Positions 1 to 64,000 of a stretch of 64,000 nt of DNA are shown in pieces. The stretch is from positions 21,530,986 through 21,594,985 of the forward strand of contig NC_135355.1 of NCBI RefSeq assembly GCF_051622035.1, in the 5' to 3' direction. The position numbers were made by a program, and so were the translations under genes. How positions within the stretch are numbered: the first letter of the stretch is position 1; every line of letters begins with the position of its first letter. The stretch comes from Arctopsyche grandis. Taxonomy: Eukaryota > Arthropoda > Insecta > Trichoptera > Hydropsychidae. The notes under the pieces are model-generated. The model made no database searches. It saw only the letters and a program-made list of their open reading frames with translations, and was not told the DNA's origin.

Positions 1-2476
1 CTATTGAGTTTCACTTGGAAGCCGCTGTTGATCGATATTTCCGCACGCTACGCCCCAAGTTATTTATCAAAAAGCTAGCCGATTCATTTCTTTAGACGAA
101 GTTAATCATTTATACTGTAAGTTGGTTATTTTTTACTTTTGAATTAAGTTTTCATTTAAATTAGTTTCGTCTAACTTTATTTTTAGTTTACGTTCCACTA
201 CTTACGAGTTTTCATTATTGCCTTTAATATGGATATCGAAAATAACAATGAGAGTGGACTTGTCGTCGAGATCAATAATAATTGCAATTGTTTAATTGAA
301 AATGTGCTGAAAAGAAGATTTGCTTCTCTCCCATTTAATGAAAAGGAGATTATTGTTAAGAGCCCCAAACCCACACCAATATTAAATATTCAGTCTAAAA
401 CAAAAACATTTAAAAGGTATTTTAACACAGAAACATACGAAAAAATTTCATGGATTTGTGGATGTGCTCACTTAACGAAATTATTCTGTTGGCCATGTAT
501 TTTATTTTCTCAAGAAGTGAATGTCTGGAGTAAATTTGGATTTTCTGACCTAAACAATTTAAGTAAATCGCGCAAGAGACATGAATGTTCTCAAGCTCAT
601 ATATGTTCTGCTGCTCAATTTAAAAAATTTGGAAAGGGACCTCGTATAGAAAATTTTTTAAGTGCTCAATTCAAAGCAAATACTGAAATGCACAACAAAG
701 AAGTTACTGCAAATAGATACATTTTGTCGAAATTAATAAGCGCGATCTATTTTTTAGCAAAACAAGAACAACCTTTACGAGGACATTTTGAGCACCAGGA
801 ATCGGAAAATAGAGGGAATTATATTGAATTGCTGTATCTGTTGAGTGAATCAGACATAAAATTGAAAACTCATTTAGATAACTCTACGGTGTTTACTGGA
901 CTATCGAACCATATACAAAATGACTTGGTATCCGCAATATCAAAAGTCTTGCTAGATGAGATTAAAACTGAAATACGTGCATCAAAATTTGTTTCCATAA
1001 TTGTGGACGAATCTACAGATATCAGTCGCAAAGCTCAGCTATCTACTATTTTTAGATATGTAGATGAAAATAATGAAATTCAGGAGAGATTTGTTGGATT
1101 TGTCGATGTTAGTCCCAATAGAACAGCTAATGCTCTTTTTCAGCACATACGTGAGACCTTGGAAGAATTTGGTTGTTTGGACAAATTAATTGCACAAACG
1201 TACGATGGAGCGGCTGTAATGTCCGGGGAGCATAATGGAGTGCAACGAAAAATTCGAGATATTTGTCCTAATTCTTTATTTGTCCATTGTTACGCTCACA
1301 GATTGAATTTAGTTTTGTCGCAATCTGTTAAACATATATCCGGATGCAAACGTTTTTTCAGCCGTATGTTGTCATTTTCAACTTTTTTTTGTAAGTCTTC
1401 AAGAAGAATTTCCCTTCTCGATTGTCAAATAAAAAAACGATTTCCCACTGCTGCCCCTACACGATGGAACTACAATAGCAAAATTTTAAATATGATATTA
1501 GAATATCAAACAGAATTAATGGAAATATTTAATCAAATAATTAATGACGAAGACGAATGGGATACTGATGCTGTCATAAATGCTGAAGTCCTTCATCGTT
1601 ATTTAAAAGAGTTTGAATTCAATTTCAATTTGCATTTATTTTCTGCAATATTTAATTCGGCAGATTTTTTATTTGAAATTTTACAAAAAAAAACCTTTGA
1701 CATATCGTATTGCGTAAGTGAAATTAAAAAATTTGTAAAATATTTAGATAACAAAAAAGACGATTTTGATTCATTGTGGAACAAAGTAATAACTAAAAAT
1801 TTTAATAGAAAAAGAAAATATGCTGAATGTGAAGAAGATGTGAAAACAACGTATAAACTTCACTATTCTGAAATTTTAGAAACTCTTTCAGTAAATACAA
1901 CCAATCGATTTCGAGATATCGAAAATTTAAAATTTCTCGAATTTTTTAACGTCAAAAAATTTAAAGAATATGAAAATAATTTTCCAGATTTCCTATTTAA
2001 ATCACTCCACCTAACTTATGGAAAATACTTTGATTTTATGAAATTAAAAAGCGAATTAATTTACATGTACTCAACGCAAGATTTTCATTTGAAATCTATA
2101 AATGACGTAAAGGAATTAATTGTGAAAGATGATCTAATAGACGTTTTGGAACAAGTATTTAGTTTAATACAATTAATTTGTACGATACCTTCCACGAGCG
2201 CATCGGCTGAACGATCATTTTCGACTATGAAAAGAATTAAAACGTTCACCAGAAGTAGTCAAAGTGAAGAAAGACTCTCTGGTCTTGCTTTAATTGCAAT
2301 CGAAAAGAAAATAATGTCAAATTTAAAAAACAATAAAAAATTCTATGATGCGGTTATCGATGAATTTTGTAAAAAGGAACGAAGAATAAAATTAAATTTT
2401 AAAAAATAAATTGGTCGGTTTTTTTTTTCAAACAAGGGACAGCATCCCTTGTTTGAAAAGTCACCGCCCGCCACTG
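1..2476 (+). mobile_element. hAT transposon (right part), autonomous
   Basis: The transposase frame at 229-2409 is followed by an A/T-rich tail and a terminal motif ending in CCGCCCGCCACTG at 2476. Read inward on the other strand this starts CAGTGGCGGGCGG, the same CAGTGGCGG start seen at three other elements in this window (5606, 21001, 32040). The left terminal repeat is not present in the first 228 bases, so the element begins upstream of the window. It is directly followed by a short (TA)n run, so a target duplication cannot be judged. Confidence 0.8.
229..2409 (+). CDS. hAT transposase, DUF4371/ZMYM1-like type
   Basis: Uninterrupted 726-aa frame. In order it shows a TTF/BED-like N-terminal zinc region (residues about 74-95, CGC...FCWPC, then a downstream H/C pair), a DUF4371-type block, RNase H-fold motifs DESTD (260-264) and YDGA (325-328), HCYAHRLN (about 354), and a C-terminal hAT dimerisation motif SAERSFSTMKRIK (about 660-675). 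Known members of the family bind terminal inverted repeats and cut and paste the element, giving 8-bp duplications. The length suits a full protein and no stop or frameshift is visible, so the copy may still be active or only recently silenced. The start at 229 is the first ATG of the frame and follows a non-coding stretch. A domesticated ZMYM-like host gene is possible but less likely, because the 3' terminal repeat lies only 67 bp after the stop. Confidence 0.9.
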   Translation: MDIENNNESGLVVEINNNCNCLIENVLKRRFASLPFNEKEIIVKSPKPTPILNIQSKTKTFKRYFNTETYEKISWICGCAHLTKLFCWPCILFSQEVNVWSKFGFSDLNNLSKSRKRHECSQAHICSAAQFKKFGKGPRIENFLSAQFKANTEMHNKEVTANRYILSKLISAIYFLAKQEQPLRGHFEHQESENRGNYIELLYLLSESDIKLKTHLDNSTVFTGLSNHIQNDLVSAISKVLLDEIKTEIRASKFVSIIVDESTDISRKAQLSTIFRYVDENNEIQERFVGFVDVSPNRTANALFQHIRETLEEFGCLDKLIAQTYDGAAVMSGEHNGVQRKIRDICPNSLFVHCYAHRLNLVLSQSVKHISGCKRFFSRMLSFSTFFCKSSRRISLLDCQIKKRFPTAAPTRWNYNSKILNMILEYQTELMEIFNQIINDEDEWDTDAVINAEVLHRYLKEFEFNFNLHLFSAIFNSADFLFEILQKKTFDISYCVSEIKKFVKYLDNKKDDFDSLWNKVITKNFNRKRKYAECEEDVKTTYKLHYSEILETLSVNTTNRFRDIENLKFLEFFNVKKFKEYENNFPDFLFKSLHLTYGKYFDFMKLKSELIYMYSTQDFHLKSINDVKELIVKDDLIDVLEQVFSLIQLICTIPSTSASAERSFSTMKRIKTFTRSSQSEERLSGLALIAIEKKIMSNLKNNKKFYDAVIDEFCKKERRIKLNFKK

Positions 2477-2528
2477 ATATATATATATATATACGTAAGA
2501 ACTTGTCACCAATGAGGAAGAAAAGAAG

Positions 2529-3134
2529 ATGACACAAATTCTATATGCAAACATAGTTGTCACCAAAAAAATAAATCAAACGATGACCGGAGATGTCGGG
2601 TCAACGGAAGAAAAACAGAAGAATAATGGTGAGGAACTGACTGTTCTCACCGAGAATCTCAATAAAGTACAAGAAGAGCTAGCGGAGAGAAACAAAGAAA
2701 TTTCACAGCTCAGAACGGAGAGAAATTTTATGAAGTTACGCTTGGAAGAGCTTGAAGACTTGATGTCAAACAAGGCGTGTTCTTCAAAAAGGATTGTACC
2801 GAGAAGGAAGACTGATCTACAGGCGGAGGTGTCTGTTGAAGTATCAGAATATTACATGGAGCCGGGAGAATTGCATGCTGTTTCAAAGAAAGAGACTTGG
2901 AAAAAGAGATTGACTGACAGTGTTCAGAAAGAAAATGTTTCAGATAAAAATATTTTATCGAATGAAGATATCTTGTATAAGAAATTCAAGAAGAAAAACA
3001 GACGGACATACAATAAGACACGAACATCAGAAAAGCAGTACAAAGAAGAAGATTTGGTCGGAATAAAAAAGGATTCACAATTTGAATCGGGAATGAAACT
3101 AAGACCTAAATTCATAGGACCGTATCGGGCATAA
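2529..3134 (+). CDS. Retroelement-like ORF: coiled coil plus integrase-type C-terminus
   Basis: A 201-aa open frame; a second ATG at 2583 may be the true start. Residues about 35-80 are heptad-rich and charged (ENLNKVQEELAER), predicting a coiled coil. The last 30 residues (EEDLVGIKKDSQFESG followed by KLRPKFIGPYRA) resemble the GDLVAIKR...GPGLKL...YLGPY tail that follows integrase in gypsy/Pao-type polyproteins. No protease, reverse transcriptase or integrase core lies between the two parts, so this may be an internally deleted retroelement. The link to a named family is inference; the coiled coil and tail are visible. It sits between the hAT end and a non-LTR remnant. Confidence 0.45.
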   Translation: MTQILYANIVVTKKINQTMTGDVGSTEEKQKNNGEELTVLTENLNKVQEELAERNKEISQLRTERNFMKLRLEELEDLMSNKACSSKRIVPRRKTDLQAEVSVEVSEYYMEPGELHAVSKKETWKKRLTDSVQKENVSDKNILSNEDILYKKFKKKNRRTYNKTRTSEKQYKEEDLVGIKKDSQFESGMKLRPKFIGPYRA

Positions 3135-3314
3135 AAGTAGTATATAAATATTCACCGCCAAATTAAAAGGAAAATTAAAGAAATCAAAGAAAATTGGATG
3201 AAAAATAAATGTGACGAAATTAAAAGAATTTAACGTACATAAAAACTAAAAGAAGCAACAGGATCATTCAGAAAAAAAGATTTCATACTCCTTAGGAATA
3301 AAAAGGAAAAATCA

Positions 3315-4560
3315 TTTTAAATATGGATGAGAAGAAATCAGAATTGACTGAGTACACAAAATTGCTCTCTAAAGACAATAGAGAGATCGGAGGGCATATT
3401 GAAGATCCACATACAGGACCAATATATATTGAAATCCGAAGTGGAACATGCTGTAAAACTAGCAAATAGTCAGAAAGCTACTGGACCGGATCTGATTCCT
3501 GCCGAATTTATGACGACGACAACATAGAAGATCTCATAAAACTCTTCAATAAAATATATTTATCAGGCGAACTACCTAACGATTGGTTACAATCCATATT
3601 TATCCCGTTGCCAAAAAAGAGTAACGCGAGGACGTGTAGTGACATCAGAATAATTAGCCTAATGAGTCACACATTGAAGATCCTACTAAGGATAATACTG
3701 GACAGAATTTACTCAAGGTGTGAAGAGGCGATTGGCAGATAGCAGTTTGGGTTCAGACGAGGCTTGGGTACCCGAGAGGCCCTTTTCTGCATGAAAACAA
3801 TACTCCAAAGATGTAGAGAAGTCCGTAAACCTGTGTACATCTGCTTTATAGACATTGAAAAGGCCTTTGACCGTGTCCAACTCGCTCGCCTGATGGAAGT
3901 TTTAAAAAATATTGGCCTGGATGACAGAGATGTCAGTTTGCTACGAAATATTTATTGGAATCAGACTGAAGTAGTGCGCGTCGATGATCAATTCACCGAT
4001 GAGATTCCTATAGAGCATGGCGTCAGGCAAGGATGCATCCTATCACCTACTCTTTTTTTAACACCTACACCGAATCCATCATCCACGATGCTCTCCAAGA
4101 AGCGGAGGGTATCAAGGTGGGCGGCGAGATAATCACCAATGTAAGATATGCTAATGATACGGCACTAGTCGCAGAAAATTTGGCAGACCTGCAAAGATCT
4201 CTAGACCGTGTACACCAAGAAAGAAATCGAAGAGGTCTGCGCATAAATATTAAGAAAACAAAATTTATGATAGTAGATAGAATGCAAACAGACATCGATG
4301 ATCTAACGTTGGATGGAGAGGATGAAGTATTTCGGACACATGATACGGGGTCCAAAATATGAATTTCTCTATTTGATCGCCGTGGGAAAAATAGAAGGTA
4401 AAAAATGGATTGGCAGGAAAAAGTTATCTTGGCTTTGAAACGTGCACATGTGGACCGATATGAGCCCAAAGATCTGATCCGAGCCGCTGAAGACCGATGC
4501 AGATATTTTCAAATAATCGACGAGGTGGTCGCCAACGTTTGGATGTAGGGTTCGGTGATC
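3315..4560 (+). pseudogene. Non-LTR retrotransposon reverse transcriptase, decayed
   Basis: Recognisable reverse transcriptase blocks occur in order but in shifting frames with stops: KATGPDLIPAEF (about 3475-3510), PLPKKSN (about 3607), an FRRG block after a stop at 3739, CFIDIEKAFDR (about 3841), GVRQGCILSPTLF (about 4020) and YANDTALVA (4147-4173). The last replaces the usual catalytic (Y/F)ADD with YAND, so one catalytic aspartate is gone. A frameshift joins the two open pieces 3764-4132 and 4033-4362. The tail to about 4560 contains an AEDRC...VVANV block common at the C-terminus of such elements. The endonuclease half is missing. It is not the same family as the RTE copies at 17.9-26.3 kb, because the blocks differ clearly. 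Confidence 0.75.
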
Positions 4561-5605
4561 ATTGGTCACAAAGCGCTCCCCCAAAAGTCACTAAAATCTA
4601 TATAACGGAACATCTGGCAGCCGAAAAGTCCATCATACTAACGATAACTACCATACTAACGAAAACTAGAGTGCCAAATATTCCGCATTCGCGGTTTTCA
4701 TAGCAAAAATTGTCTTTGTGACCATTGCAATGTGACTAATAATTCAATTACCGGATGCGGATAGGGCATTGAGAAGAAAAATATGTCAACTATATTTGCA
4801 CAAGTGCAAAACGCTTACTGATCACTTTGATCAGCACCACAAAAGTTTATATAACATATATGTACATACATATGTATGTACATACATAAATTGGTTGGTA
4901 AATGTGAAGGCATTTATTCGCATCAATTATCTAAATTAACACAGCGAGGGTGTGGCACTCAATTTCATATTGGCTTCCAGCATAGAAGCAAATTTAATGG
5001 AAAACCTATCAAAGCAATAAATTCGTCCATTAGTGTTGGAACACAACTCAATATCTACCCGCAGTGTCATTTTCAGCTACGACATGTGGGCGACGCCCTG
5101 TCGCAAAACCCTGCAATATCTTGAATTATTCAAACAGAAAATAAAAAAATAGCAAAAAAGAACATCAGTACTAAAATAAAATAAGAAAACGCTTCATGAT
5201 ATATGTATGTATATAAATACATATTTGTGTACATACGTAGTACATGTATCAACGGATTCCGTAGGGATTCGTAACTAAGCCCAGATTCGAACAGTGCCAT
5301 CTGAAGGTCCGATTTTATCTCTATCTTGCGGGACATGTTCGTCCGTTATTTCCAAAACGTCTTGATTTATTCTTACGTCCGAATTAACCCTTTCTATGCG
5401 GGCCCTGGATTTGGCCTGTCCGTACACGCCTCCTGAAGAAAAGCCGTGCGGGATTTAACTACCATCTTCACCGTTTATTTTTACTTTATTGTGGATTTAA
5501 TTTATGTTGGGCTGTATCGACAGATACCTCGACTTCGATAGATTTCACATATTACAATATATCTTGCTCCATGTCATGTATACTATGTATATGTACATAT
5601 GTATG
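4561..5605. other. Intergenic, no gene seen
   Basis: AT-rich DNA with a short palindromic simple stretch of alternating TGTA/TACA (about 4857-4890). No supported coding signal was found. Confidence 0.6.
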
Positions 5606-6209
5606 CAGTGGCGGACTGGGACTGAAATCAGTGCATGCCAGGAGTCAAAGGGGGCCCCCCAGGGTTAAAAAAATTTGTCCCCCCCCCCCCCCCCCATATA
5701 ACTAAATTTTCTTCTTTCCATCACGCTAAAAATCAAGGGAAAAAATTTTTTTTTTTCAAAAATGGGAATAAACAAATTTAGGTAAAAGAAAAATGGCAAA
5801 AGCAAAATAGATCCATAAATTACATTGTATATTTCGTTTTAACCCTTGTCCTAGGTAAATAGAATGCATCATAAAAGAATCAGGGACGTCATTTAAGCTT
5901 TTTCTTGGGCTGGCAAAGATTGGTCAAATTTAATTTTTTTTCAAAAAATCTTTTTATATCGGAATAAAAATGGAAAATATTCTTTGAATACACCTTATTG
6001 AGTTATAAAATATGGAAAAAATAAGCTTATATTTGAAAAAATATTATGTAAAAAGCGAAAAAAGCGCCGCAGGCGAAAATTTTTTTCCAAAAATCTTCAC
6101 ATGGTCAACAAAAATCGACCATCAAACTGAGTCATTAAAAAACTATCAATTAACTTAATTTCTACCGACTGTCTTTTCACTTTATCTATGTTCATATGTA
6201 CGTAATAAC

Positions 6210-6311
6210 TAGAGGTAGGATAGTCACAGTGCTATCCATTGTTCGTCAAACCTTTAACAATGCATTTACAACCTTTGAACAATACACGGCCCCCTCAGGC
6301 TCCGGTGACTA
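6210..6311. mobile_element. Small hAT-type MITE, family F copy 1
   Basis: Begins TAGAGGTAGGA and ends CTCCGGTGACTA, flanked by the perfect 8-bp duplication GTAATAAC (6202-6209 and 6312-6319). The interior has the ATTGTTC...ACAACCTTTGAACAAT inverted arms also found at 34143, 58476 and 60272. It lies inside the 5881-7267 element and is therefore a third insertion layer. Confidence 0.8.
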
Positions 6312-6319
6312 GTAATAAC

Positions 6320-6780
6320 AATAGATAAAGTTTTGTGATCATGCGAAAATTCGAACTCAGAATCGATCACTGATCACGTTTACATAATATAGAAAAATGT
6401 GTGTGGCTCTGTCTGAGTGTGTGTAAAATTTCGTGAACACCCGTTAACCGAAAGTGACAGTTTACTCCTGTTAGCAGTTTACCGGATTTTTCTTCCACTA
6501 TTTTAATCGACCCTTTAAATATGTCTGTTCTTCACGATTTTATGTATAATTCCTTGTATCAAGTGATGAAAATATAATAAAAAAAATCATTAAATTTAAT
6601 TAACCAAAAGTGGGATTTTTTCCTCTTAAAAAAGTAAAAAAAATTTTTACCACACCCCTGAACGTATCAAGCTGAAAATTTATATTTTTATTCTTTATGT
6701 ACTAAATTTGATGAGGTTTTGGTCAGAAAGCAATTTTATTAAATAACTAAAACTTGTTTTGGACCGAATTCGTTACACAA
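6320..6780 (+). repeat. Dispersed repeat, inverted partner of 8740-9595
   Basis: Blocks of this stretch reappear on the opposite strand at 8740-9595: the ATCGATCACTGATCACGT region, the TTTTTCTTCCACTATTTT block, and an AAGTGGGATTTTTTCCTCTTA block. Similarity is patchy, so both are old. The type of element is not identified. Confidence 0.55.
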
Positions 6781-7917
6781 GAAGTTTAAATCCATCTCAT
6801 TCGTTGTTTTGTGAGATAATGGACGTCTGCAAATAAAATAAAAATAAAAGAAATAAAATCATTTGTGATCGAACCGATTCAGTAAAATATTAATTTAAAA
6901 CATTTCTTGAAAACAAAAAATATACGAACTTTCGGAAAAATAAACGTTACACATCTGTTTTTGAGACAAAATAAAGTAAAGGGGACCTTTCTAACGATTC
7001 GCTTCATAGGATGGACAAATTTTACCCAAAGCATACCACTTAAAAACCAAAATATGCTTTGAAATAATATTTTTTTTTTCAAAGCACATTGCAGCGATTA
7101 TTTTATTAGTTACCCAAAAGTAACATACACAAGAAATAAACGTAGTATTCATAGATCCATAGTATCCCATTAATCATTAAATTCATAATATTTTCTAAAT
7201 TCACAATATTCCTTAATTTAGGGGGGCGAGTACCCCCTATGCCCCCCCCCCCCAAATTACGTCCCTGAAAACGATGCATAATATTTTCAATTAAATGTTA
7301 ATCGAAAATCGGGATTTTGGGGAAGGGGCCCCTATCCTATATTTCTATATACATGGATGTGTCTAGATTAGGAATAGATTTTATATTCGGAAACTGTTTA
7401 CAATTGTGTATTTAAATCTTACTATATCGTCGAAGTATAATCAAATGTTATTTCGAAAGTATGAAGTAAATTTAAATAGCTGGTTGATGATGAATCGTCC
7501 TAACAAAATTGGTTTAAGCAATTCAGTTTATATTATTCACGGAAATTTGTTTATTACCATTTTTATTTCAGTAGGTAGTTGTTACATAGGTATTGGTATA
7601 TACATAATATTGACGTTGGAAATGGGCCCGGCAAAAGGGCCCACGCCAATGTTGAAACTTACATTTCGAGCCTAATAAAAAAAGTTAACCAATCCTTGGG
7701 CTGTTAAAGCAGGTATTAGTTGTTTTTGTATATCGTAAGAAATTTGTTTTGTTGAAATACACAAACTTTAGGTCCCAAAGTGCAATATCCTATAAATTTT
7801 TACACACGTGAAATAGATAAAAAGTTATTTAATTTTACTGAGGGCCCATATTTTCTAACAGAACGTGGGGCCCACATGCCATCGGGCATGTTCGCTTGTA
7901 TGGCCAGTCCGCCACTG

Positions 7918-10900
7918 TATGTATGTATGCCTGTGATCATAATGTCGAAACGTTTCAATTAATTCTGTTTTTGCAGATGTATAAATACCAAGCTAAGGGA
8001 CGAAATCGATTCGTCCTATATTTTTTCTCTCTCTTTCTTGATTGCACGCTTCCTATAAATGCCTTTTTTTTACTATACATACAACTCATATGACATACAT
8101 ACATACATATATACATACAAAAATAAATGGTTCAAAACCTCGCTAAATAAAATTATTATAATTACGTATTTTTATATAACGAAAACGAAAAATTCAATTA
8201 CTGTTTAAAAAATAAAAGCCATTTTAATATTCTACGATGGTTTCATCGCTAACTCTCTGAAGTCATGTACATACATATACCTAAAATTAGATATTTGTGT
8301 TCGCTTGGGGGTTCGGGGGTTCGACTCCGAATGAGAATTTATACAAAGCTAAAGCTTTTTATCGATTCATTCATTATGTTCGGCTAGCGTTAGGATACAC
8401 AGTTTAGCGTCTTTATACATATGTGTAATGACAAAACAAAAGATGCAAAAATAAAATTAAATATCAAAATGAAATAAAATGTAAACAAAAATGAAACAAA
8501 AGCAATGGACGAAAATAATGTAAAGTAAATAACAAAAATAATAGAAAAAAAAATTGGGTGTGACAGACCTATGTATCTATGTATTTGAGGAATATCAGAA
8601 AATCACAAAACAAACTTCTATATTGAACCGTACAGACACATTCACACATACCGTCAACGTTATGAAATACTAATAGCTATGTATTACAGCATTTTCCATA
8701 CAAATTGAGAGCAAATATATGGAAACTTTCACAAAACAAAAGTTCTACTTCCGGTTGTCGAATTTTATTCAAATTGTTTTTAATACTTAATATTACTATC
8801 AGTATTATACACATTAAATATCAAGAAAATAAAAATAATTTAAAAGGTCAAAATTAAATAATGAAATATTGTTTTAAAAAAAATACTACTTCTGGCTTAC
8901 GAATTCTGACCAAAACCTTATCAGCTCTTAGTTTGTACATAAAGAATACAAATATAAATTTTCAGATTGACACGTTCAGGGTGTGGACAGAATAGTGGGC
9001 ACAACATTTTTGACCTTTCTAAGAGGAAAAAATCCCACTTCCGGTTTATAAAATTCAATGATTTTTTTTTCATCACATTGATACAAGAATTATACTTTTT
9101 TTTTGACGAGAACACATGCTTAAGGGGTCGAAAAAAATAGTGGAAGAAAAATCGAACAAGAGTAAACTGCCACTTCCGGTAGACGGATGCTTACCAAATT
9201 TTATAAATAACTTGGTATTAAGCTTAAACTTATAATAAACTATAATTAAGTTCTATAATAAACTAAAAAGTTTCTGAGAAAAAAATAAAAAACCTCGATT
9301 CTCTAGAGTAAAAGTTGATTGAATTCAAAAACTTAAAAGAAAGAGGGGAAGCACCATTACTTAAAATTTTGAAAAAAATTTACGTCGTGTCGATAAAAAT
9401 GTCAGTAACCTATACTAAGTTTCAGTTCAATAAAACTAACGGTGTTCAAAAAATCCCCAAAGTACACAGACACACACACATTTTTTTCTAGATCATGAAA
9501 ACGTGATCAGTAATCGATTATGAGTTCGAATCAGTCAAAATCTCGAATTCGAATTTTCTATTGTTACTACGTACATAGATAAAAACCATCTCAATGTTCA
9601 CCTATAGCCGTTTTATTGGGTCAAGTATGATACATTTTGGCTGATTAACGAAAATTCATCATTTTATCAAAAAATCCCATACATAGCGCGTCTCGGTGGC
9701 AACAACCATTTGTATGGCAAAAACCTTCTTTTTGGTACAAAAACCTTCTTTTCCAACACGAAAAAAAAGTTTTTTCGTGTTGCCGTCATTATTTTGACAA
9801 TCAAACTTTTTAAGATCTTCTTTGGGTATACATATGTATACGTACGTACCTTTAATTTCAACACAAATAATGCCGAAAAAATTTATATTTAAAATTTTAA
9901 TTCATGTATGTACATATGTAGTTAATTAAGAGCTTTTAAGTGCTTTAGAAGCTACTTTTCAGTAGCATTTTATTCACCACAACGATTTTCAGTCTCACCA
10001 ACTGATTGTCTATTCAACGAAGCGGTAAAATATTTGCAAAACAAATATACAAAAGTAGTCTATGGGAAATATTGAACCATCCATACAGTACGGAATCATG
10101 TCATCTGATTGACCTGAAAACTGGAGTTACCAAATATTCGAATCATTCGAATATTAAATATCGAATAGTAAGCTTTAAATTATTTAGATCGAGTTTTGGA
10201 AATGTCAGATCCTAGTCTATTACATCTAGTATGTAGTGTCAAACGTGATATAGATAAAAATAAAAAAGTTCGTATAAAAATTATTTGAATACTACTGAAA
10301 ACCCATACCTAACGTTGCCGATGTTTATCAAATTTTACCAACTCTTCAACGAAAATTCCTCCACAATTTAGATGTCAATGTACGAAACGATTCTTGCAAA
10401 TGACTCTTGTAAATCCAAATGACAGAGATGTGTTTTATACATAAATTTTTTAACGATGTTTTTTTTATAATTAATAGAACAAAGACGCCAATTTTAAATT
10501 TGAATTCGATCAGGCGATTTGAGTGTTCTAAGCAAACCTTGCTTCGACTAAGAGCTTCCCGACACCTATACAAATTCGCAAATACCGATAGTCTATTTGC
10601 GCAATGGCAAAGTGTTCCGCTCAAGGGAGCTTTCGACCCGGCCGCAAAGTTTTAAAACGAATTGCAAACTTTAGCTTTACCCACGCTACTCTTGTTTATC
10701 GTGCTTATCCAAACGACGTGCGTCGAAAAGCTTATTCGCACCCAATCAAAGGAAGCTTATAATATTCATAAGATTAGCCGACAGAATACTAATGAGGCCA
10801 CAATCACTTCTTGAAAGTCGTCATTTATTCATAGACGTTTTGTCGGCGCAAATTCGCTTACGATGTTGTATGCGTATTTAAAAATTCATGATTTTAATCC

Positions 10901-11187
10901 CTCTGGCTTTTATATAAGCTTTATTGAATTTCAGATGAATTCATTATATTTACAATATATATTATATTTATAGTATGTAACATATTAAATTAGCTTGATA
11001 GCTAAAATATATATAAATAAATAAATAAATATTGTACATACATGTACAATATGTTACATGTTATGTTACATAGTTATCAATATAAAAGTGAAATCTCGTG
11101 AAATATAAAAGTGAAATAACCAGCTGCATTTTCACTGGACATAGTTCAGTGAAATCAAATCCAATTACATATTAATTGGTCTTTGTG
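7918..11187. other. Intergenic, repeats but no gene seen
   Basis: AT-rich DNA. Contains the TSD copy of the preceding hAT element, the dispersed repeat at 8740-9595, a small perfect hairpin near 9755-9783, and a TATTGTACAT palindrome near 11031. Short open frames here show no recognisable domain. Confidence 0.55.
8740..9595 (-). repeat. Dispersed repeat, inverted partner of 6320-6780
   Basis: The reverse complement shares several blocks with 6320-6780, including the run around GTGATCAGTAATCGAT (about 9500-9525) and the pair of CACTTCCGG-containing segments (about 9050 and 9170). An ACACAC stretch precedes the GATCATGAAAACG block. Its boundaries are unclear. Confidence 0.5.
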
Positions 11188-11191
11188 TTAA

Positions 11192-11927
11192 GGGGGTATT
11201 CTAGTCTAGAGGCATGAATTTTAGGTATTTTTTCAGGTGCAATAAAAAAAACAAAAAATATTTTTACAAGCCATTATTTTACCAAATATTTATTAATGTT
11301 TGAAGAATACATAGAAAAAAAATGAAAAGAAAAAATTCTAAATTCAAAAAGTTACAGGCTGATGAAGTGAGGGGTCTCAAAAAAATGGTGCGCCCTGGTT
11401 GACACGATTCCAACCCTCCTAGTATTCCAAAATCAAAAAAGCAAATTAATTCTTAATCCAAACAAATGCTGCTATGGCATGAACTACGGAAAAGTCAAAC
11501 AAAAATTTTTTCGCAAAATAGCGGCTGTTTGAAATAAAAAGTCTATTTTTTACCTAAAAGTCTATTTTAAGTTTTTTTGACTTTTCCGAATTTTTTAAAA
11601 ATAGTAAAAATTATAATTTTGTCATAGTTCTAGTTCATGCGATAGAGGAATGTATAGAGAAGACCCACACCAAATTTCAAGTAAATTGGTTCAGTAGAAC
11701 TTAAGATATCATGTCAACCGTCTCGAAAAAAGTAGTAAAACGCGTTTAAAGTTTCGGGTTAACTTACGTGCCGGTCAGATGCCACGTCACTAAAGCAGCT
11801 ATATCTCCGAAAATAATTTGAATTTTGAAAAATCCTCTTAAGGACATATTCTTAAAGGTTTAAGCTTTGAAAATATGAAAGAAAAAAAATCGATTTCTAA
11901 AAATCGAATCTAGACTAGAGTACCCCC
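11192..11927. mobile_element. TTAA-flanked element C (piggyBac-like target)
   Basis: Terminal inverted repeats of 19 bp, GGGGGTAYTCTAGTCTAGA, at 11192 and ending at 11927, agree at 18 of 19 positions. Each end is bounded by TTAA (11188-11191 and 11928-11931), the target duplication of piggyBac-superfamily elements. The 736-bp interior has no open transposase frame, so it is non-autonomous. A truncated copy in the opposite orientation lies at 12952-13213. Confidence 0.75.
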
Positions 11928-11931
11928 TTAA

Positions 11932-12951
11932 GTTATGCTGCGTACGGACCAAACCAACGACGATTTTGGGCCAACGTTTTAACCAGCAGGATAAAACCAG
12001 TAGCGTGCAAAATATCGAAATTAAAATTAAATTTAAAAATTTAAATTAAATATCAAAATTAAAACTATTATTATTATATTAAAATTAAATTCAAATATCA
12101 AAATAAAATTATAATCAATATATTAAAATTAAAATAAAATATTGAAAGTTAAAACAGAACATGCCCAATTTAAATAAATTTTCGAGATTGACCTAAAATT
12201 AGATCATCAACAATCACATACAGGTAATCCTCGACTTTTGTTTGTCGAAGATGTTTTGACTTACGAAGATACGCACTAAGATCGAAAAAAAAATCAAAGA
12301 ATTATTATTTTTACTTCCCCGTAATGCGCAGTTACTGAGAATATCTCATGTATTAGTATGGGTGACCGAGCGATGGTCGCAATCCGGTGCGTTGTCGGTA
12401 TATTTTTTAGTCTTCAATTGTTTCTCTCGTCGAAATAAATCAATTAATTAAATCATTTCAGAGGTAAAATTTATCGGATAATGTATTCAATTGTTTCTCT
12501 CGTCGAAATAAATCAAATAATTAAATCCATCTCAGAGGTAAAATTTATCGGATAATGTGTGATTATTAATTTTATTTCGACGAAAGAAAAAAAAACCCTT
12601 TGACAAATCACCGACAGTTTTTTTGTTAAATGTCGACGGCGGAAACACAGTAGTATATCGTGATGACTTTCAGTAAGAAATAACAACAAGGTTTTTTTCG
12701 GTTTTTTCAGAGAAATTATAATATTTCTCTGGTTGAAATGCGTATCGTCGTAATTAAAAACATTGTTGTAATTCAAAACATCAACGATGATCTAATTTTA
12801 GCTCAATATCGCTCTTTAGCTTAATTTTGATATTTAATTTCAATTTTTTAATTTAATTTTTATTTCGATATTTTGTACGCTACTGGTTTTATCCTGCTGG
12901 TTAAAACGTTGGCCCAAAATCGTCGTTGGTTTGGTCCGTACGCAGCATAAC
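11932..12951. mobile_element. Palindromic element D between two C copies
   Basis: The first about 100 bp (11932-12030) recur inverted at the right end (about 12838-12951), including GCGTACGGACC and CCAGCAGGATAAAACCAGTA. Weaker inverted similarity continues inward (TAAAATTAGATCATC blocks at about 12195 and 12788). The centre holds a 73-bp tandem duplication. A partial third copy of one arm lies at 13217-13282. No coding frame is recognisable. Confidence 0.65.
12413..12558. repeat. Tandem duplication, 73-bp period, two units
   Basis: Units 12413-12485 and 12486-12558 both start TTCAATTGTTTCTCTCGTCG and end TTATCGGATAATGT. They differ at only a few positions and form the centre of element D. 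Confidence 0.85.
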
Positions 12952-13213
12952 TTAAGGGGGTACTCTAGTCTAGATTCGATTTTTTTCGATTTTTAGAAAT
13001 CAATTTTTTTTTCTTTCATATTTTCAAAGCTTTAACCTTTAAGAATATGTCCTTAAGAGGATTTTTCAAAATTCAAATTATTTTCGGAGATATAGCTGCT
13101 TTAGTGACGTGGCATCTGACCGGCACGTAAGTTAACCCGAAACTTTAAACGCGTTTTACTACTTTTTTCGAGACGGTTGACATGATATCTCAAGTTCTAC
13201 TTAACCAATTTAA
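12952..13213 (-). mobile_element. Truncated inverted copy of element C
   Basis: Begins TTAAGGGGGTACTCTAGTC at 12952 and matches the right half of the 11192-11927 element in reverse complement up to about 13213, where it stops inside the element. The match includes TAGTGACGTGGCATCTGACC and AACGCGTTTTACTACTTTT. Confidence 0.75.
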
Positions 13214-13216
13214 AAA

Positions 13217-13282
13217 TAGTAAAACTGGTTTTAAAAGTTGGCCCAAAATCGTCGTTGGCTTGGTGCGTACGGACCATTAGAG
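13217..13282. repeat. Element D arm fragment
   Basis: Carries the TTGGCCCAAAATCGTCGTTG block followed by GCGTACGGACC, as in the arms of element D, and is detached from the main copy. Confidence 0.65.
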
Positions 13283-13603
13283 TTGGTTTTGTTTATTTAA
13301 AATTAGGTTATTAGGGTTGGTTGTACTTGTAATTTGAATTCGTACGTCGTAATTCGAATTAAAAATTCACTAACATTGAGTGACAAATCACTGACAAAGT
13401 GAATTTGTAATTCTTTTGTTATGTCCATACTTACTGTTTGAGTCAATAACAGTTTCACTGTTGCATAAACCTATATGTATATAAAAATAACAGCACTCAC
13501 TTTTATCTACCATTTCCGTGACTCTTCGTGTATATTTCATCGCACTTTTGGGTATCAAAAAGTATGTAGTAATGATTTTAAACATATATTTTCATCGTTT
13601 CAG

Positions 13604-13757
13604 TTCATCTCAAGCGTCGGAAGAGGATGATGCTGATGAATTTAGAAGACCGTCATCACGAGATTTGGTCATATTAGCTATCGTGCAAATGTTTCTCACT
13701 GTTGCCACTCTGGTATGCGTATTTGTTCTGGCGCGTATAGAATGGAGGGCCGATTGA
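13604..13757 (+). CDS. Candidate terminal exon, one-pass membrane protein
   Basis: A pyrimidine-rich tract ending TCGTTTCAG gives a good splice acceptor at 13601-13603. The frame then encodes an acidic stretch (SEEDDADEF), a basic RRPSSRD, a hydrophobic segment of about 22 residues (LVILAIVQMFLTVATLVCVF) and ARIEWRAD before UGA at 13755-13757. After the UGA the same frame stays open for 56 codons to UAG at 13926 with a Ser/Thr/Pro-rich composition. Upstream exons were not found, and I do not recognise the protein. It could be the last exon of a small membrane protein, a UGA readthrough product, or a decayed gene. A donor-like CTG|GTATGC at about 13710 is an alternative exon end. Confidence 0.45.
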
Positions 13758-14307
13758 CTGCAACTGCTCGGAGGCAACATTCCTCCGACCAGTGGAACTT
13801 CAGCTTCCAACCCAACCTTCGGAGAATCATCTCGACCAACTGCAACAATCACCAACAGCGAGAGGACATTTCCGGGCGTTCAAAATTCAGGCACAGAAAG
13901 ACCGACGAGAGTTGCCTGGGTCATATAGTCCAATGGAATGAGCGGTTATTGGAAACTTGTTGAATGAATATACATAAAAAGAGAATCCACTCATGTCATA
14001 TTTTTCCGCTCCGTATATGTTTAACTCGTACTACATATCGTGCGATATTTTAATGAATAGAGTTTAGTGGTGAAAAACAAACGAGCTTTGTTGTTTTTCC
14101 CAGAACCTTCGTATTGTCACAATCGAACGGTTTACGGATCACGTGTCAATAACTTAGAAATTCGGGAAATTCGAATGCATGATTGATTCGAATGGTCAAA
14201 ATTAATCATTATGGAACCAAAGTCAATATATGTTAATTGAATGAATTAATGTTAGAAAATTATTAAATATTATTTTTTATTATGACCAATATTGTTATAT
14301 CACTCTA

Positions 14308-15205
14308 TAAAGGTTCATCTATACCAGCACAGCACAAGCCGATAACTGCATGTAAACAAAGAGAGATGTAATTAGATTAGAGGGGCCCTTACGAATAAAT
14401 AATTTTTGTCAATTTTACGCATTACGTCTCTATAAATACGCTACATCGCACGGAATACAATCAGATCAATTTACTTATAAAAATGTATCCCATGTTGTTT
14501 ATTGTGTGTTTTTTGAATGTATTGTGCAATTTTTACCGATGCTTGCCCATCTTGCGAGTAATATAAACAGACAGAGAAGTTTTTATCGGACATACGTCGA
14601 GCACCAAGCGTCAAATACGACTGATGCTAAAATTATTTAGATCTGTCTGTGGACAGAATGTCACTTGACAACAATATAACACCTGAAGCCACTTCTATTA
14701 TTATTACATTTCTGTGTAAACAGCAGTACGAAAAATATTCTTAAGTACATTCTAAATGCACACATTTATATTTTCCGTGATGTATGTATATGTGACGTAT
14801 CTGAAAGAGCAACAACAGACACGATCTTTTCATATTACACAGCAGTTCATATCATCGAAACGGCTCAAACATAACAGGTTTTCTTTGACCACTTTGGAAA
14901 TATTCACGCATGAATATTTGTGCATATGAATATTGACTCATGTGAATATTTGTGCATATGAATATTGACTCAATGCTTTGCGATGTGCATACATATATTT
15001 AAGTCAATTTTGTTTTGCACTCGTCCAAAAGAAGCATGTGCCGAAAAAAGGCGATACTGTATAGTATGAGCAGAACTAGTATTTTTCATGCAGTGTTTAT
15101 TTATTTATTTATGTTTATTTATTTATTTTTCATGCAGTGTTTATTTATTTATTTGTTGTGCTGACGTGTTGACGTGCAGTCCTGAATAATATGAACGGAC
15201 CTTTA
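14308..15205. mobile_element. MITE family A, copy 1 (with nested B)
   Basis: Ends are TAAAGGTTCATCTATAC on the left and GAACGGACCTTTA on the right, an imperfect inverted repeat also seen in the copy at 57291-57836. The two copies share blocks such as AGTACGAAAAATATTCTT, GACACGATCT, GGAAATATTCA and GCACTC(G/A)TCCAAAA. This copy is interrupted by element B (14359-14714) and has a 31-bp tandem duplication at about 14905-14970 and TTTA repeats at about 15095-15155. No clear target duplication was found. Confidence 0.7.
14359..14714 (+). mobile_element. hAT-type MITE family B, copy 1
   Basis: Flanked by a perfect 8-bp duplication TGTAAACA (14351-14358 and 14715-14722). The ends AAGAGAGATGTAAT and ATTACATTTCTG match the CAGAGARATGTAAT ends of the copy at 43856-44183. 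Removing it restores continuity of element A with the uninterrupted copy at 57291, which confirms the boundaries independently. Confidence 0.85.
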
Positions 15206-15931
15206 TTTGTAAATTAAACTAATAATATAAGACAGTGTAATGTAGACATTCATTTTCCGGTATTAAAAATCGGTCATATGTATGTACATGGGTATAGGTG
15301 TAATAACATATGTACATACATACAATGTGTGTCCAAGTATATATGTATGTTTAATGGATACGTTATTTTTTTAATTTGATTATTGCATACGTATCAATTT
15401 TATATAATATAATGTATTTTTAACATATCACTTTTATGTATGTATTTTTAGTAAACATTTAGATTTTTGATTAAGTGAAAATGAAATGTCTTTATTTAAT
15501 TATGTACAAATATGAACGATTAATTTTTAACAGAGAGTGTATTTATTTCCAGTCGATAAGTAATTGTAATACCATTTTAAAACATCTATTAACATTTTGA
15601 TCACTTAACATTAATGATACAATTACATATGTATGTAATATAGCATAAATAATAATATACATAATGTAATATACATATACATTTCCATATCAAATGATAA
15701 TAATCATAACTATATTATGAAATGTATGCATGTAAATTTTATTATTAATAGTTGTAAATCTTAATATTGCGTAATGTGGATATGTACTACAACTTTAATA
15801 AACTATAGATAAACTATAGAAGTTTCGTTTTATTCATATATTCATATATATAATATGCTGTGTCTGTCTTTCTGAGATAACAAAAAATAATAATGAACAA
15901 AAAAAACACGTTTTTAAAAAATGCATAGTAG
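15206..15931. other. Intergenic, no gene seen
   Basis: Strongly AT-rich DNA with simple TGTATG/CATACA stretches; no recognisable coding or RNA gene. Confidence 0.6.
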
Positions 15932-16315
15932 TGTTGCGTAGGGGTGGGTGGAGGATCCAAGTAAAAGGCCAACAGTCGTTTCACAGCATTTATTGATGAT
16001 TAAGGAGATACACGCAGTGTCACGGCTAAGTCCAGAATGAATTATATCGCCTACGTACCGCCTTATAAAGGGTAGATCTCTCAGGACGCCTAATCTGTTT
16101 ACCTGTTGTATAGTCACGTATTCGGATATGTATTTCCAAGACATTGGGTCTTCCCGTACCGATTCTGAGAAATAACTAATAACGGTCATTGTTTAGCCTA
16201 AATGCACTTAGAGTCCAGATATAATCTTTGGAAGTAAGTGCATGCATTTAGTTAATCCGATAACAGATATCCGTTGGTCTAAGTGCAATTCGCTCAATCC
16301 GCGGCGTACGGAACA
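15932..16315 (-). mobile_element. Solo LTR of an LTR retrotransposon
   Basis: The 384-bp segment begins TGTTGCG and ends GGAACA on the plus strand, so it has TG...CA ends on either strand. It is flanked by the 4-bp duplication GTAG (15928-15931 and 16316-16319), typical of gypsy elements. On the minus strand it carries a TATA-like CTTTATAAGG (16061-16070) and, 67-81 bp downstream, an AATAAA (15989-15994), in the order expected for an LTR promoter and polyadenylation signal. No internal region adjoins it. Confidence 0.7.
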
Positions 16316-16534
16316 GTAGTTAGACTATTTATTTATATATAAGAAAGTCATAAAGCAAAGAAAACTAAAAAAGGTACATAAAACAAAAAAATCAAATAAA
16401 AAAGTACATAAAACAAAGAAAATCAAAAAAATCAGTTACAAGAATTTTCATTCACCACCCTTGCTCATTAAATCACAATACTACTATCGTCGATTAAACT
16501 GTTCGACAAATGACGAATTTTTTTTGGTTCAGAG

Positions 16535-16835
<301 letters not shown>

Positions 16836-16852
16836 AAGAGTATTCAGAAGTA

Positions 16853-17189
16853 AGTGGAGTCAGGTCGAGGTACAAGAATACACGCAGACAGGTTCCAAGT
16901 CTTTATTGCTGCTCGTCCGGTGGAGGTCAGGATCCGAATGCCACCGTTCGAGGGCGCACCATACTTATAAATATTCAGCGCTCAGCGCATACACGTATGA
17001 CACGTAAACATGTATAGTCATTGGTCAAGGAGTCTGGTGCAGCCATTGGCCGCAACGCCCGACTCCACCATTGGTCGGCGTCACCATGACGTCACCGGTC
17101 TACGGGACGTCTCTCTTAATAACTTTACAATATATGTATTACAATATTGCTTTGGGAAGCTGTGTTCCCCTGGATGCTACTACTCCACT
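16853..17189 (-). mobile_element. Probable solo LTR (AGTGGAGT/ACTCCACT ends)
   Basis: Ends AGTGGAGT and ACTCCACT are inverted. The minus strand reads three CCAAT boxes (plus-strand ATTGG at about 17021, 17045 and 17070), a TATTTATAAG box (about 16967) and AATAAA (about 16902), the layout of an LTR U3-R region. The segment is clearly more GC-rich than its surroundings. No convincing target duplication was found, so a host promoter fragment cannot be excluded. Confidence 0.5.
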
Positions 17190-17252
17190 TAATTGCAAAA
17201 GCATTTATGTGTTGATTTATTATTATTATTTTTTTAATATTATATTCTGTGA

Positions 17253-17396
17253 ATGTGTGTGTGTGTGAGTGTGCGTTTGCTTTTTAGGTGAGTGTATGTA
17301 TTTATGGTTTATGTGTGTGTATGTGTGTGTGTGTGATTGTGTGTGTGTGTGTATATATATGTGTGTGTGTGTATGTGTGTGTGTGTGTGTGTGCTT
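17253..17396. repeat. (TG)n microsatellite
   Basis: Runs of TGTG interrupted by single substitutions. Confidence 0.95.
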
Positions 17397-17716
17397 GCGT
17401 GCTTATGCACGCATAATCATGCGTACATGTATGTTTACTTGAGGTGTGCGTGCATTCGCACGGCACATCTCAGGTTTTGTTTCCTACCGCATGCGCGCTT
17501 TATGTGTTCATGCGTTGTTGTTAATTTTGTACTTGGTTATGTACAGTGTGGTTTTTTTTATTAGAACAGTGATGTGCGGTTGTTCTTGTGCGATATTCAT
17601 GAACAACCGTCTCGTTCTCCGACGAGACTCTTGGACTGTATTCGTCGGGGGGGTGGTGGCCTCATGTTGAGGGCTTTAAGGGTCAAATTCCGTGACCTTT
17701 AAAGCGGGCTTAGAAT

Positions 17717-17719
17717 GTA

Positions 17720-17786
<67 letters not shown>
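17717..17786. repeat. (TA)n microsatellite
   Basis: About 70 bp of alternating TA, next to a hAT end fragment. Confidence 0.97.
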
Positions 17787-17789
<3 letters not shown>

Positions 17790-17794
17790 CATCT

Positions 17795-17871
17795 TCGTCA
17801 TAGAAACTTCGGTACCACCAACAATTTTGGTACCACCAAGTGGTACGCGTACCACAGGTTGGGAAACGCTG
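17795..17871. mobile_element. hAT terminal fragment (CAGCGTTTCCCAA type)
   Basis: The reverse complement starts CAGCGTTTCCCAACCTGTGG, the terminal repeat style of hAT Buster/ZBED5-like elements, followed by two GGTGGTACC subterminal repeats. Only one end is present, between a (TA)n tract and an RTE copy. Confidence 0.6.
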
Positions 17872-20335
17872 GCTAAGCTAATAGAAATTTGTATTTAGCT
17901 ACGTACAATTTAAGAACGTTATCGAGTAAAGGAAGTGTGCTTGCATTAGAGAATGAATTAGAAAATATCAAATGGGATATAGTAGGACTTAGTGAAGTTA
18001 GACGGAAACAGCAAAACCAAATAATCCTAAAAAGTGGTAACTGTCTCTACTGGAGTGGCCTACCAAATGGTAGAATAGGAGGAGTAGGGTTTCTTATCAA
18101 TAAGAAAATAGAAAAAAGTATATTAGAAATAAGCAACATATCGGAACGTACACATATGCTATGTAGTATTAAGAATCTCGAGCAGGTACACTTGTCAAAT
18201 TTTCCAAGTGTACGCCCCCACATCTAGCCACTCAGACGAGGAAATAGAAGACTTCTACGAAAAACTGCAGGGCGCATACGGTAAAAGCCGCCACCACTTT
18301 AAAATAATCATGGGCGACTTTAACGCAAAAATAGGACTAAAGACAAATACAGAAAGAGCAGTAGGCAATTTTGGTACCGGCCAAAGAAACGAAAGAGGCG
18401 ATCGCCTCATAGAATTCGCAGAACTCAACAGGCTCTTTATCACTAATTAATTTTTCAGGAAAAACACAAACAATAAGTGGACTTGGGAGAGTCCTAAAGG
18501 AGACAGAAACGAGATCGATTTCATCCTAACAAATGCCATGCACTCCGTTAAAGACGTTAGTGTTTTAAGTAAAGTAGATATAGGTAGCGATCACAGATTA
18601 GTCCGTGCCAAGATGGCCATTAATATAAATTGCGAACGTAAGAAATTAATAAAAGGATGCAGTAACTCTCCAGATTTCGCTCAACTAAGGTCTAGGAAAA
18701 AGGAATTCGAACTCGAACTTGGAAATCGATACGGGAAATTAAACCCAGAAGCAGACATCGAGGAATTGAACACTATAATTAGTTCGGTTCTAACCTCAAC
18801 AGGTAAGAAATTAGTTGGACTCAGGAAACAGATTAAGCTAAGTAAAATTTCAGAGGAAACCAAAAATCTAATTAAGCATAAAAGGAAGTTAGATAGGGAT
18901 AATAATAAGCAAGAATACAATCTAGTAAATAAGGAAATTAAAAAGAGAATAGTCAGGGATGTCAGGGATTTTAACAGCAAGCTAATAGAAAATACCATTA
19001 AGAATAACCGTAGCCTGAAAAAGTGCAAACAGGATATTTTCTTAGGCAAAAACCAAATGATCGCAATCAGATCAGAGAGCGGAGTAATAATTAGGAATAG
19101 AGAAGAGATCATAGACAGAGTTTATACGTTCTATGCAAAACTTTACGAGAACAACAACGGTCAATTTCCCGCTCCGGAATCGACACACGGCCAAAGGGTT
19201 CCTGCAGTATTCCCTAGCGAAGTAGAGGCCGCGCTAAAAACTGCAAAGAACGGTAAAACCCCAGGGGAAGATAATATTCCCATTGACTTACTAAAATGTG
19301 GCGGCCCCCCCCTAATTAATATCTTAACTAGGCTTTTCAGCAAATGCATCCAGAACCAAGCTATACCAGAAGGATGGAATAACGCCACTATCATTTTAAT
19401 ACACAAAAAAGGCGACAAAAGTGATATCAAGAACTACCTACCCATTAGTTTACTTTCAGCGGTCTACAAGCTCTTCACGAAGGTTATTACAGAAAGGCTG
19501 AAGAATATCCTCGACGAGAACCAACCTATAGAACAGGCAGGGCTTAGGGAAAATTTCAGCACAATGGACCACCTCCAAGTATGTAGTTGGTGAACTAATC
19601 GAGCGCGCCAACGAATATCAACGGCCATCGTGCCTAGGTTTCGTCGATTATGAGAAAGCCTTCGATACAGTTAGCCATAATGCAGTACAAACACAGGGAG
19701 TGCCGGAACCCTATGTGGGACTGTTAGCTGCAATATATAAGAATGCCACAGCTTCGGTTAAAATTTTTTCAGGTACAGATAGATTTAGCATAGGAAAAGG
19801 AGTAAGACAAGGAGATAAAATCTCGCCCAAGTTATTCAATGCGGTGCTTGAGGGAGTTTTCAGGAACTTGGATTGGGATACAGCCGGAGTAAGCATCAAT
19901 GGTCGCTTCTTGAGTCACCTTCGGTTCGCAGACGATATAGTTTTAATAGCTCGTGATTCAGCTGACCTCTTAGATGAAGAGATAAAGAGACGTATGAAAT
20001 TAGGATGGAGTGCATTTGGACGGATGAACGCAGTTTTTAAATAAAAAATGCCGCTCTGCCTGAAGAAAAAGATCTTTGATCAATGCGTTTTGCCAGTGAT
20101 GACGTATGGATGTGAAACTTGGACACTGAACGGCAAGATGCTACATAAAATCTAATGCACTCAAAGATGTATGGAACGCTGTATGCTTGGCATAACGAAG
20201 AAAGACAGAAAGAGGAACACGTGGGTGAGAAGTATGACAAGAGTAGTGGACATATAACAGAGACGAGTGGAAGCGTGTTGGAGAGGCCTTCATCCAGCAG
20301 TGGATGGCGAATGGCTGTAAATGATGTATATACAT
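17872..20335 (+). pseudogene. RTE-type retrotransposon copy, inactivated
   Basis: Very close to the intact copy at 23358-26315 but broken: a frameshift near 18200, a TAA at 18448 where the intact copy has serine, a frameshift near 19585, a 12-bp deletion near 19686, loss of about 59 codons after the FADDIV block (near 19975), and a stop at 20041. Endonuclease ([26 protein letters not shown]) and reverse transcriptase motifs ([22 protein letters not shown]) remain. The 5' end is truncated just before the start of the endonuclease. Its 3' end GAATGGCTGTAAATGATG runs into a (TA)n tract. Between 18538 and 19593 the protein differs from the intact copy at only a handful of residues, so inactivation is recent. 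Confidence 0.92.
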
Positions 20336-20338
20336 GAT

Positions 20339-20716
<378 letters not shown>

Positions 20717-21339
20717 GTGTGTATGTATAAACCGGATTACCGGATATATAAGTAAGATTACCGGAATTTCAATATTTCAATTTAATCTCAAATTTGCTGG
20801 TAATCCTTTATTATTATATTTAAAACCCTCTTCAGTCAACCTGTCACGTAATGTCTTCCGACGCAGATCCTGTTATTCTTTTGATAACATTGACCTGTTT
20901 AGATTTGCATAAAGTATTACATAATCTCATTTCCTTTTTTCCAATTCCTGAATCTTCTTATATGTGTCTCCATTTATCTCAATTTTTAATGGTTTAGAAG
21001 CAGTGGCGGCTCGTGATAATTTTTAGTGGCGGGGCTGCACTGAAAAGATGTCTAAAAAATGTCACCATAATTATTCTATCATGTCATAACAGGACAAAAT
21101 AAGCACAATTTTTGGCGTACGACCACTTACATGTGGATTTAAGTATTATTAAAAAAAAAACTAGCAAAATTCACCACCCATTAAAGGGGTGCGTCCAAAC
21201 GCGATGAAGATTTCGAAAAATACGCTGGTACTCCAGTAAGATTGCTAAAAAAAATTCGTTCTTGCTGGTTTCGCGACGCGGATTAAAAAAACCCCAAAAC
21301 CTTTCAAAAACTTAACCCCCTAATTCGTAACGAAAAACA

Positions 21340-22101
21340 TTAACCTGTTGACAATGCATCGATACATCGGTTGTTTCATCTGCCATAACAGCTAGATATG
21401 TTGCTTTTTTTATTTCAGCACTTATTTGTTCCCTACACACGTTCAAAATACAATCTAAAAGTTAATTTTTAATAGTTTTTGATGTCCCTTTAAAAACCGA
21501 AGAAGTTTGAAAATGTTTTTTTAAAGAATCGTCGAAATTTTGTGAATATTCTAGAAGCCCCCGAAAAACTCCTGGATTTTTTGAATTATCTGTTTCATCG
21601 TGTCCCCTCATTGGCATTTCAAATTTACCGCAAAATTTAACGCAATCAATAATTTTAAATAAAACATCCCGATTTTTTTTTGACGTTTTCATTATGCTTA
21701 TCTATTTCCCGCCGACAAGCTTCCCAAAATCGTGACATTACACACATTTTTTAAGTGTTCGACACTTCCCTCGTGTTTTTAAATTAATCGTTTAAATGTT
21801 TTAAGTCAATAACTCCTGTTTTCGTCCAAGATGCTTCGCCTGGCGACTCGCCTCCAAACAAAAGACACGGATAACAAAATAACGCGTTTTTTTCTGTACA
21901 TCTCGTTAACCAATTGTATTTTTTATAAATGTCTGGATTAAATTTTCGCGAGTAACTAAAAGATCTACTAGTTGCAGGCTGTGAAATAATTAAATTGGGC
22001 GTGAGGCAGCCTAATGCTTTTATAGCGACTTTTTCGGTAAGTTCTAGTCGCGAAAAGTGCAAATTTTGTAAATATTTTACTGAATTCTTTTGTTCTTCCA
22101 T
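21340..22101 (-). pseudogene. hAT transposase N-terminal half (DUF4371 type)
   Basis: Read from 22101 downward, an ATG opens a frame with a TTF-type zinc region (YNWLTRCTEKNALFCYPCLLF). It stops near 21784 and resumes after shifts as RDVLFKIIDCVKFC, MPMRGHDE, VFRGLLEY and SSVFKGTSKTI (21462-21692). Around 21350-21400 a MADETTDVS block with the first catalytic aspartate can still be read. The second catalytic block and C-terminal dimerisation domain are missing. It is related to, but clearly distinct from, the intact transposase at 229-2409. Confidence 0.85.
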
Positions 22102-22387
22102 TTTTAAAAGAAAAAAAATCTTAATATATTTAAATAAAAATTACGAGAAAAAGTTAAACAGATTTGAAAAAAGTTTGCTGTTATCAAAATGAAAACGACT
22201 CACCGAAGATTTGATGAGGGCTCGTACGCAACCAATTAAGAGTAACGAAAACGAATAAAGCTGTGATCGTGCGATTCAACTAATCAAATGTAAGATCAAG
22301 CGCGCGAAATCTTAAACAAACTGACAGATGAATGTCGTTTAACAGGCGAAGGCTGCCGACTGTCCAGCCCAAAACGGAAGAGTGAGT

Positions 22388-22433
22388 GAAAGAGAAAGAG
22401 CTATCTGCAGTTGCAAATAGCTCTTTCTCTTTC
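22388..22433. repeat. Perfect 17-bp hairpin inside hAT element
   Basis: GAAAGAGAAAGAGCTAT at 22388-22404 is the exact reverse complement of 22417-22433, with a 12-nt loop. It lies subterminal in the 21001-22758 element. Confidence 0.9.
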
Positions 22434-22555
22434 TCGTTCCGAAACTCCGGGCTGGGCAGCGTTCAGCTCGGCGCTGTAACACTTTACAGCCAGTACAGCA
22501 ACATTTTAATTCATCTGTCACCATACAAGTTAGTGGGGTCTTCGAAACGGTCAAC

Positions 22556-22603
22556 ATTACTTACAATATCACCCTTTTGGATATGGGTGATATTGTAAGT
22601 AAT
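22556..22603. repeat. Perfect 19-bp hairpin inside hAT element
   Basis: ATTACTTACAATATCACCC at 22556-22574 pairs exactly with 22585-22603 around a 10-nt loop, within 160 bp of the right end of the hAT element. Confidence 0.9.
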
Positions 22604-22876
22604 ATTTACTCTGTCGAAGGCCCCAATAGTTAAGTCCATCCAACTAATAAAAAAAATATCATTAATAAATAAAATATTAAATGTATTATTAAATATATAT
22701 CTTAGAATTTTATAGGAGGGGCTGCAGCCCGGCAGCCCATTAGGACGAGCCGCCACTGTTTAGAAGTCAGTTTATTTCAATTACATTTATCGTTTTGGTA
22801 CTCATTTTTTTTAATAATCTAATTTATAATTTCGAAAGAGACTTTGTATGCATATGTTACACCGAATCCGTGAAAT

Positions 22877-22980
<104 letters not shown>

Positions 22981-22982
22981 TG

Positions 22983-23040
22983 TTGGAAGCGTGTTGGAGA
23001 GGCCTTCATCCAGCAGTGGATGACGAATGGCTGTAAATGC
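22983..23040 (+). mobile_element. RTE 3'-end fragment
   Basis: Matches only the last about 57 bp of the RTE family (GTTGGAGAGGCCTTCATCC through GAATGGCTGTAAATG), a severely 5'-truncated insertion as expected of target-primed reverse transcription. It has (TA)n on both sides. Confidence 0.85.
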
Positions 23041-23068
23041 ATATATACATCATGTATATACATGATGT

Positions 23069-23346
<278 letters not shown>

Positions 23347-23348
<2 letters not shown>

Positions 23349-26330
23349 TCATCATCATCATTTACAGCCATTCGCCATCCACTGCTGGATGAAGGCCTCT
23401 CCAACACGCTTCCACTCGTCTCTGTTTTGCGCAACACTCATCCATCTCATTCCGCACATTTTCCTAATTTCGTTCACCCATCTTCCTTGCGGTCTTCCTT
23501 TTACTCTTTTGCCTTCTCTCGGGTACCATTCAAGCACTTCTTTTGTCCACCTTTCGTCCATCCTCCTAGCAACGTGACCCGCCCATTGCCATTTCAATCT
23601 CTTCACTCTATCCACTATGTCCACTACCCTTGTCATATTTCTCACCCACGTGTTCCGCTTCCTGTCTTTCCTCGTTATGCCAAGCATACAGCGTTCCATA
23701 CTTCTTTGAGTGCATTGGATTTTATTTTGCATCTTGGCGTTCAGTGTCCAAGTTTCACATCCATACGTCATCACTGGCAAAACGCATTGATCAAAGATCC
23801 TTTTCTTCAGGCAGAGTGGCATTTTTGATTTAAAAACAGCATTCATCCGTCCAAATGCACTCCACCCTAATTTCATACGTCTCTTTATCTCTTCATTTTT
23901 ACTACCAGACATGTCAATTATTTGACCTAAATATAAATAATTATTTACTACTTCTACTGGTTTATCATCTAAGGGGATGCTATCAGGCATGCAATAACTA
24001 TTGAACATTAGTTTAGTCTTATCTACGTTAATTTTTAATCCTACTTTTCTACTTTCCCTGTCCAGCTGTGTTAGTCTGATAAGTAGGTCAGCTGAATCAC
24101 GAGCTACTAAAACTATATCGTCTGCGAACCGAAGGTGACTCAAAAAGCGACCATTGATGCTTACTCCGGCTGTATCCCAATCCAATTTCCTGAAAACTCC
24201 CTCAAGCACCGCATTGAATAACTTGGGCGAGATTGTATCTCCTTGTCTTACTCCTTTTCCTATGCTAAATCTATCTGTACCTGAAAAAATTTTAACCGAA
24301 GCTGTGGCATTCTTATATATTGCAGCTAACAGTCCCACATAGGGTTCCGGCACTCCCTGTGTTTTTAGAGCGTTAAGTACTGCATTATGACTAACTGTAT
24401 CGAAGGCTTTCTCATAATCGACGAAACCTAGGCACAATGGCCGTTGATATTCGTTGGCGCGCTCGATTAGTTCGCCAACTACTTGGAGGTGGTCCATTGT
24501 GCTGAAATTTGCCCTAAACCCTGCCTGCTCTATAGGTTGGTTCTCGTCGAGGATATTCTTCAGCCTTTCTGTAATAACCTTCGTGAAGAGCTTGTAGACC
24601 GCTGAAAGTAGACTAATGGGTCGGTAGTTCTTGATATCGCTTTTGTCGCCTTTTTTGTGTATTAAAATGATAGTTGCGTTATTCCATCCTTCTGGTATAG
24701 CTTGGTTCTGGATGCATTTGCTGAAAAGCCTAGCTAAGATATTAATTAGGGGGGGGCCGCCACATTTTAGTAAGTCAATGGGAATATTATCTTCCCCTGG
24801 GGATTTACCGTTCTTTGCAGTTTTTAGCGCGGCCTCTACTTCGCTAGGCAATACTGCAGGAACCCTTTGGCCGTGTGTCGATTCCAGAGCGGGGAATTGG
24901 CCGTTGTCGTTCTCGTATAGTTTTGCATAGAACGTGTAAACTCTGTCTATGATTTCTTCTCTATTCCTAATTATTACTCCGCTCTCTGATCTGATTGCGA
25001 TCATTTGGTTTTTGCCTAAGAAAAGATCCTGTTTGCACTTTTTCAGGCTACGGTTATTCTTAATGGTATTTTCTATTAGCTTGCTGTTAAAATCCCTGAC
25101 ATCCCTGACTATTCTCTTTTTAATTTCCTTATTTACTAGATTGTATTCTTGCTTATTATTATCCCTATCTAAATTCCTTTTATGCTTAATTAGGTTTTTT
25201 GTTTCCGCTGAAATTTTGCTTAATTTAATCTGTTTCCTGAATCCACCTAATTTCTTACCTGTTGAGGTTAGAACCGAACTAATTACAGTGTTCAATTCCT
25301 CGATGTCTGCTTCTGGGTTTAATTTCCCGTATCGATTTCCAAGTTCGAGTTCGAATTCCTTTTTCCTAGACCTTAGTTGAGCGAAATCTGGAGAGTTACT
25401 GCATCCTTTTATTAATTTCCTACGTTCGCAATTTATATTAATGGCCATCTTGGCACGGACTAATCTGTGATCGCTACCTATATCTACTTTACTTAAAACA
25501 CTAACGTCTTTAACGGAGTGCAGGGCATTTGTTAGGATGAAATCGATCTCGTTTCTGTCTCCTTTAGGACTCTCCCAAGTCCACTTATTGTTGGTGTTTT
25601 TCCTGAAAAATGAATTAGTGATAAAGAGCCTGTTGTGTTCTGCGAATTCTATGAGGCGATCGCCTCTGTCGTTTCTTTGGCCGGTACCAAAATTGCCTAC
25701 TGCTCTTTCAGTATTTGCCTTTTGTCCTATTTTTGCGTTAAAGTCGCCCATGATTATTTTAAAGTGGTGACGGCTATTATCGTATGCGTCCTGTATTTTT
25801 TCGTAGAAGTCTTCTATTTCCTCGTCTGGGTGGCTAGATGTGGGGGCGTACACTTGGAAGATTTGACAAGTGTACCTGCTCGAGATTCTTAATACTATAT
25901 AGCATATACGTTCCGATATGTCGCTTATTTCTATAATATTTCTTTCTATTCTCTTATTGATAAGAAACCCTACTCCTCCTATTCTACCATTTGGTAGCCC
26001 TCTCCAGTAGAGACAGTTACCACTTTTTAGGATTATTTGGTTTTGCTGTTTTCGTCTTACTTCACTAAGTCCTATTATATCCCATTTGATATTTTCTAAT
26101 TCATTCTCTAATGCAAGCACACTTCCTTCACTCGATAACGTTCTTACATTGTACGTGGCTAAATACAGGTTTCTATTAGCTAAGCTATCATCCATCGTCA
26201 CTCTTACCTTGTTGGAGGTTTGGATATTATTTTTCTCGCATTTATCCAAGATGTGTTGAGAAAAAGGCGGTACTTGAGAGAGATTTCCATTCAAGGAGTG
26301 AGTTCTTACCGCCATAGACTCTTCTCTGTG
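23347..26330 (-). mobile_element. RTE/BovB-like retrotransposon, near full length
   Basis: Contains one long open frame and ends on the minus strand in GGCTGTAAATGATGATGATG followed by (TA)n. A short-repeat tail instead of poly-A is typical of RTE elements. The 5' boundary is not sharp; sequence upstream of the first ATG (26315) has no second copy in the window to compare with. Confidence 0.85.
23358..26315 (-). CDS. RTE endonuclease/reverse transcriptase ORF
   Basis: Intact 985-aa frame. It begins with an apurinic-type endonuclease ([13 protein letters not shown] about residue 48, [16 protein letters not shown] about 189, GSDHRLV about 280). Reverse transcriptase follows: [18 protein letters not shown] about 555-570, [11 protein letters not shown] about 635, [20 protein letters not shown] about 727-735 with both aspartates kept, and then a C-terminal [15 protein letters not shown] and WAGHVARR region. 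The enzyme nicks target DNA and copies the element RNA in place. This type is often mis-annotated as craniofacial development protein 2-like. All key motifs are intact, so the copy could be active. The first ATG is used as the start; an ATG at about residue 41 (MDDS) is an alternative. Confidence 0.93.
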
Positions 26331-27042
26331 GTCAGCTTTGACAGATAGTCATCCTAGGTATCACTTGGATCACTTATGAGTTATTACATGCCATTTAACA
26401 GGGTTACTTTGTAAGTGAAAGTAGTTAGTTATGATAATAATAGATTAGCAATTGTTATACTACTTTTTTACAGATCTTTATCGTGAGACGCCTCTTTGGA
26501 GACAACGGATTTATATATGTGAGTGCGGTTTGCAATTTAATATTTTAATAATAAATTTAGTAAAGAATATAAAATTACACGAATTACTTTAATATAAATT
26601 AAATATGAAAAAGAACTATTAGACAGTTGGGAAACACCGTTTCTGTTTGCTATTATTCTATTAAGTAAAGTTCGTTAAAAATTTTTGTCTGAAAGCAATT
26701 ATGTGGAAGATTTATTGCTTCTGTGGGACCGAATTTTGACTGGCGAGCAGGGACCCTTATTTTTTTTGTATTCAGGTAGGGAGATGTATCTCGTTCGTAT
26801 ACGCTTTTGTAACTGACACAAAATTAACACAAAATTTTTCGCAATCACTGATATTAAAAACGCTGTTAACGGCCGATCGTCTGTTTATTTTTACACTTAA
26901 ATTATACTAGGATGCAATTAGTAAAATAAGTGATTAGATGGTTAAATTTTTAGATTAAATTTCGTGCAATAGCCGGGTTTAAGCGAGTAATAGCGGGAAG
27001 AACGCAGAAGCACGTCTTCCCCGCATGACACGAAAGACCGAA

Positions 27043-27044
<2 letters not shown>
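26331..27044. other. Intergenic, no gene seen
   Basis: AT-rich single-copy-looking sequence upstream of the RTE; may include its untranslated 5' region. Confidence 0.5.

Positions 27045-27093
<49 letters not shown>
27045..27093. repeat. (TA)n microsatellite
   Basis: About 49 bp of uninterrupted TA, next to repeat E. Confidence 0.97.
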
Positions 27094-27094
<1 letters not shown>

Positions 27095-27205
27095 GTGCTT
27101 GTAAAAAATACGTGTTGCATTATAACAGCTTGTATGTATAGCATGACCCAAGATACAAACATGTAAGTATTTAAATTCTAATAAATATACACACATATAT
27201 ATATA
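27094..27205 (+). repeat. Repeat E, copy 1
   Basis: Shares GCTTGTAAAAAATACGT, GCATTATAACAGCTTGTATG, TAGCATGACCCAAGATAC and AAGTATTTAAATTCTAATAA, in the same order, with the reverse complement of 42603-42727. The copies differ by small indels. Family unknown. Confidence 0.8.
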
Positions 27206-27365
27206 GCAATTTCTTACATTACCTCTTCATTTTCTTAAGCTCAACAAAGCTTTCTAGATGATAATCGTATTAGATTTTCATCTCGAGTTTAATTAATCCT
27301 TAAATTAGATTTTTATAACATGAAAAATTCATTATAAAATTCACAGAAAATGCCTACAAAATATC

Positions 27366-27460
<95 letters not shown>
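27366..27460. repeat. (TA)n microsatellite
   Basis: About 95 bp of uninterrupted TA. Confidence 0.98.
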
Positions 27461-27464
<4 letters not shown>

Positions 27465-28606
27465 ATATAATTTTATTTTTCAAATATCGAACATGTAACA
27501 TATTGAAGTAATTGTAGCTATGTTAACTAAACTATGTTAATAAATGATATATAAAAAATACGTAGGCATGTACGTAACGGAAAAGTCACATTTTCCACCA
27601 CATTTGATAAACAGAACGGATTTTTGTTTTGTCAAAAGGCGTCAATTTTCGTTTTATGATAATTTTAAACGTAATAATTATATCGGTAAATGTCTTTTAA
27701 ATTTCAATAATGTGTACTTAAAATTCTAAATATTTTATAGGTACGTATAATAATTGCGCACCGATTTACTCACGCCACGGCAATACTCGAGTACTCACAC
27801 ACAACAGCCAATGACAGTCAAACAGCTAGCGGCGAGCGAGCCGAGTGGGTCCGCCTTGTCTCGCAAAAAAGATTCGACGCGTGCAGATCGAACACAGAAC
27901 CGACACATTACTTTTATATTTTTAACGACAGATATTACCAAGTTTTGTGCATATTTTCGCAAACAATATACACATACTTTTCATTAAGAACTTAACAACT
28001 TGTTTTTTCAATCAAATTATTACAACTTACATATACATACATATGTATTTATAATATATTAATTAAATTGACAATGCCGATTATGTACCATCGGCATTGC
28101 CAGAAATGGTTCAAACAAAGTAATTGTTTGAACCATTTCTAATATCTATTTAATGATTGTAACTTTACTTGTGCCATCAATTTAAGTTTTGATCAATTTG
28201 GAAGAACGTCTATGTCGAAGTTGAACGTCTTTATGACAACATTTCTCATCGCTATTTTCCTTCAAAATTATCGTAAATTCAAATTTAGTTCCCCGAATTC
28301 TCTCTACCCCCCCCCCTCTCCCCGCCCCCTTATAACTTCCTCCTAAGTTTGAGATCTCACAAAGAGTTGCACAACTTCAAAGAGCAAAGAACTAGTTCTC
28401 TGATGATACCTGGAACATACATATGTATGTATGTAGTAATATCCAAGTACTACCTGTATGCATGGAATCTTGTTGAAGTTTGCGTATTAATTTGGAGATG
28501 AGTTTCATATTATATTACACCGAGAAACATTTGATTAGTTGACAATTATTGTTCTAGATACTGAACAATACAAATCTTTGTATGTATGTATGTACATATG
28601 TACATG
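27461..28606. other. Intergenic, no gene seen
   Basis: Includes a more GC-rich patch at about 27755-27900 without recognisable coding content, the twin hairpins at 28072-28140, a C-rich run at about 28305-28330, and TATGTATG simple sequence. Confidence 0.5.
28072..28140. repeat. Two adjacent hairpins
   Basis: First stem: CAATGCCGAT (28072-28081) pairs exactly with 28090-28099 around 8 nt. Second stem: AGAAATGGTTCAAAC (28102-28116) pairs exactly with 28126-28140 around 9 nt. Only 2 nt separate them. No other copy was seen in the window. Confidence 0.9.
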
Positions 28607-29301
28607 CAGTGGTGTGGTGCTAAATAAAAAAGAACCAGGTCGTGTTTAATTTTTACGCCCCCACCCCACCCCGCTTTCTTCCTTACGAAAAAAAAAGATT
28701 GTATCCTAATATTGGTAGTTCAAATATTTATAAAAAAAATCAAATAATAATTAACAAATATTCTTATTTGTTGAAATTATGAGCTATTTTCTCATATTTT
28801 ATTAAAACTTCCATAATGGATCCTCTTCAACATCTTTGATTTTGCAAAACCCGTGTTTGTGTGTCAACCTTTAGCAATACTAAAACCATGTACTTTTATC
28901 AAAAAACTATCAAATTTTAACATGAGAGTTTAGAAATCACTATTCATTTAAGCTGAGTCCCTCATTTTATCCATCCTCAAGTGCCTATAGTCAATAGTTC
29001 AAAGAATGTTTTCTCTCGAAGTTTTGGGTGGTTTTAGATTAAAAATCAAATAAATTTCATTAAACGTCCTTTAAGTTTTGAATATGCTCACATTACTATT
29101 CAACTGTTTCTCATCGAGTGCTAGAACGAGAATGCTAACAATATTTGGAATACAAAATTTTATATGAAATTTTACTAAACATGTTTTTTAATTGTACTCG
29201 AAAAAAAATGTTTATATTAATCAAAGTGCCAGGGAGGCGACATGGCTCCAAAAAAAGAACCAGGGCGGCGACCTGCCCGGCCTGACCCGACTACACCACT
29301 G
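28607..29301. mobile_element. hAT-like non-autonomous element with 8-bp TSD
   Basis: The left end CAGTGGTGTGGTG and the right end CGACTACACCACTG are inverted repeats with about two mismatches. The flanks are a perfect 8-bp duplication TGTACATG (28599-28606 and 29302-29309). A subterminal AAAAAAGAACCAGG block occurs near both ends in the same orientation. The 695-bp interior has no transposase frame. Confidence 0.88.
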
Positions 29302-29309
29302 TGTACATG

Positions 29310-30775
29310 CATATGTACATAATGGAGTATCTCAACTTTTATCTCTCACATGTTTGGATATTGCAAACAAGAAGCTTTCCCAACATTTAATGGAAAAAAA
29401 AAACTTTACTATCTGGGACGTTTCAATACTACCGCGAAAATAGTTGGGAAAGCTTCGGAAATTGATTCGCTTCAATCTGAGTGGTGTTGAGAGCTTTTAA
29501 AATTCAATAAGGGGCGCTATGAAGGAGCGGCTGAAAGTCGACATTCGAAAGGTCGTGCGCTTGGTTTTCAATCAAAAGGAAAATACCCTTCGGAAAATGG
29601 ACTCTAAGACTCTTGAGACGTGTTCCATTATTGACACGTGTGAAAATATAGTAATTTATACTATATAAATACTCAGATAAAAATGTCAAGCTATTTGATC
29701 GCCATTTTTTCTTTTTTTAACATTCCTTTAGTACCATGAAAGTTTTCGACTGGGTATATTGATGAATAACCAAGATTCGCATATTTCGCTCAGGCCTAAT
29801 GTCAATGAACATACGCGTTAATGCATATTAATTAAATCAATTCTGAATATCTAAAAAAATCGAACCGAAGTAAAATGCACCACGATTCTAAAATTATCAA
29901 AAAGTATAAGCCTTGATTTTAAATCGCCATATACTTTCTATATTAAACTATATATATTCCAAAACCATCCTTTGAACGTGAACGGACAAAAAACTAGTTA
30001 TTATTTAATGAACTCGTTTTTATAGTATAACACTAGTAAATTAAATAGTTTTGTTTAATACATCCTTATACCTTCATAAATGAACTAACCGTATTGCCAG
30101 GCGTTGCTCGGGTGAGTGAAATTCAGATAAAAATATATGAAACCCGACCCCGTCCCTTCCACGAACTGTCCACAACCTAAGGCAAATAAGATACAATGAG
30201 ATTTTAAAATATATTTAAAGTTGAAAATATTTCCAAATAAATTTAACGTTTCTTCCATGGAAAAATTGTGATTTAAATTTAATCGATATCTAAATCGTTA
30301 TATAAATCCTTAAAAATGAAATATAATCGAATCTAGAGAATCCGAAATCAAACTACAGATGAATAATATACATTTTAATAATAAAAACTTTTCTTTAATT
30401 AAGTGCAAAATACGATTTTTTTCTTTTTATATGTTGGAATTATTTTGAAATTATGAATACCCTTCTTTCTTGATTTTCAAATATAGTAAGTGTAATACGG
30501 TGGATTTTATGATAGATATACATATGTATGTACATACATATATGCCCAATTAAAAAAGTAAATATATTTACATATGTAGCTGTGAAAAATATTGCCCGAA
30601 CATGATTACGAATAGTAATGATTACAATGAAATAAAAGTGGCATGATTCCAAACCTAAAGTGATCAGTAAATTAAATAAAAAGTAAATATTTTCTTATTC
30701 TTACAAGTGTATCTACACAGAAGATAGATTGCCAATAAAAAAAAAACAGCCCTGCCGAGACAGTGGGTTAACACT
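29310..30775. other. Intergenic, no gene seen
   Basis: AT-rich sequence with a TACATATGTA simple cluster at about 30525; no supported gene. Confidence 0.55.
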
Positions 30776-30847
30776 GCCGTGACCAGGAGTCGAACCTGGG
30801 TTACTACGGCCACAACGTAGGGTCCTAACCACTAGACGATCACGGCT
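30776..30847 (-). tRNA. tRNA-His (GTG)
   Basis: The minus strand folds as a canonical 72-nt tRNA: acceptor GCCGTGA/TCACGGC with discriminator A, D arm with AGTGGTTAGGA, anticodon stem CTACG/CGTAG around the loop TTGTGGC (anticodon GTG), and T arm with GGTTCGACTCC, which is also a good B box. A run of ten T follows 28 nt downstream, a Pol III terminator. No intron. The flanks CAGCTCTG (5') and CAGGGCTG (3') can pair around the whole tRNA, as at the second copy. The tRNA part is identical to 42127-42198. Confidence 0.93.
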
Positions 30848-31500
30848 ACCAGAGCTGATATTATTTCGAATGAAAATTCCAGTTTTTGTATTAAGCCAAC
30901 TAATTGAAATCACTTTCACTTCGGGCAGACTTGGCCGCGCCTGCGACGAATTGGGTAATTCGCTTGTAACGATCTCATTTACCAATTGATACATGCAACA
31001 TTGGCGTGCTCGTATTTATTTATTTTTTTGAATGGCAAACAACAAAAAAAAATATATACATATACACATATACATATATCACCGGGGATGATCTAAATTG
31101 AAGTAAAACTCATTCATCCCGCCGTCATCGCCCTCCCATTTTATCGGCCTTTCTATCTCTCTTCGTGTTTTTGGCAAAATTGCTTCACATTTTTTCGTCG
31201 AAATTCCAAAACTGGTCCTTTTTTATTCAAGTACATTTTTCTTCAGAGACGTATAAAAATTTCATCGATGACGCTCGTCAACGATGTCACATTATAAGTA
31301 TGTGTGTAGCTTTTTTACTCTATCTAATACATATTCCCAAACATTCAAGAAGCAATGTAAATTGATTTCATTATGTGGTTATTCAAAACTACACAAATAA
31401 TATTAATTACCAATGAATTCGTTCAACTTACATAGTATCAATAGTTTGTGACATATGTATTTTTCAAATAAATAAAAAAGATTATAAATAATTTAAGTCG

Positions 31501-31571
31501 ACTAATTTGGCCACTTCGACGTTACTCGGGCGATGCCACGTTACCGGTGTCGTCTGAGTGACCAAATTAGT
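31501..31571. repeat. 71-bp inverted repeat
   Basis: ACTAATTTGGCCACT (31501-31515) pairs with 31557-31571 with one mismatch, around a GC-rich 41-nt middle. It may be a tiny MITE; no other copy was found here. Confidence 0.6.
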
Positions 31572-32039
31572 ATTGTGTCAATCCGGTTTAAGCGAGACAA
31601 AATGAACATATGTATTACATTCATATGATTCGGATTTTTGTCAATAACTAAGAAGATTAATAATAAATTCTGGATGTTTTCAATTCAAATGTGATGCTTT
31701 AATACTATGGATTCGTTTCTGCGGACTCGCAAATCAATAGCCATCGAAATTCATAAGAAAATATTGCCGCCGTATGAAAAACGGTTATCTCACTCCTGCG
31801 AACGAAATAGCGACGACGATAAAAATAAGAAACAGAAAAAAGACACAAGACAACTGGAAGATAAAAAAATTGAGCCCGAACCCTAACGAAAAAATCATAT
31901 TTCACGGCACAAACCTAATGTTGTCGAAAAAGAGGAAAAATATAAAAATCATATGTCGCGGCTCTCTAACTGAATTTACGTACGTTTCTGAAAATGCCTA
32001 TACAAATCATACTCATATAAACAATATACATACATATAT

Positions 32040-32210
32040 CAGTGGCGTGCAGTCAAATTCTCCCTGTTTTCTTCGCACAGCCTTACTTACGTGTGAGCGA
32101 GCAGGACACAAGAGGATGCGGTATGACGTCACAGCATCCTCTTGTATCTTACTCGCGCAAATTTAAATAAAACTGTGCGATAAAAGAGAAATTTCTACCG
32201 CCCGCCACTG
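32040..32210. mobile_element. Short hAT-type MITE with internal palindrome
   Basis: The ends CAGTGGCGTGCAG and CCGCCCGCCACTG share the CAGTGGCGG-type terminal repeat. The right end is the same as that of the autonomous hAT ending at 2476, so that element may mobilise it. Inside, ACAAGAGGATGC pairs with GCATCCTCTTGT around TGACGTCA. The site is in ACATATAT simple sequence, so the target duplication is unclear. The internal AGCGAGCAGGA and CTCGCGCAAATTTAA motifs resemble those in the foldback at 37681-38078. Confidence 0.75.

Positions 32211-32294
<84 letters not shown>
32211..32294. repeat. (TA)n microsatellite
   Basis: About 80 bp of TA directly after the MITE end. Confidence 0.97.
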
Positions 32295-32303
<9 letters not shown>

Positions 32304-34142
32304 CAATTACAGTAAAAAAGTTCTTCAAGGTCAATCAATTGGAGTTTTAAGTCTTATTTATTTTTGCGGAGGCGAAATTGAATCTATACTGTACTGTACC
32401 AATATTGTAATTATGTGGCGAACGCTTTTGTCTAACATTTGTTTATTTATTCAAGCGATTTCGCCTCGAGAATTCTCATTATAATTTCAATTCACTCTCT
32501 GTTTTTGAACTTCAATTAAATCATTAAGAAGGCTTTTATTAATTTCCATGCAAAACCTTTCGGTCGATTTTCTTTCTACCTAACAAACTTTGCGTAGATT
32601 ATGTAGTAATTAATATATGTATTTAATATTGTTATAAATATAATAACTATATTAAAATATAAAAAAAATAAAAATGATATAATAAGTATTGATAATAAAT
32701 GAAATAGGAAAATTTGGATTTGAAGTAAGAACACTGTAAATATACGTGGAATGAGAACTATAATCTTCGATGAAATTGTATGTCATCTCTTCTTTAGAAA
32801 ATCCCTAGTGGATAACCTACATATGTATATGCATAGTGTAATCTCACCTTGACAGGCTATTCATCATTGATATCTAACATTGAAACGTCAGAATATATTT
32901 GTGTAGGTTATATGTATATTCCATTTTAAATTAGAGTCCAGCATGAATTTTTGATACGATGAATGAAATCTATGTACATTAAATAAAATTCCCGATTATT
33001 TCTTAGACACCACAAATTTTAGATGGAAGCGTAAACATGTTTTCCGTAATGAAAACTTATTTATAATTAACAATTGAAGTTCATTGTTGAATTTTTGTTA
33101 AACTGTGTACGCGAGCTCTTACTTCAATCGCTTCCGAATTTGAAATTCCAATCCGCGTAAAACTTTTAATTAATTAATTACAATCGTTGTTTATATTATA
33201 TAACGATAATATCCTAATTGACGTTTATATTTTTCCTTGAATAACAATATTTTTAGTACAAAATTCATAAAGATTGAAATTATTTTTGCTTGAAATAATC
33301 TATTAATTTGCATTTATGAAGCAACTCGTATAAAATGTATAATTTTCCTTTTCGTTTACTTTTATTTTAGATCTCATCTTTTCATCTATTTTGCATATTT
33401 TAATATCCAGAGAGTAGATATTATCATAACAAAATGGTTAAAATTTTATCAATTTTAATGAAAACATGTTTTCCCCAATGTACATTAAATCTCAAAATTA
33501 ATGGCTAGACTAGACTAGATTGTCTGAAGTAATATTTTACATAAAACAGCTTAACTGTTCATTGCATTTTAAGTTATGCATGTACACAAATAGGTGGCCA
33601 GGTTCATCCATTCTATGAAACCCATCTATCTATTATATTACATATGTATGTACATATGTATTTCATTTATTTGTTTGTACATAATAAATACATGAAAAAG
33701 TCATTACTCTAAGCATTAATATTAAAAATAAAATAGAATTTACTTAACAATATATACACTCGCTGGTTCGATTCACCAAACTGCTGGTGAGATTTGGGTG
33801 TTTGTGACTCCAAATCGATCGTTTCTCTATCAGATTTTGAAACGATTCCTGAAAATTGGTAATAGATCATTTCCTGTTGTCACAAAATCTTTGTGTATAA
33901 TTTGTAAAAATTATGCACAGTAATCTGAAATCTATAGATGTCTCTATAATTTCGTGTTTATTATGTGTATAAAAATTGTAATAATAATTGTGCACAAAAT
34001 CTAAAAATAATCCATAGATGTCTCTATGATTATTATTTCTGTACTTGATTAATCATTGTATTCAATGTTTATTGAACGTATGTACTGTATACGTTGTCTG
34101 ACCGTTCTCGTACACTCGTCACATTGGAGCGATCTGTAATGA
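32295..34142. other. Intergenic, no gene seen
   Basis: Very AT-rich; a near-repeat of about 60 bp (AAATCTATAGATGTCTCTATAA type) occurs at about 33925 and 34000. No gene supported. Confidence 0.55.
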
Positions 34143-34368
<226 letters not shown>

Positions 34369-34879
34369 ACATGAATTTGCTAAATAATAATATAAACTTT
34401 GGAAAACCGTACTATTTCAAAGTGATTGAAAAGTTTTGGAATATACCTACGTATGCATGTATGTACATACATATATGTATGTAAAACGAGGCGTTCGGAA
34501 ATCATTTTAATAACTGGTACTTCCAAAAAACCATCGATCAACATAATTATTTATTATGTTTATTCGTTTATTTACTATACCCAAAATTTCAGAAACAAGC
34601 ATCAATGTGGAGTCGGTAAAAAAACACAACTCCAACTCGTAACTGACAGTCCTGGTTATATCTTCTGTATCTGGCTTCGATTGACTTATTCGGGTAGTTT
34701 TGCATATTTTTTTCATTTCTGTGGATAAAGCTCCTGCAGGAACGACCTGGTTTGATCTTCAACACACAAATTCTGTGCCAGGGGAACTCCTTCGGTAAGG
34801 CCTCAAGGTACCCAACGATCAACAATTGTAAATACATATGTACGTACATATGTATGTGTGTATGTACATATATACGGTT

Positions 34880-35135
34880 AAGGTGGTTATCCACGTAGAC
34901 ATTTGTCTGCAGACATGTCTAGTCGTTGCGGTTTCTCAGAGGAAATCTATTTATTAAGACAACACTTCAAACAGTCAGAAAATCTTTACACTACAATATA
35001 TAATAAAACAATTTTTAGCAGACGAAGTTGAGATTTATCTCTCGTGGTATCTCTATCTATGTATGACGAATTACGTGGCCGAAAACCATATGAGAGACTT
35101 GTCGGTAGACAATTCTCTACGTGAATAGTCTACTT
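34880..35135. mobile_element. MITE-like inverted repeat, family G
   Basis: The left end TATCCACGTAGACATTTGTC is similar to the reverse complement of the right end (ATTCACGTAGAGAATTGTC). Both are followed by CTGCAGACA/CTACCGACA-like sequence. A related one-sided fragment (CATTCACGGAGACATTTGTC) lies at about 60608. The target duplication was not resolved. Confidence 0.6.
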
Positions 35136-35244
35136 ATGGGCAATCCACGACTGTAATCCATTCCAAAATGACTATACATACTTACATTCATATGCATATG
35201 CAAGTACACCCCGTTGTATATAACCTTACCCACAGCCACTAGAA

Positions 35245-36161
35245 CAGTGGTTCTTAAGTGCGGCCACCAGCGACTTAATAGTAAATAATACTAATATTTA
35301 AAAAAAAATAAATATATTTTAAAAACTACAAAAAAGTAACTTAACACTAATATTATAGAAACCATGGTCATCATTGACAAACTAAAATTATAGCGAAAAG
35401 CCTTGTGGCAGAAGTTGAAAATGACAATTTTTCAATTTTATCTTCTGTTAGTGATTTCATATATAAGATGACAGAAACAACTTCAAAATTAAAACTTAAA
35501 ATAATAGAGTGTCTTAAATATCTGAATCTGAAACTTGATAAAAGGTTCCAAGAATTGTATATTTTTAAAACTGTTTCTTTTGTATCTCCCCTTTTATTAT
35601 GATGACAAATTAAAATTTCATAGTACTACAAAATAGATTAAAATCATTTTCAGTATTGAGATTAATTAACTGGGCTAAAGTAAAATATTATTAGAAATTA
35701 GTCATGATCAAGTACTTAATAACCATTTTAATAATATTTCGGTTCAAAAATTTTGGTCGGAAATATACGTTGACAATGAAACAAACCTATATAAAGATTT
35801 GGCAACAATAAATCGCTTTATTAATATTGTCTATTTTTCCCACTACCGTATATTGCGAAAGATCATTCAGTGTAATGCACTTTATTAAAAACAAATTTAG
35901 AAACCAGCTGACAGACGCAAACTTAGAAGCAGAAATGCGGCTTGCATTGGAAGAAAGGAGTATTGAGCAATTTCCATTTGCATTATTATTAAATAAATAG
36001 ATACCAAAATGTTAAAATTTATTTTATTTTATGAATAAATTGATCCACTTTTTTTGTAACTTTAATTTATTTGATTAAATTTGGTGCGGCCACCAGACAT
36101 TTCCATGGGACCACTATTATCACCTGTGCGGCCACGGTAAAATTTCGCCTGAGAACCACTG
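35245..36161 (+). mobile_element. hAT element, internally deleted (ZBED5/SCAND3-like)
   Basis: The ends CAGTGGTTCTTAAG and CTGAGAACCACTG are inverted repeats. A perfect 8-bp duplication CACTAGAA flanks it (35237-35244 and 36162-36169). Subterminal GTGCGGCCAC occurs near both ends in inverted orientation. A remnant of the transposase C-terminus is at 35839-36000. Confidence 0.93.
35839..36000 (+). pseudogene. hAT transposase dimerisation-domain remnant
   Basis: An open stretch of 53 codons plus stop carries the hAT C-terminal signature: TVYCERSFSVMHFIKNKFRN, then LTDANLEAEMRLAL, ending at TAG. This version (YCERSFS...RNxLTDxxLE) is typical of the Buster/ZBED5-SCAND3 branch, unlike the DUF4371 type elsewhere in the window. 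A 65-aa open piece at 35405-35602 may be further upstream remnant. The catalytic core is gone. Confidence 0.8.
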
Positions 36162-36169
36162 CACTAGAA

Positions 36170-37541
36170 CGGTAGTATGTATATAACGGTAGTAAGTACT
36201 ATATACATAAGTACTATGTAAATTCCCTCTTTAAACTGCACCATATTTGGTATATAATTTAATATTGTAAGGGAGGGAGTTAAGTTGCAAATTCAGTTCA
36301 ATTCATTATTCAAATTTATTTACATCAACCGAGATCGAAAAATTAATTAATATTAACACAATTAAAACACATTAAAAAAAGTATTTATTATACATATGTT
36401 TACAGTATAATATGTACATGTATATCCTTGGTCAAGCCCACGACAGAAAACTAGTTAAAGGAAATAATGTATTATTACTTTTGTATGTTCTTCGAATTAG
36501 AAAACTTTTTCTTTTTACCAGTGCCAATAACAGAACTAACGATAATTCGTTTTACTTGTTTGTTCATAAGAATAACTTCCGAGATGAAAAATCTTTTATC
36601 GATAAAAAAGAGCGTTTAAAATTTCTGCAGAACGCTTGGCAAAAACCAATGCCGTTCGGGATATTTACGGTTGAATTTTGGTTTCAATATATTTTTTTGT
36701 GGAAATATTTTCCGAAACCTATGAAAATGTTTTAATATTTTTATGAGGCAGTATTCACAATTATCAGAAATGAACTTTAGTCAATTGTGTTAGTTTAAAT
36801 TTTTATACATACATATATATGTAGGTACATTATTTTTTACATACATATAGGTAGGTACGTACATTTTTCTGAAACTTAAAAAAGTTTATGAATCACGTTT
36901 TTATTTTAATAATGCCGTAAGAAACGATCTCCCTTTTGTTTCTTATAGATAAGTCAGCATTTTCTGAGACAATTTTATGAGAAGATATGAAATTCACTTT
37001 CATTACTATTTTTTATCAAACGAAATCCGTAAAAAGCAATCGTGAGTATCACAATAAATGCTAAAGCGCATTTCATTTCGAACATTTGGCCTTTCATAGT
37101 AGTCCCACGCCCATTCAAACAACCCACAAGAAATATCCTGATATGAGAGACAATTTTCCATAACGAAACACGAGTGAAGTCTTCCTCTAGTGGTTATCGG
37201 AAGTCGACCTCGTAGATGTTTGCCATTGAAAGCACGACAATACCAGAATAAAACGAGGCTAACTGGATGGGTGGTGGGTACTTGTCGGGAAAATCGGCGT
37301 GCTTCTCAGCGAAAGCACCTCGTCACACCAAAGTGGGATTTGCAAGCTTTTTATCGTGTGGTTTTCCTACTGTATCCTGAGCTTCATCGACCCGAATACT
37401 CCACCATAAAAAGTAAACGGTTTATTCCAGTGGTGTCCAAAGAGTAACGGAATATGTAGATCCATCGACGTGCTCTAAGATTATATCATCAAAATCAAAT
37501 TAAAAAAAAATTAAGAATGCATATTGTTTCAATATGAGATT
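36170..37541. other. Intergenic, no gene seen
   Basis: Open frames at 36412-36735 and 37190-37447 show no recognisable domain or splice context. A more GC-rich patch lies at about 37185-37330. Confidence 0.5.
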
Positions 37542-37680
37542 TCCGAAAATATTCATATCCACTTGGCAGCACTCTCGTAAGCAAGGATGCACTCGCCACT
37601 ATGACGTCACGTCATGCGTGAATATTTCCACAGTGGTCAAACAAACTGGTTCTACATGAAAATTTTCGGTGACATACACT
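37542..37680 (-). mobile_element. MITE family A fragment
   Basis: The reverse complement matches the interior of the copy at 57291-57836: CACTGTGGAAATATTCA, GCATGACGTGACGTCATAG, AGTGCTGCCA and ATGAATATTTTCGGAA. Neither terminus is present. Confidence 0.75.
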
Positions 37681-38078
37681 TCTATATAGGGTCTACGTGA
37701 CGAGACAGAATGTTAAATTACAGAAAACACAAATATCGGAAGGCAAAGATCGAAAATCGAAAGATTAAATAAAAATGGTGCATGGTAAACGGTACATACT
37801 CACTTAATTTGCGCGAGCAGGATATAACAGGAACGAGAGGAACATGCTTTTCCTCCCGTATTCTGCGCGCGCACATTAATACGGGAGGAAAAGCCTGTTC
37901 TTCTTGTTTCTGTTGTATCCTGCTCGCGCAAATTAAGTGAGTATGTACCGTATACCATGCACCTTTTTTTTTTTTGATCTTTCGACTTAAGATCTTTCGA
38001 TTTTCGATCTTTGCCTTCCGATATTTGCGTTTTCTGTAATTTAACATGCTGTCTCGTCACGGTGACCTTTCTATAAAA
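37681..38078. mobile_element. Foldback element, about 400-bp near-perfect hairpin
   Basis: The left arm 37681-37862 is the near-perfect reverse complement of 37878-38078, with a 15-nt GC-rich loop. Exact or nearly exact blocks include CGTGACGAGACAG, TTACAGAAAACAC, GGCAAAGATCGAAAATCGAA, CACTTAATTTGCGCGAGCAG and TTTTCCTCCCGTATT. The right arm has a T run and about 20 extra bases. The open frames on its minus strand reflect the palindrome, not a gene. Confidence 0.9.
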
Positions 38079-38880
38079 TATAAATAGATGGTATCGTTTA
38101 CTGCTATTTCGATACTTCATTAACACATTAAGGAACATATGAATGTGCCCATATAGAATTTACTAAATAATATTTTTGTTTACGTGCAGTGGCCGGTAAC
38201 AGTACTGGAATAAACGAAACTGTAAAGATATTATCATAAAAAATATATATTTGAAAATTCTATTAACAATTTCGTAGTCTACTGTTTAAATTAACTTTAT
38301 TTGCCTAATTTAATTTAATAAATTATTATATTAAATATACTATCTTACAAACGTAATCATAAGATAATTCATAAAAATCTTGTTAATAATTTGATTAAAT
38401 TTATTTCATAGGTAATCTCGTTATTCTGAAATTAATCTCAACAAGAATTTCAATACGATATATATATATAATACAATAGCTGGATTTCATTTCAAAGTTT
38501 TCATGATCAAAGGCTTCTGTAAAGTTTTGTGCCTTGCTCTTTTGTGAAAGCCTACAGAAACAATTCAGGTTAATTAATTACACGCTTTGTTATGAATTTC
38601 GTTCAACGTCAGCAATTAACTTGCTAAAAAGAAAATTTCACTGTATTTTTACTCCAATTTCTGATAATATACATACGTAAAAGCTATATAAATATAATAT
38701 TATAAAAAAATTATAAACCACAGTCTACCGTTATCGGGGATTCATTGATTGGAAAATCCGAAAATAAGATGTTTATCTATAGCTGTTCTCGTTCCATTTC
38801 CCTCCAGGTGGATTTGCAGCATTACTTTATACGAAATTCAACGAATATATTTCAATTTTTACTTTTTTTAATACGGATAT
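38079..38880. other. Intergenic, no gene seen
   Basis: AT-rich; nothing recognisable. Confidence 0.55.
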
Positions 38881-39105
38881 TTATGAACACTGGTCTATTA
38901 ATCGAATAATCCGACAGATGGGTTTTTCAGGCTTGAATTTTTCATATTTCACACACGACAGGCATTTATACTTAATTAATTTTCCCGACATTTTTCCGAC
39001 CGGAAAAAACGATTTCCAGGCTTCACTGCTGACAAATTGATTAAAACATTTTTTACAGATAATTTCAAACACCTCTCGTGCGTCGCGACGCAATGGATCT
39101 GTGTA
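38881..39105 (-). CDS. Candidate exon with two CxxC motifs, unknown protein
   Basis: On the minus strand an acceptor-like ATTATTTAG at about 39106 precedes an open frame starting about YTDPLRRDAREVF. It carries ICKKCFNQFV and, 30 residues later, YKCLSCVKYEKF, and ends at a stop at 38881. Two CxxC pairs at this spacing suggest a zinc ribbon or treble-clef finger. The residue composition (many K, C, F) is protein-like, but there is no partner exon in view and no family is recognised. It could be the last exon of a host gene lying at higher coordinates, or a transposon relic. Confidence 0.3.
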   Translation of the reverse strand, partial: YTDPLRRDAREVFEIICKKCFNQFVSSEAWKSFFPVGKMSGKLIKYKCLSCVKYEKFKPEKPICRIIRLIDQCS

Positions 39106-41198
<2,093 letters not shown>

Positions 41199-41211
41199 TG
41201 TATTTGTAGAA

Positions 41212-41360
41212 ATGGTCCAAAGAGAAATTACATCAAAAATATGCCTGGAAAAGAATGAATCTCATCACATTGGAGACGAGAAGAATGAGAGGCTATCTAA
41301 TCGAAGCCTATAAAATCATGAATAACCATTACAGTTGTAAAATGGTTAACCTCCTTACGT
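41212..41360 (+). pseudogene. Non-LTR retrotransposon C-terminal fragment
   Basis: Two short frames give [12 protein letters not shown] and then, after a frameshift, a block read as [16 protein letters not shown]. These correspond to the VQRRFTKRI...LERRRLRGDLIEVYKI signature after the thumb of CR1/L2/Jockey-type reverse transcriptases. The rest of the element is absent. It abuts a (TA)n array. Confidence 0.65.
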
Positions 41361-42126
41361 TTTACAAAAACACTGAGAGGTCACCCTCTCAATCTCCAAA
41401 TATATACATATATATTACAAAATAATCAGAGAATCTTTCTTTTCAAACAGAAGCCAACTTTCAAATATTCGTCTTAGTACTGATGAACTTCATTATTTTT
41501 TTCACTTTTCATTTTGCACACGCGGGCTAGAAACTTAGATATGATCAAAAATAATTTTATAAACTGCATTAAATAGGTTCACAAATAGAATATATGTATG
41601 CATGTACAAGAATAGTCGAACGATATGTAACAAATATTTATAATTTGCTTATTGCCGCCCCCAAAACATTCAAATTTCAAGACACTGGAATTTATGATAA
41701 AACAAACACGAAAGGAAGATTGCGAACAAATGCACATAGAAAAAATTGTTATTAAAATTTAATAAAGTATTCATTGATGATAATAATAGCGCCAACTATC
41801 ATAAGCTTTTTACATTACATTTTTGATATTCTTCTAACATAAATCCGAAATTCAATTTGGCTTTCTTTTTAAAACAAAAAATAAAGTTATAAAAAAAAGG
41901 AAACAAATATGTACAAAAAATTGCATGGAAAATACTGTTGATTTTAGATTTTTTTATTCAAAAGTTATCTTTGTTACCAATATTCATAGTTCTGATGCCT
42001 CAATATACATACGTAGAAAGAATTTATTTTCAGTAGTTGGAAAAAGTTTTTCCCAGATGCAATTTGTTCGCTTTGTAGTCGGAAAAGCCAAATAAAAAAA
42101 AGGTTCCGCCGGGACAGTGCTAACAC
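41361..42126. other. Intergenic, no gene seen
   Basis: AT-rich; the part adjoining the tRNA carries the T-run terminator and paired 3' flank. Confidence 0.5.
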
Positions 42127-42198
42127 TGCCGTGACCAGGAGTCGAACCTGGGTTACTACGGCCACAACGTAGGGTCCTAACCACTAGACGATCACGGC
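42127..42198 (-). tRNA. tRNA-His (GTG), second copy
   Basis: Identical in all 72 nt to the copy at 30776-30847, with the same strand, anticodon GTG and A/B boxes. The 3' trailer GTGTTAGCACTGTCCCGGC resembles the first copy's trailer and is followed by GGAACC and a run of eight T. The 5' flank CGGTTCCG is complementary to CGGAACC in the trailer, so a stem can enclose the tRNA as at the first copy, but with different base pairs. Confidence 0.93.
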
Positions 42199-43855
42199 TA
42201 TCGGAACCGTTGAGAGCACCTGGTTTATAGCAGTAATTTATATTTTGGAATCAGAACAACTGATTCAACCGGTTACACTCTATTACACTACTTTCACCTG
42301 TTACAATTACCATGAAATGTCCTACAATTCATTCTAAAAATTTATAATTAGATTTTAGTTCTTGAATAATATACAAATATTTCAAAAACAAAATAGATCA
42401 ATGAAATAAATTCCAAATTTAAAAAAATCAAAAAGTCTATGTACTTTATATTTAGTATATATTCGTATTGTATGCAAGTATCAAATGATAATGATACCGA
42501 TTGTATTTATTAAATAACACGTATATACATTCAAAACATATAATGTGCTAATACTAAAAAAAATTTCAAGGCATTCCACGTGTCTAGCCGATTTATTTAT
42601 TTGTGTATATATATGTATATTTATTAGAATTTAAATACTTACATGTTTATAAACAATATTTGTATCTTGGGTCATGCTATACATACAAGCTGTTATAATG
42701 CAACTCGTGAGACGTATTTTTTACAAGCCTCTTCTAGCTTGTTTACCCTGAAATATAATTATAGAAATCAAAAGTCAGTTCCAGAACTTTATTACCCGTG
42801 TATTCTATACATTAAAGCTATTCTATCGTAAGATTTTCTTGGAAATGGCAACATTATTTCAAGCGCATTTTTCCTACATCAGGGAAATGGAAGATTTTAC
42901 ACATGTACATATATCAATTTATACTGTAAAATTTTAAATAGCACTTTGCATATGTGCATACGTACACACATATGTACATATTTGGATGGTTTATATAAGA
43001 TGAATATTAAAAAAAAAACAATGTGAAAAAATCTCTAAAAAATTAGCGCATAAATAAAGAAACAAATTAAAAGCAATGCGATAATAATTAGCTATATATA
43101 CCCGGATATTTCAATTTTTCAATTACAGACACGTTTTAACATAATAATTTCATTTATTTATTTTTTTTTGAATTTACTGTATTTATTTCTCTGATATTAC
43201 AATGTTTTCATATTAAAGTGAGGTCTTCAAAATATACTTCGAGTCCTAATCGCACATATTTGGACAATGGCTCATTAAAACCGAAAAATATTATGTAGCG
43301 ACATCTTGCTAATATTACTTATTCGTGCATGTAGAAATGTAAAATAGTTCTAGTATTTAGTTTATGAACTTTAATTATAAAACAAATTAAAAATATGATT
43401 ATAATTATATGAATATTTTATTACCAAAAAAATAGTTTTATTTGTCATTATAAATATATACATATTGAAAATTTAAATAATATTTTTAATACGTATCGAG
43501 ACATCTATTGACAGTTTATATAAACTGTGTTGAAATATTTATAGTATTTCATACATAAATTTCAACAAAGTAACAAAGAGTGACTTAAATTTATAAAATC
43601 CAATAAGCTGAATAAATTCTTCCAATTTATTACAAGTGTATTCTGTTTTATTCGTTATCGACGAGCAGATTATGCAAGTATAATACTTCTTCGACAGTAT
43701 TATAGCTATTATAACAGTAATTCATCATGCAAGGTAAAATAGTTAAAAACACGACGGCAGGATATAAGATGGCGACATCTCATGGCTGAAAATTTTAAGA
43801 TTGGTCAAAATTGGCGATGTTCTGTGCTGCTGTCAGTAAAAAAACGTAGCCAGGA
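42199..43855. other. Intergenic, mostly no feature
   Basis: Holds repeat E copy 2 (42603-42727) and otherwise very AT-rich sequence without genes. Confidence 0.5.
42603..42727 (-). repeat. Repeat E, copy 2
   Basis: Reverse-complement partner of 27094-27205, sharing at least four long blocks in order and differing by insertions of about 10 bp. Confidence 0.8.
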
Positions 43856-44183
43856 CAGAGAAATGTAATAATAATAGTGGCTTCAGGTGTTATATTGTTG
43901 TCAAGTGACATTCTGTCCACGGACAGATCTAAATAATTTTAGCATCAGTCGTATTTGACGCTTGGTGCTCGACGTATGTCCGATAAAAACTTCTCTGTTT
44001 GTTTATATTACTCGTAAGACGGGCAAGCATCGGTAAAAATTGCACAATACATTCAAAAACACACAATAAACAACATGGGATACATTTTTATAAGTAAATT
44101 GATCCAATTGTATTCCGTGCGATGTAGAATTGACAACAATTATTTATTCGTAAGGGCCCCTCTATTCTTATTACATCTCTCTG
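43856..44183 (-). mobile_element. hAT-type MITE family B, copy 2
   Basis: The ends CAGAGAAATGTAAT and ATTACATCTCTCTG are inverted repeats. The flanks AGCCAGGA (43848-43855) and AGCCAGGG (44184-44191) form an 8-bp duplication with one mismatch. The reverse complement aligns with 14359-14714 over its whole length; the latter has about 26 extra bases containing ACGTCTCTATAAATACGC. Confidence 0.88.
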
Positions 44184-44191
44184 AGCCAGGG

Positions 44192-44914
44192 TGATCGCCA
44201 ATATTCGCCGAGCTGATGAGGGATGTTTACTGACAGGATGATTCGATGGTGTCATTATCGGTATTTAATTATGTAAGCATTTACATAATATATAGCAATG
44301 CAACCAATTGTCAGACTTTTTGTGGCATTATAATTCATTGCCATTTTAGCATAAGTAAAAAAAAATAAAAAAACATATTTATTGTTATGTACTGTGTTTT
44401 TATTTGTCATTAACATAAAAACGTAATGCTTTTTTTGTAATACAATAATAATGTTACTTTATAGGTTAAGTTTACAGGATCTAGAAATCGTTTTGCTCTA
44501 CGGTTTCATTTGTCAACTATTGCCCATGTTTTATTGTGCATACGTAACAATGAAGACTGGATAAATCTGTCTAATTCATCTTTCATATTACAACACAGAC
44601 CACCTGTCGATAAACTACATATAATCATTTCAAAATGGGCTATCAACAGGTCGTACTCGTGAATTAAAATCTTAAAATTTATAGTTCTGGACAGATCAAA
44701 GCGAACAATTATGACATACAATTTAATTGTCAAATGTTATTTGGTAATAACATTGATTACAAATCAAAAATTTTATTTGCTAAGTTCATTCAATCGACCT
44801 GCCCCTCTGATCGGTCCAGTAGAAATATAACTACTATTAAATTTACCACTAGAAATGAAGAAGGTCCCTTGGTAATATCATGGTCACTTAACTTTGTTTA
44901 CAATAGCTCTAAAC
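44192..44914. other. Intergenic, no gene seen
   Basis: AT-rich sequence; short open frames without domains. Confidence 0.5.
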
Positions 44915-45000
44915 CAGTGCTGTTCAAAGATTTTTTTAAGCTAAGTTTCATAGCCAGATAAAGTATAACAATCTTATATTTGGTCTTGTGAGCAGCACTG
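44915..45000. mobile_element. 86-bp hAT-like mini-element
   Basis: The left end CAGTGCTGTTCA and the right end TGAGCAGCACTG are inverted repeats with one mismatch. Flanks CTCTAAAC and CTCAGAAC agree at 6 of 8 positions. Too short to encode anything. Confidence 0.55.
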
Positions 45001-46299
45001 CTCAGAACTAAAATTTCATCATAAAACGTAAAATTTATTTCATTTCATATATTGATTTGAACACAAAAAATTGATAGTATTTTTATGATATAAAATATTT
45101 TGGAAAACAAATTGGATATGGAGCTTAGCATTATTTTCAGCATTTTAATGTGCTGGGCACAGGAAAATATTATGAGTTTTGACCAGATAGTAATTTGTTT
45201 TTTAGATGTTTAAGAAATAAAACCATAGTAAGACATAGTAACTTACTCCAGTTGGAATCGAACCGTTTAAATAAAATTATCTTAAAAAGAGCAAAAATGT
45301 CTACTACAAAAATAAAGTGGCTATCATCTACCTGGTCAAATTTCAAAATATACTCTACCTTCCACATAATAGTTAAATGACCATGGTGGTATTATTTCAA
45401 TATAGTGGTTGTCACTACACTAGTACTGCGGTTGATTAAAAATATAGACTCAAAAAGTGATTGCCAAGTTACACAATATAGTCCATGATTAAGCACATTA
45501 CACATATTCTAGATAAAAAGAGATTTATTTGAATATGATGAAAAAATACCTGAAAATGCCACAAATAAATGACTCCTAGATACGTAGCAATAATTCACGT
45601 ACAATTTGATAAGTGAAGGATCGAAAAACAACAGTTTTGTTTGCCACGATCGCAAGCATCAGCTATAGCAAAATGAATTTTTTGTTTATGAAACCGAGAT
45701 CAAGCAAAATATATATTCACAATGACGACAGCTCATACATGAGTTCAATGAGTTTTATTCCGTGAAACGAATGTTTGTGAATTTTAAGAATGTAACGAGT
45801 GTGCTAAGCACAATTACTAATGGAAATTAAAAACACCGAGAAATTCAAACTTGTAGGGATGTGCCACCACCCTATAATTAATATAACTCATTTCGGCAAA
45901 TTTCACTATTGGAATAAATGCTAATTTATTAAAAAATTAAAGTTCATATAATATATAAAATAATGGCCCCCGTGTGATCGAATATAAGCAACTTTCTTTT
46001 TGTATTATACCAAAAACATTACGATTAAATGATCAATCGAAATAAACATATTATTACTATCAAAAATCCACATTATTATCACTTTTTTTATAAATTTGTC
46101 TATAACAAGTTAATTCCATTTAAGTCATCCGCATTGTGAAAACACAAAACGATACAAAACGCGGACCGATTGTTGGCCGCTACTGCCTCATGTAAGGTTG
46201 AGCACATCCCACCCGGCAACGACAAAATCGGTTGCAAATTGTAACGCTAAGTACATTTTAATATTCAATAACATTTTGGTTCCGACAGCTAAAAACTAT
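45001..46299. other. Intergenic, no gene seen
   Basis: AT-rich; possible distal 3' flank of the ZMIZ-like gene. Confidence 0.45.
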
Positions 46300-47957
46300 G
46301 GATTTATACTTTATTTTGTTTTTTAATAATATATATATGTATATATATTTTATAATATGTAATTTCTATATAAATTGTTTTATTCGTTAATAATACTAGT
46401 CTAAACTGGCCATTTAATAAGTATCTGCCATGTTTTCATCGCTAATCATTATTATAATATCCTTAATTATCCATAAATATGTACAAATAATACAAATTTC
46501 AATATGACAATGTTGCAAAATAATTTAAAACGATTTTTTGCACTTTTTGATTATGTTAAAATAAAAATTACAATATTCGTTTTCTAAAGTTCACAATCAT
46601 TTCACACGACTGACGACTCGCATACAAGCAATCATACAAAGCATAAAAATTTACATTCGCGACACAAATTTATGTACAAGTTTGTATACAAAGATATGTA
46701 TATATGTATACAAACATTAAATTGGAGATTTTTAGCATATTAAGAACTTCAAAGTGTAATATATATTTTTTGCAATAGCGATTTGCAAATTTTTGAATTG
46801 TATATATTTCGCCTGCATCTCTCGATTAATAGTACATACAAATGTATGTACATATCTATATATTACTAGGAAAATTCCGCATTGAAAATGTTTTAAATAG
46901 CACCTTAAAGTTCATAGATTAGCTCCACTAGTTGTCTCATATTTGAATATAAGTAGACATACACATATCTTCGTACACATTACAAACCAACGAGAAATAT
47001 ATTACATCACTGCAAATACCGAACGTTATAGTTCTCACCGATTCAGTTTAGGAACTATAAAATCCATTCAAAAACCCTTCTTATTTCTAATATCAACATA
47101 CTAACAAACTTTAGAATGTGAAATCTAAAACATACTTTTAAGTCAGTAAATAAAATAAAATTACTAGTGAATCAATTATCAACTTTTGTGGTTTTAGCCT
47201 AGTTTGTTTAGAATGAAATGGCGGCGTATACTCCTCGGTATCATCCGCACAACACTAGGAACAGCTTCAATGTTTTCTTCACCTCTTGAGGAACTTTATT
47301 GCGCGTAACATTATGTCTATGGCCACTTTTCAGAGTTCAATCCTTGCTTTTGTTTTTCTTTTTATATCCATATCACAATGAATGTAAATAATAACACTTT
47401 TCGTGATTCGATATATTAAATTTTGATTACATCTGAGTAAAAACTTGTTATTTCATTATCAAAGAGAGCATAAATTGTTAAATATGGCCATAAAGTTCAT
47501 TACATCACACAATTGATATGTGTTTAAAAACATATCGAGGAAACTCACTTAGAAAATAGAACAGTTAATTTCACTTGCGATTATCAACTAACGATGGTTT
47601 TGGCATTCTTCAACTCAATATGAAGTGAAGATGACCATGATATTGATCCCTCAGCAATGGCGGACATTCTAATTACTGACGAAAAGTCTGTTTGTGGATC
47701 AACATCAAAATAAAAAAAAATGTTTATGTAAAGACACCACACTTATTTAGATTTTAATCATCACATTAAAGGTTAGAATTTCATTTCCGTTTTTGTAGAA
47801 AAAATTAGCAAATTTTTAATATACATATAAATCACATTTTCCATAATCAGCGAAACCGATTTTGTGTCTACATAAACAATGCGAGAATATCATCACACTC
47901 AGCATCCGATATAGTCTTAGTCTTTCGCTGGTCACGAAGGCCAGTTTTTGGGCTTAG
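46300..47957 (-). other. Probable 3' UTR region of the ZMIZ-like gene
   Basis: Lies directly downstream of the stop codon on the minus strand, has no open frame, and holds minus-strand AATAAA signals at 47295-47300 and at about 46313-46318. Which one is used cannot be told from sequence. Confidence 0.4.
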
Positions 47958-50900
47958 TCACTCAAATAATGCTAGTATATCGTCCGATGAAGGTGCCCGG
48001 TGTGGGTGTGAATGAGCTGAGCTGGAGGATGAAGGCGGCGTGGCGAGGAGATCGCCCAAGCCACCAGGGGGGTCCAAATACGAAAGTAATTCCATGGGAT
48101 CGACTACATTATCTGGTAATAGCTAAAATTTAAAACAAAATAAAATAAGCCTCGTAAAATCACAAAATTCAACTAGTTAAAAATGTCTAACAAATATTAT
48201 ATATGTATGTATATATGTATATGATGGTACTTACATTTAAGCCTTCGTTAGTTCCTTCACCATCTATAACAGCCGCAGGATCAAAATTAAGGTCAGAAGG
48301 AATATCGACATCAGTGAGGGTTGATGAAATATGCTGTTGCTGATCGGCGGAGGGGGGTACGCTGGGTGGACCACCAGGGGTGTGCGCAGAACCAGGAGTG
48401 TGTGCACCACCTCCGCCGCCTCCCCCACCAGCACCAGGTGTGTGTGGAGTGTGGGGAGTATGAGGTGTGTGTGGCATCTAAAACATAATTAGATTCATTA
48501 TCAAATACACATTTTTTTTAACAACATAATTAAATATATATTGAAGATATATCAAGGAAGCTTACCTGTTCGTTAAGGCTTTTTTCCATTGCATTCAATG
48601 GATCCAAGGAATTGACACTATCACTTAAATGCGACAGAGGACCACCTCCTCCGGAATACTCATTGCTACCAGGACCGGTGGAGTTAACGCCAAATTCATA
48701 ATTATTTTGGCCATTTCCACTTCCTGATCTTCCATGACCGTTGCCTCCATTGCCATACGATGATGTCATCATTGAACCATTTGCTATGGTATTCATGTCA
48801 GGTGGAAGATAAGGTGAGAGAGCTTGATTCATATCCCAACTGTTCATTGTGGGAAGAGTCATCGAGCCCGGTGAAATTGCTTTTCCTCGTTTACCAGCAC
48901 AAGAATCACTACTGTCATCTTCCTGCTATAAAATATAAAAAAAATATGAGTTACCACGAATTTTTATTTTGTCTATCAAGCTTAAACTACAATTTAAACA
49001 ATATTTACCTTGATTCCGGGAACGGTTGGGTTTTTAGCAGCTTTCCAATTAGCTCCACTATCTATCGTGACTTCTTCGACATCAGAATTATTTAATGTAT
49101 TTAAAATACCCCACATATACTGATCTACTTCTAATCCTTCTAATTGTGCAGGTTTACTGAAAAATAAAATAAATAAATGACATAAACCTTTTATTTTCAT
49201 ATAATTTTATAATAAATTTATCAGAATTTAATTGAACTCACTTGCAAACAGGACATCTCCAGGAGCCTCGCTCACAATTAAGTTGTAGATATGATTCCAA
49301 ATCAAAACATTGAATATGTTTGCAATCGTGCCCTCGGGCAGGCAAAGTTATTCTTTTAAATGTTATCGGACACTTCAAAGAAACTTTTAACGCAGTCTGC
49401 TCCACAGCATCTCTATCTCTATCTTGCATTAATGGACCACCACCACCGTTGCTAGTGCTAGTTTGACTAAAGTTGCGTTTAATTTTGGCAATGCAATGGT
49501 CTGCTGTTAATAGCCTTTTACGCAGAAGTCCTTGTAAAACACTCCTGACGCTCGGCCTATGCACTAATTGCAGAACAAATAGATGTGACTGCAAAAAAAA
49601 TTAAATAAATTAAAATTTTATTCGTTATTCATTTTAATTGGATAGTATGTGTATAATGTAGCAATACTTACACAACAGCATGCTGAAACGGTAATTTGTA
49701 TCGTGTTTCGGCCTGGCTGACACACATCTTTCAGGTACAAAGGTTTATGAGATGTTTTATTTTCACCACGATCGATAATTAAAGGTGTAGCGTTAACAGA
49801 AACTTGCACACTTGCTGGCCAATTGGTATTCATTTGCCTATCTTCATGGTGGAAACATTTTAATTGGAGTTCTAAATCAGATCTGAAAAATAGTGATGCC
49901 AATTAAATGGAGTTATGTTTGAATAGTTACTATTTAATACAGGATAAGTTAGGTATATTTACCTCCACATTAAAGTTTGGTGAACTGTCGGTTTTAATTG
50001 GAAAACGTGATTGCTTACAGCCAAGTTATGTTCTAGCCTAAACGGTGGGAGGATAATTCCATCTCTAACAGGGAAAGTCAAGCGCAACTCATCATCTAAA
50101 AAGCAAAAAAATATTTTTTAATAATAACTTTCACAGTTTAATTTTTATATTGATTAATAAGTATGAGAGCAATACTTACTTTGCATTGGCAAGGGAGGTT
50201 TGAGTTCGTTGAAATTTGGTTTGACATCAGCATTGGGACTAATATACGGAGGCATACTACTAGCAGGTGTTAATGGTGGAGTAGGATTCCCAGGTACGGG
50301 ACTATGCTGATACGTCATATTGCTTCTCATGGTACCAACTTCAGGTTGGAATTGACCAGCAGCTGCATACTGCCCGCTCTGGCCGACATACGCACCACCG
50401 TTGCTCGATTGGTGGTGACCAGCAAACTGACCAGGACCCATTCCTCCATTACTGAAGTATTGTCCTTGTGCGGAGTAGGGTGGTGTATTCTGTCTCATTC
50501 CGGCACCTCTCATACTTGCAGGACCAAAGTTCCCGCTCGGTCCTAGTGGTTGCTGGGGAGGATATTGGTTTTGGAAACCCGGTCGGCCATTGCCGTAACC
50601 GGTGGGATATTGAGGTGTGTTGGGATTGAAACCAGGCTGCATTGTGCCTGGTCCAGTATTTATGTATCCCTGTTGTCTCTTTTGATTCATGTGCATTGCA
50701 GGTGAGGGATAAGGTGCAAGCCTCCGAGGATAATTACCGGGACCCATTTTTCCCATGGCGGACATATTCGACATCTGACCAGGACCCATTTGACCTGGCA
50801 TCATGTTGGCGTGCATACCTCCCATGCCCATATTCGCCATTTGGGCCATAGGATTCATATTAGGATTCATATTAGGATTCATACCGTTCATGGCTGGGTT

Positions 50901-51300
50901 ACCACCCATTTGGCCCATTCCACCCATACCACCCATTCCTCCCATATTTCCCATCGACGACATATTAGGATTGTGACTTCGCTGTTGGCCATAGCCATTC
51001 ATATTACTGTACTGGGGATTTCCCATACCCATGTTGTTTTGCATCTAGAATAGATAATATAGTGTGTTAACTTGAAGGTTTCACTCTCCTAACGTAGATA
51101 TTGGGATTGTTTTGGAGCTACATACTTGATTGAAAGGTTGTGCCTCCTGCATGGCGACTACACTTGCAGTTGCAGTGGCTGTAGCAGTAGCTGTGGCTGC
51201 AGCAGCCACCATGGCGGCCGTCGAAAGTGCTGGCCCTGCGCCGTATTGCCCTGCCTCACCCGCCGCACTCATGCCGCTCGCAGCAGGCATGCCCCCATAC
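47958..51300 (-). CDS. tna: ZMIZ1/2-tonalli family SP-RING protein, C-terminal nine exons
   Basis: Nine exons joined in phase by GT-AG introns: 51126-51300, 50180-51044, 49963-50095, 49672-49882, 49242-49588, 49009-49156, 48566-48925, 48235-48477 and 47958-48122 (stop TGA at 47958-47960), giving 881 residues. In order: an AAAATATATATATA Ala/Thr stretch; a Met/Gly/Asn-rich disordered region with [10 protein letters not shown] and [10 protein letters not shown]; the conserved [19 protein letters not shown] to [17 protein letters not shown] block; the MIZ/SP-RING finger ([10 protein letters not shown]...[12 protein letters not shown]...WRCPVC); an [12 protein letters not shown] repeat; and a conserved acidic end, ELLSYLDPP to DDILALFE. 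Family members act in the nucleus as transcription coregulators and PIAS-like SUMO ligases; tonalli interacts genetically with Brahma chromatin remodelling. The N-terminal exons are missing, because the first exon seen starts mid-codon after an acceptor at 51301. Confidence 0.95.
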
Positions 51301-54300
51301 CTGTAAATGAAAAATATATTTAAATTTATTAAAAAAAAACATCTATAATTAAATTAATGAATTCAATGATATAAATCCACCAAAGTCTAAACAGAAAAAA
51401 TATTTGAAAAATATATATGTATATGTACATATCTGTAATTCAATGGAGGGACCAAAACTAACAATTAATTAATATAAATTAAATCACCAAATTGATTATA
51501 CTATTTCATGGTATTTAAAGTCATATAAAATTTTCTGAAAACGTATTTTTTTCTAACTATTGACATGAGCAGCACATTCGGCAATTTGGGTAGTAATTCT
51601 TAAAACATTTGTAAACATATGAGTAATACGCCTCCAAAATAATACAATTTAGCTCTCTATTGTAATAACAAATAACAACCAAACAAAAGAAGTAAGATAA
51701 GATTTCATGCAAATTTTGAACCTACTAAAATAGCGTGTGATTGATAAATTCCAAGGTTAATTAGGCAATTCACCCATTAGTCTTGACTATACACAAGATT
51801 AAATCATACACTCATAAAGTTGTTTATGTTTGGTTTATAGCTACGTTTGCTCATCTTTAACATCATTTTGGAAACACTTGGGACACCAGGAAACGAAAAA
51901 AACGTGATGTAAAAAAAGAACGTTCTACCCTATGGTGGCTAATTTTGTAACAGTTCTTGGCTTTGGGGTTGTCTATTTTTTTCCATCTATAGCTCAAAAG
52001 GAGCTTCCCTAAGTGGATATTTTACAAATCTCTAAATATTATTAGTGCGATAGTTATAAATAGTCTAAATAGGGAGTGTTGAAATTTTATCCGCAGTGGC
52101 ATGTACGTATGTCAAAAAAGAAACATTAAATAATATCGATACATTGAGGGCACAAAAATAAAAAAATCGAAACGTTTGCGAAGTTTAGTTAATGGTAGAA
52201 TTTGTCAAGTATTTGAGAAACAAATCAAAGGACACAAAAAAATGTACCCACGAAATCTTAACAATAAAAGAGGCTGCTACCTGATCCACATCTTTGCACT
52301 GTACATACACACATAGATGGCCAACAAATATTTCCATTGATACAAGAACATTGCTCAAAACTTCATTTAATTTAAATCAGTATTTAGCTCGCCGAAAATA
52401 CGAAAAATAAAAAAATAAAAATACGAAAGAAGATTTTAAAACAAAGAAAAATAAAAGGTTTACATAGTACGGAAACTAAAAAAAAACTTGACAGGAAATC
52501 CGTAAAAATAGGATTTTTATAAAAATCTTCCCCCACAAGCAGCTAAACATCTGAAGTGCCTACCCTCCACGTAACCATAATTATGTACACATTTTCACAT
52601 TCTTAGTTTTGTATAAATCATCTTCTTTTCCTCACCTCCATCAATACCATTATCATCATCATCATCAATATCATCACCGACCAGTCAACTCCAATCAGTC
52701 TTGCCTCGCCGGCATCTTGCAACAAATCAATACTCGTGTCCCATATTGCCACACTTCTTTACATCACCACCACTTGTCAGTATTGTCTCTATAAAATCCA
52801 AAATAAGAAATCATTTAAGAAGAACCTCAAACTATTTGACTTCTATTTGAAGTTTTAAATAACATTCAATCGACAGCAGTTTGGCCGACAATCGCTCTTG
52901 GGGTGGACCAAGAAAGACGCAAATACATATATCGAGAAAAAATCAATACAAAAATATGTGCAAGGTACTACCCCTGTTTTTGTGAAGGGAAACGTTTTTT
53001 TTTCGGCTGCTGCTGTGAGGCCAGGATTCATGTGAACCGGCCAGCTCACATATTCCCGTAGGGGTAGGTTGTGCAAGGGGTTGTTGTTAACGGAGGGGGG
53101 TGCCCCGACCAGGCGACAATGGATCTCCACAATGAATCAATTGGTACTACTACTCCCTCAGTGCACTTTCATCGATGTGTGTGCAGCAGCACGATGCACC
53201 ATGCAACACAGCGAAAAAGCACAAAGTTTGATCTCCGATATCCGAGGGAGGAACTGTGTTATACCACAAACAAAAACACACGAAACCCGATTTTGATACG
53301 TTACACAATATCAAATTTGATAAACAGAGTATACTTACTCAAATCTAAATATATGAGCATGTTTCAGTGCAACATTTTTAATAACACCACTTAAACTTTT
53401 AGAATACGACACAAATTGATCATTGATGGAATATTAAACATCTTATCCTAAATGCTAACGTGACACCATAATCGTTAATTTGCAAGTCCTCAAATCTTGC
53501 AGTGTACATATGTACATAGGTTGTAATCAGAAAAATTTACAATCACGTTTATGATCATTTGTGAATATTATAATTTATAACTATATTCGTTTGGGTAACT
53601 ATTGTACATCAAACAAATCTTTGTATTTAAGTTTTAAAACCACCATACTCTCGAACTTCTCTCTGAGATAACTATGCGTTCACATCACTGACGGAAATGA
53701 TGAAAAAAGTGTACGATGATCTATCAACGTAAACAATAACAAAGACGATCCACAGACAAGCGGAATACTTTGGGAAAATTTTGTAGCCAACCACAAGTGT
53801 CAAGTATGCATGTGCATCCAATAATGATAAAAAAGCACGTTCACACACGCGCTCTTTAAAAAAAAAGTAAACATACACTGCATCATGTGGGTTAAATAAA
53901 GGAGAAAGGGGGGAAACAAAACGGGGTTGATAGCATGCCCCAAAGGCTCAATGGGGTTAATTAAGTCTAATCGAATTAATTAATGGATATGACGCGGACA
54001 ACGCCGAACGGCACATCAAAAATACATCAAGCGGACGAGAAGAGGTTAATTCAATTATGGAGGTAAAACAAAAATTGCAGCGAGCTATGCACTATTGATG
54101 CGCTCCGCAAGGCCAAACAAGCAAAACTGAAAATCCGGTCAATGAAAACTTCATATTGACACAGTGTAGTCCACTCAACGACCCAAATTATTATACAAGC
54201 TTCAAAAACTTTTTGTTAAATTAAATGTAAGTTAAAAATTAACACTAACATAAACAACGTTTATATATTGTGACACGTGAGCTAAAGATGTAGGGTGGTC

Positions 54301-57290
54301 CTTGTTGGCCGTCTCGCTTTGGCTTGCATTTGTCGCAGTCGACAAGCAAAAAAAGGCACAATAGGGCCTTTTACCATGATCATGGTTAAATAAAGCTCGA
54401 TGGCTGCGTAAGTGGAAGGGATACGTGTCGTATTGAACGGGAGGCAGAGCTTTCGTCATGGGGAATGATGAACGCTATAAGCTTGGGCACATGCCCTCAT
54501 CGACGAAAGCTCCATCTCACTCTCTTTTCGAAAGCTATGGGGGTGAATGGTCACGTTTATAATATGAAGGGGAGTGCTTTGATGAATTTATTGATGTTTG
54601 TTTCTCACATTATACACACTCTATACAGGGCGTATAATCAAAATAATAAAATAATAATACACCAGACGTGAAAGAAAAATATTACGTTTGAAGCAAGTGC
54701 AATCAGTGCATTGATACGGGAGTCATTGAATGGACCGGATAATAAATCTTGAATTGAATGTTAACGCAAGAGAAAAGATTGATGGGTTTGGTGCAAAACA
54801 AATGAGACAAGTTTGTACAATTTCATGCACAACAACTTGTGGACTGACTTTGAAATTAGTCATAAATACGAGCAATGTCACAGCATCTCGCCAGGCGGTG
54901 ACGGGGCGTCCATTTGTCCCCAAAACGATAAGCGGTCATAAATAAAAAGGACGAGGATGAAGTTTTCTCTCTTCTTTTTTTCCCGTCTCCCTCTCTCTCT
55001 TTCGTTTGGTCTCAGACCTGGATGCAAGTTCGGCATCTGGAGGTATACGTTGTTGTGCCCTGCGACAACAAAAAAAGATCCGAGGACCATTTGTTGGTAT
55101 CCAAATATTTATGCCTGTAGTATTCGAATCGTCGCAGCTTTGTGCCTTTTCCGAGAAGAAAAAGTTGCCCCAAAAAAGATGGTGAAGATCCAAGCCGACA
55201 GCAAACCATCCGGCTTTCAAGTCAAACCCAACCTTTCGTGATAAGGACGAGGTATTTAAAAATTCAAAATATATAAGAGTGGTCTAGAAAATATAATAAG
55301 CCTGAGACAAACTCAAATTCAAAAGTTTGAATTTATGTATAATACATGCATAGGTCGATCTGAAACAGGAGTTTTCGAAGTGGTTTATGAAAATTAATTA
55401 ATAGAAATACATATATAGATTAACGGCGAAGCCACCAGTTGAAAGCGACAGTTTCAAGAAGACTTCGAGGCCATTACACGAATGGATGACCTCATGCAGG
55501 GTCAGTACAAGCAATTTCAATGAGTCTTATCATTTTGTGAATGTAAGCATAGCCATACTATCAATTGCACACGAATCATGCAATAAAATTCATCTCAAAT
55601 AGAACTGGTGAAAAATTAATAAACATTTTATAAAATAGATTGAGCCACATTAGATTTAGATAGTGATGTTCCGATACCTCCTAAAATGAGGGTTAAAAAA
55701 GAAGGCAGGTCAGGTACGATACAATAGTCAACAAAAAATACTGTTCAGATGAGGACGTTCTGAAAACAAGTTGTAACACTTTTACATAGTTCTAAAACTA
55801 ATTGGTAGTTACGTCTATCAACATATTATTGTTTGTCAACGTGAATGTTTTATAAAATACAGTAAATATGTGTATGTAGCTAACGCGGAATTGCACAAGT
55901 GCAAGTTGCAAAATTATTGATGAGCAAACTGTTGGCGACGTTTGTCCTCAAAAATATGAAAAATAAGCAAAAAAAAAATTATCACGACACATCACCTTAA
56001 CATACATGATTGAAAAATTCGTTTTGGAAGTTTCCATGGTCAATGGTCGCGCAAGACGACGTTCTTCCACATTTTTTTGGTCCACGCGGACCGATCAGAA
56101 GCGAGTGCACCTTGAAAGTCCAGGCACAGTCTGAGGTCGTCGTGTCGCCAAACAAACAACAATACAAAAAGAAGATAATAATGACGAGAGCAAAACAAAG
56201 TTCGAATGAAAGTATTGTTTGTTACGAAAGTAAATGGTGGCGTTCGAAGTCGCGTACCACTTTCTATATGAGAATTCTTCGTCGGACACTAGGAGTGTGT
56301 TAGATACGTTTCTCACACAATTACGAACCGACACATGGATCTACACTTATGTATATATACATATATGTAACACACCAGGCAGTTATTAACATTCCTCTAG
56401 ATAAATTAGATTAATCTTCTGGTTCTATTGGTGCACTCGTTACCCAACAAACGAAAGTCAGCGATGCAAGACACCCCTGTCCCTTTATCGTCGAGTGAAG
56501 GATTTTTCGAATTTTCTCACAAGAATTTATAATAAATGAATAAGTAGTCATAGTTACATACGCATCGGTGTGACTGTTTTCACCTTGCCACGTTCAGGTC
56601 GTCAAACAAACAAACCTTGTTCGAATGATTACAGTTAGTTGTAATCGACCGTGTTCAACGCGATGGATACCATCACGCCACGTCCCATATTTATTAGTCG
56701 CTTGTTGTATTTGTTTATAATACTAATAATTGCACGAAAATTAAAATTCGGAACGGGGTCGTCGCGCACGACGTACGCACGATCAAAGAAAAAATTTCTC
56801 AATAAATTTTCACTCGAGATTATCATGTTAATTCGATTGCAAGAACGCAGCATAGCTGACGTCACTCGGTGACCTCGAAGAATCGAGGAAATCGCACTTG
56901 GATGCAAAACTTAATTTATAAAACTGTACAACGCAAAATATTCAAGCGAAAACATAATCAATACAACGAATATCAGATCAATATATAATTATTCCGGTAC
57001 GCTTATGAAAGTGTTGATAATATACAGATAAATTCGAATTTCATTTGAGATTAGATAACATTACGGTAGGTCACCAAAGTATCAATAAAAATGCATATGG
57101 ATAATACAAAATACCCGAATCGAAGAGTTTGATTGTTATGAAATAATCATTCAAGAATCCAATCTGGCCACAATAAAAATACAATGCAAGGATAATGAAT
57201 ATAAATATCATGTTTAGGTATGTTTGTCTGTGTTATTTGGTAGAAAAAAAAACAATATATACGTAAGCACATGTGTGACAATTATGTTTT
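51301..57290 (-). other. Probable intron of the ZMIZ-like gene
   Basis: Starts at the splice acceptor TTTCATTTACAG read on the minus strand. No upstream coding exon of the family was recognised up to the window end, so the intron is at least 12.7 kb. It contains a CAT-rich patch (about 52620-52680) and some GC-richer patches (53050-53260, 54290-54480, 54880-55240, 56030-56300) whose open frames show no domain; one could hold an alternative promoter or non-coding 5' exon. Confidence 0.5.
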
Positions 57291-57836
57291 AAAGGTTCGT
57301 TTATACCAGTACAGCTCAAGCCGGCAACTGCAGGTTAACAGAAGTACGAAAAATATTCTTCAGTATATTCTATATAGAGACAATCATATCATAATTTGTA
57401 TGTGACGTATTCGTTGCAGTAGCAACCGACACGATCTATTCATATAATACAGCAGTACATGTCACCGAAACGTATCAAGCAGAACCAATTTTTTTTAGGC
57501 ACTGTGGAAATATTCATGCATGACGTGACGTCATAGAGACGAGTGAACCCGTACCAACAAAAGTGCTGCCATGTGCATATGAATATTTTCGGAAACGTTA
57601 TATATTGTGATAATATTGAATCGACGATACGACGTAAGCAACATTGCGCCGTATTGTCGCGCTCTGCAATGTATATGTAAGCCGATTTTGCTTTGCACTC
57701 ATCCAAAACAAGCATGAACGTGCTGAAAACGGGCGGTGCTATATAGTATGAATAGAAATGTTCTTTTCCGTGCAGTGCTATACTGTGTTGTGCCGAGCTG
57801 TTGACGTGGAGTGCCGGATAATATAAATGGACCTTT
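57291..57836. mobile_element. MITE family A, copy 2 (uninterrupted)
   Basis: The left end AAAGGTTCGTTTATACCAG and the right end AATGGACCTTT form an imperfect inverted repeat. It aligns with 14308-15205 once element B is removed from that copy. This copy also has a TGACGTGACGTCA palindrome and TACGACGTAAGC sequence absent from copy 1. No clear target duplication. Confidence 0.75.
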
Positions 57837-58440
57837 ATTTTAGAACACATTATATAAAGGTTGTGAAAAGATTTTTTAGCCAACAGTTAATGATGAAAAA
57901 CGAACAACGAGAGAAACTTTAACATAAATTTTCATCGCATACGATTTTAGAAAACAATACGAATCCCCAACCAAATTTTTGGAAACTTAGTATGGACTTT
58001 GTATGGACTCGATAAATGTTCAAAATAGTCGAACTCAGAAGATGGACCAAGTCCAAAAAAGCATCAACACAAATACACGCGTTGCAAGAAAAGATCTGCG
58101 AATGAGTCTGTCCCCTGTGAATTTGGTAGGAATAAAAAAAGTGTTCACATTATTATAATGGGGCAAAAAAAAAGGAAAATAAGTTGCTCAGCGACACACA
58201 TACCTGACGGTCCTGAAGTGGAGTATCGACCAGACCAGAGCAAAAAAGATGAGTGCAAAACGCGAGGTGCGATGCGTCAAGAACGGCCGCTTTCGCTCAT
58301 GGCGCTTCCGCGTGCCATATCCGATAGAAAGCCTACATTTTGAAAATCACTCTAATGCGAACACATCAGAAAAGCCGCAATTTAAATTTTGATTTAACTA
58401 AATTAAAAAAAAAAACCAAATAGGTAAAAATTTTACTGGA
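57837..58440. other. Intronic, no feature seen
   Basis: No recognisable element or exon. Confidence 0.5.
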
Positions 58441-58647
58441 TTCTGTAATACATAGTTTGCTTGACGTGTGATATCTAGAGTACGGACCCAAAGCGCGCCG
58501 CTCATTGTTCAATTGTTGTAAATGCTTTGTAAAAACGGTTCAGCAAACTAACAATGCATTTACAACATTTGAACAATGAACAGCGCGCTCTGGGTCCGGG
58601 CTTTAGTGATATCATATCACACGTCAAGCAAACTATGTATTACAGAA
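58441..58647. repeat. 34-bp perfect inverted repeat split by a MITE
   Basis: 58441-58474 is the exact reverse complement of 58614-58647 (34 of 34). The intervening DNA is a family F MITE plus one copy of its 8-bp target duplication. Removing these leaves a 69-bp palindrome with a single unpaired central C. Confidence 0.95.
58476..58605. mobile_element. MITE family F, copy inserted in a palindrome
   Basis: Starts TAGAGTACGGACCC and ends GGGTCCGGGCTTTA. Flanked by the perfect 8-bp duplication GTGATATC (58468-58475 and 58606-58613). The arms TTGTTCAATTGTTGTAAATG and CATTTACAACATTTGAACAA pair. Confidence 0.92.
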
Positions 58648-60271
58648 ATTACACTGATATGTAGTGTACTTAGTTTGGTGTTTAATGTCACAATTCCATG
58701 TTTTACCAATTTTATTCGACAGGTTTTAAATGTGTGTAAACTGTATTAATGACCAATCATTATAAAAGTCTGATATATATACATATGTATGTAGCATAAG
58801 GTGATTTTTTCCAAAAACCTATTTCTAAATACTTCAATTATTTAAAACGAAGATAAAAGAATCATGGACGCATATTTATGAAATGATCAAACCGCACAAA
58901 ATGGCAAAGTTTCAAAACGATTTGAAGACTAGGAATTTTAGCTCAATCTTTTGCGAAAGCAAACTAATGACTAATAACTTATTAGTAATAAGAGGCTTGC
59001 AAAAATGAATTCATTTAATAGAATGCTCCTACAAAATTCTACACAAAACTGGTTAAAATTATAGTAGAGTGATTAGTTAACAATTTAAGGTTTCAACATT
59101 TAATTTCATCAAAGTAAAAAATCCGTCGACTGGTGCATTTTATGCTGATAAACGAAAACAACATTTGACTAATTTGCCAATATGTTTGTAGGAGCCATAA
59201 TTTTCGCCGAAGAATTTGTATATGTATCCATCTATTAGATAAAAAAATTCTATTACATAAAAAAGTGTACTGATTTTATCTCACGATTTACCAGGACAGA
59301 TATCCAAAAAAACAAGTACTGTCCTGGTAAAATCAGTACAAATGGTTACCTTAATGTAGCATAGCATTTATACTTCATACTAATTTATATTGCAAAAATG
59401 AAAGGACATATAAGTACTAAGTTGAGACAATTCTTCAATTTGGTCAAGTATAAAAAAGCCGAATACAAATATAGAAAATATTTTAATATGTACCATTGAA
59501 ATTGATCGATCAAAAAAGCTATACCTATGTAAGATTCGTGATGTATCAAGCTGAATGTTATGTTTGGCACGGTTGGAAATATTGAGAGTGTTAAACTGGC
59601 TGAAAAAAGTTTAAAATTGTCTAAAAGTGGAAGAGTCGTTTGCGCCAGGGACGATGACGTTGCTAACCATGTACTAGACTTGGCACGCTCGTGATGAATA
59701 GTAGACGCGACCTTGCCACGGTTTCATTCATGATTGGTGCAGGTAGTTCAGATGCGGCGAAAAGGTTGAAAAACTCGACCAAAAATTTTAAGTATATATT
59801 GTGCCTACATGGGACTTGGTGTGTTGAACACACTTCTGGAACATTCGTTGTCGGCTGCACCATTGTCATCGTAGCAGGTAATAAACAGCTAAAAGGCCCA
59901 CAGAAAGAATGTTAAATCTCACTTCAAGTTCGACACAAAGGTATGCCGTGCCAATCATTCGTTTATTGACCGGTGAAAATACCAGTGTTGAACTTGTTCG
60001 ATCCTAAATTTCTGTATTCGCAGAGTTTTACAACCAATTTGGGCCCAGTCTTTCTAACTTTACGAGAGAAAAATAAGTTGACGTTATTAGGTGGATAATT
60101 ACAATGATATCTTAAAAAGATGTTTCATCGTGAGGACATGAGTCATTTATCGTTCGCTCATGAACATAATAATTTGTTCATACACGAACCAACCTGGCCA
60201 GTTATAGTGTACACAAAAGGACAAATTGACAAACGAGCTAGTCTGTTCATGCACCAACTATTAGTCATAAG
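58648..60271. other. Intronic, no feature seen
   Basis: AT-rich; contains a short inverted pair around 59290-59330 (ACCAGGACAG...AAAAA...CTGTCCTGGT). Open frames such as 59691-59915 show no domain. Confidence 0.5.
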
Positions 60272-60404
60272 TAGAGGTAGGACCGGAAGCGTGCCGTTTA
60301 TTGTTCAATTGTTGTAAATCCTTTGTAAAAAAGGTTCGGAAAACCTTAAACAATTCATTTACAACATTTGAACAATATACAGCCCCCTCAGGGTCCGGGC
60401 TTTA
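60272..60404. mobile_element. MITE family F, copy 4
   Basis: Starts TAGAGGTAGGACCGG and ends GGGTCCGGGCTTTA, with paired TTGTTCAATTGTTGTAAAT and ATTTACAACATTTGAACAA arms. Flanks (GTCATAAG and GACTCATA) match only partly. Confidence 0.82.
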
Positions 60405-63400
60405 GACTCATAGAGCATAAGTTTAAAAATTCTCAATCGTTTGTTTCATTCTCCATATATGCATGCTTATCGTGGCTTGCGATATTTTGAATATTAGCAT
60501 TGAATGTTGGAATGCGATTTCTCATTTCAAATACTTGGCGTTTTAATGGACGAACCAGAGTGAACACTTGGACTGTATCATATAATATATATGAATCTAA
60601 TAAAAGTGGGCATTCACGGAGACATTTGTCGGTGGATAAATCTTTCGTTAGGTGTCTAGCAAAGAAATTTATCATAGAGGGAGACAAATATCTTAACTAA
60701 GAGGGTTTCAGAGAATCTTCTGTCTTCAAAAAAATATTTTGTCAAACGCAATTTTGGAATCATATTGACAAAAAAGCCAAACTTTGTCGACACATACATA
60801 CATATTAAAATGTATAGACCAAAATTATTCAGTGAATTCATACGACTAGAATAACTAGTTGAATTAGAATAACGACTTTCCGATATTTTTATGTATATTT
60901 TTGACAAAATTATCAAATTAATTAATCATCCTGTAGGGGCTTTACGACATGGTGAAGTTTGGGTTGCTATCCAGAGCGTTGGGACCGATTCGACCATGTT
61001 GGTTGCTACCACTTTACTTCCTTCTCGACGGTCATTTCATTTTCCAAAATATGTACTATTTTTTTAATTAAGAGGGGCTGGCGCCCCTGGCTACAACCAT
61101 GGTATAGACTGTGTTGTGTTGTAAACAAAAATCTTATTTGTCGTTGAGAAATTGCAACGATTGACAAATTGCTCGAGGTTCATCTAGATATATCTTTACG
61201 TTAATTGGAGACAAAAACGTTCAACCCAATATGTTGATATTAAAATAGTATTACTTTTTCTTCTATTCAGATATGAAACTTTGTGTTTAACAATAAGTAT
61301 TATGTATGAATCAATACGAAAGCAATTTGTGTTTAACAATAAGTATTATGAGCATTGTAATGAATTTGAATTGAAGTTTTACGAAATTTGTTAGTCTAAG
61401 CTTGACTTCGTGAAGAAACAGTCAAATTAGGTTATTATCTGTGACAAATATGAACCAACCGTTAAAACGATCGGATTGAAAGCAAGCGACAAACACGACA
61501 ACAATGGCGCGTTGTACAAGCGTTGGGGTCAGATCCCAACAATATTTCTTCTTCCGTATTGTATCGATTATGTTCGTGTGTAAGCAAAGTCTATACAGCA
61601 CAAACACGGTTTTTCAAACTGTAAATAATGCATTAATTTTTTAATAAAATTAATTTTAATACGGTTAAATTATATAATACAGATTGCGTGAAGAATTTGC
61701 AAGTATCGAAGAGCACTTATAGTTTGCTCAATGATTTTAAACTCAATGAGTAACGGATAGGAAGTCGTTAGTAACATTTAACGGGACAGAAAAAAAATGT
61801 TGCGAACTGCTTCCGCACGCACAAAGGTAACAAACCCCATATTACCAAGTCATTGACAGCCCCTAAACACCCCTCTGTTAAATAATGAAAGCGCCTAACC
61901 CCTGGATGAATTTGTATGAATCAATACGAGGCTTTTCATTGTGTACGCTACACTGTGTGCCACAGAACGTATAAACTTGCGTCGCAACGTTTTGAACTCA
62001 TTATTTATGGTTGATCATATCGTCGAGAGCTCGATCTTTATAATCTAGATGTGCGCTCTTTGTGTGTTAAGTTATTGAACGATAGAGTCGTTACGTTTTT
62101 GAGCGGTCGGTTATTCGATACGGGAAAAGTTTACATTTGAGAAGAAAAAAAAAAGATGCATTGTAATTTCATAAAATATGCGGATATGTTTGTCGAACGA
62201 TAGTTCGAAGCGCCCCTAATGAATAGGCGCCTGTGGTCGAAGCTTGATTAACCGTAACCTAGTAACGACACTGATCTTCTGTTAGTCAGTACGAATTAAA
62301 TATACAAATCGTTATTAAAATTAAAACAAAAACAGTTTAACAAATTTTTAACCCTCCCAAAAACCGTCTACGATAAGTTAAAGTACCATGATAACAAATT
62401 TGATGACTAAAATTAAAAACTATAGATTTGTATAACGGATAAACAAATAAATATCTATCTTTGTCCAGTGGAAGATAAACTTCAATAAAATTACTGACTA
62501 AGGGGAAATTCACCTAATTTTTGTTTTATCTACATACTAAATACGATGATCAATAGATGAAGTTTTTAAGATCGAGATAAAATTCGGCTATTTTTTTTTA
62601 GGTACTAAGTATCGATCACTGACTACGTTTTTATCCAAGGTTTTATATTATTCTTTGTGCCAGACGAGGTATTTTTACTCAAGAAAATAAATTCTGTGAG
62701 TGTGGTTTAACCCATTTTAGATGCACATACTTATAAATGCCACCATCGTCTATGAATTAAGGCAATTGATACGCAAAAACTTAGCAAAAAAAGAAGAAAG
62801 TTTTCGCAGAAGTAAAAGGTCGCAAAAGTGGGTCAAATCGGGGTAAAACGATTCAACGAAAAATCCTATACGAGCCGACAGCTTCACCCCAGGCTCGAAG
62901 AAGCGTGGGAGGGCGATCGAGTGCCACCCCCTAAACTAATTGAACCACCATCAACCCCCATACATACTCCCGCAGCGCTAATGGACTAAACCGAGACACT
63001 TAAATTGACGCACCAATGACGCTTCAATTAAATACTCGGAAGATTAATAAATTAAAATTGGAAAAAGCGACCGCAGCATGGATATATTACCCAACATATA
63101 GGTATATTATACGAGTTAACCCTTTGATTGCGAGGGCGCAGGAGCGTGCGTGTTGCTGAAATCAACACATGTCAACGCCAAAGGACCAATAGCGCGTCGA
63201 GACTCGTGAATTAGGGTTGTTGTTCCGCATGTGCATTATTTACCGGCAAAATCGGGTTGTATTATTATTGTCTGTATACATACATATATACGTATATAAT
63301 ATAATAGAATAGACGCTGTTTGCCCCTACCTCAAAAAGCGTCACCTAATGATTCTTAAAATGTGACAAATGGGACGCTACATAAATATCATTCGAGCATA

Positions 63401-64000
63401 ACCGTGCAAAAAAAAGAGCAACGTGCTAAATCAACACATATTTAATTAATCAATTAATAATAATAGCGTAATAATTTGAATAAACATACAATCGATACTT
63501 TGACATATTTAATTAATCCACTTTTTTTGCAGTCAACTTTCTTATAACGACCTGGATTGGCTCGGCAAAAACACGCAAGAAATGTAAGGAAACAAAATAA
63601 ATAAACAAAAAAAATGAAAATGTGAGCGGATGACGTTTTTATACAATTTCATATTTTCCTTTTGCCTTCTTGTATTCTCTCCGTTTTCTTGAGAAATTAA
63701 CCCAGCGCGCTATAGGAGGGTTGACTGCACGTACCAAAAATTCACATACCAATTCATCAACTTTTTATATAAATTCTGGTAAAAAAAACTATTGTAAGAT
63801 TTGATATTTATGATTTAAATCTCACCAACCAATATGTAATATATAATACATATTCAGAGGATCAATTAGTAAATAGTAGATTGATTTGCGCCTGGGGCAA
63901 AAGCTTGAATTTGGCGCCCCTTTTTTCCCTCAAAAATCATGTTTAATATACAAAACAATTTCAATTTTCATCAGTTATTTGTATGTTCATACGTTATGGT
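60405..64000. other. Intronic or upstream DNA, no gene seen
   Basis: A one-sided fragment related to MITE family G lies at about 60605-60690. A 25-bp direct repeat (TTTGTGTTTAACAATAAGTA...) occurs at 61280-61304 and 61326-61350. A GGCGCCCC-containing stretch at 63890-63925 may be the end of another transposon cut off by the window edge. No coding exon was recognised. Confidence 0.5.

Follow-up and report, generated by a model that had tools for sequence, protein, structure and literature searches.

In the TMERs of a mouse gammaherpesvirus, a tRNA-like unit is followed at once by a hairpin within one Pol III transcript, and the hairpin arms of a TMER-like miRNA precursor are about 20 nt long. 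Y RNAs and stem-bulge RNAs carry a terminal stem beside a U-tail. Thg1 adds G-1 to tRNA-His, and the identity of this tRNA depends on its exact 5' end. For eukaryotic pre-tRNAs, PMC9705548 gives a bulge rule for RNase P and describes a paired region beyond the bulge.

Nuclear tRNA trailers are usually seen as short throw-away ends; the tRNA-His genes of Arctopsyche grandis, however, keep a long structured one. Their predicted precursors are like ordinary pre-tRNAs, as described in PMC9705548, in having a bulge near the mature ends and then a paired region outward; since both elements are already described there, the outer stem alone is of a known kind. Unlike in ordinary pre-tRNAs, the 3' strand of the stem lies 18–22 nt out, with a hairpin and a conserved linker in between, and the stem covaries among paralogues; of the isotypes checked, tRNA-His has this arrangement and the five others do not. 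The order of tRNA and then hairpin is common to TMERs, but here the gene is a normal cellular one; the terminal stem and U-tail are common to Y RNAs and stem-bulge RNAs, but here a complete tRNA is enclosed. Judged by sequence comparison, the new parts are the trailer hairpin and the invariant linker, together with the limitation to His among the isotypes checked. No report of a structured tRNA-His trailer was found among the titles and abstract openings that literature searches listed.

The window, that is, the whole 64 kb stretch of DNA analysed (C1:21530986-21594985), belongs to a genome of 475.7 Mb in 189 contigs. It has two tRNAs, both on the minus strand, at 30775-30846 and 42127-42198, on which ARAGORN and Rfam agree; ARAGORN names both tRNA-His. 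A sequence-only reading of this DNA had called the two tRNAs identical, which holds for all 72 nt, and had located the second gene correctly and the first one base off, at 30776-30847. At the Rfam gathering thresholds, RF00005 alone matched in the window; no second RNA family was found, and the Y RNA family gave no match. The two copies have the following features:

30775..30846, minus strand: tRNA-His (GTG) copy 1 (ARAGORN; Rfam RF00005, 60.3 bits)
30850..30857, minus strand: copy 1 leader strand of the outer stem, CAGCTCTG (from sequence)
30847..30849, minus strand: copy 1 GTA, unpaired, between outer stem and tRNA 5' end (from sequence)
30762..30775, minus strand: copy 1 putative trailer hairpin AGTG-TTAACC-CACT, the discriminator A first (from covariation and folding)
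30755..30761, minus strand: copy 1 conserved linker GTCTCGG (from alignment)
30747..30754, minus strand: copy 1 trailer strand of the outer stem, CAGGGCTG (from sequence)
30737..30746, minus strand: copy 1 T-run of 10 T, presumed Pol III terminator (from sequence)
42127..42198, minus strand: tRNA-His (GTG) copy 2 (ARAGORN; Rfam RF00005, 60.3 bits)
42202..42208, minus strand: copy 2 leader strand of the outer stem, GGTTCCG (from sequence)
42199..42201, minus strand: copy 2 ATA, unpaired, between outer stem and tRNA 5' end (from sequence)
42116..42127, minus strand: copy 2 putative trailer hairpin AGTG-TTAG-CACT (from covariation and folding)
42109..42115, minus strand: copy 2 conserved linker GTCCCGG (from alignment)
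42102..42108, minus strand: copy 2 trailer strand of the outer stem, CGGAACC (from sequence)
42094..42101, minus strand: copy 2 T-run of 8 T, presumed Pol III terminator (from sequence)

Read in the orientation of the transcript, copy 1 has CAGCTCTG-GTA on the 5' side of the tRNA and CAGGGCTG on its 3' side, giving 8 pairs, one of them G-T, and copy 2 has GGTTCCG-ATA and CGGAACC, giving 7 perfect pairs. Among the seven pairs common to both, three differ on both sides and one on one side. These pairings, the difference of most paired positions between the copies, and the T-runs directly after the 3' strands (10 T and 8 T) had all been claimed in the sequence-only reading and are correct. The same is true of its claim that the flanks differ and yet are complementary, but not of their immediate adjacency to the tRNA: the strands are offset by 3 nt on the 5' side and by 20 (copy 1) or 18 (copy 2) nt on the 3' side, where the gap is made up, in both copies, of a short hairpin AGTG/CACT, whose A is the discriminator base, and the linker.

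A search of the genome with the 72-nt tRNA gave at least 11 tRNA-His genes, nine identical and two at 99%. Six of them are on C10 within about 110 kb; C1 has three, of which two are those of the window, and C7 and C3 have one each. The six C10 genes, at 14.76-14.87 Mb, are on both strands, and ARAGORN found no other tRNA in 140 kb there; likewise, in 200 kb around the nine copies outside the window, it found no tRNA beyond those nine tRNA-His. Since six of the 11 genes form one cluster, the independent lineages are fewer than 11, and the identity of the tRNA body in nine of 11 points to conversion or to strong constraint acting on that body. An intact tRNA-His is encoded by every copy, with the hallmarks of a nuclear gene: a GTG-anticodon cloverleaf, A73, a G-1 that is not encoded (the base preceding G1 is A in all 11), and a T-run terminator, with T4 at 25-31 nt downstream in 11 of 11. 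These matches do not look like a tRNA-derived repeat or pseudogene family, in which many decayed, dispersed copies would be expected.

All 11 genes have the same order of elements: leader strand, NTA, tRNA, trailer hairpin, linker TGTCNYGG, trailer strand, and T-run, with the NTA shortened to TA only in C1c, the C1 copy outside the window. The longest uninterrupted pairing between leader and trailer spans 5-8 bp, 3-5 of them G-C; the pairing trailer strand lies 18-22 nt past the tRNA, and the T-run directly adjoins this strand or starts no more than about six bases away. As in pre-tRNAs generally, unpaired bases by the mature ends are followed by a predicted helix, the 3' gap here being the hairpin and linker. 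The trailer hairpin has 4-5 bp, or 7-9 bp in an alternative form. Within the linker, TGTC and GG are invariant in 11 of 11, and the base between the two halves (C in seven, A in two, T in one, G in one) is the sole one at which all four letters occur.

In a MAFFT alignment of the 11 loci, double changes that keep pairing occur in seven of eight outer-stem pairs and three of four hairpin pairs, 10 of 12 in total, the seven of eight being owed partly to the placement of C1c, where MAFFT is off by one base, and to the two outermost positions. These two pairs are unpaired in seven of 11 copies in the MAFFT register and in eight of 11 in a register set by hand, in which C1c was moved one base because it is without the N before TA. 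The covariation score is 0.373, compared with 0.218 (sd 0.029) in shuffles, none of 500 of which reach it, and with 0.088 to 0.127 in slid registers. In the hand register, four of the six core pairs have double changes, whether C1c is included or left out, and 64 of 66 core cells are paired across the 11 genes; when trailers are swapped among copies, the mean is 58.6, and 2 of 20,000 swaps match the natural pairing. For seven loci chosen by hand as representatives (C10a and C10d being kept of the C10 copies and the others dropped), pairing is found in 40 of 42 cells, a count that 4 of 5,040 permutations reach. C1c and C3 each have five of six core positions paired; the longest stem of C1c, CCTCGT/ACGGGG, is in a different register, and the shared register gives GCCTC/GAGGC, 5 bp. 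The RNAalifold consensus includes the six core pairs and the trailer hairpin. Several copies carry G-U pairs at differing positions, as expected for an RNA helix.

Is such an arrangement peculiar to tRNA-His? As controls, we took 47 tRNA genes of the same genome: 13 of 13 matches for Asp, 10 of 21 for Val, 10 of 14 for Glu, 8 of 13 for Gly, and 6 of 10 for iMet; 13 additional matches in the Gly search were the Asp genes. In all 47 controls, the first TTTT starts 0-9 nt past the tRNA, compared with 25-31 nt in the 11 tRNA-His genes. Up to the T-run, the leader-trailer stems of Asp, Val, and Glu have at most 5 bp and at most two G-C pairs; if the T-run is ignored and 40 nt are taken, A-T-rich pairing can reach 10 bp (in one Asp gene, with one G-C). 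By this comparison of sequences, the long structured trailer is limited to His among the isotypes checked. The short trailers of the controls also appear to be isotype-specific, with GTTTCTTTT in four of six iMet genes, an initial A in 10 of 10 Glu genes, and ATC in six of eight Gly genes.

The selection for a pre-tRNA leader-trailer stem that the sequence-only reading had suggested from two copies is, then, supported by the covariation, by the presence of the layout in 11 of 11 genes, and by control isotypes without a comparable trailer. Other tRNA-His copies with unpaired flanks had been named there as the finding that would speak against it; all nine further copies found have the stem, and the view that these are not two ordinary duplicates also holds good. 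The sequences compared are all from one genome, and both the conservation of pairing and the specificity for His among the isotypes checked are to be read as a within-genome comparison.

The DNA around the genes has been kept less well. Over 50 bases upstream, the C10a, C10e, and C10f pairs have identities of 0.82, 0.78, and 0.76, and C10a and C10b of 0.72; the remaining comparisons give 0.48 to 0.66, with a mean of 0.57 and a maximum of 0.70 for random sequence, so that only C10 copies exceed the random maximum. Beyond the T-run, downstream identity is 0.50 to 0.72, about as in random sequence. The 11-nt leaders have identities of 0.55 to 1.00 and the trailers of 0.50 to 0.96, and therefore the transcribed part is better kept than its surroundings. 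The C3 trailer is similar to most others only at the level of random sequence, and the most diverged copies retain mainly the layout and the linker.

Several possible relatives of the trailer were considered. An origin as a decayed copy of the 3' end of the tRNA is rejected, since in 10 of 11 genes the alignment scored no higher than shuffled sequence (C1c, 28 of 1000). Nor is the linker supported as a dispersed element: followed by a T-run, TGTCNYGG occurs too often (2060+2681 times, and 1531+1001 times when the pattern is reversed). When a B-box-like string is placed ahead of linker and T-run, the pattern, which misses C10c and C1c, gives 30 matches, corresponding to nine tRNA-His genes and 12 other places, and its reversed version gives three. 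The 12 places, which lie outside tRNA-His genes as judged by the pattern coordinates, are likely due to chance; two of them, C5:2113628-2113680 and C11:23957351-23957401, have tRNA-His-like spacing. Exact tRNA-His and trailer patterns run against viral and other genome contigs found no tRNA-His, and 14 matches in viral contigs, none with a T-arm motif before it, are taken as chance. A TMER-like miRNA precursor is ruled out by the 4-5 bp of the hairpin (7-9 bp in the alternative form). The trailer strings of the window, CACTGTCTCGGC at 30747-30775 (copy 1) and CACTGTCCCGGC at 42102-42127 (copy 2), resemble, except in the seed, the miR-92 consensus printed in PMC4421800. Given the different seed and the absence of precursor arms, this is probably a coincidence.

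What, then, would be the role of the stem? We propose that it forms a cage around the intact tRNA-His that orders the processing of the two ends, with 5' cleavage first and the precursor La-bound and protected; we regard this as reasonably probable. Pol III, assumed to start upstream of the leader strand, at position -9 or farther, would end at the T-run. The primary transcript would then fold so that an outer stem, about 6 bp long (5 to 8) and ending at or near the U-tail, encloses the cloverleaf, and the trailer hairpin would stack on the acceptor stem, discriminator base first. The short unpaired NTA (TA in one copy) would leave the RNase P site open, the hairpin would enclose the tRNase Z site in a helix, and the 3' end would be shielded by the outer stem together with the U-tail. 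Given an open RNase P site, a helical tRNase Z site, and a shielded 3' end, 5' cleavage would be expected to precede 3' cleavage, and the precursor would stay La-bound and protected. According to PMC6470698, G-1 is added to eukaryotic tRNA-His once leader and trailer are gone. Since the addition follows removal of the ends, the exact 5' end matters, and it is here that we infer a link to the cage, whose most likely function would be that of a His-specific precursor fold ordering end processing. Because tRNA-His is the tRNA needing an added 5' base, the idea of a dedicated precursor fold that orders end processing becomes testable, as does the question of whether pre-tRNAs can act as switches.

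Folding of the 11 copies (15 nt of leader, the tRNA, and 45 nt downstream) gives the plain cage as the lowest-energy fold in six; C10d folds without the outer stem, and C10f, C10b, C1c, and C7 keep the outer stem and lose the cloverleaf, in energies that leave out modifications, tertiary contacts, and proteins. The modelled probability of the cloverleaf acceptor is 0.96-1.00 in the mature tRNA or with a short trailer and falls to 0.02-0.51 with the natural trailer. When the leader is removed, the acceptor stays weak in eight of 11 (0.02-0.36) and is fairly sound in three (0.80-0.95), a poor match to a cage that would open once RNase P cuts. The drop with the natural trailer could be read as a sign of a bistable precursor, in which the linker TGTC-N-YGGC would let the three-way junction branch-migrate into an isomer with both ends unprocessable, a factor choosing between the forms. 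As the linker can pair with both the 5' and the 3' acceptor bases, an alternative fold B is possible, in which YGGC would pair with the 5' acceptor GCCG and GTC would lengthen the hairpin via the 3' acceptor GGC; 76 of 77 linker-to-acceptor cells (seven pairs, 11 copies) can pair, and variation through all four letters is confined to the base between the halves. When each is enforced, fold A, with the cloverleaf acceptor, minus B is -0.9 to +2.3 kcal/mol, the best A and B folds thus lying within about 2.3 kcal/mol in all 11, with A lowest in seven and B in four. However, B is the simple branch-migrated form in just six of 11 constrained folds, other parts refolding in C10f, C10b, window copy 1, C1c, and C3. 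When the seven linker bases are shuffled, competition is similar in most copies, the natural linker ranking 13 to 118 of 200 and failing to beat the shuffle mean in C10e and C10a; shuffled whole trailers compete too, with a mean competition below the natural one in 11 of 11. The complementarity, moreover, was noticed post hoc, and since the tRNA side is invariant, its pairs yield no covariation. The invariance of the linker thus suggests a two-state precursor that the energies do not prove, and we consider bistability unlikely. Somewhat less likely again is a built-in RNA switch, in which the conserved linker would copy the acceptor 3' strand and branch-migrating helices would pass from a cloverleaf that can be processed to a locked isomer and back; if true, the cell could gate its supply of tRNA-His post-transcriptionally.

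The stem might instead serve Pol III termination or La loading alone, with no part in the order of processing, and the closeness of the trailer strand to the T-run in every copy would fit this; yet the controls have a T-run after a short trailer without any such stem, and the hairpin and linker would be left unexplained, which makes this explanation improbable in our view. We are just as doubtful that the transcript is a separate structured RNA, which the sequence-only reading had offered as its alternative in the form of a tRNA-derived family, part of it remaining unprocessed as a stable RNA or its trailer giving a functional fragment. Most trailers are more alike than the outer flanks, and the layout is kept throughout, but every copy holds an intact tRNA, the window has no second Rfam family at the gathering thresholds, and the hairpin is much too short for a miRNA precursor. 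An origin without selection on RNA, through template-switch DNA palindromes or through gene conversion that takes short flanks along with the tRNA, could draw on the nine identical tRNA bodies and on the upstream DNA that C10a, C10e, and C10f have in common. Conversion, however, would copy the arms and not alter both sides in step, and template switching yields perfect complements, whereas several copies have G-T pairs at different positions; in addition, linker and register are conserved, and the control tRNAs are without the feature. Such an origin is therefore very improbable.

The window contains other features besides the tRNA-His genes. On the plus strand, an open frame at 187-2409 with DUF4371 and hAT dimerisation domains is a transposase. 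An open frame of LINE type that codes for endonuclease and reverse transcriptase domains lies at 23358-26348 on the minus strand, and a relative of it, split over two frames, at 18451-20044 on the plus strand. Long TA-rich simple repeats, seen as YI runs in the frames, occur at about 16.5, 20.4, 23.1, and 41 kb. An SP-RING (zf-MIZ) exon is found at 49238-49600 on the minus strand, and the open frames neighbouring it presumably resemble a ZMIZ/tonalli gene.
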